A stretch of 64,000 nucleotides of DNA from Gemmatimonadota bacterium (GTDB lineage: Bacteria; Gemmatimonadota; Gemmatimonadetes; Gemmatimonadales; GWC2-71-9): NCBI GenBank assembly GCA_040388535.1, contig JAZKBR010000001.1, forward strand, positions 482,821 to 546,820, in the 5' to 3' direction. Below the pieces are notes generated by a model, which ran no database searches, was not told where the DNA came from, and was given only the letters and a program-made list of their open reading frames with translations. The position numbers were made by a program, and so were the translations under genes. Shown piece by piece: positions 1 through 64,000 of the stretch (its first letter is position 1; each line of letters starts with the position of its first letter).

Positions 1-581
1 CTTCCACCCTGTTGAAATGAGCCTCCATTCCCGTTCACCGGGAGCACCATTCTGATCGCACCGTTGGACTGGACCGGATAGGTGGGATCTACTGGGACGG
101 TGTCATTCACCTGAACGGGCAACGCTCCCGAGACCGCGCCAGGGGAGAATGACACCGTTGTCCCGACTACAGTGGTCGCAACAGTCCCTCCCTGCGGGCC
201 AATCGTTCCCGAGGACGACAAACCAACAGTGATCGTCGCCACCCCCGAGATGGTTTCGGACGTCGCAGTAACGCGAACCGGCCCCCCTGCCGAGATTGCG
301 GTAAGGAGGCCGGTTCCGGAGACCGACGCGACGGCTGGGTTGTCCCCGGACCAGGCCACCGAGCGCCCCGTGAGGGCATTCCCCGCCGCGTCGCGCACGG
401 TGGCCGTGAGCTGAAGCGTCGCACCAACCAGAAGCGATCCAGCATCCGGGGTGATGCTGACAGTGGCTACGGGCGACGGAGGCGGCGGAGGCGGGGGGGT
501 GATGGGGTTGCCCCCTCCACCACAGCCGAGACCGAGGAGCAAGGCAAGACTCGGTACTAAAAAGCATGGGGCTCGGAGCAT
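1..581 (-). CDS. Ig-like (Big_2-type) lipoprotein, 3' end outside window
   Basis: An open frame runs leftward from an ATG at 579-581 off the window edge, giving about 193 visible residues. The N-terminus is a lipoprotein signal (hydrophobic stretch ending LGLGC, lipobox Cys about residue 20), then a Gly run, a poly-proline linker and a segment starting VATVSITPDAGSLLVGATLQ. That segment reads like a bacterial Ig-like (Big_2) domain, with phrases such as VAWSGDNPAVASVSGTGLLTA. A second beta-rich region follows. The likely role is a surface-anchored outer-membrane or periplasmic lipoprotein; its ligand cannot be told. The Cys-Gly-Asn-Pro-Ile plus poly-Pro architecture resembles the lipoprotein at 16248. 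Confidence 0.75.
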   Translation of the reverse strand, partial: MLRAPCFLVPSLALLLGLGCGGGGNPITPPPPPPPSPVATVSITPDAGSLLVGATLQLTATVRDAAGNALTGRSVAWSGDNPAVASVSGTGLLTAISAGGPVRVTATSETISGVATITVGLSSSGTIGPQGGTVATTVVGTTVSFSPGAVSGALPVQVNDTVPVDPTYPVQSNGAIRMVLPVNGNGGSFQQGG

Positions 582-1053
582 GGGGCGCCCGCTTAGGATT
601 GGGGGGTAGAAACGTCCTAGGTTAGCCCTGCTGCGTCATTCGGCCGTCAAAGGGTACAGCGAAGTGCCGGAGTCAGACAGGTGGAGTGAAGTACTGGGAG
701 GTAGCCAGCCGACGTGAGGCCCAATTCTGACCTGGGCTCACTCGAGCAGTTCCCGCTCACTTCGGACGCACCTACAGCGGATCGTTCAACAAAGGCGGCG
801 ATGGTGCCGAGGAGTGGTGCCAGTCCCCACGGGGTAGCACAAGCGCCCGAGTTCCCTGACCCTCCCAATTGGCTGAGTGCGTCGGTAGTTGACGCTCAAC
901 AGCACTCGTGGCTTCGCCTCCACGGCAAGAGGCGACTCGTCCACAGCGAGCGGAGAAGCGATTGCCTCCGTCGAAGCGAGCCACGCGAAGGTGCAGGGCA
1001 CGATAGGGGCCAGTCACTCCGGTTGGCCGCGGTTACAAGGCGCGTGGGTAACC
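582..1053. other. Intergenic stretch without a supported gene
   Basis: No frame here reads like protein; the short open frames on both strands have no plausible ribosome site or domain. The one structured element is the inverted repeat GGTTAC-N11-GTAACC at 1031-1053, which abuts the ATG of the next gene and could be an operator or a hairpin over the start site. GC content falls across this stretch, so it may hold the left edge of the accessory region, but no matching attachment repeat was found. Confidence 0.4.
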
Positions 1054-1353
1054 ATGAATCGGGCGCGGCAGGAACGGGCCGAGCAAATCACCCGAGAAGC
1101 CGAGAACATGAGGCTCAATCCGCACGCCTTTACGGCGGCACGTGATGTCGCTGAGACCGTACAGGTCACGCAAGCAACTCTCAACGAGCTGAGAGCGCGC
1201 GTGAACCGCCCCTACGAGGACTTGATGACCCAGATCGGATTGCTTGGGAGCGTCCTCTCACAATTGAGTGACGGGATCGCAGCGTTACAGGCTGCTCCCG
1301 CCCGAACTACCCGAGTGAAGACGGCGGCTCCTCCACGCAAACCGAAACCCTAG
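1054..1353 (+). CDS. Small helical hypothetical protein
   Basis: A 99-residue protein starting at the ATG after the GGTTAC/GTAACC palindrome. The frame is open further upstream (to 889), but that part has low-complexity shadow-like composition, so the internal start is preferred. The body is highly helical and charged (RQERAEQITREAENMRL, then QATLNELRARV) and could form a short coiled coil. The tail is Pro/Lys-rich. No family was recognised. No clear Shine-Dalgarno sequence precedes the start, which lowers confidence. It lies 84 bases upstream of the two-gene module at 1438 and could belong to the same element. Confidence 0.5.
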   Translation: MNRARQERAEQITREAENMRLNPHAFTAARDVAETVQVTQATLNELRARVNRPYEDLMTQIGLLGSVLSQLSDGIAALQAAPARTTRVKTAAPPRKPKP

Positions 1354-1437
1354 AGTGGAACGCGGAATGGGCGTATCTGCTGCATGGCGAGGAATCCCCG
1401 TCGGCCCGACAGCCCGTGGTGAACTGGCGGCCTATAC

Positions 1438-2142
1438 ATGACCGGCATTCCTCCGCAGCCTCCTGCCCCCCCCACTATTCTCGATGGCGCTGTCCGCTTT
1501 TCCGATCAAGGCTTGACACTTGTCGATGAGCTCACAAGGAAAAGTCCAGACAGCCATCGCGCGATCGGTATGTATGCCGAGGGCGTCCGTGCTCTCCAGC
1601 GAGACGACGGTCCGGAATCCGTCCACGTCGCCGCATATGAGTTTCGCGAGCTGATGAGCATACTTCCCGCGATCTTGAACGTTCCTCGGGCCAGTCATGA
1701 ACAATTGAACGGGCAAGCAAACGCGCTCGGGGAAGCTTGGCGCCATGCTCGCACCAACAGCGTGTGCTACCGCACCGGGGACTGGACAGGAAGCATCGAC
1801 CCAGCCCTGTTGGCCTTCTTGGTTCGATGTGGCGCATTCTTTCTCTGGATGGAGCAAAACGTCCCGACGAGGCGCGCTGAGACAGCTCAGATGCTCACCC
1901 GCCTTAATCCTCCCGGGAGCCCGATGCCACCATCCGTAATGGATGTGCGGACCAGCAAATGGGCGGAGATGCTACGGTTTTTTAATGGGGTTACGCACCA
2001 TGCCGACTCCGCCACGCGGCAGCGAGTGGAGGAAGAGCTAGGGCGCCTCGAAGTGTTCTTACTTGAACACTTGGTTCCAACGCCGATCGATGACGAATCC
2101 GATATCGATCAGCTGATCTCCGATGGCGAGGCTCCCGCATGA
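1438..2142 (+). CDS. Uncharacterised protein with HEPN-like C-terminus, partner of the 955-aa protein
   Basis: A 234-residue protein of unknown family. Near the C-terminus the helical segment LRFFNGVTHHADSATRQRV contains Arg-x6-His, which fits the Rx4-6H signature of HEPN ribonuclease folds. It is followed by a long amphipathic helix and an acidic tail. The HEPN reading is inference from one short motif. The gene overlaps the next one by 4 bases (ATGA), so the two are almost certainly translationally coupled and their products may act together. Codon use and GC are unlike the housekeeping genes to the right, in line with horizontal transfer. It could equally be a helical adaptor without nuclease activity. 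Confidence 0.65.
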   Translation: MTGIPPQPPAPPTILDGAVRFSDQGLTLVDELTRKSPDSHRAIGMYAEGVRALQRDDGPESVHVAAYEFRELMSILPAILNVPRASHEQLNGQANALGEAWRHARTNSVCYRTGDWTGSIDPALLAFLVRCGAFFLWMEQNVPTRRAETAQMLTRLNPPGSPMPPSVMDVRTSKWAEMLRFFNGVTHHADSATRQRVEEELGRLEVFLLEHLVPTPIDDESDIDQLISDGEAPA

Positions 2143-5006
2143 TATCTGACGAGACGATCACCAAAGCGATTGCGTTGATTCAGAAGGGACCGACAAACGC
2201 GGAATATTTTTTTGAAAAACTGTCGTCCCCAGCCTGGATAGAACCGCTACGGAGGAAGAATCTCTTCGCGCCCTACCCCGCCGAGCGGCGGGGTGACATG
2301 ATCTCGTTTCCATTTTGGTCGCCGGGCAAGTATCTGGTCCGAATGGCGGCGAATGCGGAAGCGCGTGGCGCAGTCGCCTCCATCCTGAAAGTGCTTCCGA
2401 CTTCAGACAATCCGCGCGTGTATGAGGATGTTGCCGATGCGGCACTGGCCTTACCGCCTTCGTTGGGCGCGCAGTTAACCACAACCCTACTGGCGGGGCT
2501 CTCAGGTAAGTTTCAGTTGCTCCTACCGGGCAAGGCTGCGAAGGTGATCGTGAAACTCGCGGATGCTGGCTTCGCGTCCCAGGCGATCACGTTGGCGAGG
2601 GCCCTGTTTGCGCTCACTCCATCAACACCGGTGCCACCTGATGATGACGGCACCTCCTCATTGGTACGTGGAGAAGCGAAGGGGCGCTTTGATAGTTACG
2701 AGTATGGCGAGCTACTTGACGTGTGCGTCCCAGGCCTGGCGGCCTCGGACGCCCTTGGAACCGTGGCTCTACTGTGTGATTTGCTTGAAGTCGCTGTGGA
2801 GAGTGGCTCCCTGTCCCAAGCCGATGGGGCCGAGGACTACTCATACATCTGGCAACCGCTGATTCGAGTTGCCGAAGATCGCCGGAACAGTATCCGGAAC
2901 GACCTGGTCGTCGGCCTGCGCGACGCAGGCGAGACAATCGGCAACCATGCACCTGACAGACTGCCTGCTGTCCTTGCTGAGATAGCGGGGCGGCCCACGA
3001 ATGTGTTTCGGCGCATCGTCTTGCATCTGCTATCACTCTTCGGCGAACGCCTGCTGCCAGAGGTGCAGCGATGGTTGGAAGACTCTGCGGTCCGCGATGA
3101 TCACGGCCTGAGACCTGAGTACAACATCTTGTTGGCGCGCTTTTTCGGCGATTTGCCTGGCATCGTGCAGCAGCACTACTTGGAATGGGTGAATGCCGGA
3201 CCGGATGTCGACGAATACGTGGCATGGCGGCAACGCCTGGATGGAACCACACCTGACGAGGTCGACAAGGCCGGTTACGTCGGAGTGTGGAAGCGTGACC
3301 GGTTGGGAATCGTGCGGATGTTCTTGGGGACTGGCTCGCACGCAACGACACTTGAGCGACTAGAAGCGGAGTATGGCGCTGCTCCCGAGCCGGGGCCGCT
3401 TTCCCGCGGGGCGATGACCTGGGTCGGCGAAAGAAGCCCGCTCACCCAAGAGGAGGCGGACCAGTTGCCATGGCCTGCCCTCCTGGGGTACCTGAGGACA
3501 TGGAAGCCGTCCGACGATCCCGAAGGCCCCAGCGAGGCCGGATTGGCGAACGCGGTCAGACAGAAAGCTGTAAGTGACGCAGGGGGAGCTATTGTCGCCC
3601 TCGCTCAGGCAGAGGAACTCCATGCAGCCTATGCGGTTGCGCTAGTTGAAGGCATCGCGGGAGCGAGGCGCGACGGCGCTGTCATTGATTGGGCTGGGCT
3701 GCTGGATTCCTTGTACGAAATCACCTCTGAAGCGCAGACCGCCGACGGCCTTGGCGGTAACGATCGTCAACTGGTCGGGGTGCGCCGGTCCGCCATTTCA
3801 CTCGTGGAAGACGCGCTAAGCCAGACGCCGGACGTCATCCCATTCGAAAACCGAGCGCTGGTATGGAAACTGATCGTCAGAGTTACGGACGACCCTGACC
3901 CGACGCCACAGCATGAGGATCGGCACGGCGGCAACCCTCTGGACGCCCTTACACTCAGCCTAAACACTGTTCGGGGCAAAGCGTTTCACGCCGTCGCGAA
4001 GTACGCATTGTGGGTACGGCGCAATATCGCCGTGCTTTCGGGCGATACGACGACGTTCGATTCGATGCCTGAGGTGCGGGCGGTGCTCGAAAGTCATCTC
4101 GATGCGAGCAACGATCCGTCGCTGGCGGTCAGGGCGACATACGGACAGTGGTTTCCGTGGTGGGTGCTATTGGATGAGGAGTGGGCCAAGTCGCATCGAG
4201 ACCTAATCTTCCCCGACGCCCAGCTGCTCCAGGAGTATTGGCACGCGGCGTGGGAGGCATACATTGTCTATTGCAGTCCCTATTCCACGATTCTGCCAAT
4301 CCTGCACCCTACTTACGCGAAGGCAATCGCCGAGCTTGCCGCACCCTCGGCGTCCGCTCCGAAGCCTTTCGAGAGCCCGACTGAGCATCTAGCACAACAT
4401 CTGATGGCCTATTACTGGCGGGGTGAGCTCGGGCTAGAGGAGGGAGGCTTAGTCCGTCAGTTTTTTGCCAGAGCGGCCGAGGATCACAGACGCAAAGCAC
4501 TGAAGTCGATCGGATGGTCGCTCCACAGAGCGGAAAGTGCCCCGGGGGAAGAGGTGACCGCGCGGCTCCAGGCGCTATGGAACTGGCGGATGCAAGTCGA
4601 CATCAGGGCGGAGCTAGGGGCGTTTGGCTCATGGTTCGGATCGGGACGCCTGGACCTTCCGTGGTCTCTGTGGACGCTCGAAACCGTCCTGTCTAAGTCA
4701 ATCCTTCCCACACCTGGGCATCAAGTTGTGCAACGACTTGCCGCCATCGCACCCCAGTACCCTGCCGCTACGATTCGATGCTTGGCCTGGATGGTTGAAC
4801 TAGCGTCTCACGACTGGTCCATCCATGGGTGGATAGATGAAGCACGGGTAATACTTCGGGCCGGTTTGAACTCTGACGACGATGATACCAAGGCTCGTAG
4901 CGAGCAGCTGATTCAGAAGCTCGTAGCCATGCGATATCGAGATTTCCGAACCCTGTTGGTGGAAGCGGACTCGGCTGGCCGGGAGGGTCGTGCAGACGCA
5001 GGATGA
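2139..5006 (+). CDS. Large helical-repeat protein of unknown function in accessory island
   Basis: A 955-residue protein, soluble by eye, with no signal peptide or membrane segment. The N-terminus (NAEYFFEKLSSPAWIEPL, then ISFPFWSPGKYLVRMA) leads into many helix pairs such as DNPRVYEDVADAALALPP. This looks like an alpha-solenoid (HEAT-like) scaffold. No Walker A/B, nuclease, methylase or TIR motif was seen, so no enzymatic role is assigned. It overlaps the 3' end of the upstream gene by 4 bases and its stop codon directly abuts the stop of the convergent small gene at 5007. Its place beside a Bil-like operon and TA-like genes suggests a defence or conflict role, which is inference by context only. 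Confidence 0.7.
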   Translation: MISDETITKAIALIQKGPTNAEYFFEKLSSPAWIEPLRRKNLFAPYPAERRGDMISFPFWSPGKYLVRMAANAEARGAVASILKVLPTSDNPRVYEDVADAALALPPSLGAQLTTTLLAGLSGKFQLLLPGKAAKVIVKLADAGFASQAITLARALFALTPSTPVPPDDDGTSSLVRGEAKGRFDSYEYGELLDVCVPGLAASDALGTVALLCDLLEVAVESGSLSQADGAEDYSYIWQPLIRVAEDRRNSIRNDLVVGLRDAGETIGNHAPDRLPAVLAEIAGRPTNVFRRIVLHLLSLFGERLLPEVQRWLEDSAVRDDHGLRPEYNILLARFFGDLPGIVQQHYLEWVNAGPDVDEYVAWRQRLDGTTPDEVDKAGYVGVWKRDRLGIVRMFLGTGSHATTLERLEAEYGAAPEPGPLSRGAMTWVGERSPLTQEEADQLPWPALLGYLRTWKPSDDPEGPSEAGLANAVRQKAVSDAGGAIVALAQAEELHAAYAVALVEGIAGARRDGAVIDWAGLLDSLYEITSEAQTADGLGGNDRQLVGVRRSAISLVEDALSQTPDVIPFENRALVWKLIVRVTDDPDPTPQHEDRHGGNPLDALTLSLNTVRGKAFHAVAKYALWVRRNIAVLSGDTTTFDSMPEVRAVLESHLDASNDPSLAVRATYGQWFPWWVLLDEEWAKSHRDLIFPDAQLLQEYWHAAWEAYIVYCSPYSTILPILHPTYAKAIAELAAPSASAPKPFESPTEHLAQHLMAYYWRGELGLEEGGLVRQFFARAAEDHRRKALKSIGWSLHRAESAPGEEVTARLQALWNWRMQVDIRAELGAFGSWFGSGRLDLPWSLWTLETVLSKSILPTPGHQVVQRLAAIAPQYPAATIRCLAWMVELASHDWSIHGWIDEARVILRAGLNSDDDDTKARSEQLIQKLVAMRYRDFRTLLVEADSAGREGRADAG

Positions 5007-5249
5007 CTACGGCGACTCTCGGCTGTCCCGCGCGCGTATTAGCGCCCTAAGCAATGCACTCTCGGACAGCTTCGATGGATCTCGATCACCGATCCACCCA
5101 TTCAATGGGGGAAGCCCAAGCTTTGTCACCGCGCGGAACTCAACTAGCCATCGATCAGCGCCCGGCACGTGTCCAGTCGCTGTACCAACACCAGTTCCTA
5201 GCGACACGACCTCCCAGAGCGTTCCTTCGTGTTCGATTTGTCGATTCAT
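5007..5249 (-). CDS. Small conserved-looking protein at end of the RHH-GNAT-XRE-ImmA operon
   Basis: About 80 residues starting MNRQIEHEGTLWEVVSLG, with a beta-rich first half and a helical C-terminus (SKLSESALLRALIRAR). The frame is open upstream to a TTG at 5309 and a GTG at 5306, immediately after the ImmA stop codon, so a longer coupled version of about 100 residues is possible. The ATG at 5249 was chosen because the protein-like sequence begins there and a GGAAG lies upstream. It is the last gene of the leftward operon and ends base-to-base with the convergent 955-residue gene. Function unknown. Confidence 0.55.
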   Translation of the reverse strand: MNRQIEHEGTLWEVVSLGTGVGTATGHVPGADRWLVEFRAVTKLGLPPLNGWIGDRDPSKLSESALLRALIRARDSRESP

Positions 5250-5309
5250 GTATGAACTTCCAATTCGAAAGGAGTGCGTCGCGGGCGCGTGATCGTATCG
5301 CCTCACCAA

Positions 5310-6173
5310 TCAGGTGAAATGCTGTCTCGGGGTCGGGCGGAGATACATACCGAGACTCAACGCGTCATAGCGGTTGAAAAAGGTCTCAAAATGAAAAATG
5401 TGATGGTCTCCTAAGTCGTCCGCGAGCATGATTTCGGCCTCCCCGAGCGAGCCCCCCGACTGCCCGCCGCAGTAAGCAGACACCTGCCGAAACATGGCCA
5501 CCTCGGTGATCTTGCTGAACTTCGTCGCGAATGATGGTGACTGGATGAAATAGCGACATGGAGCCAATGGATTCCAGTTGGGACGCCGTCGACTCACATG
5601 GGGATGGTCGGAGATCATGCCGACCATCGGCCGATCTGTCCCTGCAAGCTCCACAAAGCGGTGCAGTGTTGTAGAGATCGTGTTTCCGAATTTCGTTCCA
5701 AGAACTTTCACCGCATCGATACACGGGGTCAGCGAGCGTGCCTCCTCGCGGAAGCGGTCTTGGAGGAACAGCAACCGCCCCGCGCCAAAGTTCGCCTCAG
5801 ACTCAACTTGGTCATGGCAGTCCTGCGACAACGTGGCCACGTTGTCGCCAAGCATTGTGTCGATGTGCCACGGTAACAGGCTGTGTACTATCTCATGAGT
5901 CTCGTTCCATCGGTGTTTCTTCTCAGGAAGTGCAGCATCGAGCAAGATGCGCTTGCTGTCGGGAAGGTACAGCGCCTTGAGCGAGAGCTTACGAACAACG
6001 TCGATGACTATTGTGGGTCTACGGTAGACTTGAATACCCGCGACTCGTATTCTATTTACGACTTCGCCCAACACGCCTGGGTCATCGACTGTATAGAATG
6101 ATCGGTCCAATTGCAGGAGCTCTCGAACATCCTCCAAGCGCAATGGAGGCTCGGGGTAGTCAAGCCCGCGCAA
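5310..6173 (-). CDS. ImmA/IrrE-family metallopeptidase
   Basis: A zinc peptidase of the ImmA/IrrE (COG2856) type. The HEIVH motif at residues 93-97 gives two zinc His and the catalytic Glu. ESEAN (about 124-128) supplies the likely third ligand, as in other family members. These enzymes typically cleave the XRE repressor encoded next to them, and an XRE gene lies directly upstream. The TTG at 6173 is the first usual start codon, but the frame stays open to 6266 and encodes a plausible N-terminus (RILPPKTINDIDKRVERVL) without any ATG, GTG or TTG. The true start is probably upstream, at CTG 6239, or was lost by an indel. The C-terminal third matches no recognised domain. Confidence 0.8.
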   Translation of the reverse strand: MRGLDYPEPPLRLEDVRELLQLDRSFYTVDDPGVLGEVVNRIRVAGIQVYRRPTIVIDVVRKLSLKALYLPDSKRILLDAALPEKKHRWNETHEIVHSLLPWHIDTMLGDNVATLSQDCHDQVESEANFGAGRLLFLQDRFREEARSLTPCIDAVKVLGTKFGNTISTTLHRFVELAGTDRPMVGMISDHPHVSRRRPNWNPLAPCRYFIQSPSFATKFSKITEVAMFRQVSAYCGGQSGGSLGEAEIMLADDLGDHHIFHFETFFNRYDALSLGMYLRPTPRQHFT

Positions 6174-6243
6174 GACACGCTCGACACGCTTGTCGATGTC
6201 ATTGATCGTCTTGGGTGGGAGAATGCGGTTCTTGCTCAGGTGA

Positions 6244-6735
6244 TCATCCCGGGCTCGCCCTTTCGTTCAATATGACTACGAATGCCTCAAGCGCGGCCTG
6301 TTCTTCTCGCGTTAGAGCTGCAACGGACTCCGAGCGGGCCGCAAATCGGATAGCCTCATTGAACAGTTTCGCGTCATCAGGGGCCATTAGCCCGGAGACC
6401 TGAAGAAGTGCCCCCTGTGGAACTCGGAAGTAGGATGCGAGCTGATACACCGATCGCAACTGAGGTTTGTGCCGGGGATCTTCCTCAATGCCGACCAATT
6501 CAAATACTTCCACGTCAGCGTCGTCAGCGAGCTTCTCCAAGGTAAGCCCGTGACGACGCCGCATTAGCTGCACAAAGCGCCCAAATGCCGGATTGATGTC
6601 TTCATGTGTAGGCGGTGTATGAGGGGGGGCGTACAAAGCCGTTGGGGCACGTGCAAGCACACCCGCTCCAACCTCGGCGCCTGCCTCGAGCTGAGCCATT
6701 CGCCGGCACCATTCTTCAGTAATGTCGTGCTTCAT
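6244..6735 (-). CDS. XRE-family helix-turn-helix regulator
   Basis: A 163-residue protein. Residues about 52-108 form an XRE/Cro-type HTH (FVQLMRRRHGLTLEKLADD followed by a recognition region and RSVYQLASYFRVP). The roughly 50 N-terminal residues are extra, and the C-terminal helix is Glu/Ala-rich. It is the likely repressor and substrate partner of the ImmA-type peptidase downstream. Its start overlaps the end of the GNAT gene by 4 bases (ATGA), so translation is coupled. The end at 6244 lies inside the open upstream extension of the ImmA frame. Confidence 0.8.
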   Translation of the reverse strand: MKHDITEEWCRRMAQLEAGAEVGAGVLARAPTALYAPPHTPPTHEDINPAFGRFVQLMRRRHGLTLEKLADDADVEVFELVGIEEDPRHKPQLRSVYQLASYFRVPQGALLQVSGLMAPDDAKLFNEAIRFAARSESVAALTREEQAALEAFVVILNERASPG

Positions 6736-7358
6736 GGTTGGTCCCCCTTTGCAACAAAGGCGTGCGCCTGATCCGAAGTCATCTCGAAGTATCGCATCCT
6801 GTATTCTGCGTCGAATCCCAGATCGGTCATGCCGCAGCTGGTCCCATAGAAGTCGTTCGCTTGCGGAAGTGAGTGGAGCCCAATTCGCCCCTTGAAGCCC
6901 TCTTCCAGGCTCAAGTCAATCGCGGCGCGCATTAGGAGAGATCCAACACCGGAATAGCGAGGTGGTTCGTACAAAAGGCGTTGGTTCCAAGGGGCGGCCT
7001 CAACGTACGAAACATACACAAGATGCTGGCCGCGTTGGCTGTCGATACGACACCGGTTCACGGCCGTATCGACCACCATCATGCCTTGAGTCATTCCTTC
7101 GCAAACAAGGCTAAATCCGCGTCGTGCTAGGACGTTTTGCAGCGCCTCCGCCTTTTTCCGCCAATTCCAGTGGCTGCTCTGCGGCTCGCGCGCGTTTGCA
7201 TCCGCCTTCTTGAGCCGTTGCACCCCTTCGAGCATCGCCGGAAGCCACTCGCTTTTCCAGTCGACAATTTGCGCCTCTCCAATATTGTCGAAGAGCTCCG
7301 CCGCGACCATTTCTTGGCTTTGCAGCTTCCACAGCGAAACCGGAATGCCTCCAGTCAT
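6732..7358 (-). CDS. GNAT-family N-acetyltransferase, probable partner of RHH protein
   Basis: A 208-residue protein. The acetyl-CoA loop is PRYSGVGSLLMRAAI (residues about 133-147, the R/Q-x-x-G-x-G/A motif). The later ANDFYGTSCGM has the Tyr typical of GNAT active sites. The N-terminal third is helical and Trp-rich. The gene overlaps the upstream RHH gene by 4 bases. RHH plus GNAT is the classic layout of type II TacAT-like toxin-antitoxin pairs that acetylate aminoacyl-tRNA. This protein, however, is longer than typical TacT-like toxins, so a non-toxin acetyltransferase is also possible. Confidence 0.75.
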   Translation of the reverse strand: MTGGIPVSLWKLQSQEMVAAELFDNIGEAQIVDWKSEWLPAMLEGVQRLKKADANAREPQSSHWNWRKKAEALQNVLARRGFSLVCEGMTQGMMVVDTAVNRCRIDSQRGQHLVYVSYVEAAPWNQRLLYEPPRYSGVGSLLMRAAIDLSLEEGFKGRIGLHSLPQANDFYGTSCGMTDLGFDAEYRMRYFEMTSDQAHAFVAKGDQP

Positions 7359-7567
7359 AGCATCATCACTTCAGCCTTGTCCTTCGTGAGTTCATGCTCG
7401 AAATACAGCTTCTCCCCCGCTTCCAGCCGCACCTCTACTAGCTGATAGAGACGAAGGGCCTGGCGCAGAACTGACGTCTTGGTCAGGTCCTTCTTCATGC
7501 AAAGGGTCTCCAACGCAAGCATCTCCGCGTCGGTCAAATTGAGCGTCATCGTCTTCTTGGCTGACAT
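7355..7567 (-). CDS. Ribbon-helix-helix DNA-binding protein (antitoxin-like)
   Basis: A 70-residue protein. TMTLNLTDAEMLALETLC is the beta-strand plus first helix of a MetJ/Arc-type RHH fold, followed by LTKTSVLRQALRLYQLV as the second helix. The start is the ATG at 7567, five bases after a GGAGG at 7573-7577. A longer frame to 7618 would run through the promoter and is rejected. As first gene of the leftward operon it probably represses its own promoter, and perhaps the divergent Bil-like promoter, through repeats in the AT-rich spacer. Coupled by ATGA overlap to the GNAT gene. Confidence 0.8.
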   Translation of the reverse strand: MSAKKTMTLNLTDAEMLALETLCMKKDLTKTSVLRQALRLYQLVEVRLEAGEKLYFEHELTKDKAEVMML

Positions 7568-7589
7568 AAATGCCTCCGTATGAGAAGCA

Positions 7590-7618
7590 AACCTACCAGA
7601 TATTCGCGGGCCAGTCAA
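7590..7618 (-). promoter_or_regulatory. Sigma-70-type promoter of the RHH-GNAT-XRE-ImmA operon
   Basis: Read on the minus strand, TTGACT (7613-7618) is separated by 17 bases from TAGGTT (7590-7595). Transcription would start about 7582, just before the GGAGG and ATG of the RHH gene. The -35 box matches five of six consensus positions and the spacing is ideal. Confidence 0.6.
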
Positions 7619-7625
7619 TAGTTAC

Positions 7626-7668
7626 TAGCCATAGATTACTTGACTATTAGCTAAAACTTGGCTATATA
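7626..7668 (+). promoter_or_regulatory. Sigma-70 promoter and putative operator of the Bil-like operon
   Basis: TTGACT (7640-7645), 17 bases, then TATATA (7663-7668) is a near-consensus promoter about 70 bases upstream of the first ATG. An inverted repeat, TAGCCA (7626-7631) and TGGCTA (7659-7664), brackets the -35 box and touches the -10 box. Related ACTA/TAGCTA repeats lie between the arms. This is a plausible binding site for the divergent RHH or XRE regulator. Confidence 0.55.
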
Positions 7669-7736
7669 CAATTGACCGGGCAAGGGCAAAGCCAGTTGGC
7701 TGGGCCCCAAAGAGTCCGCAATCCAGGAGAAGTACC

Positions 7737-8042
7737 ATGGCTACAGCAGAGAAGTCAGGGCCCGAGACCGCCAAAGATCAGTTCTTAGCGGTCGCCGTAT
7801 CAACGACATCCGGGTTCTTCCCCGAGGAAGGATTCTCGCGGGTTCCCGCGCATCAGCCGGTGAGGCATGTGCTTGAGAAAGCAGCACACGAGCTGAAGCT
7901 CACCGACACAGAGAGTTGGATCGCAAGCGTTGCCGGTCCGACGGGTCAGCGGTTGATCGCCGTAGACAAGTCGTACCTGGAAAATGACCTGACGTGCATG
8001 GCAGAAATCGATTGGGGCCCTGCAGAGGGCGGGGGAGGCTGA
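7737..8042 (+). CDS. bilA: Ubiquitin-like protein with C-terminal Gly4 (BilA-like)
   Basis: A 101-residue protein. The order strand (FLAVAVSTTSGFF), helix (VRHVLEKAAHELKL), later strands (WIASVAG, RLIAVD) and LENDLTCMAEIDWG fits a single beta-grasp domain. The protein ends in Glu-Gly-Gly-Gly-Gly immediately before the stop codon, the exposed Gly-Gly tail that E1 enzymes adenylate, so no peptidase maturation seems needed. RBS AGGAGA lies at 7725-7730. It is the first gene of an Ubl-E2-JAB-E1 operon, the BilABCD order. The studied Collimonas BilA has two fused Ubl domains, whereas only one fits here. The assignment is by operon order, tail and secondary structure, not by a database match. Confidence 0.75.
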   Translation: MATAEKSGPETAKDQFLAVAVSTTSGFFPEEGFSRVPAHQPVRHVLEKAAHELKLTDTESWIASVAGPTGQRLIAVDKSYLENDLTCMAEIDWGPAEGGGG

Positions 8043-8043
8043 T

Positions 8044-8481
8044 TTGCACCTCCTGGTATCGCGCGCGCTTTTCGAGGAGCAGTGTGGTCGGTTGACCCCA
8101 CGGCTCCTCGATGCGCGGGGCTGGTTGCTGAACACACGCGACTATCCGACCCTTGATGTCGTTTTCACCGCAAATGGTAGAACACCGTTACGGCTATGTC
8201 TCTTGTGCGACAACTGGGACGAGCAGCCGCCATCGATTTCGCTTCATTCAAGCGATGGAACTCCGTTGACGACTCTCTCGCCAGACCCTACCGGGGTTTT
8301 CAATGGCGGCGCTCATCCTGCAACGGGACGACCATTTGTCTGCATGCGTGGGTCCCGTGAGTACCACGCCCATCCGAGCCACATCGCGGAGTTGTGGGAG
8401 GGCATTCGGCGGAGCTCCGCATATGACCTTGGCGGCATTCTCACTCAACTTTGGCACGCATGGCAGAAAGGGAGCGGCTAG
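8044..8481 (+). CDS. bilB: E2-like ubiquitin-conjugating protein (BilB-like)
   Basis: A 145-residue protein with a TTG start one base after the Ubl stop, so probably coupled. E2-like landmarks appear in order: a strand region, EQPPSISL (the PP before a core strand), and AHPATGRPFVCMRGSREYH, where C100 sits where the E2 catalytic Cys follows an H-P-x-x-G-x-P stretch. Helices then run to the C-terminus (ELWEGIRRSS, ILTQLWHAW). His-rich HAHPSH follows the Cys. In Bil systems the E2 passes the Ubl from E1 to phage virion proteins. The E2 call rests on position and the short motif. A divergent E2-like scaffold without the classical HPN is typical of prokaryotic families. Confidence 0.65.
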   Translation: MHLLVSRALFEEQCGRLTPRLLDARGWLLNTRDYPTLDVVFTANGRTPLRLCLLCDNWDEQPPSISLHSSDGTPLTTLSPDPTGVFNGGAHPATGRPFVCMRGSREYHAHPSHIAELWEGIRRSSAYDLGGILTQLWHAWQKGSG

Positions 8482-8483
8482 AA

Positions 8484-8942
8484 ATGATTCTTTGTCCATC
8501 TCACTGCATTCATCAGACGCTTGTGAGCCTCCAGGCAAGCGCAAGAGACAGGAAAGAAGGGATCGTCCTTTGGCTCGGCCGACGAGACCGCGACAGTTCC
8601 ACGGTCGTAGAAGCCTACGTCCCTGAACACGAAGCGAGAGCTGACATGTTCTGGATCCCAGCCGTAAGCATGGTCGAGCTAAAGCAAAGGATCAGAACCG
8701 ACAGATTGTACATAGCAGCGCAGGTACACAGCCACCCTCGGGAGGCGTTTCATTCACCTGCGGACGACAAATGGGCAATTGTGCGACATGAGGGGGCGCT
8801 CTCGATCGTGCTTCCATACTTCGCAGAGCGGACGACTATTGACTCGTTCATGACGCATGCCAAGGTCTTCGCGCATGCCGCAGGCAATCGCTGGCAAGAA
8901 CTCACGGCGTCAGAGGTGGAACTGTGCCTGAAGGTAGTCTGA
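8484..8942 (+). CDS. bilC: JAB/JAMM metallo-deubiquitinase-like peptidase (BilC-like)
   Basis: A 152-residue protein. The JAMM zinc site is visible: Glu25 in KEGIVLWLG, then HSHPREAFHSPAD with H82, H84, S91 and D94. The spacing between the second His and the Ser is one residue shorter than in Rpn11-type enzymes. The family removes ubiquitin-like modifiers from targets or processes their tails. Since the Ubl already ends in Gly-Gly, a deconjugation role is more likely. The ATG at 8484 was chosen, three bases after the E2 stop and preceded by AGGGAG; an in-frame ATG at 8460 would overlap the E2 gene. Its 3' end overlaps the E1 gene by 19 bases. Confidence 0.85.
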   Translation: MILCPSHCIHQTLVSLQASARDRKEGIVLWLGRRDRDSSTVVEAYVPEHEARADMFWIPAVSMVELKQRIRTDRLYIAAQVHSHPREAFHSPADDKWAIVRHEGALSIVLPYFAERTTIDSFMTHAKVFAHAAGNRWQELTASEVELCLKVV

Positions 8943-10321
8943 ACGAGAAGGCGAGGCGAGAGAATTCCCTGGCGCTTGCTGCGATGCTCGGAGTCACAGA
9001 GGGTCGGGCTAGCGAACTGCTAGGGGTCTCTGTCCTGCTAACGGTGGACAGCAAGGACAGCGCGGGCGCACAACTGGCCGACGACATCCACAGGCTGATA
9101 TCACGGACGGTAAGAGCTGTCACATTTGCGACTGATCAAGATCGATTCGCGGTAGAAATCATCCTCGGCCACTCGGGCGCCCGTAGCGAAGCGCCTCAGC
9201 TATATGTGAGCATGTCAACCGAAGCGATCGTAATTGACAGCAACACACAAGAATCGGTACCCAACGTCAACGTTCATGGATTGCTCCGGCTAATCGGAGC
9301 CTGCTACGTGGTAGCCGCTGCCTTGGAGATTGCCCTCCAACCCGAACTAGCCCGGCCGGCAACATCTAGGAGAACCGTAAGATTTTCGGAGCTCGGGGTA
9401 AACCTGCAGGATTTGGAGAGTCCAATCGATCTCGGGCACGCATACCTCGCCGGAGCCGGGGCAATCGGCAACGCGTTCCTCTGGGCGACCTCCAGACTCA
9501 ACATTCGAGGAACACTTGACGTCGTGGACGACGACGTAGTGAGCAGCGGCAATCTGAACCGCCAAGTCTTCTTCACCGATGGTGACGTAGGCTGGCCGAA
9601 ATCAGTACGCCTTGTCGAACACGCACGAGGATTGCTTCCCGAGCTAAGCCTCCGCGCTCAGATCTGCCGTTTGCAAGATGTCCCAGAAAAGAACACAGGG
9701 CCTTGGCTTCGGCGATTGGTAGTAGCTGTGGATAGTCGGCGGGCCCGGCGACAGCTCCAGAGTGAACTTCCCGGGGAAGTCTTCGACGCCTCAACAACTG
9801 ACACACGCGAAGTCATCATTCATCACAATCGCGAGCCTAGGAACACCGCCTGCCTGGAATGCATCTACTGTGCGAACGAGGCCGAATACACTAGAGAACA
9901 CCACATAGCCGATTCTCTTGGTATATCAGTCGACGAAGTTCGCCGCGAGCGTGTGACAGACGCGGCTGCATCATTGATTGCCGACAGGTTTCCCACTTTC
10001 AAGGCAGAAGATATAGTCGGCATTGCATACGACTCTCTGTTCAAACAGCTCTGCGGACAAGCACTGCTTCGGGGACCGAGCGGGCGAGCGATTCTTGCGC
10101 CCTTTGCTTTCGTATCCTGCCTCGCGGGCGCGCTGCTCGCGCTCGAGATTGTGCGACGCCTCGCTCCTGGGGCGCCCGCATCTGACCTCAACTACTGGCG
10201 AGTGAGTGCTTGGACTCCCCCGATCCTAAGGCTTCAACGCGTTCGAACACAAAACGCGACCTGTGAATGCTGTTCCAACGAAGATATCGCGAGGGTTCGG
10301 GCCAATTTGTGGGGGGCCTAG
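8924..10321 (+). CDS. bilD: E1-like ThiF-domain ubiquitin-activating enzyme (BilD-like)
   Basis: A 465-residue protein with a GTG start inside the JAB gene. The adenylation domain begins at AYLAGAGAIGNAF (GxGxxG, residues 177-182), then VVDDDVVSSGNLNRQVFF with the acidic pair and the conserved Asn/Arg of E1 enzymes (R213), then Lys226. About 170 N-terminal residues form an extra domain, as in Bil-type E1s. Two cysteine groups, CLECIYC (310-316) and CECC (447-450), could bind structural zinc. Which Cys forms the Ubl thioester, if any, cannot be told. It would adenylate the Gly-ended protein from 7737 and charge the E2-like partner. No CD-NTase gene is nearby, which argues against type II CBASS. 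Confidence 0.85.
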   Translation: MPEGSLNEKARRENSLALAAMLGVTEGRASELLGVSVLLTVDSKDSAGAQLADDIHRLISRTVRAVTFATDQDRFAVEIILGHSGARSEAPQLYVSMSTEAIVIDSNTQESVPNVNVHGLLRLIGACYVVAAALEIALQPELARPATSRRTVRFSELGVNLQDLESPIDLGHAYLAGAGAIGNAFLWATSRLNIRGTLDVVDDDVVSSGNLNRQVFFTDGDVGWPKSVRLVEHARGLLPELSLRAQICRLQDVPEKNTGPWLRRLVVAVDSRRARRQLQSELPGEVFDASTTDTREVIIHHNREPRNTACLECIYCANEAEYTREHHIADSLGISVDEVRRERVTDAAASLIADRFPTFKAEDIVGIAYDSLFKQLCGQALLRGPSGRAILAPFAFVSCLAGALLALEIVRRLAPGAPASDLNYWRVSAWTPPILRLQRVRTQNATCECCSNEDIARVRANLWGA

Positions 10322-10718
10322 AGCACGACTGCAATCCCTTCGCCCGAGGCGCGCACGGCTTGCCAAGGGAGAAGCAAACAAGCGCCAGGGCGTCCGTTTG
10401 GGTGTCCAAATAGTTACGATTTCACGCCGCATTGCGAAATCCGCTTCCCGGCAATGGGGCGGCCTTTCTCAGGAAACATCGGCATTTCAGCGTGATTGGC
10501 GTTCTAAATGGGGCCCCTCCGGAGCAAGAGCTCGCGCGTTCGAATCGCGCCGGGCCCATAGAGTTACGAGATTCCCTGGGGCGATTGTGACAGAAGTTGT
10601 GTCACGGTCGCCCCAAATCGTTGGTCGAGGGCTCCCGACCTCGGGCTTCCGTCCGCGGTTCGCACGCCGAACGATCAAGCGTTTACCCTTGAGGACACGC
10701 CACCCGGGGGCTCAAACC
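10322..10718. other. Intergenic boundary region with tRNA-like fragment
   Basis: Nearly 400 bases without a supported gene. GC rises from the island level to the chromosomal level across it. A tRNA-like 3' half (10534-10558) is the only clear element. A GAGC-AAGA-GCTC hairpin-forming sequence at 10522-10533 directly precedes it. Short open frames here lack coding character. Confidence 0.45.
10534..10558 (+). other. tRNA 3'-end fragment, candidate attachment (att) site
   Basis: GCGCG-TTCGAAT-CGCGC forms a perfect T-stem and T-loop, followed by CGGGCCC-A as the 3' acceptor strand and discriminator base. No matching 5' half (GGGCCCG, D-arm, anticodon arm at proper spacing) lies upstream, so this is not an intact tRNA. 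Such 3' fragments are left where integrative elements insert into tRNA genes. No second copy or integrase is in the window, so the att reading is inference. Confidence 0.4.
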
Positions 10719-11168
10719 ATGCGACGCTTCATCATCAAACTCAGCATCGCCCTGGCGATCATCTGCTTTCCAGCAGTCGCGGCGTCGGCGCAAGAGGCTC
10801 GATCGGCAGAAGGCGCGCGCGCGAGCATCGTGGAACAGCTGCAACGGGAGTACCGCGCCACCGGGATCTACCTGCTCCGGTTTGCGAACTGGAAGGATAT
10901 GGCCGACTCCCTGGTAGCACTCCGGGAATGCTCTGCAGTCGAGACTACCAACTGCTACGCTACGCCCCGCAAGATCGTCGCAGTCGAAATGGTCGAGTTT
11001 CTTCCTGCCGACAGTGCCGTCGCCAATGTGTTTCGGTTCGGCAATGAACATGGGGTGAATCGAGGGTTCACGATTACTCAGGTGGCGCTGCGTTACACGG
11101 GAGATCATTGGCTGCAGGTTGGCGAAATCCAGCCGAAGCACTTCCAGCATCCTCGAACGCCACATTAG
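10719..11168 (+). CDS. Small secreted protein, paralog of the one at 21200
   Basis: A 149-residue protein. The N-terminus is a classical signal peptide ending AASAQ, so the mature protein is periplasmic or secreted. The mature part (ARASIVEQLQREYRATGIYLL, later RECSAVETTNCYATPRKIV with two Cys that could pair) ends in GEIQPKHFQHPRTP. Most of its length aligns with the product at 21200, with clear majority identity by eye. The family is not recognised. The internal ATG at 10719 was chosen because the signal peptide starts there. It is the first gene after the low-GC island. Confidence 0.7.
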   Translation: MRRFIIKLSIALAIICFPAVAASAQEARSAEGARASIVEQLQREYRATGIYLLRFANWKDMADSLVALRECSAVETTNCYATPRKIVAVEMVEFLPADSAVANVFRFGNEHGVNRGFTITQVALRYTGDHWLQVGEIQPKHFQHPRTPH

Positions 11169-11222
11169 CGAGCCGTCGAGACAATGGGGTCGGGATCCCA
11201 GCCTGGCCTCGGGTGATCTCCC

Positions 11223-12551
11223 CTACCCAAACCGCCGAAACGCCTCCCCAATCTTCCCAATCTCCACCCCACCCAACCCCGTCGCCGCCGCCTCTTCCGG
11301 CCAATGCGCCAGCGCATCCTCGACCTCGCGCAGCACCTCCTTGCCATCGCCCGGCAGGTTGAACTTCGCCCCCACCGCGAGCAGATCGTCCCGCGTGAAG
11401 CCGTCGTCCCTCCCATTCGCGCGCATCTGATGCGTGGCGGCCCACTGGCCTCCGACCGAATAGATCAGGTCGTACGCCGGGGCCAGCGACCACTTCCCTG
11501 ACTCATCCATCAGGAAGGCGAAGTTCTTGACGTGATCGTCCTGATTCCTCGCGGCGAGATTGAAAACCATCCGACGGTATCCCTCGAGCACTGCCGGCGC
11601 GCCGAGTTCCAGCTCCTGGATGGTGCGCAGGTACTCCTCGTAGCTGACCAGTTGCCGGATGTCGTAGTCGGCGTGCAGCAAGCCGCCCAAGCTATGCAGA
11701 TGGAGTCGCTCGGTGCCGACACGGTCGAAGCGCTTCGTCATGAAGTGCGCATACTCGCGCTCACGCAGCAGGTGCGTCTCGGCCATCGTGATCCCGGCGC
11801 GACGCGCGAGCCTCGAGTAGGCATACTCGATTCGACCATACGGACCCGGCCGGAAATCCCTGGTCAACTCGTGCCCGCCCCTCGCGGCCGTGACGCCGTC
11901 GAACTTGATAATCCACGGCTCCTCACCACGCTCGGGCGCGGCAAAGCCCGATCGCACCCGGTCTCGCGCACGATCCCAGAGGATCAATCCCTTCGCACGC
12001 GCGCCACCTGCCGTGGCACCAACCTGCATGATCTCCGGCAGCGCAACTCTGGTGTCACCTTCGATGACACGCCGCGCCTGATCGACCAGGCTCGCGACCT
12101 CGAGTGCCTCAGTGGTGAGTTCGGGGACGCGCGTATTGGTCGGCGGCCGGAATTCGAGCGCGCCCATCCCGCGCGAACCGACGTAGAGCAATCGCTGCAC
12201 GGCACTGAGCGACGCCTCCGGCCGGCCCTGCTGCTCGAAGAACTGCGTGATGATGGCATTGCCGAATGCGTCGGGGAGCGAATCGGCCAACACGCCGGGA
12301 AGGCCGAGGAACGACCGCGACCGCGCGAGTTCATCGAAGGTCTGCGGCCCGCTCCGCGTTAACGGCAGATGAATCGGAGAAATCTCGAGCCCCGAGCTGC
12401 GGAACTGCTCGGCATACTCGAATACCACCCGCCCCGACTGCGGATCCTCGGCCACCGCACCCACCTCGTGACCCCAGAGATGCACCGTGGCGACGGCACC
12501 GCGCTCTGGTGAACGAGCTCGGCGCTTAAGCGTCGGTACCGAGTCGGACAT
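11223..12551 (-). CDS. hipA: HipA-family Ser/Thr kinase toxin
   Basis: A 442-residue protein with the HipA fold. The N-terminal half carries the family's partner/regulatory subdomain (FLGLPGVLADSLPDAFGN). AGGARAK (181-187) is the glycine-rich ATP loop region. NLAARNQDDHVKNFAF (331-346) is the catalytic loop with Asp339 and Asn343, and LAPAYDLI (357-362) holds the metal-binding Asp. HipA toxins phosphorylate glutamyl-tRNA synthetase or other targets and cause growth arrest. The length matches E. coli HipA (about 440). It follows hipB by about 11 bases in the same direction. All key residues are present, so it should be active. Confidence 0.92.
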   Translation of the reverse strand: MSDSVPTLKRRARSPERGAVATVHLWGHEVGAVAEDPQSGRVVFEYAEQFRSSGLEISPIHLPLTRSGPQTFDELARSRSFLGLPGVLADSLPDAFGNAIITQFFEQQGRPEASLSAVQRLLYVGSRGMGALEFRPPTNTRVPELTTEALEVASLVDQARRVIEGDTRVALPEIMQVGATAGGARAKGLILWDRARDRVRSGFAAPERGEEPWIIKFDGVTAARGGHELTRDFRPGPYGRIEYAYSRLARRAGITMAETHLLREREYAHFMTKRFDRVGTERLHLHSLGGLLHADYDIRQLVSYEEYLRTIQELELGAPAVLEGYRRMVFNLAARNQDDHVKNFAFLMDESGKWSLAPAYDLIYSVGGQWAATHQMRANGRDDGFTRDDLLAVGAKFNLPGDGKEVLREVEDALAHWPEEAAATGLGGVEIGKIGEAFRRFG

Positions 12552-12562
12552 GCGCGCCGCGC

Positions 12563-12877
12563 CTACTCGTCCGGGCGCCCGCGAGCTTGCCGCGGAGTTC
12601 CGGCGCGCTGACGAACTCGCCCACCGAGTCGTGCCATCTGGATCGGAGAAATGGTTGGCGCCGGAAGGAACGCGTCGAGAGCCTCGAGACGTCCGAGCGC
12701 CCTCAGCAACTGCACCACCGTCATCAGTGCCGGACGACTCTCCCCTGCCTCGGCACGCCTGGCCGTGCGATAGCTGACCCCGGCAGCCAGGGCGACCTCC
12801 TCGAGCGTCCGATTCTGCTGAAGCCGGTAGCCCTGCAGCCGCTCCCCGACCTCCCGCACCACCTCGCCATCGGTCAT
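12563..12877 (-). CDS. hipB: HipB-type XRE antitoxin/repressor
   Basis: A 104-residue protein. The HTH spans residues about 8-63 (LQGYRLQQNRTLEEVALAAG, VSYRTARRAEAGESRPAL, TVVQLLRALGRL), an XRE domain as in HipB. A basic Gln/Arg/Pro tail follows. The ATG at 12877 (MTDGEVV) was chosen because a longer frame to 12934 would read through the promoter and operator; a GTG at 12892 is also possible. It should neutralise the HipA toxin encoded next and repress the operon through the two palindromes upstream. Confidence 0.88.
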   Translation of the reverse strand: MTDGEVVREVGERLQGYRLQQNRTLEEVALAAGVSYRTARRAEAGESRPALMTVVQLLRALGRLEALDAFLPAPTISPIQMARLGGRVRQRAGTPRQARGRPDE

Positions 12878-12911
12878 TCGGTTGGTGATTCGCACGCTGA
12901 CTCCATATAAC

Positions 12912-12967
12912 AGGCCGTATATGGCCCTAATCAAGCAAAAATCAACAAATTAGGCCAGACGTGGCCT
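12912..12967 (-). promoter_or_regulatory. Paired palindromic operators and promoter of hipBA
   Basis: Two inverted repeats of the form AGGCC-N6-GGCC(T): AGGCCGTATATGGCC at 12912-12926 and AGGCCAGACGTGGCCT at 12952-12967. Their centres are 40 bases apart, close to four helical turns. On the minus strand a TTGATT -35-like box (about 12929-12934) and a TTATAT -10-like box (about 12905-12910) flank the gene-proximal palindrome. The layout matches known HipB autoregulation with multiple operators, but the sequence differs from the E. coli site. Confidence 0.65.
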
Positions 12968-13002
12968 GTAATATAGTGAGCTAGCAACCTGGAAGTCACC
13001 CC

Positions 13003-15462
13003 TCAACACCCCTTCCCCCCGGCCGCGGCCAGCCGGGTCGCGGCCTTCTGCGCTTGGGGGCTCTGGCGGCCGAGCCCGCGTGCGATCCGCTGGCAGCCAT
13101 CGAGCAGCAGCTGCATTCCCTCGCTCCGTTCACCGACCTGCACCAGCTCTTCACCCAGCAGGCTCTCGCCGCTGCCGATGGTCCAGTGATCGGGCGACAT
13201 CGCCTTGCGCCGCACGGCCAGCGATTCGCGGAGCCCGGCCACCGCCGTGCGGTGGTCGCCGCGACCGGCGAACGCCAGCGCGCGAAGCTGCAGCGCCAGC
13301 CCGATCCCAAAGTGCGTGTCGGGAAGCGTGCCGCCACGATGACTGAGCAGCGCGTCGGCCTCGCGGATGGTGCCGTCCCAGTCTTTTCCGTCGAGCAGGA
13401 AGCCGGCGTAGTTGACCCGGATCCACGCGACGTCGGGATGATCCGCGCCCAGGCTCGCATCGAGCGACGCGAGCGACTGGTGGTAAGCGCTGTCGGCCGC
13501 GGGGCGATCGCCCGACTGCTCGTAGATAGTGGCGAGTCGGCCGAGTGCTTTGCCGATATCGGGATGTCCTTTGGGCAACTCTTTGGTGAAGATGATGAGC
13601 GCCGCGCGGGTGAGTGACTCCGCGCGTGCGAATTGTTGTTCCTGCGCGACCGTCACCCCGAGCTGGGTGAGGGCCCTGGCCGCCTCAAGCGAACCGGCTC
13701 CGTGTTGCGCCTGCTGTCGCGCGGCGACCAGCGTGAGAATGGTGTCGGCCGCGGCGAGGTCGCCACTGATCGACCGCAGCCGTGCACGCTGCGCCATCAG
13801 GTCGGTGGCTGCCGCGGTGAGGTTCGAATCCCCGCGCGCGGGCAACACCGCAATCGCGAGTCGGTAGAGGGAATCGGCCAGCTGATATTCTCCGGCGCCG
13901 TCGTACAACTGGCCAAGCTCGCGATAGGCCAGCGCAATCGGCAGCGGCTTCTCAGGCGTTCGCTGCCGCAGCACCACGACGCGCTGCAGGTGAGGCGCTG
14001 CGGCGGCATACTTGCCCAGCGCGCGATAGCTGAAGCCGATGGCCGAGCGGAGTGATGCTTCGACTTCGGGATCGAGCGCGCTGTCGCGACTGATGCTCGC
14101 CGCCGCCGAGTCGAGGACCTCGACCATCGGCACTTCCTTCCCCGCGGCCGCCGGGTCGACCGACGACAACATCGTCACCAGAAAGGCGTTGGTGCTCTCT
14201 GCCCTGGCGCGCTCGATCTGCGTATGTCGTGTTTCACGCAACGTGCTGACCAGTCCGCTCACGATCGCGATCGTCACCGCAGCCGCGGCGAGTGCTGCGC
14301 CGCGATGTCGCCGCAGAAACTTGCCGAGTCGATAGCCGCGATGGCCGCGCATCGCCTCAACCGGCAGTCCGCTCTGATGCCGGCGGAGCTCCTCGACCAG
14401 CGCATCGACCGAGGAATAGCGCTCCCCGGGCTCGGCCCGCAGCGTCCGCAGGACGATCGCATCGAGATCGCCGCGTAGCTCGCGCCTGATGGCCTCGCCA
14501 TCGTTGCCCGGCCGCGTCACTCGCACCGACTGGCTCGCCATCGGCGGGTCGGTGGTGAGCACCAGCCGGGTGAGTTCGGGGTAATCCGCCCCCGCTGTCG
14601 CGAATGGGCGTGATCCGGTGAGGAGTTCGAAGAGGAGGAGGCCGAGGGCGTAGACGTCGGTCGCGGTGGTGACGGTGCCACCGGTGAGCTGCTCCGGCGC
14701 AGCGTACTCCGGCGTCAGCCCCGCTGCCCCGCCACGCGTGGCCGTCGAGTCGCTCCCACTCGCTGCCCCGGCGTCGAGCACCTTCGCGATGCCGAAATCG
14801 AGCAGCTTGACGGTGCCATCGGGCGTCACCAGGATGTTGGCCGGCTTGATGTCGCGATGCACCACGAGGTTGCGGTGGGCGTGACTGACCGCGCCACAGA
14901 TCTGCCGGAAGAGCACCAGCCGTGCATCGATTGAAAGTTCACGCTCGCTGCACCAGTCGGTGATCCGGATCCCTTCCACCAGCTCCATCACCAGGAAGGG
15001 GCGACCATTGGGAAGGAGTCCGCCATCGAGCAGTGTGGCGATGTTGCGGTGATCGAGGCCGGCAAGAATCCGGCGTTCCTGCTCGAAGCGACGCACCAGA
15101 TCGGGCGACATCGATCCGGCGCGCAACACCTTGATGGCGACCCGCTTGCGGAAGTCGGTGCTGGCGCGGACGCCTTCGTAGACCTCGCCCATACCACCGC
15201 GACCGAGGAGGCGTGTCACCTGATACCCGCCGACGACCGTTCCCTCCGCCAACTGCGCCCGCAGGAGATCGGCATCGACCGGGAATGAGGCGCGCCCTTC
15301 GAGAAATTCGCCCGGATCGATCGACAGCAACGCGAGTACTTCACGCTCTACTGCCGCATCGTTGCCCGCCGCCGCCCGAATGAGGGCGGCACGTTCTGCC
15401 GCTGGCGCATCCGACGCGGCGTCGAAGGCCTCACGCACCCGAACCCAGAAATCATCGCTCAT
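13003..15462 (-). CDS. Membrane Ser/Thr protein kinase with TPR-like periplasmic domain
   Basis: An 819-residue protein. The cytoplasmic kinase domain (about 80-360) has the Gly loop GRGGMGEVYEG, Lys111, HRDIKPANIL with catalytic Asp204, DFG at 222-224 and a PEYAAPEQ activation segment. A single TM segment lies at about 388-408. The C-terminal half is a run of TPR-like repeats (FSYRALGKYAAAAPHLQ, LATIYEQSGDRPAADSAY) for protein contacts. The start at 15462 (MSDDFWVRV) lies 20 bases after the sigma-factor stop; the frame upstream is shadow coding of that gene. It pairs with the ECF sigma factor in one operon. Such sigma-kinase pairs are common in Gemmatimonadota and Acidobacteria. The signal sensed is unknown. 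Confidence 0.92.
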   Translation of the reverse strand: MSDDFWVRVREAFDAASDAPAAERAALIRAAAGNDAAVEREVLALLSIDPGEFLEGRASFPVDADLLRAQLAEGTVVGGYQVTRLLGRGGMGEVYEGVRASTDFRKRVAIKVLRAGSMSPDLVRRFEQERRILAGLDHRNIATLLDGGLLPNGRPFLVMELVEGIRITDWCSERELSIDARLVLFRQICGAVSHAHRNLVVHRDIKPANILVTPDGTVKLLDFGIAKVLDAGAASGSDSTATRGGAAGLTPEYAAPEQLTGGTVTTATDVYALGLLLFELLTGSRPFATAGADYPELTRLVLTTDPPMASQSVRVTRPGNDGEAIRRELRGDLDAIVLRTLRAEPGERYSSVDALVEELRRHQSGLPVEAMRGHRGYRLGKFLRRHRGAALAAAAVTIAIVSGLVSTLRETRHTQIERARAESTNAFLVTMLSSVDPAAAGKEVPMVEVLDSAAASISRDSALDPEVEASLRSAIGFSYRALGKYAAAAPHLQRVVVLRQRTPEKPLPIALAYRELGQLYDGAGEYQLADSLYRLAIAVLPARGDSNLTAAATDLMAQRARLRSISGDLAAADTILTLVAARQQAQHGAGSLEAARALTQLGVTVAQEQQFARAESLTRAALIIFTKELPKGHPDIGKALGRLATIYEQSGDRPAADSAYHQSLASLDASLGADHPDVAWIRVNYAGFLLDGKDWDGTIREADALLSHRGGTLPDTHFGIGLALQLRALAFAGRGDHRTAVAGLRESLAVRRKAMSPDHWTIGSGESLLGEELVQVGERSEGMQLLLDGCQRIARGLGRQSPQAQKAATRLAAAGGKGC

Positions 15463-15482
15463 AGGATGGTAGGCGGCATCTG

Positions 15483-16124
15483 TCACGCGAACGGGACAGG
15501 CGCCGTCTCGGAGCCCTCCATCCGCTGTCGCAGCCACGCGCGAGCAAAGTCCCAGTCCCGCTTGACGGTGCGCTCCGCCGCGCCGAGCACTACCGCGATC
15601 TCGTGCCACTCGAGACCGCCGAAGTAGCGCAATTCCACCACCCGATGCGCCCGGTCGTGCACCCTGGCCAGTCCGTCGAGTGCGTCGTCGAGCGCAATCA
15701 CATCGACCAGGTCCGGACCGGAACCCACCGCGAGCTGATCGTCGAGCGGCACGGCCAGATCGCCACGGCGCTTGGCCGCGTTCCGTGCGCGGGCGTGATC
15801 GACCAGCAGGCGGCGCATCGCGCGCGAGGCGAGCGCGAGGAAGTGACCGCGATCTGTCCAGGGTGAAGCGCGATCGGCCGTGAGCTTGAGCCACGCGTCG
15901 TGGAGCAGGATGGTGGGCTGGAGGGTGTGGTCGGGGCGCTCGCCCCGCATCAGGCGCGAGGCGATGTCGTGCAGCACCTGGTAGAGCATCGGCAACAGCC
16001 GGTCACCGGCGACCTGATCGCCGTGGCGGAGCGCCTCAAGCAGCGAGGTCACCTCCGAGGAGGTGAGCGGTGAATCGGCAGGAGAAGAAATCGATTGGGC
16101 CGTGGTGGGGAGTTCCCGAAACAT
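15483..16124 (-). CDS. ECF-subfamily RNA polymerase sigma factor
   Basis: A 213-residue protein. Region 2 spans about 43-115 (LYQVLHDIASRLMRGER, TILLHDAWLKL, FLALASRAMRRLLVDHARAR) and region 4 about 145-205 (VVELRYFGGLEWHEIAVVLG, AERTVKRDWDFARAWL). The phrases are typical of the sigma-70_ECF (PF07638/TIGR02999) family linked to Ser/Thr kinases. The ATG at 16124 was preferred; the frame is open to 16220 but the extra residues look non-coding. No anti-sigma factor gene is adjacent, so control may come through phosphorylation by the kinase encoded downstream. Confidence 0.9.
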   Translation of the reverse strand: MFRELPTTAQSISSPADSPLTSSEVTSLLEALRHGDQVAGDRLLPMLYQVLHDIASRLMRGERPDHTLQPTILLHDAWLKLTADRASPWTDRGHFLALASRAMRRLLVDHARARNAAKRRGDLAVPLDDQLAVGSGPDLVDVIALDDALDGLARVHDRAHRVVELRYFGGLEWHEIAVVLGAAERTVKRDWDFARAWLRQRMEGSETAPVPFA

Positions 16125-16247
16125 ACCAAGCACCGACTCCCACCCGCCGTGGCACGCCGCGACCAGATCCTCCGCTATACCAACAGGAGCCCCTTGAGGT
16201 GCTCGGCGAGCACCGCCCAACCACCTACGCTGCCCACACGGTGAACT

Positions 16248-18803
16248 ATGAAACGTCGAGATGCGATCGCTGTGCTTTCGTCGAGCGCGATGGCCCTGGT
16301 CGCCTGCGGTGGCAATACCAATCCCATCAGCCCGCCTCCTCCTCCCGGGCCGCCGCCACCGCCACCGACCGGACTCACCACCGTGTCGGGTACGCTCACC
16401 GTCCCGAGTGGATCTTCATTCTCGCCAACCGCGCTCACGGTCGCGGGGATGGGGCGGAGCACGGCCCCAACGAGTGCCGGGAGCTTCTCGCTCGGCGTGT
16501 CGCCAATCGCACCGACACTCGCGATTGCGCGCGACGCCAATGGCAACGGCATCATGGCGGGGTTTCTCGATCCGGCCACCGGGGCCGCGGCCATCACCCC
16601 GCGATCGACCGGCGTGGCTCTGGCGTGGTTTGCCATGGGCGGTCCATTCCTCCCTGCGCCCGCCAAGTCGCAAGCACTGGCCTTGCTCACGGCCGACTCG
16701 CGCCTCGATGCGCTGGGTACCGTGATCGGTCAGCGGATCGCCGCAAACCCCAAGGCCGTCGTGGATGGCGACGCCCAGATCGCTTCGGCCCTCGGCGCCC
16801 TGCTCGATGCGCTCGTCCCACCAGCAGCGATCACGGCGCCGGAGGCCCAGCTCGGCGACAACGCACCGCAAATCATCATCGCGCCGATCACCGAACAGGG
16901 GGGCGTCGCGCTCCGCACCGACGGCGTGGTCACCGGTATCGACCTCTCCAATTCGTTCCGCCGGCCGGTGAAGGTCTATGTCTATGAAGTGCGCAAGTCC
17001 ACCAACGGTGTGGCAACCGACATCGTCCCTGCCAAACTCGTCGCAGGGCCGCTGTCGATGGACGAGCCGCTGAATCTCACGCCGGTGGGTGGGATTTCCG
17101 CACTCCTCAACGGCGCGAAGCCTTTCGACGCGTTCACCATCGGTCCGATTGAACTCGCGCTCGATGGCACGTCCGATGAGACGACGTTCGAAGTCGTGGT
17201 GATCGGGCCGAGTGCGAATGGGGTGACCCCGGCATTCTTTGGGGCCGCACGTTATGCCTCCCAGGTGGCCGACTGGAACGCGGCCGTTGGCGATATGTTC
17301 CTCCGGACCTACTTCATCGACACGGTGTACGCCTACGTTCTCGAGTTGAGTGGCTTCGCCTCGTTGCTGCCAACCTTGCCGTCACTGGTGCCTGCTGCAT
17401 CAAATCTGCGCAACGCGCTCGGCAACCCGTTTCCCCCACTTCCGTCGGGCCCGCCGTTGCCGTCGAATGGCGTTGGGCTGCGCAACAACCTGAAGAACAT
17501 CGAACAGCAGATGCAGTTCATCACCGATGGGTACGATGAATTCAAGAACGTGGGACCGTTGTCACTCGACAGCGTCGGTGCTGCGGCGATGAACCAGATC
17601 AACAAGGTCGACTGGCAGGCGTCGCTTCGCACCGGCAGCAATTTCGTCGCGAAACTCGCGTCGCCCTTCTCTGGCGCCAAGGCGAACGGTGCCCTGAGCC
17701 GGTTGTTCAGCAATCTTGCCGATGCCGATCGTGGCGTGATGTGGACGGTGACGCTGAGCAAGGCGAAGGCGACGATCAACCCGCCCTCCCCCCTGGTGGA
17801 TGCCGGCGGGATCGTGGCGCTCACGCTGGCGCTGTCGTCTGACCTCACATCAACGTACGACTACGAGTGGAGCCAGAACGGCACCGGATCGGAGTTGTCG
17901 GCGAGCGATGCACCAGCGGCCGGCTCGATCACCACCAAACAGAAGAGCGTCAACCTGTCGGCAATGCCAGACCAGACGGGGGAGATCGTGGTGCAGGTGG
18001 CCGTTTACGATATTGCCACCCCGGGCCGCCGAGTCCTGGTGACGCGCGCATCGACCAAGGTGCGGATCCTGCAGCGGTCGACGATCTCGCCGAGTCCGAA
18101 GGCACTGTTCCGCGGGAACCAGCAAGTCTTCACGGTTGCGGCCGTCGGCACGCTGCCGGCGGGGGCAAAATACGTCTGGAATGTCGTCGGACAGGCTGGC
18201 ACAATCGGTTCAGTTGGGCAGGTCACCACGACAGTGCCGTCGATCAACTACACCGCGGTCAACAAGGGCGACGATCAGTTGAAGGTGCAGATCACTGATG
18301 CGAGCGGTCTGTTGCTCTCCCGCAGCACGGCAGTGATCAACGTCGATCCCTCGTCGTTCTTTGAATGCACCATCGCCGGATTCTGGGATCGCGAGCGGAC
18401 ACCGGCGAACGGCCGCTATTTCTACGGCGATATGACTGCCCAGCGGAGCCTTGCGCCGGAGTCTGGACTCGACTGGCTGACGATCATCTGCAATATCGCG
18501 CCGGACGACACCATCGGCGTGTTTCTGGGGATCTTCGTCCCGACCAATCACGTCTTTGCTGCAGGCCAGACCTTCACTCGAATCCAGACGCCGAATGCCC
18601 CGACGGCGCGATCGTTCAACATGTTCCTGTCGGTCGACCAGAACGATGTCGAGAACTCCAACCAGAGGACACCAGAAGGGACGGGCACGTTGACGCTGAC
18701 CTCCATCAACAACCGTTCGGATGGAAAAAAGGAGGGTCTCTTTTCGTTCACGCTCAGCAACGGCAGCGGAACCATCATCGGAACCACGTCGGCAGCCTGG
18801 TAG
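16248..18803 (+). CDS. Large lipoprotein with Pro-rich linker and Ig/PKD-like domains
   Basis: An 851-residue protein. Its lipoprotein signal MKRRDAIAVLSSSAMALVAC (Cys20) is followed by NPISPPPPP-type linkers. The N-terminal third contains a carboxypeptidase-regulatory-like stretch (TVSGTLTVPSGSSFSP). The C-terminal half has beta-sandwich segments resembling PKD or Ig domains (TYDYEWSQNGTGSELSASD; AKYVWNVVGQAGTIG). The last 150 residues end in strands and are not recognised. It is probably a surface protein. Divergent from the sigma-kinase operon, with about 120 bases of shared upstream DNA, so it may be a target of that sigma factor (inference). Confidence 0.8.
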   Translation: MKRRDAIAVLSSSAMALVACGGNTNPISPPPPPGPPPPPPTGLTTVSGTLTVPSGSSFSPTALTVAGMGRSTAPTSAGSFSLGVSPIAPTLAIARDANGNGIMAGFLDPATGAAAITPRSTGVALAWFAMGGPFLPAPAKSQALALLTADSRLDALGTVIGQRIAANPKAVVDGDAQIASALGALLDALVPPAAITAPEAQLGDNAPQIIIAPITEQGGVALRTDGVVTGIDLSNSFRRPVKVYVYEVRKSTNGVATDIVPAKLVAGPLSMDEPLNLTPVGGISALLNGAKPFDAFTIGPIELALDGTSDETTFEVVVIGPSANGVTPAFFGAARYASQVADWNAAVGDMFLRTYFIDTVYAYVLELSGFASLLPTLPSLVPAASNLRNALGNPFPPLPSGPPLPSNGVGLRNNLKNIEQQMQFITDGYDEFKNVGPLSLDSVGAAAMNQINKVDWQASLRTGSNFVAKLASPFSGAKANGALSRLFSNLADADRGVMWTVTLSKAKATINPPSPLVDAGGIVALTLALSSDLTSTYDYEWSQNGTGSELSASDAPAAGSITTKQKSVNLSAMPDQTGEIVVQVAVYDIATPGRRVLVTRASTKVRILQRSTISPSPKALFRGNQQVFTVAAVGTLPAGAKYVWNVVGQAGTIGSVGQVTTTVPSINYTAVNKGDDQLKVQITDASGLLLSRSTAVINVDPSSFFECTIAGFWDRERTPANGRYFYGDMTAQRSLAPESGLDWLTIICNIAPDDTIGVFLGIFVPTNHVFAAGQTFTRIQTPNAPTARSFNMFLSVDQNDVENSNQRTPEGTGTLTLTSINNRSDGKKEGLFSFTLSNGSGTIIGTTSAAW

Positions 18804-18899
18804 CGGCGGACGAACACGGTCGGTGTGGCTTGCGCTCCCCCGGCGCCGGCCACACCTTCTGCCGCAACCCGCCGCTCCCCTGCACCTCCGGAGAACCGT

Positions 18900-19436
18900 A
18901 TGCGCCCGCACCGCCTGATCGCCGCCCTCGCCCTGCTCCCGCTGGCAGCAATGCCGCTGGTCGCCCAGAAGACCTTCATCTCCACTGCCGCGCTGATCGA
19001 GGTGGTGCAGACTCACAAGGCCTCGGTGCTCCGCTACATCGACGCCGCCCCGGACTCGATGCTCGGCTTCCGGCCCACGCCCGGTGTGCGGACCTTTGCA
19101 GAGCAGATAGAACACGCGGCCGGCTCCGATGCGTTGATCGCGCACCTTGCGATCACCGGTTCGATGAAGACGCCGTCCTTCGGCGACTCCGCCGTCTACC
19201 TGCACAACAAGGCCGCACTCAGGGCCTATGCTGCGGCCGCGATGGATCACAGCATCACGATGCTCCGCGGCGTGACCGAAGCCCAGATGCAGGAACCGAT
19301 CGTGCAGTTCGGCAACAAGGTGACTCGTGCGCGGGGCCTGATGGAAATGCTCGATCACTTCCCCTGGACACTCGGGCAGACGGTACCGTATCTCCGACTC
19401 AACGGCGTGACACCGCCGGAGTATTCGCCCTTCTGA
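18900..19436 (+). CDS. DinB-like secreted protein
   Basis: A 178-residue protein with a signal peptide (MRPHRLIAALALLPLAAMPLVAQ). The mature part is a four-helix DinB/YfiT-like bundle: KTFISTAALIEVVQTHKASVL, then RTFAEQIEHAAGSD and LMEMLDHFPWTLGQTVPYLRL, followed by GVTPPEYSPF. The positions of the usual metal His triad are only partly kept (His in IEHA and LDH). Many secreted DinB-like proteins of this phylum have unknown reactions. The start ATG at 18900 has a GGAG just upstream; the longer frame to 18825 is not signal-like. Confidence 0.8.
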   Translation: MRPHRLIAALALLPLAAMPLVAQKTFISTAALIEVVQTHKASVLRYIDAAPDSMLGFRPTPGVRTFAEQIEHAAGSDALIAHLAITGSMKTPSFGDSAVYLHNKAALRAYAAAAMDHSITMLRGVTEAQMQEPIVQFGNKVTRARGLMEMLDHFPWTLGQTVPYLRLNGVTPPEYSPF

Positions 19437-19465
19437 AGTAGCGGGGCCAGGAAGCTGGATGTGAA

Positions 19466-19499
19466 ACGCCCCGCCGGTGAATTCGAACCGGCGGGGCGT
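19466..19499. terminator. Bidirectional hairpin terminator
   Basis: A perfect 13-base inverted repeat, ACGCCCCGCCGGT (19466-19478) and ACCGGCGGGGCGT (19487-19499), with an 8-base GAATTCGA loop. It lies between the convergent DinB-like gene and the lipoprotein gene at 19527. There is no long T-run, which is usual for terminators in GC-rich genomes. Confidence 0.75.
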
Positions 19500-19526
19500 C
19501 GTCTATTCCATCGTGCGCTACCCGAC

Positions 19527-19967
19527 TCACTCCAACAGCACTCGCGCCCCTGGCCCGCCACAACTCTTGTCGTACAGCGCCGAGAACTGCGCCTGGTTCT
19601 TTCCGTCGAGGACGAAGACCGTCATCCGGTTCATGTAGATGAACGGCGTCATTCCTTTCGATCCACTGACGCCCGGCTTCCCGCCTAGTCGTCCGCATAC
19701 GGCTGGTGGTGGCCAGGCGCCATCACGCACGGCGGGCTGCGAGACGCGCAGCGAGTCGAACAGCGCGGTCGCCGGTTTCGAGAGGAGCTGCGCCATCACT
19801 CCGCGCGCCTCCGCCAGCAGGGCTGGCGCTGCGCTCGTGCGTTCGGCGAGGGTCGAGTCGAGGCGTTGTTTCGCGAGCGCGGCGGAATCGACGGGAGCGG
19901 GCGCCGGTGAGCCGCCGCATGCGGCGACCAGGAAACCGCACGCAATCACGAGAAAAGTGTTTCGCAT
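19527..19967 (-). CDS. Small lipoprotein of unknown function
   Basis: A 146-residue protein. The signal MRNTFLVIACGFLVAACGG ends in a lipobox (VAAC, Cys17), followed by an Ala/Pro-rich linker. The mature part has Cys in PAVCGRLGG and YDKSCGG that could form a disulfide, and a strand-rich centre (FIYMNRMTVFVLDGKNQAQF). No domain recognised. It ends at the shared terminator hairpin. Confidence 0.75.
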   Translation of the reverse strand: MRNTFLVIACGFLVAACGGSPAPAPVDSAALAKQRLDSTLAERTSAAPALLAEARGVMAQLLSKPATALFDSLRVSQPAVRDGAWPPPAVCGRLGGKPGVSGSKGMTPFIYMNRMTVFVLDGKNQAQFSALYDKSCGGPGARVLLE

Positions 19968-20082
19968 CGATGCCCCGTTGTGGTGACCACTCGATAGTAG
20001 CGCAAGCGACGCGGAAGCGCCGGATCCGGCACGTGCACTCCGCTTCCCTCACATCGTCTCCTCGCAAGACTCAGGAGGGACC

Positions 20083-20412
20083 ATGTTTGGAAGCGATGTA
20101 CAGACCCCGGCTCACTCATCCGCTCGGCGGGAGATCCCGATCTTTGGCCAGAGGCGTCGCCCGGGTGATGGTGAACCGACCGAAATGAGCCGCGCGCCTG
20201 GGCTCGACAACTCCACCGGCGCGTTTCCCCTCGTATCGGTGCGCGGCGCCCTTGTGGCCCTACCGATTCAGGCGACACCGCTACCGAAGCGGTCGCTGTT
20301 GCGGCTGATCCGCCGCTGGCTGTCACGGATTGTGTCATTGGGCTCACCTCCCGCGTCGCACATTGTGAAGCCGGCACCGCAAATCCCCTCGGGGCCGGTC
20401 GGGTATCGATAG
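20083..20412 (+). CDS. Possible small protein with strong ribosome site
   Basis: A 109-residue frame whose ATG is preceded by AGGAGGG at good spacing, the main evidence that it is real. The sequence is Pro/Arg/Ser-rich with one possible helix (PKRSLLRLIRRWLSRIV). No family seen. It lies just before another small gene in the same direction. Antisense shadow coding is an alternative, as the opposite strand is also open over part of this stretch. Confidence 0.4.
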   Translation: MFGSDVQTPAHSSARREIPIFGQRRRPGDGEPTEMSRAPGLDNSTGAFPLVSVRGALVALPIQATPLPKRSLLRLIRRWLSRIVSLGSPPASHIVKPAPQIPSGPVGYR

Positions 20413-20445
20413 CAGTGCAAGGAAGATCGGCACGGGAGGTGTCCG

Positions 20446-20664
20446 ATGACTTTCCGCGAAGCGACCGACCATCTGCTCGGGCAGGTTGCACCAAGTGAGC
20501 TGGCATTCCGGCTCGGCATCACCGTTGAGGAATTCCTCCGCGCGAGGAACAATCCCGCGCTGATGATCGCTGGCCCAGCGGGGTGGCGCGAGACCGTGAT
20601 TCATATGGCCGAAGAACGAGTGTCCTACTACACGCGGCTCATCACCCGATTACGATCGCGGTAG
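20446..20664 (+). CDS. Small HTH-like hypothetical protein
   Basis: A 72-residue protein preceded by GGGAGG. The order of helices, with TDHLLGQVAPSELAFRLG then ITVEEFLRARNNPAL, resembles a truncated helix-turn-helix or DNA-binding bundle; it ends in a basic helix (YYTRLITRLRSR). No known family assigned. Confidence 0.6.
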   Translation: MTFREATDHLLGQVAPSELAFRLGITVEEFLRARNNPALMIAGPAGWRETVIHMAEERVSYYTRLITRLRSR

Positions 20665-20857
20665 CGCCCAAGTCACTCGTGCCGCACCGCGGTCGCCCAG
20701 ACGCCCTGCCCGATTCCCGGTCCACCCCTGTGTGCCTCTACTCATTCGAGTCCGTCCTCTTATCGCTGGCGCCTCGTGCGAGGTCGCCAGGGCAGTCGAT
20801 CGACCGCCGGCCCCCTGCCGGTGCGTCCCTCGGCCGCACCGCGCGGAGAAGACCACG

Positions 20858-21145
20858 ATGGAATGGAGCACCCACGCCAACTGCCCCGGACACCGCACCC
20901 TGACGCTGCAAGGCCAGGTGGTGATGGTTCGCCGCGAGCCCGGCCACGAGCTCGAGGCCAACACCATTCCGCGACCGTGGCCGTCGGGCCTCTACTTCAA
21001 GACCGATCAGGGCCGCGAGCAACGCTTCCTCCCGCTCGCCGACGCTGCACCTCCCAGCTGCGCCCAGCTGTTGACACTTCCCGAAATCGCGGTCGAAAGC
21101 TTCTGGGATCGCGCCGAGCAGGGGTGGCCGACTCGCGCGATGTAG
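20858..21145 (+). CDS. Small hypothetical protein
   Basis: A 95-residue protein starting MEWSTHANCPGHRTLTLQG, preceded by GGAGA. Strand-rich first half, then RFLPLADAAPPSCAQLL and a helix (EIAVESFWDRAEQ). The frame continues upstream to 20732, but that part is Arg/Pro-rich shadow sequence. Two Cys could bind a metal or form a disulfide. No family recognised. Confidence 0.55.
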   Translation: MEWSTHANCPGHRTLTLQGQVVMVRREPGHELEANTIPRPWPSGLYFKTDQGREQRFLPLADAAPPSCAQLLTLPEIAVESFWDRAEQGWPTRAM

Positions 21146-21199
21146 CGACCGCGCGGAAACGTGGCGGAACAAGTGAGTGCAAACCGTTTACCATTCGGG

Positions 21200-21661
21200 A
21201 TGCCGCGCCACTTCTCACGCTTCGTGCTCACCTTCGCTTGCACCCTGGCGATCACCTGCCATCCCGGCGTTGCGGCCTCGGCGCAGGAAGCGCGATCGGC
21301 CGCGGGCGCGCGTGCGAGCGTACTGGATCAGCTGCAGCGACAATACAGCGCTACCGGCATTTACCTGCTGCACATTCCAAGCATGAAGGATCTGGCAGAC
21401 ACGCTGATCGCCCTGCGGGAATGTTCCGCTGAAGTGACAACCGACTGTTACGCTGCACCGCGAAAGATCATTGCGATCGAGGGCGTCAGGTTCATCCCGT
21501 CCGACAGCGCAGTGGCCGATGTTTTCATTTTCGGTGACGAGCATGGCGTGGATCGCGGCTTCACGATCACCCGGATGGCGCTGCGGTACGACGGAAACCG
21601 CTGGCGACAGGTCGGCGAGATCAAGCCCACGTCCATGCAGCATCCCCGAACGCCGGACTGA
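21200..21661 (+). CDS. Small secreted protein, paralog of the one at 10719
   Basis: A 153-residue protein with a signal peptide ending AASAQ. The mature part matches the 10719 product along its whole length: ARASVLDQLQRQYSATGIYLL, RECSAEVTTDCYAAPRKII and the ending GEIKPTSMQHPRTP, with the same Cys pair. The ATG at 21200 is chosen since the signal peptide begins there. Function unknown; the pair indicates a duplication followed by divergence. Confidence 0.72.
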   Translation: MPRHFSRFVLTFACTLAITCHPGVAASAQEARSAAGARASVLDQLQRQYSATGIYLLHIPSMKDLADTLIALRECSAEVTTDCYAAPRKIIAIEGVRFIPSDSAVADVFIFGDEHGVDRGFTITRMALRYDGNRWRQVGEIKPTSMQHPRTPD

Positions 21662-21695
21662 CCCGGCGCAAGGAAGCCGCAGTTACAAGAGCGCC

Positions 21696-22091
21696 CTATC
21701 GCACCACAAACGGCGACGAAAACACTGAATCGTCACCCACGATCGTGCGCAGCCGGAACGTCCCTGGCGTAGTCGGTGCGGTGAGTGGGAACGCGAACTC
21801 GGCACCCGGATTGATCGTGTAGACCGGCATGATGCAGGCCTGATTCTCGCGCGGGATTTCACTCCATCGATCCCCTACCCGCCGGTCGGTCATCACATAG
21901 CACGGCAGCCAGCCCACGCGCACAGCAACTTCGCTGTGGTTCACCAGATGAGCATCGAGCGCGGTGCCAACCGCAGCGCTGCCGGTGACCGCGAGGAAGA
22001 CGCTGCCCTGATTCGCATCGGTGGGAGATCCGCCACAACCTGCGACGACTGCGGAAACGAGGACCGACGCCAGCACCGAATGAATGCGCAT
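21696..22091 (-). CDS. Small lipoprotein (intracellular proteinase inhibitor/BsuPI-like fold possible)
   Basis: A 131-residue protein. The signal MRIHSVLASVLVSAVVAGC carries the lipobox VAGC (Cys19). The mature part is a single beta-sandwich-like domain (VFLAVTGSAAVGTALDAHLVN, GAEFAFPLTAPTTPGTFRLR). The strand pattern around HLVNHSEVAVRVGWLPCYV is reminiscent of BsuPI-type or transthyretin-like folds, but this is a weak resemblance. The frame extends to 22157 without a better start. Confidence 0.65.
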   Translation of the reverse strand: MRIHSVLASVLVSAVVAGCGGSPTDANQGSVFLAVTGSAAVGTALDAHLVNHSEVAVRVGWLPCYVMTDRRVGDRWSEIPRENQACIMPVYTINPGAEFAFPLTAPTTPGTFRLRTIVGDDSVFSSPFVVR

Positions 22092-22207
22092 ATCAAACTC
22101 CGAGGGGGGATACCCAACAGACCGGTGTCGGGCTCTGGAGGTCACACGGTCAATCATCCCCGGCGCGACGCAGTACCTTTCGGCACCCCTCCCTCCGAGC
22201 CATCCGC

Positions 22208-22540
22208 GTGCGTCACCGCATCATCCGCTTCGCTCAAACGGTCATGCTCCTGCTCGCCACGCTCGGCGTCCCTCCAACCCTCACCGCCCAGTCCGCCCCC
22301 GGCCCGCGCGCCACCACGGTCACGGTCGGACTCCGCCAACCACTTCACACGTCGGCTCCACCAGCGCAGCCCGCGATGCGCCGCTACGACAACAACGGCT
22401 GGCTCATCGGTGCCATCGGCGGTGGCATCATCGGCGCCTGGGCAGCACGCCGGACCGGGGACTATTTCACCATCATCGTCTCAGCAGTCTTGGTCGCCGC
22501 CGTCGGCTCCCTCATCGGCGGCGTCCTTGCCTCGAAGTGA
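22208..22540 (+). CDS. Small glycine-zipper membrane protein
   Basis: A 110-residue protein with a GTG start. An N-terminal signal or anchor helix (FAQTVMLLLATLGVPPTLTA), a polar linker and two hydrophobic segments: WLIGAIGGGIIGAWAA (glycine zipper) and IIVSAVLVAAVGSLIGGVLA. Likely an inner- or outer-membrane associated protein. Specific function unknown. Confidence 0.65.
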   Translation: MRHRIIRFAQTVMLLLATLGVPPTLTAQSAPGPRATTVTVGLRQPLHTSAPPAQPAMRRYDNNGWLIGAIGGGIIGAWAARRTGDYFTIIVSAVLVAAVGSLIGGVLASK

Positions 22541-22648
22541 CCCCCGCCCCTCCCCGCCCGTACGCCCCGCACCCACTCCGCGCTGGTAGCCCTGCCCGGT
22601 TTGGGGCTATCCTTCCTGCTCTGCCCCCACAATCGAAGAGACCATCCC

Positions 22649-23362
22649 GTGCGCATCAGTGATATGAACTGGATGCAGGTCGACGATTATCTCAAGCACG
22701 ACGACCGTGCCATCCTGCCGCTGGGCAGTACCGAACAGCACAGCTACCTCCGCCTCACCGTGGATTGCATCCTCCCCGAACGCGTCGCCGCCGAGGCCGC
22801 GGCACCCCTCGGTATCCCGGTCTTTCCGGTCCTCAGCTATGGCGTGACACCCTATTTCCGGGAGTATCCGGGCTCGATTTCGCTCCGCGTCCAGACCCAT
22901 CTTGCGGTGGTGCGCGACATCCTGGACTCGATGGCGCACAGCGGATTCCGTCGCATCATGATCTGCAACGGACACGGCGGCAACGGTGCGGTGCAGCAGT
23001 TCGCTACGGAGTGGACCGCCGACAACCCGGGCTGCCGCGTCATCTTCCATAACTGGTGGAGTGCGCCCTGCACCTGGGCCAAGGTGCAGGAGCTCGATCC
23101 GGTCGCCTCGCACGGATCGTGGATGGAAAACTTCCCCTGGACCCGACTGCCAGACGTCGAGATGCCAACGGTGACCAAGGGGCCGGTGCCGCCGATGGAC
23201 CGGATCCGCGCGCTCGACCCGATGGCACTCCGGAGCTTCCTCGGCGACGGCAACTTTGGCGGCCTCTATCAGCGCCCCGACAGCGAGCTCCTCGCGCTCT
23301 GGCAGGTCGCCGTCGACGAGACTCGGGCCCTCCTTGAGAGCGGCTGGGGCAGTCACTCGTGA
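22649..23362 (+). CDS. Creatininase-family amidohydrolase
   Basis: A 237-residue protein with a GTG start (22649). Family landmarks: LPLGSTEQHSYLRLTVD (Glu/His/Asp metal ligands), YGVTPYFREYPGSISL, and MICNGHGGNGAVQQF (the conserved NGHGGN). Creatininase-type enzymes hydrolyse cyclic or simple amides with Zn/Mn. The substrate here is unknown. It overlaps the following reductase gene by 4 bases and heads a six-gene overlapping operon with a peptidase and a permease, suggesting catabolism of an amide-containing compound. Confidence 0.9.
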   Translation: MRISDMNWMQVDDYLKHDDRAILPLGSTEQHSYLRLTVDCILPERVAAEAAAPLGIPVFPVLSYGVTPYFREYPGSISLRVQTHLAVVRDILDSMAHSGFRRIMICNGHGGNGAVQQFATEWTADNPGCRVIFHNWWSAPCTWAKVQELDPVASHGSWMENFPWTRLPDVEMPTVTKGPVPPMDRIRALDPMALRSFLGDGNFGGLYQRPDSELLALWQVAVDETRALLESGWGSHS

Positions 23363-24405
23363 TGGCGGCACCTCCCACAAGCGCGCTTTTCTGGGGCGCC
23401 GGCGCCATCGGCGGCACGATGGCCGCGTATCTCGCGCGCGCCGGACACGATGTCACGGCCGTGGACAGTGTGGCCGAGCACGTCGATGCCATCAACGCCG
23501 CAGGGCTCACCATCACCGGCCCGATCGCCACCTTCACCGCCCGGATGCCGGCATATACCCCCGACACCCTTCGCGGCGAATGGCAGACCATCGTGCTCGC
23601 TACCAAGGCGCACCACACCGAAGCGGCAACCCAGGCACTGCTGCCACATCTTGCTCCGGGCGGCTGCGTGGTGTCGGCGCAGAACGGGCTCAACGAACTC
23701 GCCATCAGCCACGTGGTGGGCGAGGCCAGGACCGTGGGCGCATTCGTCAATTTCGGCGCCGACTATATCGAACCCGGTGTCCTCCTCTATGGCGGCCGAG
23801 GCACCGTGATGATCGGTGAGGCCTTTGGTGAGGCAGCGACCCGCGTCTCGCCGCGCGTGCTCGGACTCCGTGATGCGTGGCGCGAGTTCGACGAACGCGC
23901 CACGGCGACCCCGAACATCTGGGGCTACCTCTGGGGCAAGGAGGCCTATGGTGCGATGCTCTTCGCGACAGCACTCACCAACGAGTCGATCGCCGATGCC
24001 CTCGCCATGCCGCGCTATCGCCCGCTCTACATTGCACTCGCACGGGAGATCCTCGCGGTGGCCGCTGCGCGCGGCGTGACGCCGGAGGCGTTCGACGGCT
24101 TCGATCCGGCGGCCTACCTCCCCACCGCCGGGGCAGGGGCTGCCGTGGCATCGCTCGATCATCTCGTCGCGCACAATCGCAAATCGGCCAAGACCCACAG
24201 CGGTATCTGGCGCGACCTCGCGGTGCGGAAGCGGCCGACGGAAGTTGATGCGCAGCTCGGCATCGTGGTGACACTCGGCGCCGAGGCGGGGGTGGCGACG
24301 CCGCTCACGGCGAAGGTGGTGGAGCTGATCCACGACATCGAAGCGGAGCGTCGGCCGCTCTCGCTCGACACCCTCGACACGCTCGCGAACGCGCTCCCCT
24401 CGTGA
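23359..24405 (+). CDS. PanE/ApbA-like 2-dehydropantoate reductase family protein
   Basis: A 348-residue protein. Rossmann motif LFWGAGAIGGTMAAYLARAG (GxGxxG at about 13-18) for NADPH; TKAHHTEAA and SAQNGLNELA follow as in ketopantoate reductases. The C-terminal helical domain has LWGKEAYGAMLFATALTN with the conserved Lys/Asn. It is longer than PanE (about 300) and sits in a catabolic operon, so it may reduce a different 2-oxo acid. Start GTG 23359 (or ATG 23362) overlaps the previous stop. Confidence 0.85.
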   Translation: MMAAPPTSALFWGAGAIGGTMAAYLARAGHDVTAVDSVAEHVDAINAAGLTITGPIATFTARMPAYTPDTLRGEWQTIVLATKAHHTEAATQALLPHLAPGGCVVSAQNGLNELAISHVVGEARTVGAFVNFGADYIEPGVLLYGGRGTVMIGEAFGEAATRVSPRVLGLRDAWREFDERATATPNIWGYLWGKEAYGAMLFATALTNESIADALAMPRYRPLYIALAREILAVAAARGVTPEAFDGFDPAAYLPTAGAGAAVASLDHLVAHNRKSAKTHSGIWRDLAVRKRPTEVDAQLGIVVTLGAEAGVATPLTAKVVELIHDIEAERRPLSLDTLDTLANALPS

Positions 24406-25169
24406 ACGTGGCATTTCAGGGGAAGCGCGTCCTGGTGACCGGCGCCGCACACGGTTTCGGACGGGCGATTGCGGTCGCGTTCGCCGAGCGCGGCGCAACC
24501 GTGCACGCCGTTGACGTGATTGAAGACGAACTGCAGGAGACGGTACGGCTCTGCCGTGAGGCCGGAGGTCGCTGCACCGCGGCGCTCCTCGATGTGCGCG
24601 ACAAGGGCGCGGTGGAGCAGTTCGTCGCGAGCGTGGCGTCGGCGACTGGCGCCATCGACATCCTTGTGAACAACGCCGGCGGTGTTCTGGGCCAGGTGGG
24701 GCGCCCCCTCGAGGAGGTCAGCGCGGCAGCGTGGCAGGAGATATTTGACGTGAACGTGAGCGGCGCCTTCTACTGCTCGCAGGCGGTGGCCCCAGGAATG
24801 AAGGCCGCCCACGCCGGGCGCATCATCAACATTTCGAGTGGCGCCGGCCTCGGCATTTCGCTCACCGGCATCCAGGCCTATGCCGCGGCGAAGGCGGCGC
24901 AGATCGGTCTCACCCGGCAGCTGGCCCACGAACTCGGGCTCTACGGCATCACCGTCAATAACATCGCCCCCGGCTTCGTCCGTTCCAACGCCACTACCGA
25001 GGCGCAGTGGCAATCGTATGGCGAAGCGGGGCAGCAAGCCCTCCTCGATCGGATCGCGCTCAAGACCCTCGGCACCGTGGATGACATCGCCTGGGGCGTG
25101 CTCTTCTTCGCCTCGGAGTATGCCGGGTGGATTACCGGGCAGGTCCTCTCCATCGACGGCGGCAAGTAA
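24402..25169 (+). CDS. Short-chain dehydrogenase/reductase (SDR)
   Basis: A 255-residue classical SDR. TGAAHGFGRAIA is the NAD(P) loop (TGxxxGxG), NNAGG marks the fourth strand, Ser in IINISSG and YAAAK (YxxxK) form the active site. The end QVLSIDGGK is the typical C-terminus. It overlaps the preceding gene by 4 bases and the next by one base (TAATG). Probably oxidises or reduces an intermediate of the same pathway. Substrate unknown. Confidence 0.92.
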   Translation: MNVAFQGKRVLVTGAAHGFGRAIAVAFAERGATVHAVDVIEDELQETVRLCREAGGRCTAALLDVRDKGAVEQFVASVASATGAIDILVNNAGGVLGQVGRPLEEVSAAAWQEIFDVNVSGAFYCSQAVAPGMKAAHAGRIINISSGAGLGISLTGIQAYAAAKAAQIGLTRQLAHELGLYGITVNNIAPGFVRSNATTEAQWQSYGEAGQQALLDRIALKTLGTVDDIAWGVLFFASEYAGWITGQVLSIDGGK

Positions 25170-26551
25170 TGGCGCTCGACCCGGTACTCGCGCTGCTCAC
25201 CTCGCGGCACGCGGCGATTCTCGACGAGTTGATCGAGTTTGCCTCGATCCCGAGCGTGAGCACCGATCCCGCACACCGTGCCGATGTGCATCGCGCCGCG
25301 GCGTTCGTTGCCTCGCGCCTCAGTGCGGCGGGGCCGCTCTCGGTGCGGACGTACGAATCGGACGGCAACCCGCTGGTCTATGCCGAATGGCTTGGAGCAC
25401 CCGGCAAGCTGACGGTGCTGGTGTACGGACATTACGATGTCCAGCCGCCCGAGCCGCTGGAGAAGTGGACCTCCCCGCCGTTCGTGCCGACCCTGCGCGA
25501 GGGTCGCCTCTACGCCCGCGGCATTTCCGACGACAAGGGGCCGATGCTGATCCCGATCAAGGTCGCGGAGGCCTTTTTCGCCGCGGAAGGGCGGTTGCCA
25601 ATCAACGTGAAGTTCCTGATTGAAGGGGAAGAGGAGATCGGCTCTCCCAACATCGAGCACTTCATCGCCGAGCATCGCGATCTGCTCGCGGCCGATGTCG
25701 TCCTCTCGGCCGACGGGGCGATGTGGCGAATCAACGAGCCCTCGCTCACGGTCGCGAATCGCGGCATGGCCGGTGTGGAGCTGACACTGACAGCCGCAGG
25801 CAAGGATCTGCATTCGGGGCGGCACGGCGGCAGCGTCGCCAATCCGTTGCATGCGATGGCGCAGCTGATTGCCACGTTGCATCACGCCGATGGCAGCGTG
25901 GCCGTGGCAGGTTTCTACGACCGGGTGCAGGAACTGAGTACCGCGGAACGGGCCGACATCGCGGCGTTGCCATTCGATGAGGCCGCGTATCTCGCGCAGG
26001 TCGGCGCGCCGGCAGCAGTGGGCGAGGCTGGCTACAGTACACTCGAACGCCAATGGACGCGCCCGACCCTCGAGCTCAACGGAATGTGGGGCGGCTACCA
26101 GGGGCCGGGATCGAAGACGGTGATTCCCTGCGAGGCGCACGCGAAGATCACCTGCCGGCTTGTTCCGGACCAGGATCCCCACGAGATCGTGGCACTGGTC
26201 ACCAGACATCTCGAGGCCAACGTGCCGCCGGGAACCCGCCTCGTCGTGAATCCGGGGAATCACGGTACTCCCGCCGCCCATATCGCCCCCGGACATTTCG
26301 CCCTCAAGGCCGCCGGCGAGGCACTGCGCGCGGTCTACGGTGTCGATCCGCTGATTGTCCGGATGGGAGGCACCGTCCCGGTGGCCGAGCTCTTCCAGCG
26401 ACTGATGGGTCTCGAATGCGTCTACTTCTCCTTCTCCACAGCCGATGAAGACTACCACGCGCCCAACGAATTCTTCCGGGTGCATCGGTTGCACGAAGGG
26501 CTCGAAGCGTGGGCCCGGTACTGGCACATCCTTGGCGAGGTGACGCGATGA
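25169..26551 (+). CDS. M20-family metallopeptidase (dipeptidase-like)
   Basis: A 460-residue protein. YGHYDVQPPEPLEKW is the first metal-ligand His and bridging Asp region, GISDDKGPM follows, then IEGEEEIGSPN with the catalytic Glu-Glu. The lid/dimerisation domain is about 190-350 (NRGMAGVELTLTAAGKDLHSG). ADEDYHAPNE near the end gives the last ligand His. Length and motifs match CPG2/PepV-like dipeptidases. Cytoplasmic, no signal peptide. Starts in a TAATG overlap. Confidence 0.92.
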   Translation: MALDPVLALLTSRHAAILDELIEFASIPSVSTDPAHRADVHRAAAFVASRLSAAGPLSVRTYESDGNPLVYAEWLGAPGKLTVLVYGHYDVQPPEPLEKWTSPPFVPTLREGRLYARGISDDKGPMLIPIKVAEAFFAAEGRLPINVKFLIEGEEEIGSPNIEHFIAEHRDLLAADVVLSADGAMWRINEPSLTVANRGMAGVELTLTAAGKDLHSGRHGGSVANPLHAMAQLIATLHHADGSVAVAGFYDRVQELSTAERADIAALPFDEAAYLAQVGAPAAVGEAGYSTLERQWTRPTLELNGMWGGYQGPGSKTVIPCEAHAKITCRLVPDQDPHEIVALVTRHLEANVPPGTRLVVNPGNHGTPAAHIAPGHFALKAAGEALRAVYGVDPLIVRMGGTVPVAELFQRLMGLECVYFSFSTADEDYHAPNEFFRVHRLHEGLEAWARYWHILGEVTR

Positions 26552-27999
26552 GCGACGGTGAGAATTCGGCGACCTCTGCACTCGCCCAGGCCGAGGCACG
26601 AGTCGAGGCGCACAGCGCGACACTGAAGAAGGAACTTGGCGTCCGCGACCTCGCACTCACCCAGATCCTCTTCATCATCGGCCTCACCTGGATCGGCGTC
26701 GCCGGCACGCTGGGGCCTTCGCACGTGGTGATGTGGCTACTGGCGATGGTCTTCTTCTATCTGCCCATGGCCGCCGTGGTGATCTACCTCAACCAGCTGA
26801 TGCCGCTCGAGGGTGGCCTCTATCAGTGGGCCAAACTCGGCTTCAATCCCACGGTCGGCTTCCTGCTGGCGTGGAATCTCTGGCTCTATGTCATTGTGTA
26901 CACCTCGGAGATCGGGCTCCAGTGCGCGACCTATCTGTCGTACGCGCTCGGGCCAGGCGCGGCGTGGATGACGTCGAGCAACTGGTTCGTGGCGCTCTCC
27001 TCTGCCGTCATTCTGACCCTGATGGCCGTGGCCGCCATCATCGGGCTCTCGGTCGGAAAATGGGTACACAACACCGGCGGCATCTTCATGCTGATCATCT
27101 TCGGCATCCTGATCCTGCTGCCCTTTCTCGGGCTTGCCACGGGCACGTTGCGGGAGTTCCACCCCTTCCGCACCACGCTGCCGAAGTGGTCGCTGCTGAA
27201 TCTCAATCTGCTCGGGAAGATGGGCTTCGGTGCACTTGGCGGTTTCGAGTATGTGGCGATCCTCGCGGGTGAGACGCGAGCGCCGGCGAGGTCGGTCCGG
27301 AAATCGGTGCTGATCGCCGCCCCGCTGATCGCGCTGATGTTCATTCTCGGCACCGCCACGGTGGTGGCCTATGTCCCGACCGAGCAGATCGACCTCATCG
27401 GCCCGATGCCCCAGGTGCTTCGTGCCGGGTTCGGCCCGTTCGGCATCGCCGGTCCGCTGGTGACGATCGCGATCCTGATGACGCTGGCGATGCGGGTGGC
27501 CCAGGTGAGTGTCAGCTTCACCGCGGTGACGCGCCTGCCGATGGTGGCCGGGTGGGACCGGCTGCTGCCGGCGTGGTTCTCGCGCCTGCACGAACGCCAC
27601 CGGACGCCGATCAACTCGGTCATCCTCGTGGCGGTCTGTTCCTTCGCGCTCTCGCTCGTGAGCCTCATCGGCGTGGGGCGGGCCGAAGCGTTTCAGCTCC
27701 TGTTCAACGCCGGCGGCATCTTCTACGCGCTGGCGTATCTGGTGATGTTCGCAATCCCGATCATCGGGCTACGGGGAGTGACACCCAGGCCGCCGCGCTG
27801 GTTGCAGGTGGCGTCCTGGTCGGGGCTGCTGATGACGTTGCTGTACGTCGTGCTGTCGGTCTTTCCGATCATCAAGGTGGCGAGTGTTGCCACCTTCGCC
27901 TTCAAGGTCGGCAGCATGATTCTGGTGATGAATCTGGTTGGCGTCGGAATCCTGGTCGCCGCACGTCGGCGATCGACACGTTCTCCGCAGGGGGAGTAG
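26548..27999 (+). CDS. APC-superfamily amino acid permease
   Basis: A 483-residue protein with about 12 hydrophobic segments. The first is ILFIIGLTWIGVAGTLG with the Gly-rich APC signature. Downstream segments include LGALGGFEYVAILAGETRAP, the family's broken helix (GFE...AGE). The N-terminus is cytoplasmic and helical (AQAEARVEAHSATLKKEL). It overlaps the peptidase gene by 4 bases and would import the amino acid or peptide processed by the operon. Confidence 0.9.
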   Translation: MSDGENSATSALAQAEARVEAHSATLKKELGVRDLALTQILFIIGLTWIGVAGTLGPSHVVMWLLAMVFFYLPMAAVVIYLNQLMPLEGGLYQWAKLGFNPTVGFLLAWNLWLYVIVYTSEIGLQCATYLSYALGPGAAWMTSSNWFVALSSAVILTLMAVAAIIGLSVGKWVHNTGGIFMLIIFGILILLPFLGLATGTLREFHPFRTTLPKWSLLNLNLLGKMGFGALGGFEYVAILAGETRAPARSVRKSVLIAAPLIALMFILGTATVVAYVPTEQIDLIGPMPQVLRAGFGPFGIAGPLVTIAILMTLAMRVAQVSVSFTAVTRLPMVAGWDRLLPAWFSRLHERHRTPINSVILVAVCSFALSLVSLIGVGRAEAFQLLFNAGGIFYALAYLVMFAIPIIGLRGVTPRPPRWLQVASWSGLLMTLLYVVLSVFPIIKVASVATFAFKVGSMILVMNLVGVGILVAARRRSTRSPQGE

Positions 28000-28000
28000 C

Positions 28001-30118
28001 ATGTCGCAATTCACGGGGTGGTTTCTCGGCTACCGTCGATCGCTCACGGCCGCACTGGTCCTGGTGGCGGGCACCAGCGGGTTCGCCGCACTGCAGCGGC
28101 CACCCAGGGCAGCGCTCGCGGGAGACTGGGATGTCTACATCGCGCTGAGTGCCACGCCGAAATTCGGCTTCGAGGGATGGCGCCGGATGGGGTTCGCTCA
28201 CTTTGCCGGCACGGATTCCGGGAATGTCGGCTTCCTCCGGCGCCGCACTGGCCAGCCGATGCTCACCGTCAGCAAGGTGTCCGTCGCGGGTGATTCGGTG
28301 GTGCTGACGCAGGATGATCGGCTGGTGATGCGCGCCGCCTGGCACGGCGACACGCTCGCCGGACTCCAGTACACCAACGGCACAGTCCAGGATCGTCGTT
28401 ACCGGCTGGTGCGTCGGGCCACACCGGCCGTGGTCGAGACGACCTATCAGGTCTGGAAGATGCCTGCCTCCGATTCGCAATACACCACCGTGGTGGACAC
28501 CACCAAGCTGATGCCGACGCGCGATGGCGCCACACTCGAGACCTACATTGTGCGGCCGGTGGGTCCCGGACCCTTCGGGGTCGTGATGCAGCGTTCGCCC
28601 TACCGCGCCAGCAACCCGGCCGCCGGCCGCTGGTGGGCGTCGCACGGCTACATCTACGTCGGGCAGCTGGTGCGGGGTCGCGGCAAGTCGAGCGGAGATG
28701 TCGCCGATTTCGGTGATTACAGCAGCGACATCAAGGATGGCTACGATGCGGTCGAGTGGGCCGCGAAGCTTCCAGGAGCCAACGGCAAGGTCGGGATGAT
28801 TGGCCATTCCGATGAGGGGCGGCTGGTCTGGTTCGCCGCGGTGGCGGCGCCGCCGAGTCTCGCCGCGATTGCGCCCTCGGCCGCGACCAGCGATCCGTGG
28901 CGGATCGTGCCGTATTCGTCGATGGCGTTCGGTCCGATCAATGTCGACTGGACCTGCCTGATGAAGGATCGCAATATGGCGACCAATACGGCCGAGCTCG
29001 ATATCGGCGAGGCGATCACGCATCTGCCATTGTCATATCTTCCCGAGCGGCTGGGCTGCGGCCATTTGCCGCTGTGGGAACGGTGGATCTCCCACAACAC
29101 GCTCGACGATTACTGGCGCCAGCACGCGGCCACCACCTTCATCGACAAGGTCAAGGCTCCGGCGCTGTCGCTGGCCGGCTGGCACGACGATGCGCGCGGC
29201 CCGCTCGACTACACCGATGCACTCCTGAAGGTGAACAATCACCCGGCCTGGCACCTGGTGATGGGTGTCCACGCGCACAAGGGTGTCGACTACGTGGCGG
29301 GAGATTTCGGACCGCAGGCGCGATACGAATACCGTGACCTCCAGCTGCGCTGGTTCGATCACTACCTGCTTGGCCGCGACAACGGCGTCGACAAGCTGCC
29401 ACCGGTCGACATCTTCGTACAGGGCGACAATACCTGGCGCCAGGAAAGGGAATGGCCGCTCGCACGCGCGAAGGCCACCAACTGGTACCTGTCGTCGGGC
29501 GGGAATGCCCGCACCAGCAACGGGAACGGTGTCCTCGACACCCTGCCACCCAAGGGCGCGGCCGCCGACAGCTACAGCTACGACCCGGGGAATCCCACGC
29601 CGTACCTGATCGACTCGCGCGAGCTGGAAGAGTCGCTCAATGAGGACTACACCGTCCTCAACGCCACCCGGCAGGATGCCCTGGTGTTCACCTCCGCGCC
29701 CCTCAAGCGGCCGATCGAGATCACCGGTGAAATGTCGGCGTCGCTCTGGGCGTCGAGCGATGCCAAGGACACCGACTGGGCGATCATGCTGCTCGATGTC
29801 TTTCCTGATGGGCACGCCGAGCGGGTGCAGGACGGCCTGACGCGGGCGCGGTTCCGGAAGGGGATGGACAAGGTGGTGCCGCTGGTGCCGGGAAGTGTGG
29901 AGCGCTACGACGTCGACCTCTGGTTCACCTCCAAGGTCTTCGCGCCGGGCCACAGGCTGCGGGTGAGCGTCACATCGGCGCTCTTCCCCAAGTACGATCG
30001 CAACCTGAACACCGGCGGCAACAACGAGCGCGACTCGACTTTCGTGACGGCGCACCAGCGGATCCTGCACGATGCGGCGCATCCGTCACACCTCATCCTG
30101 CCGGTGGTGCCACGGTAG
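28001..30118 (+). CDS. CocE/NonD-family secreted alpha/beta hydrolase
   Basis: A 705-residue protein. N-terminal signal/anchor helix (SLTAALVLVAGTSGFAAL) suggests export. The catalytic domain starts near RDGATLETYIVRP; the nucleophile Ser is in MIGHSDEGRLV, with GWHDDARG (acid) and GVHAHKG (likely catalytic His). The C-terminal jelly-roll domain (LVFTSAPLKRPIEITGEMSA) is the PepX_C region. The family includes cocaine esterase and X-Pro dipeptidyl peptidases. About 165 N-terminal residues are extra. Last gene of the operon, one base after the permease stop. Confidence 0.88.
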   Translation: MSQFTGWFLGYRRSLTAALVLVAGTSGFAALQRPPRAALAGDWDVYIALSATPKFGFEGWRRMGFAHFAGTDSGNVGFLRRRTGQPMLTVSKVSVAGDSVVLTQDDRLVMRAAWHGDTLAGLQYTNGTVQDRRYRLVRRATPAVVETTYQVWKMPASDSQYTTVVDTTKLMPTRDGATLETYIVRPVGPGPFGVVMQRSPYRASNPAAGRWWASHGYIYVGQLVRGRGKSSGDVADFGDYSSDIKDGYDAVEWAAKLPGANGKVGMIGHSDEGRLVWFAAVAAPPSLAAIAPSAATSDPWRIVPYSSMAFGPINVDWTCLMKDRNMATNTAELDIGEAITHLPLSYLPERLGCGHLPLWERWISHNTLDDYWRQHAATTFIDKVKAPALSLAGWHDDARGPLDYTDALLKVNNHPAWHLVMGVHAHKGVDYVAGDFGPQARYEYRDLQLRWFDHYLLGRDNGVDKLPPVDIFVQGDNTWRQEREWPLARAKATNWYLSSGGNARTSNGNGVLDTLPPKGAAADSYSYDPGNPTPYLIDSRELEESLNEDYTVLNATRQDALVFTSAPLKRPIEITGEMSASLWASSDAKDTDWAIMLLDVFPDGHAERVQDGLTRARFRKGMDKVVPLVPGSVERYDVDLWFTSKVFAPGHRLRVSVTSALFPKYDRNLNTGGNNERDSTFVTAHQRILHDAAHPSHLILPVVPR

Positions 30119-30137
30119 GCGGCCACCACGAATAGCC

Positions 30138-30157
30138 GTGGGGGCTTCGGCCCCCAC
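30138..30157 (+). terminator. Hairpin terminator after the catabolic operon
   Basis: GTGGGGGC (30138-30145), TTCG tetraloop, GCCCCCAC (30150-30157): an 8-base perfect stem with a stable UUCG-type loop, 20 bases after the last stop codon. No T-run follows. Confidence 0.6.
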
Positions 30158-30233
30158 CGAGGGTGCGGGAGTAACCGATGCCGCCAGTACGCCGTATGGC
30201 ATCGGAACGCGCACCGCACCCTCCGGAGGTTGA

Positions 30234-31568
30234 ATGCCCGCCCGATTGCTGCTGCTCCTCGCCTCCCTCCCGGCCACAGCATCCGCGCAACAACTCACCG
30301 CCTTCACCCACGTCCGGCTCATCGACGGTCGCGGGGGTGCTCCGATTGCCGACGCGACCGTGGTGGTGCGTGGCGACCGCATCACCGCCGCCGGCGCGGC
30401 TTCACAAGTCAGCACACCCGCCGGCGCACGCGTCATCGACGGCCGCGGCATGTCGCTGATGCCTGGCCTCGCCGATATGCACACCCACCTCTCCGGCGGC
30501 TGGGACGGCGAGACCGCCGACTGGCTCGGCGGGCGCGTCACCATGAATGCCCTGCTCTACAATGGCATCACCTCGGCGTTCGACCCGGGCGACGTGACCT
30601 CGTACGTGCGCCAGCTGCGCGAGGAGGTTCGCGCCGGGCGCCTCGCCGGCCCGCGCATCTTCTTCACCGGCCCGGTGCTTGATGGCGCCACGCCGCAGTG
30701 GCCCGACATCTCGCAACCGCTCACCACACCGGAACAGGCGTCGTTCTTCGTGCGCCAGATGAAGAGCGCCGGCGCCGTCTTCATCAAGGCCTACGGCGGC
30801 CTCACCACCGAGATGGTGAAAGTGCTCGTCGATGCCGCCGCGCGCGATTCGATGCGCGTCATCGCCGACGTCGGCCAGCGCAACGGCTCGCTCGCGGTAG
30901 CGCAAACCGGCATCGCGATCTACGCGCACACCGGCACCAGCGCGATGACCGACGAGGCGATCCGCTACATGGCGGATCACCACACCGCGACGATCACCAC
31001 CCTCGCCGTCTACGAGAGCCTCTCGCGTCGCCGCTTCAAGGAGATGTCTTTCCTGCAGCAGCCGCTGATCAAGGACGTGATGAGCCCGACCTACATGTCG
31101 CAGGTCACCGCGTGGGGCCTCAAGCCGCCAACGGCGCAGGAATCACGGCTGATGGCCTTCTATAGCACGGCGTTGACGACGGCCGCCCGCAATGTGAAGC
31201 GGATGCTTGATGCCGGCATTCTCGTCGTCGCCGGCACCGATGCTCCGTGGCCCGGCCAGTACTATGGCGAGGGGCTCCACCGCGAACTCGAGTTGCTGGT
31301 CGAGGCTGGCCTCACACCACTCGAGGTGATCACTCTTGCCACCCGTAACGCCGCGCGACTGGTGAATGCCGAATCGGAATGGGGCACAGTGGAGCCAGGC
31401 AAGGTCGCCGACCTGCTGCTGGTGCGTGGTGATCCGTCGACGCAGATCGGCGACTCGCGCAACATCGTCCAGCTGATGCAGGGCGGGAAACTCATCGATC
31501 GCGCCTCGCTCCGCTACGACCCGAAGCGCGACCCCGACTACCACCCGGTGGATCTCCGGCCGCACTGA
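30234..31568 (+). CDS. Secreted metal-dependent amidohydrolase
   Basis: A 444-residue protein with a signal peptide ending SAQ (ATASAQQ) and a GGAGG ribosome site. Amidohydrolase-superfamily landmarks: MPGLADMHTHLSGG (HxH), VFIKAYGGL (carboxylated Lys), IYAHTGT (His) and VVAGTDAPW (metal Asp). The C-terminal composite domain has EWGTVEPGKVADLLLVRGDP, typical of imidazolonepropionase-like/Xaa-Pro dipeptidase-type members. The substrate is probably a peptide or cyclic amide in the periplasm. Confidence 0.9.
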   Translation: MPARLLLLLASLPATASAQQLTAFTHVRLIDGRGGAPIADATVVVRGDRITAAGAASQVSTPAGARVIDGRGMSLMPGLADMHTHLSGGWDGETADWLGGRVTMNALLYNGITSAFDPGDVTSYVRQLREEVRAGRLAGPRIFFTGPVLDGATPQWPDISQPLTTPEQASFFVRQMKSAGAVFIKAYGGLTTEMVKVLVDAAARDSMRVIADVGQRNGSLAVAQTGIAIYAHTGTSAMTDEAIRYMADHHTATITTLAVYESLSRRRFKEMSFLQQPLIKDVMSPTYMSQVTAWGLKPPTAQESRLMAFYSTALTTAARNVKRMLDAGILVVAGTDAPWPGQYYGEGLHRELELLVEAGLTPLEVITLATRNAARLVNAESEWGTVEPGKVADLLLVRGDPSTQIGDSRNIVQLMQGGKLIDRASLRYDPKRDPDYHPVDLRPH

Positions 31569-31574
31569 GTCGCC

Positions 31575-31820
31575 TCAGCTCGCGGCCTCGACCTGTACCT
31601 CCGCCGTGCCGTCGAGATCGAAGGTGACATGGAGGTGCCACGGACGACAGCAGATCTCGCAATCCTCGACATACTCCTGCACGGCGCCGCCGCTCGGGTC
31701 GAGGGTGATCTCGATCTCCTCGGCACAGTACGGGCAGCGGATCAGCGCCTCGGTGTCTGCCGGAGCGCCTTCGGGTTCGTCCGTGTCGTCATCATCAATT
31801 CCTTCATTCTCATCCCGCAT
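31575..31820 (-). CDS. CPXCG motif-containing cysteine-rich protein
   Basis: An 81-residue protein. CPYCAEEIEITLD and EDCEICCRPWHLHV form the paired Cys motifs of the Cys_rich_CPXG family (PF14255), likely a small zinc ribbon. The N-terminal 25 residues are highly acidic. Function unknown. It is convergent with the amidohydrolase gene, six bases apart. Confidence 0.85.
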   Translation of the reverse strand: MRDENEGIDDDDTDEPEGAPADTEALIRCPYCAEEIEITLDPSGGAVQEYVEDCEICCRPWHLHVTFDLDGTAEVQVEAAS

Positions 31821-31993
31821 GGGAAATCCCTCCTTCGTCAGGTTAATCGAAATAGCGTTTGTCTGCTCACTCGGCGTCGGAAGAGGCCGGTGAGGACCGG
31901 CTGCCGGACGAGCCCCCGATTTGCGGTGGCCGCGTTATCGTTGTGCATCCACGCACACTGATCCGCGCTGCCTTCCGCCACCCGGGGACCCTC

Positions 31994-32917
31994 ATGGCCG
32001 TTCGTTCTGGGGCACTTCGCCTCGCCGCCCTCTTGCTCACGCTGGCGGGGTGCTCCAAGCCCGCAGCACCGCCGGTCGAAGCAGCTCCGGCGGCCGCCCC
32101 GGCCGCGCCCATTCCTTACGGCGCCAACGCCGCCGCCAGCGGCACTTTCGTTCACGACGGCGTCACCTTCTACTACGAGAGCTACGGCAGCGGCACGCCG
32201 CTGCTGCTGGTACACGGCAATGGCGGCTCCATCGGCACGATGGCCGCCCAGATCGCGCATTTCAGCAAGAGCTATCGCGTGGTCGCCATGGATTCGCGCG
32301 ACCAGGGGCGCTCGACTGACAGCGACGGGCCGATCACCTACGAGAAGATGACCGACGACCTCGCTGCCCTGATCGATCACCTCAAGCTCGATTCGGTGAA
32401 TGTGCTCGGCTGGAGCGATGGCGGCATTGAGGCGCTCCTCCTCGGCGTGCGCCATCCGGAGAAGGTGCGCAAGCTGGTCGCGATGGCCGCCAACCTGAAT
32501 CCGTCGTCGCAGGCGATCTATCCCGAGACCGATGCCCTGGTAAAGACGATGCTTGCGGGAATGACCGACAGCGTGAAGAACACGCCGCAGGGCAAGCGCG
32601 ACTTCAAGGTGACCAGCACGATGCTGAAGGAGCCGCACATCGCCCCGACCCTGCTGGGGCAGATCAAGGCGCCCACACTGGTCCTCGGCGGCGATCACGA
32701 TCTCATCACGCTCGAGCATCTGGTGCTGATGTTCAACCACATTCCGAATGCCCAACTCGCGATCTTCCCGAACAGCACGCATATGGTGCCGTTCGATGAC
32801 CCGGCGATGTTCAACGCCACGGTCGATCGCTTCTTCTCGACACCGTTCGTGAAGCTCGATCGGATCCCCGCCACGATGGCCTCGTTCGAGAAGCTGCTCG
32901 GCGGGCTGGCACACTGA
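31994..32917 (+). CDS. Alpha/beta hydrolase lipoprotein
   Basis: A 307-residue protein. Lipoprotein signal (LRLAALLLTLAGC, Cys about residue 20) and an Ala/Pro linker. Then LLLVHGNGGS (oxyanion region), LGWSDGGIEALLL with the nucleophile Ser in GWSDGG, Asp in LGGDHDLIT and His in NSTHMVP complete the triad. It is an esterase-like enzyme anchored in the membrane. Substrate unknown. The internal ATG at 31994 was chosen because the signal begins there. Confidence 0.88.
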   Translation: MAVRSGALRLAALLLTLAGCSKPAAPPVEAAPAAAPAAPIPYGANAAASGTFVHDGVTFYYESYGSGTPLLLVHGNGGSIGTMAAQIAHFSKSYRVVAMDSRDQGRSTDSDGPITYEKMTDDLAALIDHLKLDSVNVLGWSDGGIEALLLGVRHPEKVRKLVAMAANLNPSSQAIYPETDALVKTMLAGMTDSVKNTPQGKRDFKVTSTMLKEPHIAPTLLGQIKAPTLVLGGDHDLITLEHLVLMFNHIPNAQLAIFPNSTHMVPFDDPAMFNATVDRFFSTPFVKLDRIPATMASFEKLLGGLAH

Positions 32918-32955
32918 TCGGCGCCACCAACCCACTCCATCGCTGGGGCTCACCC

Positions 32956-34362
32956 ATGCTTCATCCACGTTTGGTCGTAGCAGCATCACTCGCCCTGCTC
33001 GGCACGCTGGGGACCAGGGCTTCCGGACAACAACTCACCCCGCTCGAACGCGCCCGGATCGATAGCGCGGCAGCAGCCGTGCTCGCCGGCACCGGCGCAC
33101 CGAGTGCGTCGGTCGCGGTGGTTCGTGGCGGCGTGATGGTGTACCAGCAGGCCTACGGCGAGGGCCGCGTCGGCACCCCAGCCACCACCTCGATGCGCTA
33201 CGCCATCGGTTCGGTGAGCAAGCAGTTCACCGCGACGGCGCTGCTGATGCTGGCCGAGGAGGGCAAGCTCTCCCTCGACGACAAGGTGTCGCGCTGGTTC
33301 CCGAAGCTGACCGGCGCGAACGAGATCTCGCTGCGCCAGCTGCTCTCGATGACCTCGGGCTATCAGGACTACTGGCCGCAGGACTACGTCTTCACGGCGA
33401 TGCAGGGTCCGACGACGGCCGCAGCAATCATGGGAAAGTGGGCGTCGCAGCCGCTCGACTTTGCACCTGGCACGCAGTGGCAGTACAGCAACACCAACTA
33501 CATCATCGCCGCGGCGGTCGTCGAGAAGGTCGCTGGCGTGCCGTTCATCGATTTCCTGCGGCAGCGCATCTTTACGAAACTCGGTATGGCCTCCGTGCGT
33601 GACTTCGATGCCGGTCCGCTCGGCGCCGATGACGCCGGTGCTTTCCTGCGCAACGGCCTCGGCCCCCTGCGCGCCGCACCCAAGGAAGCGGCGCACTGGC
33701 TCTTCGGCGCCGGGCAGCTCGCGATGACTGCGCGCGACCTGGCTACCTGGGACATCGGGATGATCAAGCGCTCACTGCTGAAGCCGGCATCGTACGCCGC
33801 CCAGCAGCGCACGACCCTGCTCGCCAACGGTGTTTCGAGCGGCTATGGCCTCGGCATCAATGTCGGCATGGCCGGCGCCCGCAAGCGGCTCTCGCACGGC
33901 GGCGCGGTGTCGGGATACACCACCACCAACCTGGTCTATCCCGATGATGCCGCGGCGATCGTGGTCTTCACCAACATCTACCCTGGTGGTGCCGGTGCGT
34001 CGTCGCAGATCGCGGGGCGCATCGCGAACATCATCTTCGCAACGGTGGACACGACCGACGCTGCGGCTCGCAACATCGCCCTCGGCGTCTACCACGGCCT
34101 GATGCGCGGTACGATCGATCGCGCGCTGCTGACCGAGAACCTCAATGCCTATTTCTCTGCCCCAGTGCTCGCCGACTATGGCGCGAGCCTTGGCCCCCTC
34201 GGCGAGCCGGCCGAGTTTGCCAGCGGGGGCGGCCAGGAACTGCGTGGCGGGCTGATCATTCGCGGGTACCGGATTCGCGCGGGCAACATGACGATCAATG
34301 TCACGATGATGACTCGCCCCGATGGCAAGATCGAACAATTCCTCGTGGAACGGGCAGGGTAA
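32956..34362 (+). CDS. Secreted beta-lactamase-family serine hydrolase (class C/EstB-like)
   Basis: A 468-residue protein with a signal peptide ending ASGQ. Active-site motifs: GSVSKQFTATA (SxxK) and QYSNTNYIIA (YxN), and SHGGAVSGYTTT in the KTG position (HGG). These fit serine beta-lactamase-like DD-peptidases or esterases. The C-terminal 100 residues form an extra strand-rich domain. Five bases before the next gene, so likely one transcript with the beta-propeller and DsrE-like genes. Confidence 0.9.
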   Translation: MLHPRLVVAASLALLGTLGTRASGQQLTPLERARIDSAAAAVLAGTGAPSASVAVVRGGVMVYQQAYGEGRVGTPATTSMRYAIGSVSKQFTATALLMLAEEGKLSLDDKVSRWFPKLTGANEISLRQLLSMTSGYQDYWPQDYVFTAMQGPTTAAAIMGKWASQPLDFAPGTQWQYSNTNYIIAAAVVEKVAGVPFIDFLRQRIFTKLGMASVRDFDAGPLGADDAGAFLRNGLGPLRAAPKEAAHWLFGAGQLAMTARDLATWDIGMIKRSLLKPASYAAQQRTTLLANGVSSGYGLGINVGMAGARKRLSHGGAVSGYTTTNLVYPDDAAAIVVFTNIYPGGAGASSQIAGRIANIIFATVDTTDAAARNIALGVYHGLMRGTIDRALLTENLNAYFSAPVLADYGASLGPLGEPAEFASGGGQELRGGLIIRGYRIRAGNMTINVTMMTRPDGKIEQFLVERAG

Positions 34363-34366
34363 CGCG

Positions 34367-35599
34367 ATGTCGAAATCCTGGAGCGTGGTTCTCCTCCCGC
34401 TGCTGACAGCCGCCTTCGCGCCAGCGCTCTCGGCGCAGGCTGCGCCATCCTCTTCTTTCCTCTACCTCTGGACCGGCTCAGCCGACTCCACCAAGCCCGA
34501 CTTCCTCGCCGTGCTCGACGTCCGGCCCAAGGCAGGCCGCTACGGCAACCTGGTCGGCACGGTGCCGGTGCCAGGGCTCCACAACGAACCGCATCATACC
34601 GAGCACCAGATGGCGGCCGACAACCGGCTCTTCGCCAACGGCTTCGGCGCCGGCGAGACGTTCATCTTCGATATGAAGGATCCGGCGCACCCGAAGCTCG
34701 ATGGACAATTCGGCGACATCGCCGGGATGATGCACCCGCACTCCTTCCTGCGCCTCCCTAACGGCCATGTGCTCGCGACGTTTCAGATGCAGCACGCCGG
34801 CGGCAAGATGGTGCCGGGTGGCCTTGCCGAACTCACCAATCGCGGCGCGCTGATACGCTCGGTGTCGGCGAATGCACCGGGAATCGATACCCTGATCCGC
34901 CCCTATTCGGCGGTGATCATCCCGAAACTCGACCGCATCGTCACCACCACCACCGACATGATCGGCGAGGCGGCATCGCGCTCGCTGCAGCTCTGGAGAC
35001 TCTCCGACCTGAAGCTGCTGAAGACCTTCGAATTGCCGGGCGGCCCACGCGGTGACGACAACGAAGCGACCGCCGAACCGCGGCTCCTCGCCGATGGCAA
35101 GACGGTGCTGGTCTCGACCTTCAACTGCGGGCTCTATCTGCTGAGCGGGCTCGAGAGCGCCGATCCGAAAGGGACGCTGGTCGCCTCCTTTCCTCGTGCG
35201 GAGAAGGGGTACTGCGCTATCCCCGTGATCGTCGGGCACTACTACCTCGTCACGGTGCCGGCCTGGCACGCCGTGGTCTCGCTCGACATCGCGAACCCTG
35301 CCGCACCGCGTGAAGTCTCGCGCGTGGTCCTCGGCCCGAATGACGAGCCGCACTGGATTGCGGTGGAGCCGAATCACCAGCGCGTGGTGATCACCGGCTA
35401 TGGCGCGATGACGAGCCGGGTGATGATGGCGAATTTCGATGAAGCCACCGGCAAGCTCACGCTCGACGAGCAGTTCCGCGACGCGGGGGCGACTACCCCC
35501 GGAGTCCGGATGGACAACAAGGTCTGGCCGCACGGCGGGAATGCAGCCGGTCTCCCGCACGGCGCCGTCTTCAGCAACCCACCTGGTGCACGGAGGTAG
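34367..35599 (+). CDS. Secreted selenium-binding protein (SBP56)/methanethiol oxidase-like beta-propeller
   Basis: A 410-residue protein with a signal peptide (LLPLLTAAFAPALSAQA). Family landmarks: FLYLWTGSADSTKPDFLAV, LHNEPHHTEHQ, MMHPHSFLRLPNGHVL and DEPHWIAVEPNHQRV; the spaced His residues are the copper/metal ligands in methanethiol oxidases. It is shorter than human SBP56 (about 470) and exported, so the substrate may differ. The start ATG at 34367 is just after the upstream stop. Confidence 0.8.
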   Translation: MSKSWSVVLLPLLTAAFAPALSAQAAPSSSFLYLWTGSADSTKPDFLAVLDVRPKAGRYGNLVGTVPVPGLHNEPHHTEHQMAADNRLFANGFGAGETFIFDMKDPAHPKLDGQFGDIAGMMHPHSFLRLPNGHVLATFQMQHAGGKMVPGGLAELTNRGALIRSVSANAPGIDTLIRPYSAVIIPKLDRIVTTTTDMIGEAASRSLQLWRLSDLKLLKTFELPGGPRGDDNEATAEPRLLADGKTVLVSTFNCGLYLLSGLESADPKGTLVASFPRAEKGYCAIPVIVGHYYLVTVPAWHAVVSLDIANPAAPREVSRVVLGPNDEPHWIAVEPNHQRVVITGYGAMTSRVMMANFDEATGKLTLDEQFRDAGATTPGVRMDNKVWPHGGNAAGLPHGAVFSNPPGARR

Positions 35600-35601
35600 C
35601 G

Positions 35602-36015
35602 ATGAAGCGGATGGCACTCGTGCTGATGGCGGCGGCGCTGACGCTGGGTTTCGTGAAGCGCGCGCCGCACCCGTATCACATTGTCTTCGATCTCTCGAGC
35701 CGCGACACCCTCGACCAGAAGATGGCGCTACGCCTGGTGGGTGAGGCGAGTTCGAACCCTGCCGCGAAGGTGGAGCTGGTGATGTATGGCAGGGGAATGG
35801 AACTGGTAATGCCCGAGCGCTCGCTCTACCTCGCGCAGGTGCAGGAGCTGCGCAAGCGCGGCAATGTGGATTTCCGGGTCTGCGAAATTGCGATGAAGAA
35901 CAACCAGATCGAGAAGCGACAGCTCGCCGAGGGAATCGGCACGGTGCCAGACGGACTGTACGAGCTGGTATCGAAGCAGCAAGACGACTGGGGTTACATC
36001 AAGGTGAAGTTCTAG
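35602..36015 (+). CDS. DsrE-family protein with signal peptide
   Basis: A 137-residue protein. Signal MKRMALVLMAAALTLGFV, then a DsrE/F-like alpha/beta fold: YHIVFDLSSRDTLDQKMALRLVGEASS, KVELVMYGRGMELV, and VDFRVCEIAMKNNQIEK with a single Cys at the DsrE catalytic position. It may handle sulfur or act with the neighbouring thiol-oxidase-like protein, as gene pairs suggest. Its stop overlaps that of the convergent VOC-family gene. Confidence 0.82.
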   Translation: MKRMALVLMAAALTLGFVKRAPHPYHIVFDLSSRDTLDQKMALRLVGEASSNPAAKVELVMYGRGMELVMPERSLYLAQVQELRKRGNVDFRVCEIAMKNNQIEKRQLAEGIGTVPDGLYELVSKQQDDWGYIKVKF

Positions 36016-36503
36016 GGCGCGGCGTACGGACCCAGGATCTGGATCAGGTTGCCGCTGTTGTCCTTGAAGGCCACGTTCGCACGGTTGCCGTTGCGCGGCG
36101 CGTAGGGACCGAAGAAGAAGGTGATGCCGCGGGCACGGAGCCGCGCCACCGTGCTGTCGAAGTTGCTGACGATGATGCCGGCCTTGGAAATCCCGTGCTG
36201 CATCTCCGGGCGTTCCGGGCCGGCGCGCGCGCTGTCGAGCTGGATCAGTTCGACACTCAGGCCCGGGCCTTCAAGCAACACAACGCCAGCGAGCGAGCCA
36301 CTGCGCGGCACGGTCATCTTGCGCGCAAGCCCCAGCCGCTCGGCGTACCACTTCGCACTCGCTTCGAGATCCGGCACCGAGAGGGCAATGAAACCGCCAG
36401 TGGCGAAGGCCATCGGGGCGGCTGGCGGCTGTTGCGCAACGGCGCCGCTGCAACAGAGCGCGGTCACCAGAAAGGCGAGGCACACAGCACGCGCGATAGT
36501 CAT
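36012..36503 (-). CDS. Secreted glyoxalase/VOC-family protein
   Basis: A 163-residue protein. Signal peptide (ARAVCLAFLVTALCCSGAVAQ) then one VOC module: GGFIALSVPDLEASAKWYAERLGL, GPGLSVELIQLD, and VAFKDNSGNLIQILG (the second beta-alpha-beta repeat with metal-ligand-like Glu/Gln). The enzyme may be a glyoxalase or dioxygenase-like protein. ATG 36503 follows a GGGGAG, so it was chosen over the frame starting at 36524. Confidence 0.82.
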   Translation of the reverse strand: MTIARAVCLAFLVTALCCSGAVAQQPPAAPMAFATGGFIALSVPDLEASAKWYAERLGLARKMTVPRSGSLAGVVLLEGPGLSVELIQLDSARAGPERPEMQHGISKAGIIVSNFDSTVARLRARGITFFFGPYAPRNGNRANVAFKDNSGNLIQILGPYAAP

Positions 36504-36577
36504 TGGATCTCCCCAGGGCGGCAATCGGATGCGGAGGCTGCTCGACGATTGCGCTGTACGGCCTGCGAAGTCAGCGG

Positions 36578-36620
36578 TTTCTCCCTTCTCTCTTCTCCCT
36601 TCTCTCTTCTCCCTTCTCCC
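36578..36620. repeat. (TTCTCCC)n heptamer tract
   Basis: About six units of TTCTCCC with two TTCTCTC variants in the region upstream of the VOC-family gene. The same heptamer recurs at 48190-48246. The purine/pyrimidine strand asymmetry is complete, so triplex or slipped structures are possible. Confidence 0.75.
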
Positions 36621-36727
36621 TCACCCCTCATCTCGCGACCCTGTTGCAGCAACGAGCATGAACATATCTTCAGAGTCCCTACCCCACCACATCGGTTCGT
36701 ACCGGCTCGCGCCGGTTCACCACCGGG

Positions 36728-37009
36728 ATGCCAATGCATCTCGAGGAGGTCTGCTTGGGCGTGTCAGTTGAGTCGGTCTGTGACAAGGCGGCAGTTGCCA
36801 GCGAAACGCTCCGCCTGACCTGGTCAACCATGATGAGTGATTCTTCGGCCCAATGCGCGTCGCGTCTCGGTATCTGGAGCTGCGCTGCCCGGGGTGAACC
36901 ACGCTTCACCCCGGGCGCGTGGGAATGGTCGGCCGATGAACTCCTTGCCGCGATGTGGGGCAAGTGTCTCCTTGAGCACGCCTTGCACTCCGCGACAGAA
37001 GAAACCTGA
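36728..37009 (+). CDS. Possible small hypothetical protein
   Basis: A 93-residue frame (start MPMHLEEVCLGVSVESVC) with four or five Cys residues spaced through it and a helical end. No good ribosome site and no family, so support is composition only. It occupies most of the otherwise empty stretch between 36621 and 37027. It could be a chance frame. Confidence 0.3.
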   Translation: MPMHLEEVCLGVSVESVCDKAAVASETLRLTWSTMMSDSSAQCASRLGIWSCAARGEPRFTPGAWEWSADELLAAMWGKCLLEHALHSATEET

Positions 37010-37027
37010 CGCGCAACCGGCGGATGA

Positions 37028-37462
37028 CTACTGGTCGCCGCCGCCGCCCTTGCCACCGCCGCCAGGCGCGACGGCCGAGGCGAGGAAGGTGGCCGGGCTG
37101 CCAACCGCACCGACCGCCACCGTTGCCCTCAGGGTGTTGGGGCCCGGGTTCGGACCGAGCGACCAGCCGCCGACCCGGGCGACGCCGTCAGCATCTGTGA
37201 CGGCCGAAGCCCCGCTCAGGATTCCGCCTCCCGAGGCCACAGTAAAGGTGACTGTCACGTCGGGGACCGGTTCGAACTTCTCGTCAAGAATCCGCACGGC
37301 CGGGAGGGTGCTGACCGGGCCAGAGGGAGTGCCGAGCTGGCCATCACCGGCAAACTTGCCCATCGACAAAGTCCGACTTCCCTGAGTCGGTTTCGACGCG
37401 CAGCCAGCCAGCAACATCACGCCGGCGAGGAGTCGCATCGGACGAGCGAAAAGGATCTGCAT
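37028..37462 (-). CDS. Small Ig-like (Big_1-type) lipoprotein
   Basis: A 144-residue protein. The lipoprotein signal (ARPMRLLAGVMLLAGC, Cys about 21) is followed by a strand-rich domain with LPAVRILDEKFEPVPDVTVTFTV and SAVTDADGVARVGGWSLG, the pattern of bacterial Ig-like domain 1. The C-terminus is Gly/Lys-rich. ATG 37462 follows an AGGAG. Surface or periplasmic role is likely. Confidence 0.72.
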   Translation of the reverse strand: MQILFARPMRLLAGVMLLAGCASKPTQGSRTLSMGKFAGDGQLGTPSGPVSTLPAVRILDEKFEPVPDVTVTFTVASGGGILSGASAVTDADGVARVGGWSLGPNPGPNTLRATVAVGAVGSPATFLASAVAPGGGGKGGGGDQ

Positions 37463-37586
37463 TGGACCACTCCTGCTGGGGGATTTCAGACTGCCTGCCA
37501 ACTTGGACATTACCCGGTTGGACCGGGTCAGGCTATCGTTCCGTAGCACTATCTGACCTCTCGCGTACCAAGGAAGTCACCCGCTG

Positions 37587-38828
37587 ATGGTCGAAAATCT
37601 CGCGGTCGCGGCACTCATCGGTCTCATCGTGGGGACCGAACGTGAGTGGTCGGGCCCCGAAGCCGGACCCGGGCGGCGATTCGCCGGCCTCCGTACCTTC
37701 TTCCTCCTCGGCATTCTCGGTGGCATCGCCGGCCTGCTCATCGGCAGCGATGCCACGATTCCCGGCAGTATCCTCCTCGCCGCCGGTGCCGCTTTCAACG
37801 TGGTCGCCTATGCCCGTGCCGTCCGCGGGACCGAGTCACCGCGCGACGGCACCACCGAGGCGGCCGGACTGGTAGTCCTTGCCCTCGCGACCTTCGCGGG
37901 ACTCGGCTACCTGCTCCTTGCTGCGGGGACCGGTGCGGCGGTCGTCTTCGCCCTCGGCGAGAAACAACGCCTCCACTGGCTGGTGCGACGTATCGGGCAG
38001 GAAGAGATGCACGCGGCGCTGCAGTTCCTCGTGCTCGCGCTGGTCATCCTGCCGCTGCTGCCAACCGGACCCTACGAATCATTCTGGGGTTTTCGCCCCC
38101 GGGTGCTCTGGGCGATGGTGCTGCTCCTCTCCGGGATCAACTTCGCTGGCTACCTCGCCCGACGGCTGGTGGGCCCCGGCAAGGGCTACGGCATCACCGG
38201 CGCGCTCGCGGGGCTGATATCGTCGACCGCACTCACCCTGCAGTTCTCGCGCATCAGCCGGGCTGAGCCTCAGCACGCCCGCGGCCTCGCCCTCGGCGTC
38301 ATCGCCGCGTGCACCATCCTCCCCGCGCGCATCGTGCTGGTCTCGCTCGCGCTGAGCCCGGCGGTAGCGCTCCATCTGCTCTGGTATGCGGTGCCGGCCT
38401 TCGTGGTGGGGGCGGCGTGCTCAGCGTGGCTGCTGCGCAAGTCGGGATCGGCCGAGGCGGCCACCGACCCGCCGAAGAGTCCGCTGCGCCTCTGGTCGGC
38501 ATTGCAGCTTGCCATCGCGTTCGAGGTGGCGTTCGTCGCGATTCGCTACGCCCAGGCGCACTTCGGTTCCAGCGGCATGGTTGGCTCGGCCCTCTTCTTC
38601 GGCGTCGCCGATCTCGATGCCCTCACCGTGTCGATGAACCGGCTCGCCGTGAACGGCGATTCGGAGATCGCGGCCGCGCGCGCCATCGGACTTGGCCTGC
38701 TCACCAACACCGTGAGCAAGATGGTGATCGCGGTCGTGGTCGGCGCGAAGGCATTCCGCAAACTCGCGGTCGGCGGGCTCCTGGTGACGGCGGTGGCCCT
38801 CGGCGCGATGCTCTGGTGGCGCTGGTAA
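37587..38828 (+). CDS. MgtC/SapB family membrane protein with DUF4010 domain
   Basis: A 413-residue protein with about 11-12 hydrophobic segments. The N-terminus LAVAALIGLIVGTEREW, with AGLRTFFLLGILGGIAG, is the MgtC/SapB signature. The C-terminal two-thirds fit DUF4010 (LLSGINFAGYLARRLVGPGK; NRLAVNGDSEIAAARAIGLG). Proposed roles include acid tolerance or metal/Mg2+ homeostasis. The actual substrate is unknown. Confidence 0.9.
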   Translation: MVENLAVAALIGLIVGTEREWSGPEAGPGRRFAGLRTFFLLGILGGIAGLLIGSDATIPGSILLAAGAAFNVVAYARAVRGTESPRDGTTEAAGLVVLALATFAGLGYLLLAAGTGAAVVFALGEKQRLHWLVRRIGQEEMHAALQFLVLALVILPLLPTGPYESFWGFRPRVLWAMVLLLSGINFAGYLARRLVGPGKGYGITGALAGLISSTALTLQFSRISRAEPQHARGLALGVIAACTILPARIVLVSLALSPAVALHLLWYAVPAFVVGAACSAWLLRKSGSAEAATDPPKSPLRLWSALQLAIAFEVAFVAIRYAQAHFGSSGMVGSALFFGVADLDALTVSMNRLAVNGDSEIAAARAIGLGLLTNTVSKMVIAVVVGAKAFRKLAVGGLLVTAVALGAMLWWRW

Positions 38829-38834
38829 CGCGCG

Positions 38835-40400
38835 TCAGGGAAGCGGTGGCAGCGCCGAGAAGGCGGGTGTGAGGCCGAGCCAGTGGAACCAGGTCGCACC
38901 GGCGAGGAGGAGCAGCAGGTAGCCGATGGTGCAGACCAGCAGGCCGTACTTCACGTTGTCATTGACCGAATACTGATTGGTCCCGAAGAGGATCACATTG
39001 GGTTTGCCGCTGATCGGCAGCCCGATGACCCAGTCGATGGTAAAGGCCGCGGGAAGCGCGAGACTCACCGGATCCCACCCGAGGCCACGCGCGAGCAGGA
39101 TCACGGCCGGAATCATGATCACCGTGCGCACCGTCTTCGAGGTCGAGAGCAGGTGGCTGTAGAGCATCACCGCGAGAATGATGGCGTAGGTGTAGCCAAA
39201 GCGGAGTTGCTGCAGTTGCAGGCCGTCAAAGATCCGATGGACACCCCACGCCGCCGCGCCACTCTTCTCGAGCGCCAGCCCGCCAGCGTACGCACCGGCA
39301 CTGAAGATCATCAGGTGCCAGGGGATCTCGGTGTCTTCCCAGCGGATGACTCCCACCCGCGGCAACAGGGCGATGGTCGCGCCGATCATCGCGGCAATCG
39401 GTGCGCCGATCTCGAGGCCGAACCACGCCGACTGGTAGCGGTCGGTGGCCCAGAGCGCCAGCACGAATCCGAAGATCGCGATCGCGCGCCATTGCACGGC
39501 CGTCATCGGCCCCAGCTCGCGCTGTGCCGCCTTCACGGCTTGGACCCCGCCGACGATCGTCGGCGTCCGTTCGGTTGCGGCCAACGGGAAGATCCACCGC
39601 GGCCCGACTGCCCAGGCGAGGACGACGGTGAGAACCGCGATTGGCGCTGCGGCAAAGAGCCAGTCGGTGTAGTAGACGCGATGCCCGCCCAGGGTCTGGA
39701 TGAATCCGACGGCCATCAGGTTCGCGGCACTCCCGGTCATCACCGTGGACGACAGGATGCTGATGGCGGTGAGGTTGAGCAGGAAGAGGTTGCGGCCGAA
39801 GTTGGTGTTCTGTTCGGCCGTGGCGCCGTAGATCGACGCGACAGCGATCATCAGCGGCAGGGTGAGCACCGTCCGCGCGGCGGTCGCCGGGATCAGCGGC
39901 GCCAGGGCCAGTTGCAGTACCACGAATGCGCCGAGGGCCCACGAGGCCCGCTGACCGAAGCGTACGATGAGCATCAGGGCGAGCCGCTTCGCGAGTCGCG
40001 TCTTCACCAGCATCGCGCTCAGCACGAATGCCATCACGTTGAGCCAGATGACATCCAGCCCGAGGACACTCATGACCCCAGTCGGCGTGTCGGCGCGAGT
40101 CAGCACCAGCAGGATCATCAGCGTGAGCGACGTCACGTGCGTCGGCACCGGCTCGGTCACCCACCAGATGAGCGCCAGAGCGAACGCCGCCGCCGCACCC
40201 TGTCCGGCGGCGGTGAGGCCGGCGGCGCGGGGTACCATCAGCAGCAGGGCAAATGCCACGACACCGAGCGGCAGACCGAGGCGTCGCATCCAGCGTTCGG
40301 TTGGCGAGGAGGGACGATGCTGCGCCGCCGAGAGCACGAACCGATCGAGCGCGAGTTGATCGGCGAGTGTCTCGGTGTCGGGCGCCGCGACCTCAGGCAT
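38835..40400 (-). CDS. SLC13/DASS-family sodium:anion symporter
   Basis: A 521-residue protein with about 12 hydrophobic helices. Motifs MTGSAANLMAVG and SGKPNVILFGTNQYS are the two SNT-like hairpins that bind Na+ and carboxylate in DASS transporters. Probable substrates are di- or tricarboxylates or sulfate. ATG 40400 (MPEVAAPDTE) lies 8 bases inside the upstream CYTH gene. Large antisense frames over this gene are shadows. Confidence 0.9.
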   Translation of the reverse strand: MPEVAAPDTETLADQLALDRFVLSAAQHRPSSPTERWMRRLGLPLGVVAFALLLMVPRAAGLTAAGQGAAAAFALALIWWVTEPVPTHVTSLTLMILLVLTRADTPTGVMSVLGLDVIWLNVMAFVLSAMLVKTRLAKRLALMLIVRFGQRASWALGAFVVLQLALAPLIPATAARTVLTLPLMIAVASIYGATAEQNTNFGRNLFLLNLTAISILSSTVMTGSAANLMAVGFIQTLGGHRVYYTDWLFAAAPIAVLTVVLAWAVGPRWIFPLAATERTPTIVGGVQAVKAAQRELGPMTAVQWRAIAIFGFVLALWATDRYQSAWFGLEIGAPIAAMIGATIALLPRVGVIRWEDTEIPWHLMIFSAGAYAGGLALEKSGAAAWGVHRIFDGLQLQQLRFGYTYAIILAVMLYSHLLSTSKTVRTVIMIPAVILLARGLGWDPVSLALPAAFTIDWVIGLPISGKPNVILFGTNQYSVNDNVKYGLLVCTIGYLLLLLAGATWFHWLGLTPAFSALPPLP

Positions 40401-40872
40401 CGCTGCCCCAGAGCGAGTAGGGGTGGCGCGCAAGGTTCGAGTTGAAATAGCGGGGATCGTCGGACACTTCGCGGCCTACCCAGGATGGCAGGGTGACGGT
40501 GGTGAGTTCCGTGGGCAACTCGACTTCGGCCACGATCAGCCCGGCGTTCTCGCCCTCGAAAACGTCAATCTCCCAGGTCCAGCCACCGTACAACTCGCGA
40601 TAGCGCCGCTTTTCGATCAGGGGACGAATGCAGAGCTTCGCGAGCAGCGCCTCTGCATCGGTGACGGGAATGGGGTATTCGAACTCGAGCCTCGAGATCC
40701 CGCGGGTGATCCCCTTGATCGTGATGAAGCCCTGGGTCCCGGTCACCCGCACCCGGACCGTCCGGGCGGGATCGTGCGACAGATACCCCTGCCGCACGGC
40801 CATTCCCCGCGCCGGGTCCGGGCGCCAGGCGCCCGGGACGATCAGGAACTTCCGCTCGATCTCGTGTGCCAT
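40393..40872 (-). CDS. CYTH-domain phosphatase/cyclase-like protein
   Basis: A 159-residue protein. The N-terminal EIERKFLIV (ExExK) is the CYTH signature, followed by RVRVTGTQGFITIKG, LEFEYPIP and YGGWTWEIDVF, with acidic and basic residues lining the tunnel. Size matches CYTH triphosphatases (YgiF/ThTPase-like) that hydrolyse tripolyphosphate or thiamine triphosphate. Start ATG 40872 overlaps nothing upstream; the porin gene ends six bases away. Confidence 0.9.
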   Translation of the reverse strand: MAHEIERKFLIVPGAWRPDPARGMAVRQGYLSHDPARTVRVRVTGTQGFITIKGITRGISRLEFEYPIPVTDAEALLAKLCIRPLIEKRRYRELYGGWTWEIDVFEGENAGLIVAEVELPTELTTVTLPSWVGREVSDDPRYFNSNLARHPYSLWGSDA

Positions 40873-40878
40873 CGCGAT

Positions 40879-42135
40879 TCAGAAGGCCAGGGCGAAGCGC
40901 GTCTGGAAGATGTTGAACTTGTCGCCCGTGACGAACGGCGCTGTGCCGAGATCGGGCTTGGCGTTCTCGTCGTTGATGACCCGGACGTAGTTGAACATCC
41001 ATTTGAAGTTCGTGTTGATGTACCAGTTCAGCCCCGCGGTGTAGTTGGTCCCCTTGCCGCCGAGGATATTCACCCCAGTGGTCTTGTCGTTGAGGTCCAG
41101 CGTGCTGTAGCGCACCGCGACTTCCCACGCTCCACCCGAGCTCTTCGGATGAATCCGGTCGAACTCGCCGTCGTGCGGGAGGTACTCCTTCGTGTCATCG
41201 GTCAGGAAGAGCGAGGCGAAGGCGTAGCCGCCCTTGAACGACGCGTCGGCGAGGTTCGTCAGTCGGCGCACGGTCACCTTGGTGTACTCGCCCTGCAACG
41301 CCAGCCGCCCGAAGACCATCGCGGCCTCGGCGTTGTAGTAGCTGGTGTGATCGACGAGCCGGATCTTCCCGGTCGTGAGGAAGCGGGCCAGCGAGACATC
41401 CGTTTCGGGCCGAGCCCGGAAGCGCATCGTGTTCGTGTCCGCTCCGGTCGCGGCATCAGGGGTCCGACGGCTCAGGGCGACGCCGAAGTGCACGATGCGG
41501 CGTGGTGCCATGACTGGCGCGAAGGTCGCGCGACCGGTGATGCCGTAGCCCTCATTGCGGGCCGAGGCATCGACTTCACCAGCAGACTGACCGAAGACGC
41601 CGCCGGCGACCTGCCACTGCTTGCCCCAGCGCACGATGCCGAAGCCGATGTTGCGGTCCGGGGAGAAGTTGTCGGCGTACGAGCGTTCCATGAACGTGGT
41701 GTTCTTGGACGACGTCAGCGTCTCGAGCGAGAAGGGCTCCTTGTAATTGCCAGCCTTGAACATCATGTCCTGCAGGCCGGTGTATCCGATCCAGGCATCC
41801 TTGATCTCGACAGCATTCGCGGCAAAATCGAGGTCCACCTCGGAGTACCAGTTGGTGAAGAGCTGCGCCTTGGCGCCGATCCGGAGGCGCCGTACTTCGG
41901 CACCGCCGCCGAGTTCATTCTCGCCCCCGGAATACTTGGCGGCATCGACCTGCAGCCGGCCATCGAGCCAGTACTTGAAGGCGCCGTCGCCGCTCTGGAA
42001 GACGAGATATCCGCCGTCATAACTCCCGGGGACCGGCACGGGCGTGGTCGGCGACTGGGCGCCAAGGATGCCGACCGCGACGAGCATGGCGAGAGTCGCT
42101 GCTCGAATCGGGGTCGGGATGATCGCGTGTCGCAT
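40879..42135 (-). CDS. OprO/OprP-family phosphate-selective porin
   Basis: A 418-residue outer-membrane protein with a signal peptide (LAMLVAVGILGAQ). The rest alternates beta strands (DGGYLVFQSGDGAFKYWLDG, FGVALSRR, YTAGLNWYINTNFKWMFNYVR), ending in Phe (QTRFALAF), the C-terminal Phe needed for BAM assembly. Features such as EIKDAWIGYTG and FKAGNYKEPFSLE fit the porin O/P (PF07396) family. Probable function is anion or phosphate diffusion. Confidence 0.87.
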   Translation of the reverse strand: MRHAIIPTPIRAATLAMLVAVGILGAQSPTTPVPVPGSYDGGYLVFQSGDGAFKYWLDGRLQVDAAKYSGGENELGGGAEVRRLRIGAKAQLFTNWYSEVDLDFAANAVEIKDAWIGYTGLQDMMFKAGNYKEPFSLETLTSSKNTTFMERSYADNFSPDRNIGFGIVRWGKQWQVAGGVFGQSAGEVDASARNEGYGITGRATFAPVMAPRRIVHFGVALSRRTPDAATGADTNTMRFRARPETDVSLARFLTTGKIRLVDHTSYYNAEAAMVFGRLALQGEYTKVTVRRLTNLADASFKGGYAFASLFLTDDTKEYLPHDGEFDRIHPKSSGGAWEVAVRYSTLDLNDKTTGVNILGGKGTNYTAGLNWYINTNFKWMFNYVRVINDENAKPDLGTAPFVTGDKFNIFQTRFALAF

Positions 42136-42307
42136 AGGGTTCCTCCGCTGCGTAAGTCGCGTCGGCCGGAGACAATGCCCAGGGAGAGCATGCCGGCGGA
42201 CGGTTCAATTCTGCGGGAGCGGGGGCGAAGCTATCGGGAAGGCAGCGTGAAGCTTTCTTGCAGCGCCACCACGACCCAGCTCAACGTCGTGGTGGCGCGG
42301 GTCCGCT

Positions 42308-42526
42308 TCACACCTCGCCCCGCCCGGTATGGTGTTTCGGCAGCACCGGTGGCCTGCCGATCAGCGAATAGAGCAAACAGTTCCCGGTGAGCGCGGTCCC
42401 GAGCAGCACCAGCCCGAGCAGGCTCAGGTAACGCCAAGGCGACGGCAGCGCCCCGTAGAGGCCGAGCAGCATGATTCCGGTCAGGCCGCGCACGAGGCGC
42501 TCGGGATTCGAGACGTTGACGGTCAT
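42308..42526 (-). CDS. DUF2892/YgaP-like small membrane protein
   Basis: A 72-residue protein. RLVRGLTGIMLLGLYGAL and YLSLLGLVLLGTALTG are two TM helices as in DUF2892 (YgaP-like inner membrane) proteins, with NCLLYSLIG following. Coupled to the upstream gene by a 4-base overlap. Function unknown. Confidence 0.8.
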   Translation of the reverse strand: MTVNVSNPERLVRGLTGIMLLGLYGALPSPWRYLSLLGLVLLGTALTGNCLLYSLIGRPPVLPKHHTGRGEV

Positions 42527-43251
42527 ACCGGCATCGCCGGGACACAGTGCGCTGCGTCGAGCGACCAGCCGAGAAAGCGCTTGAGCCCCGCGACGTAATT
42601 GATGTTGCGCGCGCCGCTGAGCTGAAGTTCGGCCAGCGCCTCGTTCAGCACCGCCGGGTCATGATGCTCCAGCGCGAGGGACTCGAGCCGGGCATTCCCC
42701 GAATCGAGCGTGACGCTTTCTCCCTCGCAGGCACCGAGACGGAAGCGGCGACGAATCTTCCGGATCGGGATCACCCGTACCTCCGGAAGCGCCCGGGTGA
42801 CCCAGGTGATCAGCGCGTCGGGCGTTGCGATGGTGGGGATGGTCTCCGGCTGTTCGCAGCGCCACGCGTGGCACAGCGCCAGCACCGTGTCGGGATCGAG
42901 CGGGAACTCCGCCTTGAGTGCGGGCCGCCATAGCTCGAGCCCGGCTGGCGAGGTGCGCAACAATCGTTTCACCTCGACCCGGCCTTCACGGATTTTCACA
43001 TTGTCGGGCGAACGCGGCGTCAGCAGGTAGGTCTCGTGCGAGGGCGCCGTCGCCGGAGTCAGTTCGACCTGGCGCAGCAACCGGGCCCAGCGTTCCGGCT
43101 GGAAGTCGAAGGTACGCCACTCCCAGCGGAGCGGCGGCTCCGGTGCGTAGGTGCACGCAGCGGGCTCGGGTATGGCGCACGATACTGGCGTCGGAATGGC
43201 ACAGGCGGACGGTTGCGGGATGGCGCAGGCATCAATCGTCATTTCCGGCAC
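42523..43251 (-). CDS. CYTH-like protein with N-terminal Cys-Ala-Ile-Pro repeats
   Basis: A 242-residue protein. The core resembles a CYTH/triphosphate-tunnel fold: RWEWRTFDF, NVKIREGRVEVKRLLR, LELWRPALKAEFPL and the final YVAGLKRFLGW. The N-terminus has four tandem units of about nine residues (CAIPQPSA, CAIPTPVS, CAIPEPAA, CTYAPEP). This repeat is odd and without precedent known to me. GTG 43251 was chosen because AGGAG lies six bases upstream; ATG 43242 is the alternative. Overlaps the DUF2892 gene. Confidence 0.7.
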   Translation of the reverse strand: MPEMTIDACAIPQPSACAIPTPVSCAIPEPAACTYAPEPPLRWEWRTFDFQPERWARLLRQVELTPATAPSHETYLLTPRSPDNVKIREGRVEVKRLLRTSPAGLELWRPALKAEFPLDPDTVLALCHAWRCEQPETIPTIATPDALITWVTRALPEVRVIPIRKIRRRFRLGACEGESVTLDSGNARLESLALEHHDPAVLNEALAELQLSGARNINYVAGLKRFLGWSLDAAHCVPAMPV

Positions 43252-43339
43252 AGATAGCTCCTGATTGAGACCCTTCGAAGCTGCCCCCACGAGGCAAAAG
43301 CAATCGTGGGGCGCAGATGAAATTCCCTTCACAGCCGGG

Positions 43340-43840
43340 TCACTTCGTCGCGCGCTTCACCTGCCAGCGGCCGACGCGCTCGGGGATGCCATCTGCCTTC
43401 GATGTGTAGCGTCCGCGGATCTCGTCGCCGCGCACCCGGCCGATGAAGCGCGTGCGGACGAGACAATTGCAATCCGGCGCGGTGTAGGGCTCGAGTTCGC
43501 CGCCCACCTGGCCGCCCCCCACGGCGACAAACCGGATGGCGAGGAAATCCGGCGAACGGGCATGTTCCAGATGAGCCGTCGCCTGATCCCACGGCAGCGG
43601 GAAGGTGTTGTATCCCGGAACGAACATCATCACGTCACCGAAGGCCGAATCACCCCGGGCACTGATCCGGAACATGATGTGGCCGCTGCGCCGGGTATCG
43701 TCGCTGGTATAGTCACCCTGCCAGTCGCCGGCGAGTACCGCGATTTCGGTGGGCGACCCAGCCAGCGGGATTACGGTGGGCTGGTAGCGGCAGGCGGCGA
43801 GGAGAACTGCACCGCCGAGAAGCATCTGTTTGCTGGTCAT
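43340..43840 (-). CDS. Lipoprotein of unknown function
   Basis: A 166-residue protein. Signal MTSKQMLLGGAVLLAAC (Cys17), then a beta-rich domain (DWQGDYTSDDTRRSGHIMFRI; RFIGRVRGDEIRGRYTSKA) of the lipocalin-like/META type by strand pattern only. Two Cys in APDCNCLV are near one another. No family is named with confidence. Confidence 0.75.
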   Translation of the reverse strand: MTSKQMLLGGAVLLAACRYQPTVIPLAGSPTEIAVLAGDWQGDYTSDDTRRSGHIMFRISARGDSAFGDVMMFVPGYNTFPLPWDQATAHLEHARSPDFLAIRFVAVGGGQVGGELEPYTAPDCNCLVRTRFIGRVRGDEIRGRYTSKADGIPERVGRWQVKRATK

Positions 43841-43942
43841 CTGGCTCTCCGTGAATCGGTGTCACAGAGAGGATCGCCACTCAGGGGTGAAACGATCAGC
43901 AGATCAACATGAAAGAAGTCTTAGATCTTCGGGGTGCGCGCG

Positions 43943-45403
43943 TCACCGCCGCAGTTGCCTCGCCACCTCCTTCGCGATGAAGTGGTAGCCAGCGGCGTTG
44001 AAGTGCGCCCCGGCCCAGTCGAAGAGCGGCACCACCGACGCTTCGGCGAGCAACGCCGGGTGCAGATCCACCACCTCGAGTCCCGCGTCACGCGCCACAG
44101 CCACCCCACGATGCCTCGCGGCATTGAGCGAGTCGCGATAAGGCGAGAGGGTACACGGCCGACAGAAGCGGCCATCGGCCCCGAGGAAATGGGAATTGTC
44201 GGGGATCACCACGAACTCGAGGCGCCCTCCCCACGACTTGACTTCCCGGTCGGCCTCTCGCAACACCTGCTCGAACGTCGCAAAGTCATATTTCTCGTAG
44301 GAACAGCAGCGCGGCTCGGCGCGCTCCCCGGTGCGCAGCGATGGGAGGCGGAGATTGTCGCGCAGGGTCTGCAGCCGCACGACATCCGCCCACGCCACGC
44401 CGCGCAAGCGCGCCCAGAACGATGGCACGAGGCGATGTTCCGCGAGAACTGAATCGAGGCGATGCTCGAAGGCCGTATCCATTGCGGCATGGCGCGTGGC
44501 CAGCTGCTGCGAGAATGACGGGTCGAGATAGCGCTTGAGCGTCGGGTTTCGTTCCTCGAGCTTGAGGTCCTCGAAATCATTCCCCTCGGTGTACAGCCAG
44601 AGCACCAGCCGGGGCCGGCGGGGCGCGCCAAATTCCCGCAGGCGCGCGAGCTCCGCCAGCGGCCCCGATCCACCCACACCAAGGTTCAGGCTGCGAATGC
44701 CGAACTCGCGTAGCGCCGCAGCCAGGCCGCGCTCGCGCGGGAGACAGGCCCCCGCCACATACGAATCACCCAGCAAGACGGCGTCGGTCGCGGAGTCACT
44801 CCAGGTGGCATCGTCGTTGTTGTAGCCGAGGGAATCGGTACGGTAGACATCGAAGGTGCCGCTCTCATTGCAGTACACCGTCGTCGCCTTCGGTACCGAG
44901 CCCAGTGGCAGCAGCGTGTCGCGACCGACCACGAACCGGAGCGAGAGCGGACCGAGGCGGCCGGCCGCAATCGCCGGCCCGAACATCGCAGGAAACGCCG
45001 CCACTCCACCGGCACGAATCGAATCGACCAGCTCGAGACCCTTGCGACGATCGAAGGATCGCCCGGCGGCCTCAGCCGCGCGGATTGCACGCGCGGTGCC
45101 AGGGCCCGTGCCGTCGTCGAGCTGCAGGCGAACCTCGAAGAGCCAGACCGCCAGCAGCGAGAGGGCGAGGGTCAGCAGGGTTGCGAGGCGCGCCTCGGTC
45201 GATCGGCCGGCGACCACCGTGGACAGAATCGCGACGACCAGCGGCACGACGAGGTAGAGCACCAGCACGGGGGTCGCGGTGCGCACCGTGCCCATTGCGA
45301 GCCGGGCGAGGACATAGAGCACGAGGGCCGCGGCAACAGCGGCGATCGCGAGAAGCGGCAGCCGGCTGAGTCGCGCGAGACGTGGCGATTCGATTTCGGG
45401 CAT
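43943..45403 (-). CDS. SGNH/GDSL-type hydrolase with N-terminal membrane helices
   Basis: A 486-residue protein. Three N-terminal TM helices (LLAIAAVAAALVLYVLARLA; VLVLYLVVPLVVAIL; LLTLALSLLAVWLF), then a GDSL-like domain: LLGDSYVAGA (block I Ser), LGVGGSGP (block II Gly), YTEGNDFED (block III-like Asn) and DWAGAHFNAAGYHFIA (block V Asp/His). Likely a periplasmic O-acyl transferase/esterase acting on polysaccharide. The catalytic residues are all there. Confidence 0.87.
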   Translation of the reverse strand: MPEIESPRLARLSRLPLLAIAAVAAALVLYVLARLAMGTVRTATPVLVLYLVVPLVVAILSTVVAGRSTEARLATLLTLALSLLAVWLFEVRLQLDDGTGPGTARAIRAAEAAGRSFDRRKGLELVDSIRAGGVAAFPAMFGPAIAAGRLGPLSLRFVVGRDTLLPLGSVPKATTVYCNESGTFDVYRTDSLGYNNDDATWSDSATDAVLLGDSYVAGACLPRERGLAAALREFGIRSLNLGVGGSGPLAELARLREFGAPRRPRLVLWLYTEGNDFEDLKLEERNPTLKRYLDPSFSQQLATRHAAMDTAFEHRLDSVLAEHRLVPSFWARLRGVAWADVVRLQTLRDNLRLPSLRTGERAEPRCCSYEKYDFATFEQVLREADREVKSWGGRLEFVVIPDNSHFLGADGRFCRPCTLSPYRDSLNAARHRGVAVARDAGLEVVDLHPALLAEASVVPLFDWAGAHFNAAGYHFIAKEVARQLRR

Positions 45404-45490
45404 GGGTCGGAAGCTACGCCCCGCCGGTGGCAGCCGGAAGGATTAGCTTAGAAGTTGAACCCCGCGACGACCGCACCAATCCGAGGCCCC

Positions 45491-46486
45491 ATGGCAGCGA
45501 GCCCCACTGACCAGGAATCCGAATCCGCCCCCGACGACCTCGGACTCGGCAGCGTCGTGGTGCAGCGCTCCAAGGGTCGCTTCATGCGGCGCGACGGCAC
45601 GCCGGGGGTGCGCAAGTACGGCCTCGGCGGTCAGTACTGGGCCCGCACCTTTCTCCGGGCCCTCGCGGCAACGTGGGTGTCGTTCTTTGTCTGGACCCTG
45701 GCGCTGATCCTGCTCGCGAACGGCGTATTCGCCGCGGCCTATTCGGCACTGGGCAGTAGCGCCATCGCCGGCACTGCCGGATTGAACGTCGATGACCCCT
45801 TCCTGCGGGCGCTCTTCTTCTCCCTCGGCATCTTCACCTCAGTCGGCACCGGCCCGATGTACGCAGTCGGGACGACGGCCAACTGGCTCGCTGCCTTCGA
45901 GTCGCTGATCGGCCTGCTCGCGATCGTTACCGTCATCGGGCTGATGCTCGCCAAGATGATGCGGCCGCGCGCACAGATCCGCTACACGCAGTCGGCAGTG
46001 ATTGCCCCCTACGAGGGTGGCCGCGCCTTCATGTTCCGGATGGCCAACACCTCGCCGAGCGAACTCTTCGAGGTGTCGATGCGAGTGACCCTCTCGATCT
46101 TCGGCGACGTCGATGGCGAGCAGGTGCGCGACTTCCATCCGCTCGACCTCGAGCGCTCGTCGGTGGAATTCTTCCCACTGCACTGGACCGTGGTGCACCC
46201 GATCACCGCCGACTCGCCGCTCGCCAATATCACCCCGGAACAGTTGCGCGAACGGAAGGCCGAGTTCCTGATTCTCGCGACGGCACTGGAGGACACGTTC
46301 TCGACGAGGGTCACTTCACGCACGTCGTATCTCTGGGATGATGTGCGCTGGGATGCGAAGTTCGCCAGCATCTTCGTGGAATCGCCCGACGAGGTCATCA
46401 CCATCGACGTCGAGCGCCTTGACCGGATGGACCGCCTCGCCGAGGGCACCACCCGCACGCCGGCGGCGAACGAACAGCGAGGCTAG
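45491..46486 (+). CDS. KirBac-like inward-rectifier potassium channel family protein
   Basis: A 331-residue protein. Cytoplasmic N-terminus (RFMRRDGTPGVRKYGLG, resembling Kir slide-helix entry), TM1 (TWVSFFVWTLALILLANGVF), pore segment FFSLGIFTSVGTGPMYAVG, TM2 (LAAFESLIGLLAIVTVIGLM), then the IRK C-terminal beta-sandwich (RPRAQIRYTQSAVIAPYEG, FMFRMANTSPSELFEVSMR). The selectivity filter reads S-V-G-T-G in place of T-V-G-Y-G, so conduction of K+ is uncertain. Convergent with the antiporter gene, 4-base stop overlap. Confidence 0.87.
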   Translation: MAASPTDQESESAPDDLGLGSVVVQRSKGRFMRRDGTPGVRKYGLGGQYWARTFLRALAATWVSFFVWTLALILLANGVFAAAYSALGSSAIAGTAGLNVDDPFLRALFFSLGIFTSVGTGPMYAVGTTANWLAAFESLIGLLAIVTVIGLMLAKMMRPRAQIRYTQSAVIAPYEGGRAFMFRMANTSPSELFEVSMRVTLSIFGDVDGEQVRDFHPLDLERSSVEFFPLHWTVVHPITADSPLANITPEQLRERKAEFLILATALEDTFSTRVTSRTSYLWDDVRWDAKFASIFVESPDEVITIDVERLDRMDRLAEGTTRTPAANEQRG

Positions 46487-48069
46487 CGCAGGCCGCCGGC
46501 GCCGATCCGGAGTGCTTCGACGTCGAGCTCGCGCTCGAGTTCGTGGAGCACCTCGTCGCTGATCGCCCCTTCGTCGCGGAGCCGGATCATCGCGCGACGC
46601 TCGGCGCGCAACAACTCGGCGCGGAGGCGGCGTCGCGATGCCGCCCCCTTCTCCTCGTCGGCGCAGGCCAGATCGAACGCCGTCCGGCGACGATACTCCT
46701 CCCGCAGCCGTTCAACTTCCTCGACCACCACCCACGGCTCGTCGGCAAGATCTTCGAGGCGCTCGACGCCGTCGCGCAACGCCTCGCGCCGCGCGTGCCG
46801 CTCCTCGATATGTGGCGTGGGGTCGATCGGAAAACGGAGCCGGCGAATCAGCGGCGCGAGGGTGAGTCCCTGCACCACCAGCGTGACAAGGATCACCACC
46901 ATCGTGATCAGCAGAATCTCGGTGCGATAGGGGAAAGGCGTGCCATCGTTGAGGGCGACCGGTAGCGCGAGCGCCGACGCGAGTGAGACAATCCCGCGCA
47001 TCGAGGTCCACGCCACCAGCCCCACGGCTCCGGGGCGCGGCGCCGGCTCGCTCTCGCGGATCTCGCGACTGAGCCAGCGCGGCAGCCATGTCGCGATCGG
47101 CACCCAGACCAGCCGCACCAGGATGACGATGAGGCTCACGCCGAGTGCGATAAGGCCGACGTGTCGTAACGTGGTGGCGGCGGTTGTCGTGATCAGCCCG
47201 CCGAACGACGCACCCAGCAGGACGAAGATCAGCGCGTTCATCACGAAGACCAGCACATCCCACACGGCGCGGTTCTGCAACCGGGCCAGCGGCGAGATCA
47301 CGTTCGAAAAATGCTGTCGCGCATAGATCCCGCCGGCCACGCAGGCGAGCACCGCCGAGACGTGGAGCAGCTCCGCCGACATCCACGCCGCATAGGGTGC
47401 CACTAGCGACAACAGTGAGAGCGCCACTTCATCGCTGCTCCGCCGGGCAATTGCCACCACCAGCCACGAGACCATCAGACCCACGGTCACGCCGACGGCC
47501 GCGTCGATGAAGAAGCGTACCACCGCTTCTCCCATCGAGAAGTGGCCTGTCATCGCCGCGACGACGGCGGTGCGGTAGAGCACCAGGGCCGAGGCGTCGT
47601 TGACGAGTGACTCCCCTTCGAGGATCACCAGTACTTTGCGCGGCACCGGCAGGCGCTTGATGATCGCCTCGGCAGCGACAGCATCGGGGGGCGAAACAAT
47701 CGCGCCGAGGGCGAGTGCCACCGCCCAGGGCACCCCAGGCAGCAGCGCATGCCCGACCACGGCAACGATCGCCGTGGTGGTGAGTACGAGCCCGATGGCG
47801 AGGAGGCCGATGGGCCGGAGGTTCTGCTTGAACTCGCGGAGGGAGGTGAAATACGCCGCGGCCCAGAGCACCGGCGGCAGGAAGACGAAAAAGACCAGGT
47901 TGGGTTCGAGGGTCGGAATCTCCTCGCTGCTGAGCAGCCCAACCAGCAGCCCGGCCCCGACCTGAAGGATCGGGGTCGGTACCGGGAGGCGCCGGGCCAG
48001 GGAGGTGACCAGGATCACCACGGCCGCGAAGCCGAGGGCCAGCATGACGGAGTGGGAGAGTTCGCTCAT
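46483..48069 (-). CDS. CPA1-family Na+/H+ antiporter
   Basis: A 528-residue protein with about 12 TM helices. Conserved LFFVFLPPVLWAAAYFT, ALGAIVSPPDAVAAEAI and EGESLVNDASALVLYR carry the ion-binding Asp residues (ND motif). A cytoplasmic tail of about 120 charged residues is helical. It likely exchanges Na+ or K+ for H+ to control pH. In the antisense frame of the KirBac gene end. Confidence 0.92.
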   Translation of the reverse strand: MSELSHSVMLALGFAAVVILVTSLARRLPVPTPILQVGAGLLVGLLSSEEIPTLEPNLVFFVFLPPVLWAAAYFTSLREFKQNLRPIGLLAIGLVLTTTAIVAVVGHALLPGVPWAVALALGAIVSPPDAVAAEAIIKRLPVPRKVLVILEGESLVNDASALVLYRTAVVAAMTGHFSMGEAVVRFFIDAAVGVTVGLMVSWLVVAIARRSSDEVALSLLSLVAPYAAWMSAELLHVSAVLACVAGGIYARQHFSNVISPLARLQNRAVWDVLVFVMNALIFVLLGASFGGLITTTAATTLRHVGLIALGVSLIVILVRLVWVPIATWLPRWLSREIRESEPAPRPGAVGLVAWTSMRGIVSLASALALPVALNDGTPFPYRTEILLITMVVILVTLVVQGLTLAPLIRRLRFPIDPTPHIEERHARREALRDGVERLEDLADEPWVVVEEVERLREEYRRRTAFDLACADEEKGAASRRRLRAELLRAERRAMIRLRDEGAISDEVLHELERELDVEALRIGAGGLR

Positions 48070-48085
48070 CTCCCCAATATTAGCT

Positions 48086-48151
48086 CGTGGCTAAAGCCAC
48101 GGCGGAGCTCGTGGCTAAAGCCACGGCTCGGCTACTGCGGCTAAAGCCGCG
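48086..48151. repeat. Three tandem GTGGCTAAAGCCAC-type hairpins
   Basis: CGTGGCTAAAGCCACG at 48086-48101 and 48110-48125, and GCGGCTAAAGCCGC at 48137-48150. Each is a 5-6 base stem around a TAAA loop, about 24-27 bases apart. They resemble REP-type or chromosome-dispersed palindromes. They sit in the intergenic region before the antiporter gene. Confidence 0.8.
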
Positions 48152-48189
48152 AGAAGATCCCCGCAGCTCGCCGTTCCGTCACCCATCAC

Positions 48190-48246
48190 CCTTCTCCCTT
48201 CTCCCTTCTCCCTTCTCCCTTCTCCCTTCTCCCTTCTCCCTTCTCC
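48190..48246. repeat. (TTCTCCC)8 heptamer tandem repeat
   Basis: Eight near-perfect heptamers, followed by further pyrimidine-only sequence to 48270 that reaches the 3' end of the multicopper oxidase gene. Same unit as at 36578-36620. Such a repeat can change length by slippage. Confidence 0.85.
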
Positions 48247-48270
48247 GCTTCCCCCTTCCCCCTTCCCCTC

Positions 48271-49320
48271 TTACTTCACGATCAACGCCGTCACCATCCC
48301 GAACATCCCGTGCTCGGTCTCGGCGTGCGGGAGAATGTGGCAGTGGAAGGCCCAGGTGCCGGGATTATTGCACTTCACCAGCACATCATACCGCTCGCCG
48401 GGAGCGACATTGAGCGTGTCGCACTTCCATGGCGTGGGTGTGTCCCAGCCATCCTTCGCGATCACCGTCATGTGCATCCCGTGCAGGTGCATCGGGTGGA
48501 TCATCATTCCTTCGTTCATGAAGCGGATTCGCACCGTCTGTCCCAGCTTCGCCACAATCGGCTCGGTGGCCGGAAAGCCCTTGCCGTTGAGGGTGTAACC
48601 ATGGGCCGAATCATTGAGCACCATCACGTAGTCGACATCGACCTTCGGCTCGCGGCCCTTGTCCCTGGGCTCCACGATGAAGGCGCCGAGGAGACCCATC
48701 CCGACCTGACGGGTGGAGTTGTGGTGCGAGTGGTACATGTGCGAACCGTAGTTCGGCACAGTGAATTCGTAGGTGAACGACTCTCCTGGCTTGATCGGCG
48801 GCTGGGTGATGAACGGCACGCCGTCCATCGCGACCGGCAACTCGAGACCGTGGAAGTGAATCGCGGTGGATTCTTCAAGCTTGTTGGTGAGATTCACGCG
48901 CACGCGATCGCCCTGGCGCACCCGGATCTGCGGACCCGGCACCTGGCCGTTATACGCCCATGCCTTCATCGTGCGGCCCGGCTCCACTTCCCAATCGATT
49001 TCTGAGCAGGTGAGATCGTACACCTTGACGCCTTTTTCCATCCTCGGCGCCATCAGCACGTTCCCCTTGCCCACGGTCTTGGCGGGGAATGCCTTGATCC
49101 CCTTCTCGTGCATAGCGTCCATCTCGTCCGCTTTCTCACGCGCGGACTTGAGGACGGGCTTCGCAGCCGGGACCGTTGCCGCCGCTGCGGTTCCCTTCTT
49201 CGTGTCGGTGTCGCACGCGGTGAGGGCGCCAGCGATTGCGGGGATCGCGAGCGCAACCGCACCTCGCGTCAGGAAGTTGCGGCGGCTGGTCTGATCAGTG
49301 GGGGTGGTCACGGCCGACAT
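48271..49320 (-). CDS. Two-domain multicopper oxidase (laccase-like), Tat-exported lipoprotein
   Basis: A 349-residue protein. SRRNFL (12-17) is a Tat motif and LTAC (Cys36) a possible lipobox. Copper ligands: HFHG (155-158), HSHH (197-200), HPMHLHG (275-281) and HCHILPHAETEHGMF (326-340), with Cys327 and the Met339 of type 1 copper. Two cupredoxin domains make it a two-domain laccase that probably acts as a trimer. It may oxidise Cu(I), Fe(II) or phenols. Located next to an OmpR-type two-component system, fitting copper response. Confidence 0.92.
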   Translation of the reverse strand: MSAVTTPTDQTSRRNFLTRGAVALAIPAIAGALTACDTDTKKGTAAAATVPAAKPVLKSAREKADEMDAMHEKGIKAFPAKTVGKGNVLMAPRMEKGVKVYDLTCSEIDWEVEPGRTMKAWAYNGQVPGPQIRVRQGDRVRVNLTNKLEESTAIHFHGLELPVAMDGVPFITQPPIKPGESFTYEFTVPNYGSHMYHSHHNSTRQVGMGLLGAFIVEPRDKGREPKVDVDYVMVLNDSAHGYTLNGKGFPATEPIVAKLGQTVRIRFMNEGMMIHPMHLHGMHMTVIAKDGWDTPTPWKCDTLNVAPGERYDVLVKCNNPGTWAFHCHILPHAETEHGMFGMVTALIVK

Positions 49321-49443
49321 GGGTCATCCTCTCTCGGTATGCGACTGCGCTTGGCGGCCAAACGGCTCGCGGCGAACAGTCATCGTGCGTCAATGATCGG
49401 CACGGCGAGATGAAGCGACCGGTGATGATCTATGAAGATTTCT

Positions 49444-50121
49444 TCAGCTTTCGGCGTTGCGCAGGACGAAGCCCACGCCACGCACCGTCTGGATCAGCGG
49501 CCGGCCTGCCGCGTGATCGACCTTGCGGCGAAGATTGCCGACGTGCACGTCCACCACGTTGCTCTCGGGGTCGAAGTGCATATCCCAGACTTTCTCGAGC
49601 AGCGTGGTGCGGCGCACGACTTCGCCGGCGTGCAGGAGGAAGAACTCCAGCAGCTGGAACTCCTTGGGCGTCAGGTCGAGCGGGCGCGCATCGCAGGTGG
49701 CGCGGTGCTGCAGCCGATCGAGCGCAAGCGGCCCGAACTGGAGGACCTCAAGGCGTTCGGCTCCGCCACGACGGAGCAGTGCACGAATCCTGGCGAGGAG
49801 TTCATCGAAGCGAAACGGTTTCGCGAGGTAGTCGTCGGCACCGGCGTCGAGCCCGCGCACCACATCCTCGACCGCGTCGCGCGACGTGAGCATCAGAATG
49901 GGGGTCGCCCGCCCTTCGCGCCGCAGCTCGGTCGCGACCTGGAAGCCGTTTTTCTTCGGCAGGACGACATCGAGCAGGATCACATCGTATTCGTTGATGT
50001 GCGCGAGTGAGGTGGCCAATTCGCCATCGCTGGCGATGTCGACCACGTAGCCTTCTTCCTTCAGGCCCATCTCGATGAACCCGGCGACCTTGCGGTCGTC
50101 TTCCACGACGAGAACTCTCAT
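49444..50121 (-). CDS. OmpR-family response regulator
   Basis: A 225-residue protein. Receiver domain: Asp8/Asp9, phospho-acceptor Asp51 (ILLDVVLP), Thr in LMLTSRD and Lys in LAKPF. The winged-helix domain follows (LDLTPKEFQLLEFFLLH, LLEKVWDMHFDPESNVVDVHVGN, IQTVRGVGFVL), of the CusR/CopR kind. The cognate kinase is encoded 57 bases upstream. Target promoters are unknown; the multicopper oxidase gene lies just downstream. Confidence 0.93.
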   Translation of the reverse strand: MRVLVVEDDRKVAGFIEMGLKEEGYVVDIASDGELATSLAHINEYDVILLDVVLPKKNGFQVATELRREGRATPILMLTSRDAVEDVVRGLDAGADDYLAKPFRFDELLARIRALLRRGGAERLEVLQFGPLALDRLQHRATCDARPLDLTPKEFQLLEFFLLHAGEVVRRTTLLEKVWDMHFDPESNVVDVHVGNLRRKVDHAAGRPLIQTVRGVGFVLRNAES

Positions 50122-50178
50122 GCGTCCGAAGCTAGACTCCGCAATTGAACCGGCTCACAAGTCCGTATGAAGCTCCCT

Positions 50179-51417
50179 TCATACTCCGGGACTCACCGGC
50201 AGTGACAGGATGAAGCAGCCCCCGCGATCGGGGACGCGGACGGCGTGGAGCTCGCCCTTGAGGAGGTTCGCCAGCCGGCGGGAGAGCGGCAGCCCGAGTC
50301 CGACCCCGCGGGTCTCGTCGGGGGCCTTGGTGACATAGATGTCGAAGATGCTCTCCAGTTCGTCCTCGGGCACTCCGGCCCCCTCGTCCTGGACTCGGAA
50401 TTCGACCCGGTCGCCCACGTGGGTGAGGCTCAGCTCAACTACACTCCCTTCGGGTGCATGCCGGATGGCGTTGCCGAGCAGGTTCACGAGGATCTGCTCG
50501 ACGCGCTGGTGATCGGTCTCGCAATTGGGCAGCCGGCGGGCGAGCGTGAGCTTGAGCTCGACCTGGGCCAGGTTGGCCTGCGGAGTGACGCGCCCTACGG
50601 CCCGCCGCGCCGTGGCGCTGGGTTCAACCGGCTGGATCTGCGGCTTGAGCCGGTCCTCATCGAGACGGCTCAGGTCGAGCAGGTCATTGATGAGCGCCAC
50701 GGCCTGCCCGGCCGAGTCGAGGACTTCGATCGCGGCACGCGGCACCGAGGCGGGGTCCTTCCGCCGCACCAGCATCTCGGCCCAGCCAAAGGTCCCAGCC
50801 AGGGCGTTGCGTAGCTCGTGGTTCACCATCGCGAAGAAGCGCTCGCGGGTCCGGTGAAGTTGCTGCACCTCCTCGAGCAGACGGGCGCTCTCCTCGTGCA
50901 GGCGCGCGTTCTCGACGGCGGCAGCGGTCTGCGCCGCGAGCAGCATTGCGATCCGCTCATCTTCGTCGGTGAATGGCTGGCCGCCCTGCTTTTCCGTGAG
51001 ATAGAGGTTCCCGAAGACGCCCCGTCGCCCCACGATCGGCACGCCGAGAAAGGAATGCATCGGCGGGTGATTGGACGGGAAGCCGAAGGAATCAGGATGG
51101 GCTGCCAGGTCGGGGAGCCGGATCACCCGCGCCTCGCGAACCACGAGGCCAAGGATGCCATGTCCCTTTGGGAGTTCGCCGATCTTCGCCTTGGTGGCCT
51201 CGTCGATGCCGCTGGTGGTGAAGCTCTCGAGCGTCCGGCCGTCGGGGGCGACGACGCCGATGGCGGCGTATTTGGCCCCGATGAGGTCGAGGGCCGTGTC
51301 GGTAACCTGCTGCAGTACGCGGTCGAGCGACACTTCGGAGGCGAGCCCGATGGTGATCTGGAGCAGGCGCTCGAGGCGGGCCTGGAAGTGTGATTCGGGT
51401 CTGCTGCGATTCGGAAT
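50179..51417 (-). CDS. GAF-domain sensor histidine kinase
   Basis: A protein of about 412 residues. The GAF domain (about 10-170, ASEVSLDRVLQQVTDTALD; IPDR-type loop absent) is followed by HisKA (FFAMVNHELRNALAGTFG, with the phospho-acceptor His) and HATPase_c (NLLGNAIRHAPEGSVV N-box; VQDEGAGVPEDELESIF; VGLGLPLSRR G-boxes). No TM segment is visible, so it senses cytoplasmically. The start is uncertain. No ATG, GTG or TTG lies in frame before the GAF domain, and the chosen ATT at 51417 follows GGAGGAG at 3-base spacing. The frame is open far upstream, opposite the msrA gene, but that part is shadow sequence. Confidence 0.82.
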   Translation of the reverse strand: MPNRSRPESHFQARLERLLQITIGLASEVSLDRVLQQVTDTALDLIGAKYAAIGVVAPDGRTLESFTTSGIDEATKAKIGELPKGHGILGLVVREARVIRLPDLAAHPDSFGFPSNHPPMHSFLGVPIVGRRGVFGNLYLTEKQGGQPFTDEDERIAMLLAAQTAAAVENARLHEESARLLEEVQQLHRTRERFFAMVNHELRNALAGTFGWAEMLVRRKDPASVPRAAIEVLDSAGQAVALINDLLDLSRLDEDRLKPQIQPVEPSATARRAVGRVTPQANLAQVELKLTLARRLPNCETDHQRVEQILVNLLGNAIRHAPEGSVVELSLTHVGDRVEFRVQDEGAGVPEDELESIFDIYVTKAPDETRGVGLGLPLSRRLANLLKGELHAVRVPDRGGCFILSLPVSPGV

Positions 51418-51546
51418 GGGCTCCTCCGGGGGTCCGGAACGCCTGCAACTGGGAAAGTCGATCCGGCCGGGCTGTCGCGCAAGTGAACCGCTGGCCGCTT
51501 TCAGGCGTAGATAGCGGACAGTCGTACGATTCCCGCAGGAGGTCCC

Positions 51547-52224
51547 GTGTCGATTCGCCGTCTTAGCCCGTTCTTTGTGGTCGGCCTGGTCGTTGTAGCG
51601 ATGGTTGCCCGTCGGAACGCGGCCGCCAGCGCCCCGCACTCGTTGCCTGACCCGGTATCTGCTGCGCCGCCCAGCGCCACCGCCGGCCGCGACTCGGTGA
51701 TTTTCGCCGGTGGCTGCTTCTGGGGCGTCGAGGCGGTCTTCGAGCGAGTAAAGGGCGTGATCGACGTGACCAGTGGCTATGCCGGCGGCACCCTCAACAA
51801 TCCGAGCTACGAGCGGGTCAGCGACGGCGACACCGGCCACGCCGAGTCGGTGAAGATCATCTTTGATCCGTCGGTCGTGAGCTACCCCCAGCTGTTGAAG
51901 GTCTTCTTCTCGGTCGCGCACGACCCGACCCAGCTGAACTTTCAGGGTCCCGATCACGGTACCCAGTACCGTTCGGCGATCTGGTATGCCACGCCCGAGC
52001 AACAGAAGGAGACCGCGGCCTACATCGCGCAGCTCACGCAGGCGAAGCTGTTCCAGGGGCCGATCGTGACCCAGGTAGCGAAGTGGCAGCGCTTCTGGCC
52101 GGCCGAGGGGTACCATCAGGGCTATTACGACCTGCACCCGAACCAGCCCTATATCGTCTACAATGACCGGCCCAAAGTCGAGGCGCTCAGGAAGCAGTTC
52201 CCCGCCCTCTACCACGAGAAGTAG
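51547..52224 (+). CDS. msrA: Peptide methionine sulfoxide reductase MsrA, exported
   Basis: A 225-residue protein. N-terminal hydrophobic segment (FFVVGLVVVAMVAR) suggests export or membrane anchoring. The MsrA core begins with VIFAGGCFWGVEAVFE, which contains the catalytic Cys in GCFWG, then GYAGGTLNNPSYERVSDG and GTQYRSAIWY. The C-terminus lacks clear extra recycling Cys. GTG start follows AGGAGG. It reduces oxidised Met in envelope proteins, fitting its oxidative/metal-stress neighbourhood. Confidence 0.95.
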   Translation: MSIRRLSPFFVVGLVVVAMVARRNAAASAPHSLPDPVSAAPPSATAGRDSVIFAGGCFWGVEAVFERVKGVIDVTSGYAGGTLNNPSYERVSDGDTGHAESVKIIFDPSVVSYPQLLKVFFSVAHDPTQLNFQGPDHGTQYRSAIWYATPEQQKETAAYIAQLTQAKLFQGPIVTQVAKWQRFWPAEGYHQGYYDLHPNQPYIVYNDRPKVEALRKQFPALYHEK

Positions 52225-52304
52225 CCCAGGGCCCGGCCGAGGGCGCTCCTAGCCGTCACGTCCGTTTGTGACGATCTTGAGGGCGCCCTTATTCGGGACC
52301 TTCC

Positions 52305-55300
52305 GTGACCAATCCGCTCGCCCGGCTGCAAACCGCCCTCTCCGGACGTTATCGCATCGAGCGCGAGCTCGGCGGTGGCGGGATGAGTCACGTCTATGTC
52401 GCGGAGGAGGAGGGGCTCGGCCGGAAGGTGGTCATCAAGCTGCTACCACCCGGCGCCAGCGAGGCGGTGCAGGCCGATCGGTTCCAGCGCGAGATCCAGG
52501 TCGCGGCGTCGCTGCAGCATCCGCACATCGTGCCGCTGCTGGCCGCCGGACAGATCGGTGACCTGCTCTGGTACTCGATGCCGTTTGTCGATGGTGAGTC
52601 GCTGGCCGACCGGATCTCGCGCGACGGCACCATCCCGGCGACCGAAGCGTTGCGGATCATGAGCGAAGTCGCCGATGCACTCGCGGCAGCGCACGCCCGC
52701 GGCATCGTCCACCGCGACATCAAGCCAGCCAACATCCTGCTCGCCGGGCGCCACGCGCTGGTCGCCGATTTCGGCGTGGCGAAGGCGCTCGAGGCCGGGC
52801 ACAAGAGCGACACCAATCCCGGCGCCGCCTCGCTCACCACGGTGGGGATGACGCTCGGCACGCCGGCGTACATGGCACCAGAGCAGGCGGCCGCCGATCC
52901 GAATGTCGATCATCGCGCCGACATCTACGCCCTCGGCATCGTGGCGTACGAGATGCTCACCGGACGACTGCCATTCTCCGGTAGTACTCCGCAGGCGTTG
53001 CTCGCCGCGCACGTCACCACGGCGCCGATGCCGATCGCGTCACTCCGCCCTGATCTGCCGGGCCCGCTCGCCGCGCTGATCATGCGGTGCCTCGCCAAGG
53101 CACCCGGCGATCGCTGGGCCAGCGCCGGCGAACTCGTCACCGCGATCGACGGGCTCGCGACGCCTTCAGGCGGGATGGCCGGGCTCGATGGCTATGCCCA
53201 TCGACGGCTGCGCAACTGGGGCACACCTCGCATCGTGATGCTGCACCTGGTGGCAACCGTGGCACTCACTGCACTGGCCTACGGCATCACGCGCGTCGCC
53301 GACCTGCCCGACTGGATCTGGCAGGGGACATTGGGCGCGATGCTCGCGGGACTGCCGGTAGTGTTGCTCGCCGGACGTACTGAACGCCAGCATGCAACAA
53401 TGACGCTCGCCGGCGTGTCGGGCGTCGCGCCAGGCGCGACATCGTGGATCACCGGTCGGCGCGCGATCCGCGGCGGCATCATTGCGGTCGCCACGGTTGC
53501 CGTGGTGGCGGGGGCCTTCCTCGCGTCGCGCGCCTTCGGCGTGGGCCCGGGTGCGACGCTGCGTTCGGCCGGCAAGCTCGGTGCGACCGACAAGCTCCTC
53601 CTCGCCGACTTCGACAACAGCACCAGCGACACCACACTTGCCGCTGCGGTCGTCGAAGCGCTGCGTGTCGACCTCGGGCAGTCGCGCGCGATCAAGCTGG
53701 TCGAACCGACAGAGGTGACTCAGCTGCTCGGGTTAATGGGGCGGGCGCCTGGGCATATCGCCTCGGCCGATGCGCGCGAACTCGCGCAGCGGGTTGGTGC
53801 CAAGGCGCTGGTGACGGGCGAGATCACCTCGCTGGGCGGCGGCTATTCACTCACCGCACGGGTGGTGGCGAGCGACAGCGGTAACACCCTTGCCTCAGTG
53901 CGCGAATCGGCGGCCTCGCCGACGGAATTGCTTGCGGCCGTGAACCGGCTCTCGGCCGCGCTGCGTGAGAAGATCGGTGAGTCGCTCCACTCGATTCGCG
54001 GCAGCGAGCCGCTGGAGCAGGTCACCACGGCCTCACTCCCCGCACTTCGGCTCTACACCCAGGGAATGCGCCTTTCGAGCCTGGGGGACACCCCGGAATC
54101 ACTCGCGCTGCTGGAGCAATCTGTGGCGCTCGACTCCTCGTTCGCGATGGCCTGGCGGAAGATCGCGGTGGTGCGCGGCAACATGGGGCTCGACCGTTCG
54201 TTGATCCTCGATGCCGCCCGGCGCGCCTATCGCTTTCGCGACCGCCTCCCGCCGCTTGAGCGCGCCCTCACCGAGGGGACGTACTACAACAACGTCGAGA
54301 TCGACAACGACAAGGCGATCGCCGCGTTGCGTGCGGCGTTGAGCATCGACCCGGAGAATCAGACGGCCGCCAACAACCTGGCTGTCGTCCTGAATAACAC
54401 CGGCCGGTACGTTGAAGCCGAGGCCGTCCTCCGGCCGGCGTTCAAGCCGGGGGCGACGCGCAACATCGCCTTGAACCTGACCTCGGCTCTGGTCGCGCAG
54501 CATCGATTGGCCGCCGCCGATTCGGTCAGCGACGAACTGCTGCGGACCACCGGCGATACCGGCAATGCCTTGTATCTCCGCGCGATGTCGTCGATGGTCG
54601 TGTCTGACTTCACTCGCAGCGACGCCGATGTTGCCGCAGCCCTCAAGCACCTGCCGCCTGGGTCGCCCCGAATCGAGCAACTCCTCACGATCCAGGCCAC
54701 CACCGAAAAGATGCGGGGCCGCCTGACGACCGGACAGGCTATCCTGGAAGGGTTTGCAGCGAGGGACATCAGCAACGGCAATCCGGCCGCGGCCCTTGTC
54801 CTTCGAATCGAACGCGCATTCACCACCGTGTTCCACCTCCAGCAACCGGCCGAGGCACTGAAACAACTCGATGCCGCGCTGACGCAAACCCCGTTGGAAA
54901 AGATGCCCCCGCGAGGACGCCCGTATGGGATGATTGCAGAGGTCTACGCCTTTGCGTCGAACGCCAACGGTGTGCGGCAGATGCGTAAGGGATCGGACGC
55001 TGCCACGCCGGTGGCGGAGCGCTTTCCAGGCTATGACCCGTACTGGGATGCACTCGAGGCCGTTGCCGCTGGGAACTGGGCTGCTGCAGCGACGACGATG
55101 AAAGCTGCGTACACCGAGGGGAACTGCATTCCGTGCGGGCGCTACTACTACGCCTACGCCCTCGACCGTGCCGGGCAGCCCGACTCGGCGATCGTCGCCT
55201 GGGGGGCCGCGTTGACCAACGTGACGCTGAACCCCGACTTCGAGGAGAGTCGGATGCGCCCGTTCGCGCTGCTTCGCCTCGGCGAGATCTACGCCGACAA

Positions 55301-55433
55301 GGGTGACCGCAGGAAGGCGCTCGAGTATCTGCAGCAGTTCACCGCGCTCTGGAGCAACGCAGATGGCCCGCTGCAACCGATGGTGCAGCGGGCCAAGGCG
55401 CGCATCGCCGAGCTGACGAAGGAACGTCCCTAG
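52305..55433 (+). CDS. Membrane Ser/Thr protein kinase with TolB/TPR-like C-terminal region
   Basis: A 1042-residue protein with a GTG start. Kinase domain about 15-290: Gly loop GGGGMSHVYVA, Lys45, HRDIKPANIL (Asp138), DFG (155-157), MAPEQ. Several TM helices (about 310-420; VMLHLVATVALTALAYGITR; TVAVVAGAFLASRAFGV). The C-terminal region has the ADFDNSTSDTTLAAAVVEALR pattern typical of these kinases, then TPR-like helices with ALDSSFAMAWRKIA. It likely senses envelope signals. No sigma-factor partner is next to it. Confidence 0.92.
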   Translation: MTNPLARLQTALSGRYRIERELGGGGMSHVYVAEEEGLGRKVVIKLLPPGASEAVQADRFQREIQVAASLQHPHIVPLLAAGQIGDLLWYSMPFVDGESLADRISRDGTIPATEALRIMSEVADALAAAHARGIVHRDIKPANILLAGRHALVADFGVAKALEAGHKSDTNPGAASLTTVGMTLGTPAYMAPEQAAADPNVDHRADIYALGIVAYEMLTGRLPFSGSTPQALLAAHVTTAPMPIASLRPDLPGPLAALIMRCLAKAPGDRWASAGELVTAIDGLATPSGGMAGLDGYAHRRLRNWGTPRIVMLHLVATVALTALAYGITRVADLPDWIWQGTLGAMLAGLPVVLLAGRTERQHATMTLAGVSGVAPGATSWITGRRAIRGGIIAVATVAVVAGAFLASRAFGVGPGATLRSAGKLGATDKLLLADFDNSTSDTTLAAAVVEALRVDLGQSRAIKLVEPTEVTQLLGLMGRAPGHIASADARELAQRVGAKALVTGEITSLGGGYSLTARVVASDSGNTLASVRESAASPTELLAAVNRLSAALREKIGESLHSIRGSEPLEQVTTASLPALRLYTQGMRLSSLGDTPESLALLEQSVALDSSFAMAWRKIAVVRGNMGLDRSLILDAARRAYRFRDRLPPLERALTEGTYYNNVEIDNDKAIAALRAALSIDPENQTAANNLAVVLNNTGRYVEAEAVLRPAFKPGATRNIALNLTSALVAQHRLAAADSVSDELLRTTGDTGNALYLRAMSSMVVSDFTRSDADVAAALKHLPPGSPRIEQLLTIQATTEKMRGRLTTGQAILEGFAARDISNGNPAAALVLRIERAFTTVFHLQQPAEALKQLDAALTQTPLEKMPPRGRPYGMIAEVYAFASNANGVRQMRKGSDAATPVAERFPGYDPYWDALEAVAAGNWAAAATTMKAAYTEGNCIPCGRYYYAYALDRAGQPDSAIVAWGAALTNVTLNPDFEESRMRPFALLRLGEIYADKGDRRKALEYLQQFTALWSNADGPLQPMVQRAKARIAELTKERP

Positions 55434-55437
55434 GCGC

Positions 55438-56082
55438 TTACGGCAGGATCGCCTGATTGGGGTGATTCAGCCCGCGATGGCAGGTGACGCAATCGATCGT
55501 CGGCGTCTTGCCGGCACGATTCGGCGGCATCTTGGTGAGCTGCTCCTTGTTGATCTGCGTCACCATCTTGATCATCAGGCGCGTGCTCTCCTTTTCTTCC
55601 TTCTTGTCCTCGTCCCACTGACCGTTGGTGTGGCAGAAGGTGCAGCTCACCCCGAGCGCCTTGCTGTAGTTCTGGTCCATGATGGTAAGCAACGCTTCGA
55701 CCGTCGTGTCCTGCAGCATCTGCACATTCGCGAAGACATCGCCGGCCTTCATCTTTTCCTTCCCGGCCAGCTTCTCCATCAGCCCCTTCACGACCTGCGC
55801 CCGGGCGATCGCCAGCGAATCGCGACGAGCCGCACGCTGTTCCGGCGTGAGCGGCACCCGACGCGGCGGACCGCCAGCGCCCGGTGGACCACCCGGAGGA
55901 CCACCCTGAGCCGGGGCGGCAGCGGTAGGAGTGGGAGCAGCCGGAGCAGCAGCAACGCCGGTGCCGGCGCGCGGAGCCCCTGCGCTCGGTGTGGGAGCGG
56001 ACGGAGTGGCGGCCGGATGCGCGCAGGAGCCGAGCGCGACAATAACGAGGGCCAGGCCCCAAGGGGCGAAACGACGAACCAT
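55438..56082 (-). CDS. Di-heme c-type cytochrome lipoprotein (reaction-centre cytochrome-like)
   Basis: A 214-residue protein. Lipoprotein signal ending GSC (Cys20), a long Ala/Pro/Gly linker (about 25-75), then a cytochrome c domain with CTFCH and CVTCH heme-binding motifs. The segment ALLTIMDQNYSKALGVSC and RAGKTPTIDCVTCHRG match the CytC_RC-like domain often seen in Gemmatimonadota. It probably carries electrons to outer-membrane or periplasmic oxidases. Convergent with the kinase gene. Confidence 0.87.
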   Translation of the reverse strand: MVRRFAPWGLALVIVALGSCAHPAATPSAPTPSAGAPRAGTGVAAAPAAPTPTAAAPAQGGPPGGPPGAGGPPRRVPLTPEQRAARRDSLAIARAQVVKGLMEKLAGKEKMKAGDVFANVQMLQDTTVEALLTIMDQNYSKALGVSCTFCHTNGQWDEDKKEEKESTRLMIKMVTQINKEQLTKMPPNRAGKTPTIDCVTCHRGLNHPNQAILP

Positions 56083-56161
56083 CGATGACTCCGAAGTGCA
56101 GGATTGGGTGGAACGTTAAGTATTACTACGCATCCCGCCCACTGGAAGGTTGGAAGCGGCC

Positions 56162-57265
56162 TCAGCTCCCCGGAATCACCAACGCCTTGAGCACCTCGCG
56201 ACCCTCGACCGCTTCGAGCGCTGCGCCGACCCGGTCGAGGGTGTAGCTCCCTCCCACCTGCTCCCGCCAGGGAATCCGGTCGCCCCATTGGGCCGCGAGG
56301 GCCACGGCACGATGAAAGTGCGAGTAGTCGCTCCCCCAGGTACCACGAATCTCGACGTGCTTCTTGTTGATCTGTCGGTGCGGATTGATCGGCGTGTCGC
56401 CGTTGTCGGCGTATTGCCCGCACACCACGACCCTGCCCCCATCGCGCACCAGGTCGAGCGCCTGCGTCACGGCCACCGGCGCACCGGCCGCCTCGATCAC
56501 GACGTCGGCACCGCGCCCGCCGGTAAGTCGGCGTACTTCAGCCGCGCGATCGGCGGCCGGCATCGCGAGATCTATCGTGTGCGTGGCTCCCATCCGCTTC
56601 GCGAACTCGAGCCGGTCGGCGGGGGCTCCGATCGCGATCACTTCGCCAGCACCCGAGAGTGACGCGAACGCAATCGCCGATTGCCCCACCGGCCCGACGC
56701 CGAGGACCACCACTGACTGCCCCAGCTTGATCTCGGCACGATCGACCGTGTGCAACGCGGTCACGAGGCCGCATCCGCCACCGATGTAAGTCTCGGGGGA
56801 GAGTCCCTCCGGAATCCGCACCAGCTTGAGTCCCGGCTTCATCCAGATGGTGTCGCTCCAGCCGCCGAGCAGCCCGTCGGCGACCCCGTAGGTGATGCCG
56901 TACACCTTCCGGCGCGGGCAGCGAGTACTCTGCTTCCCCACGAGGCAGTGCCAGCAATGACCGCAGCTCTCGTGCACGTCGAGGAAGGTGACCAGGTCGC
57001 CCTCCTTGAAGGGAACGCCATCGATGTCGGTCATCGTCCCGCGAATCGCGGCGAGGTGACCGACCGAGACGTGGCCGGGTATCAACGGGAACGGTGCGCC
57101 AGCGAGCTTGCCGCGCCAGATATGGACATCGGTCCCGCAGACCTCGGAATACTGGGTCGCCAGTAGCGCCGAACCGGGCGTGAGCTCCGGCAACGGCAGG
57201 TTGCGCACAACCGGTGGCAGGTTGGGCGCGTCGAGCACGGCGGCACGAGCTGTGGCAAGAGTCAT
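56162..57265 (-). CDS. Zinc-binding medium-chain alcohol dehydrogenase
   Basis: A 367-residue protein. Catalytic zinc Cys in SEVCGTDVHI, GHVSVGHL, and structural zinc Cys in ESCGHCWHCLVGKQSTRC. Rossmann motif VVLGVGPVGQSAIAF for NAD(P). The sequence ends in IPGS. Likely substrate is a polyol, sugar or alcohol. Its start overlaps the metal ATPase gene by 4 bases, so both are likely in one operon. Confidence 0.92.
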   Translation of the reverse strand: MTLATARAAVLDAPNLPPVVRNLPLPELTPGSALLATQYSEVCGTDVHIWRGKLAGAPFPLIPGHVSVGHLAAIRGTMTDIDGVPFKEGDLVTFLDVHESCGHCWHCLVGKQSTRCPRRKVYGITYGVADGLLGGWSDTIWMKPGLKLVRIPEGLSPETYIGGGCGLVTALHTVDRAEIKLGQSVVVLGVGPVGQSAIAFASLSGAGEVIAIGAPADRLEFAKRMGATHTIDLAMPAADRAAEVRRLTGGRGADVVIEAAGAPVAVTQALDLVRDGGRVVVCGQYADNGDTPINPHRQINKKHVEIRGTWGSDYSHFHRAVALAAQWGDRIPWREQVGGSYTLDRVGAALEAVEGREVLKALVIPGS

Positions 57266-59232
57266 CGGGTTCCCGGCAATGGAGTCTCGCGGTAGGCGAG
57301 GAGGCGGAGCGCATTGAGAATCACCACGATGGTGCTTCCCTCGTGTCCCAGTACGGCGGGGCCGATCGGCAGGATTCCCACCGCTGCGAGCACAAGGAGC
57401 ACGCTCATCGCGCCGCCGGCAATCACCAGATTCTGTCGCACGATCTGCCGGGTCGCCCGCGCGAGGCCGATGGCATAGGGCAGCCGGGCGAGGTCGTCAC
57501 CCATGAGGGCGGCATCGGCGGTCTCGAGCGCCGCAGCAGTACCGGCACCACCCATCGCGATCCCCACGGTTGCTGCCGCGAGCGCCGGCGCGTCGTTGAC
57601 CCCGTCGCCCACCATGACCACGCTGCCGTGTGCCTCTCGCAGGCGATGGATCGCAGCGACCTTGTCTTCCGGCAACAGCCCGGCAAGGACCTCATCCACC
57701 CCCACCTCACGACCCACGGCATCGCCAACGCCCTGATGATCGCCAGTCAGCATCACCAGCGGCGTCAGGCCGAGCGCGCGCAACGCCTTGAGCGTCGGGG
57801 GCACCGAGGCGCGCGGCGGGTCAATCAGGCCGAGCACTCCGAGCCAGCTCTCGCCGTGGCGGACGATCATCACGCTGCGGCCGCGGGCGGAGAAGTCATC
57901 GATCGCTGCCTGGATCGCGGCGGGCAAGGTGATGCCATTGTCGGTCCAGAGACGCGCCGAACCGATCGCCACGGTGCGACCGTCGAGCTGCGAGCGGACA
58001 CCGCGCGCTGTCACACTCTGCAGTTCGCCCGCGTCGGCAATCACGAGGCCGTCGGCCTTCGCGCGACGCACCACCGATTGCGCCAGCGGATGCTGCGAGC
58101 GCGCCTCCACGGCCGCGGCGATTCGCAGCAGTTCGTTGACTTCGATTCCGGGCATCGGCGCGATGTCGGTCAGTTCCGGTCGCCCGCGCGTGAGTGTTCC
58201 GGTCTTGTCGAAGGCAACGGCCTGCACCCGTGCCAGTGCCTCGAGGTGCACGCCGCCCTTGATGAGGACACCGTGGCGCGCGGCCTGGGCAATGCCGGCG
58301 AGCATCGCGGCCGGTGCACCGAGTGCGAGGGCACAGGGCGACGCGGCGACGAGCACGGTCATCCCGCGATAGAGCGACGCACTCCAGGTAACATCGCCTA
58401 GTAGCGGCGGCAGAATGATCAGCAGAATGTCAGCGATGATCACGAGCGGGACGAACACCTTCTCGAACTTCTCGGTCGCGCGTTGCGTTGGTGCCTTGGC
58501 CGCCTGTGCCTCTTCGACGAGCCGCACCACGCGATCGAGAGTCCGATCACCCACCGCACGGGTCGCGGCGATGAGCAGCGAACCTTCGCCATTCACGGTG
58601 CCGGCGAAGACCTCGTCGCCCGGCTCCTTGTCGACCGGAACCGACTCGCCGGTAATGGGCGCCTGATCGACGCCCGAGTGGCCCTCGCGCACGATGCCAT
58701 CGGAGGGAATCCGTTCGGCCGGGCGGATCACCACGATGTCGCCGATCCGCACCTGCTCGACCGGGACCTCGACCTCCTGCCCATCCTGGAGAATTCGCGC
58801 TCGTGACGGGGCCAGCTCAGAGAGCGCGCGAATCGCCGATCGCGCCCGATCGAGTGCGTATTCCTCGAGGGCGTTGGCGAGTGCAAAGAGGAAAAGGAGG
58901 AAGGCACCTTCGGCCCACGCGCCGACCGATGCCGCACCGATCGCCGCGATCACCATCAGGAAGTCGATGTCGAGCAGGAAGACCCCGCGGCGCAGCCCGG
59001 CCCACAGGTGTCGCACCGGTTCGCGGCCGCCAAGAACGCCGACGACGACGTACCCGGAGATGGCGACCCAGTGCACGACTTCGCCACTCCGATCGGCGAC
59101 CCACGTGGTCAGCAGCAGCAGCCCTGCGGCACCGGCCCAGGCGATCCCTTCGTGTCGCGCGAGGAGCACGGCCAGACGCGTCGGCCGCGGCCCGCGCAAT
59201 GTACGGTTGAGCCAACTGGTTCGATCAGGCAT
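57262..59232 (-). CDS. P1B-4-type heavy-metal P-type ATPase
   Basis: A 656-residue protein with no N-terminal metal-binding domain. Landmarks: TGESVPVD (actuator), VAASPCALALGAPAA (the SPC motif replacing CPC), DKTGTLTRG (phospho-Asp), GDGVNDAPAL (hinge) and GHEGSTIVVILNALRLL in the last helix. SPC plus HEG is the P1B-4 set, whose members export Co2+, Zn2+ or Fe2+. Eight-ish TM helices fit. Divergent from the CPA2 antiporter. Confidence 0.93.
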   Translation of the reverse strand: MPDRTSWLNRTLRGPRPTRLAVLLARHEGIAWAGAAGLLLLTTWVADRSGEVVHWVAISGYVVVGVLGGREPVRHLWAGLRRGVFLLDIDFLMVIAAIGAASVGAWAEGAFLLFLFALANALEEYALDRARSAIRALSELAPSRARILQDGQEVEVPVEQVRIGDIVVIRPAERIPSDGIVREGHSGVDQAPITGESVPVDKEPGDEVFAGTVNGEGSLLIAATRAVGDRTLDRVVRLVEEAQAAKAPTQRATEKFEKVFVPLVIIADILLIILPPLLGDVTWSASLYRGMTVLVAASPCALALGAPAAMLAGIAQAARHGVLIKGGVHLEALARVQAVAFDKTGTLTRGRPELTDIAPMPGIEVNELLRIAAAVEARSQHPLAQSVVRRAKADGLVIADAGELQSVTARGVRSQLDGRTVAIGSARLWTDNGITLPAAIQAAIDDFSARGRSVMIVRHGESWLGVLGLIDPPRASVPPTLKALRALGLTPLVMLTGDHQGVGDAVGREVGVDEVLAGLLPEDKVAAIHRLREAHGSVVMVGDGVNDAPALAAATVGIAMGGAGTAAALETADAALMGDDLARLPYAIGLARATRQIVRQNLVIAGGAMSVLLVLAAVGILPIGPAVLGHEGSTIVVILNALRLLAYRETPLPGTR

Positions 59233-59254
59233 GGACTGAAGCTATACTATCTGG

Positions 59255-60457
59255 ATGATGACGCTCTTTCTGGTGCTCGCCGGGCTGGTGACCGCGGCCC
59301 GACTCGGTGGCGCGCTCGCGCAGCGACTCGGTCAGCCGACCGTGCTCGGTGAGCTGCTTGTCGGCGTTCTGCTCGGACCCTCATTGCTCGGCCTTGTCCA
59401 TCCCGAGGACCCTTCACTACACCTGTTGTCGGAATTCGGCGTCGTCATCCTGCTCTTCCAGATCGGGCTGCACACCGACCTGCGTCAACTCATCAAGGTG
59501 GGTGGCGCGGCGTCGGCAGTGGCTGGCGTCGGCGTCGCGGTGCCGTTCGGGCTCGGCTTTCTCGCGGCCGAACTCTTCGGGCTGACGCTGATTCCAGCGC
59601 TGGTGTGCGGCGCCGCCCTCACCGCGACCTCGGTCGGCATCTCGGCCCGCATTCTCGGCGACGTGGGCGAACTCGACTCGGTCGAAGGGCGCACCGTCCT
59701 CGGAGCGGCCGTGCTCGACGACGTAATTGGCCTGGTGATCCTCGCGGTCGTGGCGGGCATGGTCAACGGCGGCGAGATCTCCACCGTCGGCATCCTGAAA
59801 ACGGTGGCGCTCGCCCTCGGTTTTCTCGTTGTCGCGATTGTGATCGGTCGATTCGTGGTGCCAAGGATCTTTGCGGCGCTCCACAACGTGCCCGTGCCGG
59901 GGACAACCGGCGCCATCGCGGTGGCATTTGCACTCGCCCTCGCGGCGATCGCCGAGAAGAGCGGGTCGGCGCCGATCATCGGGGCCTTTGCGGCGGGGCT
60001 GGTGTTGCACGAGACGCCGCAGCGTCAGGTCATCGAGGAAGCGAGTGCCGCACTCGGTCACTTCTTCGTGCCGGTCTTCTTCGTGTCGGTAGGCGCGGCG
60101 GTCGATCTCTCGGCGATGCGCGACCCGGCGGCGCTTGGGCTAGGCGGCGCGCTGCTCGCCATCGGCATTGCCGGGAAGTTCGTCGCGGGCTACGCGCCGT
60201 ACTGGCTGCCGATGCGCAATGCGATGGTGGGTGTTGCGATGATTCCGCGCGGTGAGGTGGGGTTGATCTTCGCGCAGATGGGGCTCGCCACGGGCGCCCT
60301 GACGCCGGCGCTCTTCGGGGCGCTGATGATGATGGTGATCGGCACCACCATCATCACGCCGGTCTGGCTCTCGTATCTCGTGCGTGGCACTCGCGGACGT
60401 CGAGGACCCCGGTCGGACCTGGGGTCGCTCGACGACCTCGTCAGCGGCGAGCGCTGA
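59255..60457 (+). CDS. CPA2-family cation:proton antiporter (KefB-like)
   Basis: A 400-residue protein with about 12 TM helices. TVLGELLVGVLLGPSLLGLV and LFQIGLHTDLRQL are the CPA2 landmarks, then LDDVIGLVILA with the acidic ion-binding pair and IIGAFAAGLVLHETP. No C-terminal TrkA_N domain is seen. Function: exchange of Na+ or K+ for H+. Ends one base before the M1 peptidase gene's stop. Confidence 0.92.
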   Translation: MMTLFLVLAGLVTAARLGGALAQRLGQPTVLGELLVGVLLGPSLLGLVHPEDPSLHLLSEFGVVILLFQIGLHTDLRQLIKVGGAASAVAGVGVAVPFGLGFLAAELFGLTLIPALVCGAALTATSVGISARILGDVGELDSVEGRTVLGAAVLDDVIGLVILAVVAGMVNGGEISTVGILKTVALALGFLVVAIVIGRFVVPRIFAALHNVPVPGTTGAIAVAFALALAAIAEKSGSAPIIGAFAAGLVLHETPQRQVIEEASAALGHFFVPVFFVSVGAAVDLSAMRDPAALGLGGALLAIGIAGKFVAGYAPYWLPMRNAMVGVAMIPRGEVGLIFAQMGLATGALTPALFGALMMMVIGTTIITPVWLSYLVRGTRGRRGPRSDLGSLDDLVSGER

Positions 60458-62419
60458 CTACGGCTTTGCCGCCCTCGGCCAGACGTTGTCGGCCGGGGTG
60501 CGGTCGGGGAAGCGGCCGCGCGGATCGAGGGTGATCTTCTCGATCGGCCGCGTGCCCAGATTCAGCGTCGCGGTGAAATTCTTCGAGCCACCAAACCAGA
60601 CATCCACCGGCCAGGTCACCAGCATCGTGACACTGTCGGTCATCACGCCGTTGGCGATCTTCCGGATCGGCGCACCCTTGTTCGCGAACTGGATCTTGAG
60701 CACCACCGGCGACGGCATCTGGCCATCCTGTCGCACCGTGACCGTGGTGCGGCCGGCAGCGGTGGTGACCTTGGCAATCGAGCCGTCGACCGATTCGGTC
60801 GTGAAGAGCCAGTAGTACCAGAACCAGTCGAGGTCCTGCTTCAGCGCGCGATCCATGAAGAAGGCGTAGTCCCACGGCGACGGGTGCTTGAAGCGCCACG
60901 TCCTGGCGTATTCGCTCATCGCGCGATGCACCGCCGAGTCCCCGACGATGCCACCGAGCATCGAGAGCATCATTGGCGCCTTGAGATAGGCCTGGAAGCC
61001 GTAATTGGGGCCGCCGTAGTTGGCGTCCCACATCAGCGATCCCTCGAATTCCGATCCGCTGCTCCGGCCGTACGACTGTCCGACGTTGTCGATGTTGCCA
61101 AAGCGACCGCTGCGATCGGCATCCGAGAAGACGTTCATGTACTGGTTGAAGCCTTCATCCATCCAGCCATACCAGGTCTCGTTGACGCCGACCATCATCG
61201 GCCACCACTGATGCCCCGTCTCGTGATCGGCCGCGCCGAGCCCCGACATGATCAGTGAGGGATACTCCATGCCGCCATCCGGCCCGTCGATCACGGTCAT
61301 CGTCGGGAAGGCGTACGGCATCCAGAGTTTCGAGTAGTACTCGAGTGCGTGACGGACCCGCGCCCCGGTCTGCAAGTAGGGCGTGCGGTGCCCCTCGAGA
61401 TACATCACCTGAATCGGGATGAGTCCCTTCCCCGGGATGTTCGCGCGTGTGGCGTCCCAGGCATACTGATTCGAGGTGCCCCAGGCAAAGTCGGCGACCG
61501 AGTCGGCCGTGAAGTGCCAGTTGAGGCGGTCACCCGCGAGCGTGGCAACACCGGGGCCGCGCTCGGTCGACGCGAGAATCGTTCGCTGCGAATCGGACTC
61601 GAGCACGTGCGAGAGTCGCTCGCGCACCGCTGGTGTCAGCACCTGCTCGGGGTTCTGCAGCACGCCGGTCGCACCGACGACCCAGCCCGCGGGCATATCG
61701 AGCGTGACATCGAAGCGACCGAAGTTGTTGTAGAACTCCGACGGCCCGAGGTAGGGGTCGGTATCCCAGCCGCGCAGGTCATCGTAGACCGCGACGCGCG
61801 GATACCATTGCGCCACCTGGTAGAGTGAATCGCCCCAGCGTCCCATGCGGAGTCCGCGACCACCATCGGCCCGTGGCACCCGGAAACTCCACTCGATATC
61901 GAGCGTTGCGCTCCCCTTGGCGGCAATCGGCGTCGTGAGCGGAATCCGCGCCGAGGTGAGTCCGAGCTGGGGGGCGAGCTGGCGGGAGTTCACGTCGAGG
62001 GCGGTGCCATTGATGGCCAGTCGGGTGACCTTCATTCCCTCGGTGATTTCCGGAACAACTTCGCCGCGTGGCACATTGGGCGCATAGATGTTCTGGTCAA
62101 GTCGGAGTTGCACGGAGCGGAGCGCGGAGTCGCTGTTGTTGGTGATCGTTGCCGTCTCGCGCCCGGTGATCGTCGAGGTCGCGGCGTCAAAGCGGGCGTT
62201 GATGCGGTAGTCGAGGGCGAGCTGCCAGTACTTCGCGCCGGGACGTCCGGTCGAGTCGCGCGTTCCGGCGGCGTGGGCCCGGCGGATCGTGTTGGTGAGT
62301 GGCAGGTCACGCCGGATCGCCCGGTCGGGCCGTGGGGCCGGCCGGCTCTGCGCCCCGAGCAGCTGCGAGAGGCCGAACAGGCAGGTGACCAGAAGCAGCG
62401 TACCACGCGGGCGAATCAT
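60458..62419 (-). CDS. Secreted M1-family metallopeptidase
   Basis: A 653-residue protein with a signal peptide (TLLLVTCLFGLSQLLGAQ). HETGHQWWP gives the two zinc His and catalytic Glu, and the third ligand Glu follows 18 residues later (WMDEGFNQYM). GGMEYPSLIM is the exopeptidase GxMEN-type loop. The N-terminal beta-sandwich fits the aminopeptidase N (GluZincin) layout. No known inhibitory insert is seen. ATG 62419 follows AGGAG. Confidence 0.9.
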   Translation of the reverse strand: MIRPRGTLLLVTCLFGLSQLLGAQSRPAPRPDRAIRRDLPLTNTIRRAHAAGTRDSTGRPGAKYWQLALDYRINARFDAATSTITGRETATITNNSDSALRSVQLRLDQNIYAPNVPRGEVVPEITEGMKVTRLAINGTALDVNSRQLAPQLGLTSARIPLTTPIAAKGSATLDIEWSFRVPRADGGRGLRMGRWGDSLYQVAQWYPRVAVYDDLRGWDTDPYLGPSEFYNNFGRFDVTLDMPAGWVVGATGVLQNPEQVLTPAVRERLSHVLESDSQRTILASTERGPGVATLAGDRLNWHFTADSVADFAWGTSNQYAWDATRANIPGKGLIPIQVMYLEGHRTPYLQTGARVRHALEYYSKLWMPYAFPTMTVIDGPDGGMEYPSLIMSGLGAADHETGHQWWPMMVGVNETWYGWMDEGFNQYMNVFSDADRSGRFGNIDNVGQSYGRSSGSEFEGSLMWDANYGGPNYGFQAYLKAPMMLSMLGGIVGDSAVHRAMSEYARTWRFKHPSPWDYAFFMDRALKQDLDWFWYYWLFTTESVDGSIAKVTTAAGRTTVTVRQDGQMPSPVVLKIQFANKGAPIRKIANGVMTDSVTMLVTWPVDVWFGGSKNFTATLNLGTRPIEKITLDPRGRFPDRTPADNVWPRAAKP

Positions 62420-62447
62420 TGCGAATACTCCTGAGAGAAAGAGCGCT

Positions 62448-62633
62448 TCACTGCACTTCACGCAGAATGGTGCGCATCCGGATCGCCAGGCGTTCCATTT
62501 CCTGGAGACTCGTCTTCAGTTCCTCGGTCAGTCCGGCGCCATCGAGCAGCACGAGCTGGACTTCGGCAAGGAGGCCGGCAAGCGGATTGGCGAGGTCGTG
62601 ACGCAGTTTGGCCAGGCGGTCGGGGTCGATCAT
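62448..62633 (-). CDS. Stand-alone HisKA-like phosphoacceptor helical protein
   Basis: A 61-residue protein. DRLAKLRHDLANPLAGLLAE resembles the HisKA H-box (His in LRHDLANPL), with a second helix LKTSLQEMERLAIRMRTIL completing a helical hairpin. There is no ATPase domain and no receiver nearby. It could be a remnant of a kinase, a phosphotransfer adaptor or a dimerisation partner. Short, and no family match is claimed. Confidence 0.6.
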   Translation of the reverse strand: MIDPDRLAKLRHDLANPLAGLLAEVQLVLLDGAGLTEELKTSLQEMERLAIRMRTILREVQ

Positions 62634-62646
62634 CCTCGTCTCCGGT

Positions 62647-63780
62647 TCAGGGCAGGAACGGGACAGGTACGAAGGTCAGCACGAAGACTACCACACAGGC
62701 GAGTCCGAGCAGGTACCCGCCTCGCAGGACGTGACGTTCGGGGAGCACCACGTCGGGGTGCGTCCAGCGACCGCCACCGATTGCGAAGGTCAGGGCCACC
62801 CACATGTACCATAGCGGCGCACGCTGGGCGAGATAGAGCAGGGCGAGCGCCGCGACCATCGCCACGCCCTTTTGCCGACGGCCGATGAGGCCGTACCAGA
62901 CGTGCCCGCCATCGAGCTGCGAGAGCGGGAGCAGGTTGAGCCCGGTAATGAAGCAGCCGACCCACCCCGCAAATGCCTCGGGCGAGAGCAGCACCGGACC
63001 GCTCCCCGGAATCAGCCAGTCACGGATCCAGTGGGTCAGGAAGGAGTCGCCAAGGGTGATCGGCCTGCCCGCAAAGAGCACCAGCGATGGGGCACCCGGC
63101 ATCGGATAGGGCATCCGCTGCGACAGTTGGTACCCCCAGAGGAGGACTCCTACCGCCACGATGAATCCGGCCAACGGCCCCGCCGCTCCGACATCGAGAA
63201 GCTGGCGCCGATCATACACCGGCGAGCGGAGCCGGATGAAGGCGCCGAGGTTGCCGATGGGCGAGAGGTTGGGGGGCACCGGGATGAAGTAAGGTGGCGA
63301 AACGTCGATGGCATATCGACGAGCGGCCACATAGTGCCCCAGTTCGTGCACCAGCAGGATGGCGAGCAGCGGTGCGGCGAATTCCCAGCCGGGGAGCAGC
63401 ACGTGCCAGTCCCGGCTGGCGACCAGCTTGCCGAACTCGAGGAAGGAATCAAAGGTCCCCGCCAGGCCGTGGTGGACAGCGGGATGCCAGCGTCCCAGCA
63501 ATACGGCGCCAGCGCCGAGGGTACAGAGAATGGTGAGGAGAAGTAGTGCGCCGTGCCAGAGCCAGCGCTCGGGCCGGGCGGGGGCCGAACCCCGGATCAG
63601 GACGAGCGAGGTCCGGGCATTGTCAGACCAGTACCACGCGCCGGGAAAGCCGGCGAGAAAGGCGGCGAGTTCGGCCGAGGGTCCCAGGTGCTCGGGCGCG
63701 ATCACGCCATCGAGGACCTCGCGGTCACCCGCGAGCGCGTGGGCGCGCCAGACGCTGAAGAATTGGCGGGGATCTGTCAT
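62647..63780 (-). CDS. M50-family site-2 protease-like membrane metallopeptidase
   Basis: A 377-residue protein with at least six TM helices. ILLVHELGHYVAARR is the HExxH motif, and LLPLSQLDGGHVWYG the LDG motif holding the third ligand. The N-terminal 100 residues are cytosolic-like. The family cuts TM helices, for example of anti-sigma factors. Placed 13 bases upstream of the HisKA-like gene and in the same direction as the M1 peptidase gene. Confidence 0.9.
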   Translation of the reverse strand: MTDPRQFFSVWRAHALAGDREVLDGVIAPEHLGPSAELAAFLAGFPGAWYWSDNARTSLVLIRGSAPARPERWLWHGALLLLTILCTLGAGAVLLGRWHPAVHHGLAGTFDSFLEFGKLVASRDWHVLLPGWEFAAPLLAILLVHELGHYVAARRYAIDVSPPYFIPVPPNLSPIGNLGAFIRLRSPVYDRRQLLDVGAAGPLAGFIVAVGVLLWGYQLSQRMPYPMPGAPSLVLFAGRPITLGDSFLTHWIRDWLIPGSGPVLLSPEAFAGWVGCFITGLNLLPLSQLDGGHVWYGLIGRRQKGVAMVAALALLYLAQRAPLWYMWVALTFAIGGGRWTHPDVVLPERHVLRGGYLLGLACVVVFVLTFVPVPFLP

Positions 63781-63981
63781 TGGTGGCCTTGACGGGCGCC
63801 CGGGGGGCTCGTATCCTCTAGCCAAGCAGGCCCACCCGCACCGCAATCAAGCGTCATCTCCGCGCGATCCGCGCGCTCCTCATACGCCAGACAGCCCCAT
63901 CTCTCGATCTGAATTCGCTCCGTCATTCCCGCCATCCGAACGCTCCGCGTGCGGAGAGAATGACTCGACCCGGAGAGGTCC

Positions 63982-64000
63982 GTGGACATAGCCGAACTGA
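63982..64000 (+). CDS. Possible start of pilT, truncated by window end
   Basis: GGAGAGG at 63972-63978 precedes a GTG at 63982, and the visible codons read V(M)-D-I-A-E-L. This is the usual beginning of type IV pilus retraction ATPase PilT. Only six codons are visible, so the assignment is a guess. Confidence 0.25.

Follow-up and report, generated by a model that had tools for sequence, protein, structure and literature searches.

A Bil-like conjugation operon lies beside a divergent cassette

The window, a 64,000-nucleotide stretch of a Gemmatimonadota contig (JAZKBR010000001.1, positions 482,821 to 546,820), encodes at 7737-10321 four adjacent genes for a predicted ubiquitin-like protein (Ubl), an E2, a JAB enzyme, and an E1, in the order of BilABCD (Table 1). 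The JAB and E1 genes share 19 bases, and the remaining junctions in the operon are 1 to 2 bases. Directly upstream is a conserved, divergently transcribed cassette (ribbon-helix-helix [RHH] protein, GNAT, XRE-HTH, and ImmA/IrrE protease; CapH/CapP-like), together with a predicted operator; neither was part of the initial annotation of this DNA. A Dsr1-like gene also adjoins the locus.

Table 1. Genes and predicted regulatory sites at the locus (window coordinates)
Feature	Coordinates	Strand	Length	Details
ImmA/IrrE (M78) metalloprotease, CapP-like	5310..6173	-		HEIVH motif; Pfam PF06114, 3e-5; PADLOC capP, 4.6e-9
XRE-family HTH repressor-like protein, CapH-like position	6244..6735	-		Pfam HTH_19, 3.7e-6; 4-base overlap with GNAT gene
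GNAT-fold acetyltransferase-like protein	6732..7358	-	208 aa	4-base overlap with RHH gene
CopG-type RHH protein	7355..7567	-	70 aa from ATG at 7567	Relatives match RHH_1, PF01402
Predicted operator	7626..7664	+		Boxes TAGCCA (7626), TAGCTA (7648), TGGCTA (7659); spacings 22 and 11 bp
Presumed sigma-70-like operon promoter	7640..7668	+		TTGACT (7640-7645), 17 nt, TATATA (7663-7668); read from sequence; position matches relatives
BilA-like Ubl	7737..8042	+	101 aa	One beta-grasp domain; C-terminus GGGG; AlphaFold2, Foldseek, alignment
BilB-like E2	8044..8481	+	145 aa, TTG start	CEHH motif C100/E106/H108/H113; Pfam PF14455, 7.3e-9
BilC-like JAMM/JAB deconjugase	8484..8942	+	152 aa	E25/H82/H84/S91/D94
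BilD-like E1	8924..10321	+	465 aa, GTG start	Inactive adenylation domain (E1-N) plus ThiF domain; Pfam PF14463, PF00899

Conjugation of a Ubl to a phage structural protein, with protection against phage, is a trait of Bil systems. The E1-E2-Ubl and Ubl-DUB complexes of Bil (8tyz, 8tz0, 8tyx, 8tyy) were reportedly solved by Chambers et al. 2024 and Hor et al. 2024. The E1 matched BilD (8tyz_A) at 1.4e-20 as a single sequence and at 5.2e-35 as a profile, and the JAB enzyme matched BilC (8tyx_B) at 1.1e-12 and 1.2e-29, respectively (PADLOC BilC, 7.4e-13). The identity of the E2 was checked by sequence profile instead of fold: the match to BilB (8tyz_C) was 1e-4 with the single sequence and 2.3e-10 with a family profile, and it covered all four CEHH residues, whose spacing is that of BilB C138/E144/H146/H151. 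E25 of the JAB enzyme aligned to E33 of BilC. In the E1, the catalytic Cys377, which is invariant in the alignment, aligned with Cys417 of BilD, and the protein also has GxGxxG (G177/G179/G182), NLNRQ, and CxxC pairs at 310/313 and 447/450. The roles of the catalytic residues in Bil proteins have been described (PMC11354881).

Sequence searches gave neither a match nor a family for the Ubl, and we therefore predicted its fold. The AlphaFold2 model (pLDDT, 79.8) has the element order b-b-a-b-b-b, as a beta-grasp does, and Foldseek ranked 8tyx_A, the bacterial Ubl in the Bil DUB complex, first among PDB structures (E, 7.5e-5). The initial annotation, which had proposed a Bil-like Ubl-E2-JAB-E1 operon and had made the proposal hinge on beta-grasp and E2 folds, thus held up: ORF calls placed all four genes exactly where it had put them and in BilABCD order, each residue that it had named in the E2, JAB, and E1 proteins was correct, as was the Gly4 end of the Ubl, and the likeness to Bil was borne out by sequence for E1, E2, and JAB and by predicted fold for the Ubl.

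The identical four-gene order occurs in ~35 related loci from several phyla, and the named E2, JAB, and E1 residues vary little or not at all in alignments of 26 to 28 rows; hence, the operon is more than a chance arrangement. With the E1 as a single query, a search of the genome contigs gave no match, and an alignment-based search was needed. The locus resembles Bil in gene order, in E1/E2/JAB homology with every catalytic residue, and in Ubl fold. It differs in that its sequences are distant, it has one beta-grasp domain with a tail already exposed, and it faces the four-gene cassette. The two Ubl domains and JAB-trimmed tail of the best-studied Bil system are not found in the window, but since relatives vary in this trait we did not use it to define Bil. 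The single Ubl domain had been called notable; it is real, but many relatives also have one recognizable domain.

Type 6c operons were predicted by Iyer, Burroughs, and Aravind in 2006, with a locus on plasmid NGR234 as the prototype (PMC1779556). That locus (L014) is likewise an operon for a distant small protein, a CEHH protein, a JAB enzyme, and an E1, and its “metal-binding” CEHH protein is the counterpart of the E2. The E1 of the window is 29.6% identical to that of NGR234, and HMM matches connect the E2, JAB, and E1 proteins. The NGR234 locus differs in the N-terminal region of the E1 and has no cassette. We concluded that, as judged by homology and modeled fold, 7737-10321 is a ubiquitin-like conjugation operon of the Bil kind.

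The cassette genes and a phased array of boxes at the shared promoter

The RHH gene is also contained in a longer ORF with a TTG start that extends to 7618. Searches of Pfam and of PDB sequences gave no significant match for the GNAT-like protein, which was therefore assigned by fold: its AlphaFold2 model (pLDDT, 88.3) matched GNAT acetyltransferases in Foldseek, the GmvT toxin among them. In PADLOC, the XRE-HTH protein matched HTH_VI (6.1e-7) and, marginally, capH (0.02). The protease matched CapP weakly (4.6e-9, versus ~1e-36 for the proteases beside two Bil loci that lack the cassette), and similarly weak capP and marginal capH scores recurred in relatives. The conserved N terminus of the ImmA/IrrE protein is expected upstream of the window ORF, where there is no in-frame ATG, GTG, or TTG; hence, the copy in the window may be impaired.

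Boxes of 6 bp, T[AG]GC[CT]A, lie in 11-bp phase at the shared divergent promoter, and other cassette loci have them too. The array in the window is unique in the window and in the 3.7-Mb genome (≤1 mismatch), and Bil loci without the cassette generally have no such boxes. With a motif defined post hoc from the sequences, and counting related loci, we found 58 boxes in 25 regions, versus 5.5 ± 2.2 in shuffles, and an 11-bp box pair in 13 regions, versus 0.007 expected; 29 of the 31 spacings of ≤60 bp were 11, 22, or 33. A strict three-box operator (11+11) matched only two of 295 genomes of the class, and not the genome of the window, where the spacing is 22+11. Two boxes overlap the presumed operon promoter, and comparison of relatives places the boxes between the presumed −35 and −10 elements of the payload promoter. 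A simple promoter scanner made no call at the presumed operon promoter because position 6 of its −10 element is not T. The beta-strand of the RHH protein varies with the box (RRQMTL with TGGCCA; K[K/R]TMTLNL with TAGCTA), a covariation that represents a single clade event.

The cassette is shared by Bil, CBASS, and multiubiquitin operons

The same cassette, with its gene order kept, stands head-to-head with Bil operons at 8 loci (the window, L016, L009 [the same as L018], L017, L019, L021, L022, and L023), with CBASS cyclase/HORMA/TRIP13/SAVED operons at 4 (L067, L068, L080, and L069), and with multiubiquitin-E1 operons at 10 (L062, L065, L066, L070, L075 to L079, and L081). Profiles built from three Bil-linked cassettes recovered all four genes in every intact locus. 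The HTH and ImmA/IrrE genes accompany RHH-GNAT in all sampled loci of alphaproteobacteria, gammaproteobacteria, and the organism's own class, with one copy degraded. Plasmid matches with CBASS and multiubiquitin partners ruled out a Bil-specific cassette. A single origin of all Bil-linked cassettes was likewise rejected: they do not form one clade (AU test, p ~1e-125). The closest relatives of the window cassette are linked to multiubiquitin operons, and we concluded from this phylogeny that Bil has acquired the cassette at least twice.

CapH+CapP-type control of adjacent immune operons was reportedly described by Lau et al. 2022; in these controllers, a CapP-type protease activated by single-stranded DNA cleaves the repressor. 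CapH+CapP, CapW, and CapK+CapS all control adjacent immune operons (PMC13373217). The cassette resembles CapH+CapP in having an XRE-HTH and ImmA/IrrE pair divergent from a defense operon, and pairs of the window type adjoin CBASS, multiubiquitin, and Bil operons. It differs in its longer protease (~310 aa), which is a distant CapP match, in the RHH-GNAT pair of the same operon, and in the 11-bp-phased box array.

RHH-GNAT pairs elsewhere are toxin-antitoxin modules of the TacAT, AtaRT, and KacAT class, in which the RHH and GNAT genes have a 4-base overlap. The cassette pair fits this layout, since its small CopG-type RHH gene shares 4 bases with the GNAT-fold gene downstream. It could thus be a mere addiction module that stabilizes the locus and is autoregulated at its own promoter, with any control of the operon left to XRE and ImmA/IrrE. 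The GmvT match of the GNAT model agrees with this, the boxes could belong to the divergent promoter of the cassette itself, and other toxin-antitoxin-like genes fill the slot in other Bil loci (e.g., Xre-RES in L012 and L033). However, the GNAT of the window is 208 aa long with an N-terminal extension, and the pair is tied to the HTH, ImmA/IrrE, and divergent defense genes; in the sampled loci, it does not occur as an autonomous two-gene module. Intact cassettes all keep four ordered genes, nearly always head-to-head with a defense-type operon, and 16 of 19 cassettes collected by their GNAT, with payload disregarded, face Bil, CBASS, or multiubiquitin operons. Together with boxes that lie within the payload promoter, these findings make simple addiction rather unlikely.

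Proposed control and function of the operon

We consider it likely that this is a Bil-type conjugation operon held off by a divergent, exchangeable cassette that acts at the predicted operator and is relieved by its protease. The E1 would adenylate the Ubl at its GGGG tail and load it on Cys377. From there, the Ubl would move to Cys100 of the E2, which would attach it to its targets; removal would fall to the JAB enzyme. Upstream, the operon promoter is overlain by tandem 11-bp-phased boxes, which the RHH protein would occupy, probably with the GNAT. A CapH/CapP-like switch would be added by the XRE-HTH and ImmA/IrrE proteins: DNA damage would activate the protease and so relieve repression, and the controller is probably damage responsive. 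Control of adjacent immune operons by CapH/CapP provides a precedent (PMC13373217).

The related Bub operons, for which phage protection has not been demonstrated, may mediate stress responses (PMC13373217). Similarly, the Bil enzymes could serve general stress or housekeeping protein modification instead of phage defense, a role that controllers of the DNA damage type would suit. We regard this as improbable, given a patchy distribution (any relative in 6 of 295 genomes of the class and the operon's own family in 2), carriage on plasmids, a controller exchanged with CBASS, and the Dsr1-like neighbor. Antiphage conjugation is, in our reading, the probable role.

The exposed tail had also been called notable. 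The GGGG-stop is real, but it is the trait of a subclade: it ends the Ubl gene in the window and in seven relatives (8 of 32 aligned Ubls), and 7 of these 8 are in loci with the divergent cassette. Since the tail of the Ubl is exposed from the start, the JAB enzyme would be unneeded for maturation in this subclade and would probably be an eraser; that it may serve only for deconjugation, as initially suggested, is a reasonable reading. This subclade keeps every JAMM residue, like relatives that need tail trimming, but a JAB enzyme still required for maturation, e.g., for clearing adducts or aberrant fusions, is unlikely, because, with GGGG-stop at the gene's end, no residue follows the last Gly that could be trimmed and deconjugation alone would explain the retained active site.

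In the open literature searched, we found no description of a cassette containing RHH-GNAT or of a combination of RHH-GNAT with CBASS or CapH. It is conceivable, and we propose it tentatively, that RHH-GNAT-XRE-ImmA/IrrE is an undescribed, horizontally exchanged immunity controller that places one operator code before Bil, CBASS, and multiubiquitin operons and includes an acetyltransferase in the switch (e.g., for acetyl coenzyme A sensing or repressor acetylation) beside the DNA damage protease.

The locus bears on how bacteria silence immune operons, which can be costly or lethal. A controller and operator code common to three defense chemistries would offer a direct, portable way to test if immunity genes travel with a standard control unit. 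In the exposed-tail Bil subclade, conjugation could be studied with no maturation step, as could deconjugation by the JAB enzyme.

Identification of a Bil operon

The initial annotation described four ORFs at 7737-10321 in the BilABCD order. All four are present, with coordinates and residue numbers as described, and adjacent genes overlap or almost abut: Ubl ends in EGGGG-stop with the TTG start of E2 immediately next, and E1 starts within the JAB gene. The Gly4 codons (GGCGGGGGAGGC) also provide a Shine-Dalgarno-like GGGAGG for that TTG (region 8028-8046); this double use is also present in one close relative (locus L016).

E1 matched BilD (8tyz_A) at 1.4e-20 by phmmer against the PDB and at 5.2e-35 with the family profile. 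It has Pfam E1-N and ThiF domains, and its Cys377, within a conserved K-x-L-C, aligns with BilD Cys417 (role from PMC11354881). E2 matched Pfam Metal_CEHH (7.3e-9) and BilB (1e-4; family profile, 2.3e-10); its C100, E106, H108, and H113 are spaced as C138, E144, H146, and H151 of BilB (PMC11354881). JAB matched BilC (1.1e-12; family profile, 1.2e-29) and the PADLOC BilC model (7.4e-13). Ubl matched no family or PDB entry by sequence. An AlphaFold2 model built on 28 relatives (pLDDT 79.8) has strands 16-22 and 34-37, helix 42-52, and strands 61-67, 70-73, and 88-95. The first Foldseek match was 8tyx_A, the bacterial Ubl of a Bil deubiquitinase complex (7.5e-5), bearing out the proposed beta-grasp as a predicted fold; further matches include FAF1-UBX, SUMO, and ISG15 domains. 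The claimed BilABCD match thus stands, by sequence for E1, E2, and JAB and by fold for Ubl. We concluded that the operon is of the Bil kind and, from these matches, that it probably encodes a conjugation system with complete catalytic parts. It differs from the best-studied Bil case in two traits, a single Ubl and an exposed tail.

Features of the Bil locus and adjacent genes
Feature	Position	Strand	Remark
234-aa gene	1438-2142	+	no family assigned
955-aa gene	2139-5006	+	Dsr1-like
ImmA/IrrE protease	5310-6173 or extending further upstream	-	cassette
XRE-type HTH	6244-6735	-	cassette
208-aa GNAT-like protein	6732-7358	-	cassette; assigned by predicted fold
RHH	7355-7567	-	cassette
Box array	7626-7664
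Ubl	7737-8042	+	BilA-like
E2	8044-8481	+	BilB-like
JAB	8484-8942	+	BilC-like
E1	8924-10321	+	BilD-like
HipA-like and HipB-like genes	11223-12934	-	read from sequence

The E1 alignment, run against 84,980 species genomes, yielded 41 loci, of which about 35 keep the complete Ubl-E2-JAB-E1 order. They come from Pseudomonadota, Acidobacteriota, Bacteroidota, Myxococcota, Verrucomicrobiota, Fidelibacterota, and others. Their Ubls have one domain, a coiled coil plus one domain, two domains, or N-terminal multiubiquitin-like domains. In Bradyrhizobium barranii (L009, 3685-4233), E2, JAB, and E1 are intact and the Ubl frame is broken just ahead of the Gly tail, possibly through sequencing error, decay, or unusual decoding. 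On a Bradyrhizobium septentrionale plasmid (L010, 3119-5007), E1 remains with an IS110-family transposase upstream, and neither cassette, Ubl, nor E2 was found beside it.

A HipBA-type pair lies downstream of E1 both in the window and in L010. The 955-aa protein aligns with the PADLOC Dsr1 model over the model's C-terminal part (4.9e-25); with the 234-aa gene ahead of it, it is a possible second defense system adjoining the Bil locus.

A divergent cassette linked to an exposed Ubl tail

The cassette begins 169 bp upstream of Ubl, and neighbors among its RHH, GNAT, and XRE genes overlap by 4 bases. No clear Pfam assignment was found for the 208-aa protein; its model (pLDDT 88.3, pTM 0.87) resembles GNAT acetyltransferases. 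The protease N-terminus conserved in relatives is present at 6174-6266 (minus strand). Because no in-frame ATG, GTG, or TTG precedes it there, this copy may be weak or impaired, or may start at an unusual codon. The ATGA at the XRE/protease junction is in a different frame.

All four genes, in this order and divergent from Ubl-E2-JAB-E1, recur in genome G124 (L016), three Bradyrhizobium loci (L018, L022, and L023), Dyella (L019), and two MAGs, one alphaproteobacterial (L017) and one from Marinimicrobia (L021). In cassette-less Bil loci the slot often holds an XRE and ImmA/IrrE pair, with CapP matches of about 1e-36 in two of those tested (L025 and L013), far stronger than that of the cassette; Xre-RES or WYL genes occupy it in others.

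Eight of the 32 Ubls end in an exposed GGGG-stop tail (those of the window, L016, L017, L019, L020, L021, L022, and L023); the other 24 have 1 to 5 residues beyond the glycines. Seven of the eight sit in cassette loci (Fisher P = 2.4e-6, counting related loci as independent). All exposed-tail loci fall in one supported 12-row set of the E1 tree (97/94), which additionally includes L010, L011, and L024.

The cassette also faces CBASS and multiubiquitin operons

When plasmids were searched with the GNAT protein, irrespective of payload, complete cassettes turned up head-to-head with two further kinds of operon. CBASS cyclase-HORMA-TRIP13-SAVED operons are the partners in Methylocystis, Nitrobacter, and Methylobacterium; multiubiquitin-E1 operons, several including an E2 domain and DUF6527, are the partners in Agrobacterium, Shinella, Rhizobium, Novosphingobium, Thioclava, Roseibium, Methylomagnum, and Nitratireductor. 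The window's own class adds two examples: CBASS in G263 (L069) and, in G116 (L070), a multiubiquitin plus JAB-E1 operon. Of 19 distinct cassettes collected via GNAT, 16 lie opposite an operon of the Bil, CBASS, or multiubiquitin type. Of the other three, one sits ahead of a Cas9-like gene, and two are degraded or interrupted by an insertion sequence. Profiles trained on only three Bil-linked copies detected all four genes in every intact copy. The cassette is rare: it occurs in 4 of 295 genomes of the window's class and, in the order to which Bradyrhizobium forestalis (G295) belongs, in 2 of 298. On a Trichormus plasmid (L083), a shorter cyanobacterial relative of the cassette GNAT is flanked by a DNA methyltransferase gene and by DISARM drmD, another defense association.

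In the GNAT and protease tree, the window cassette groups with multiubiquitin-linked L066 and L079 (100/99). The seven remaining Bil-linked cassettes lie apart from it (100/99), and CBASS-linked copies form one clade (100/100). Bil operons stay together in the E1 tree. A single group of all Bil-linked cassettes was rejected (p-AU 1.4e-125). We therefore concluded that the cassette joined Bil operons on at least two occasions.

Control by CapH/CapP has precedent in CBASS and Bub, and five Bil operons have been reported with capKS next to them (PMC13373217). In the open-access papers searched, we found neither a cassette that includes RHH and GNAT nor its box code described, and we found no models for its RHH and GNAT in PADLOC 2023 or NCBIfam 2026. 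On the strength of this open-access search, we regard both cassette and box code as provisionally new.

Phased boxes in the head-to-head region

Across payload types, the head-to-head region carries 6-bp T[AG]GC[CT]A boxes at 11-bp phase. The CBASS locus of Nitrobacter, for example, has four TAGCTA boxes in 11-bp steps, and Methylomagnum has TAGCTA-TTGAC-TAGCTA-AAAAG-TAGCTA. We counted 58 boxes in 25 regions, versus 5.5 ± 2.2 in dinucleotide shuffles. Pairs spaced 11 bp occur in 13 regions and 22 bp in 10 (expected, 0.007 each), and of the 31 distances no greater than 60 bp, 29 equal 11, 22, or 33. Only 1 of 32 cassette-less Bil loci has an 11-bp pair (L045, 259-522 and upstream). In this exception the contig stops a short way upstream of the pair, before any cassette is visible, and despite the pair the Ubl tail is not exposed. 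The window array is unique within the window and the 3.7-Mb genome at ≤1 mismatch. Two of its boxes cover the spacer and -10 of the presumed operon promoter (TTGACT-17-TATATA, read by eye), at which a promoter scanner made no call.

RHH repressors (MetJ, Arc, and CopG) usually target short palindromes repeated in tandem at a spacing of one helical turn. The RHH DNA-contact strand varies with the box: TGGCCA is accompanied by RRQMTL or RKQMTL, and TAGCTA types by K(K/R)TMTLNL. The RHH is the predicted box binder, which this co-change supports without proving, because it is one clade-level change.

Proposed mechanism

Sequence and predicted folds show that the E1-E2-JAB-Ubl set is intact, that the Ubl tail is exposed, and that the candidate divergent controller and its predicted operator are conserved. 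We suggest that RHH, with GNAT, would repress; GNAT could serve as co-repressor or as sensor, or else be an addiction toxin. By analogy with CapH/CapP (precedent in PMC13373217), the XRE and ImmA/IrrE pair would contribute a damage switch. Once released, Bil would tag its targets, and JAB would reverse the tagging.
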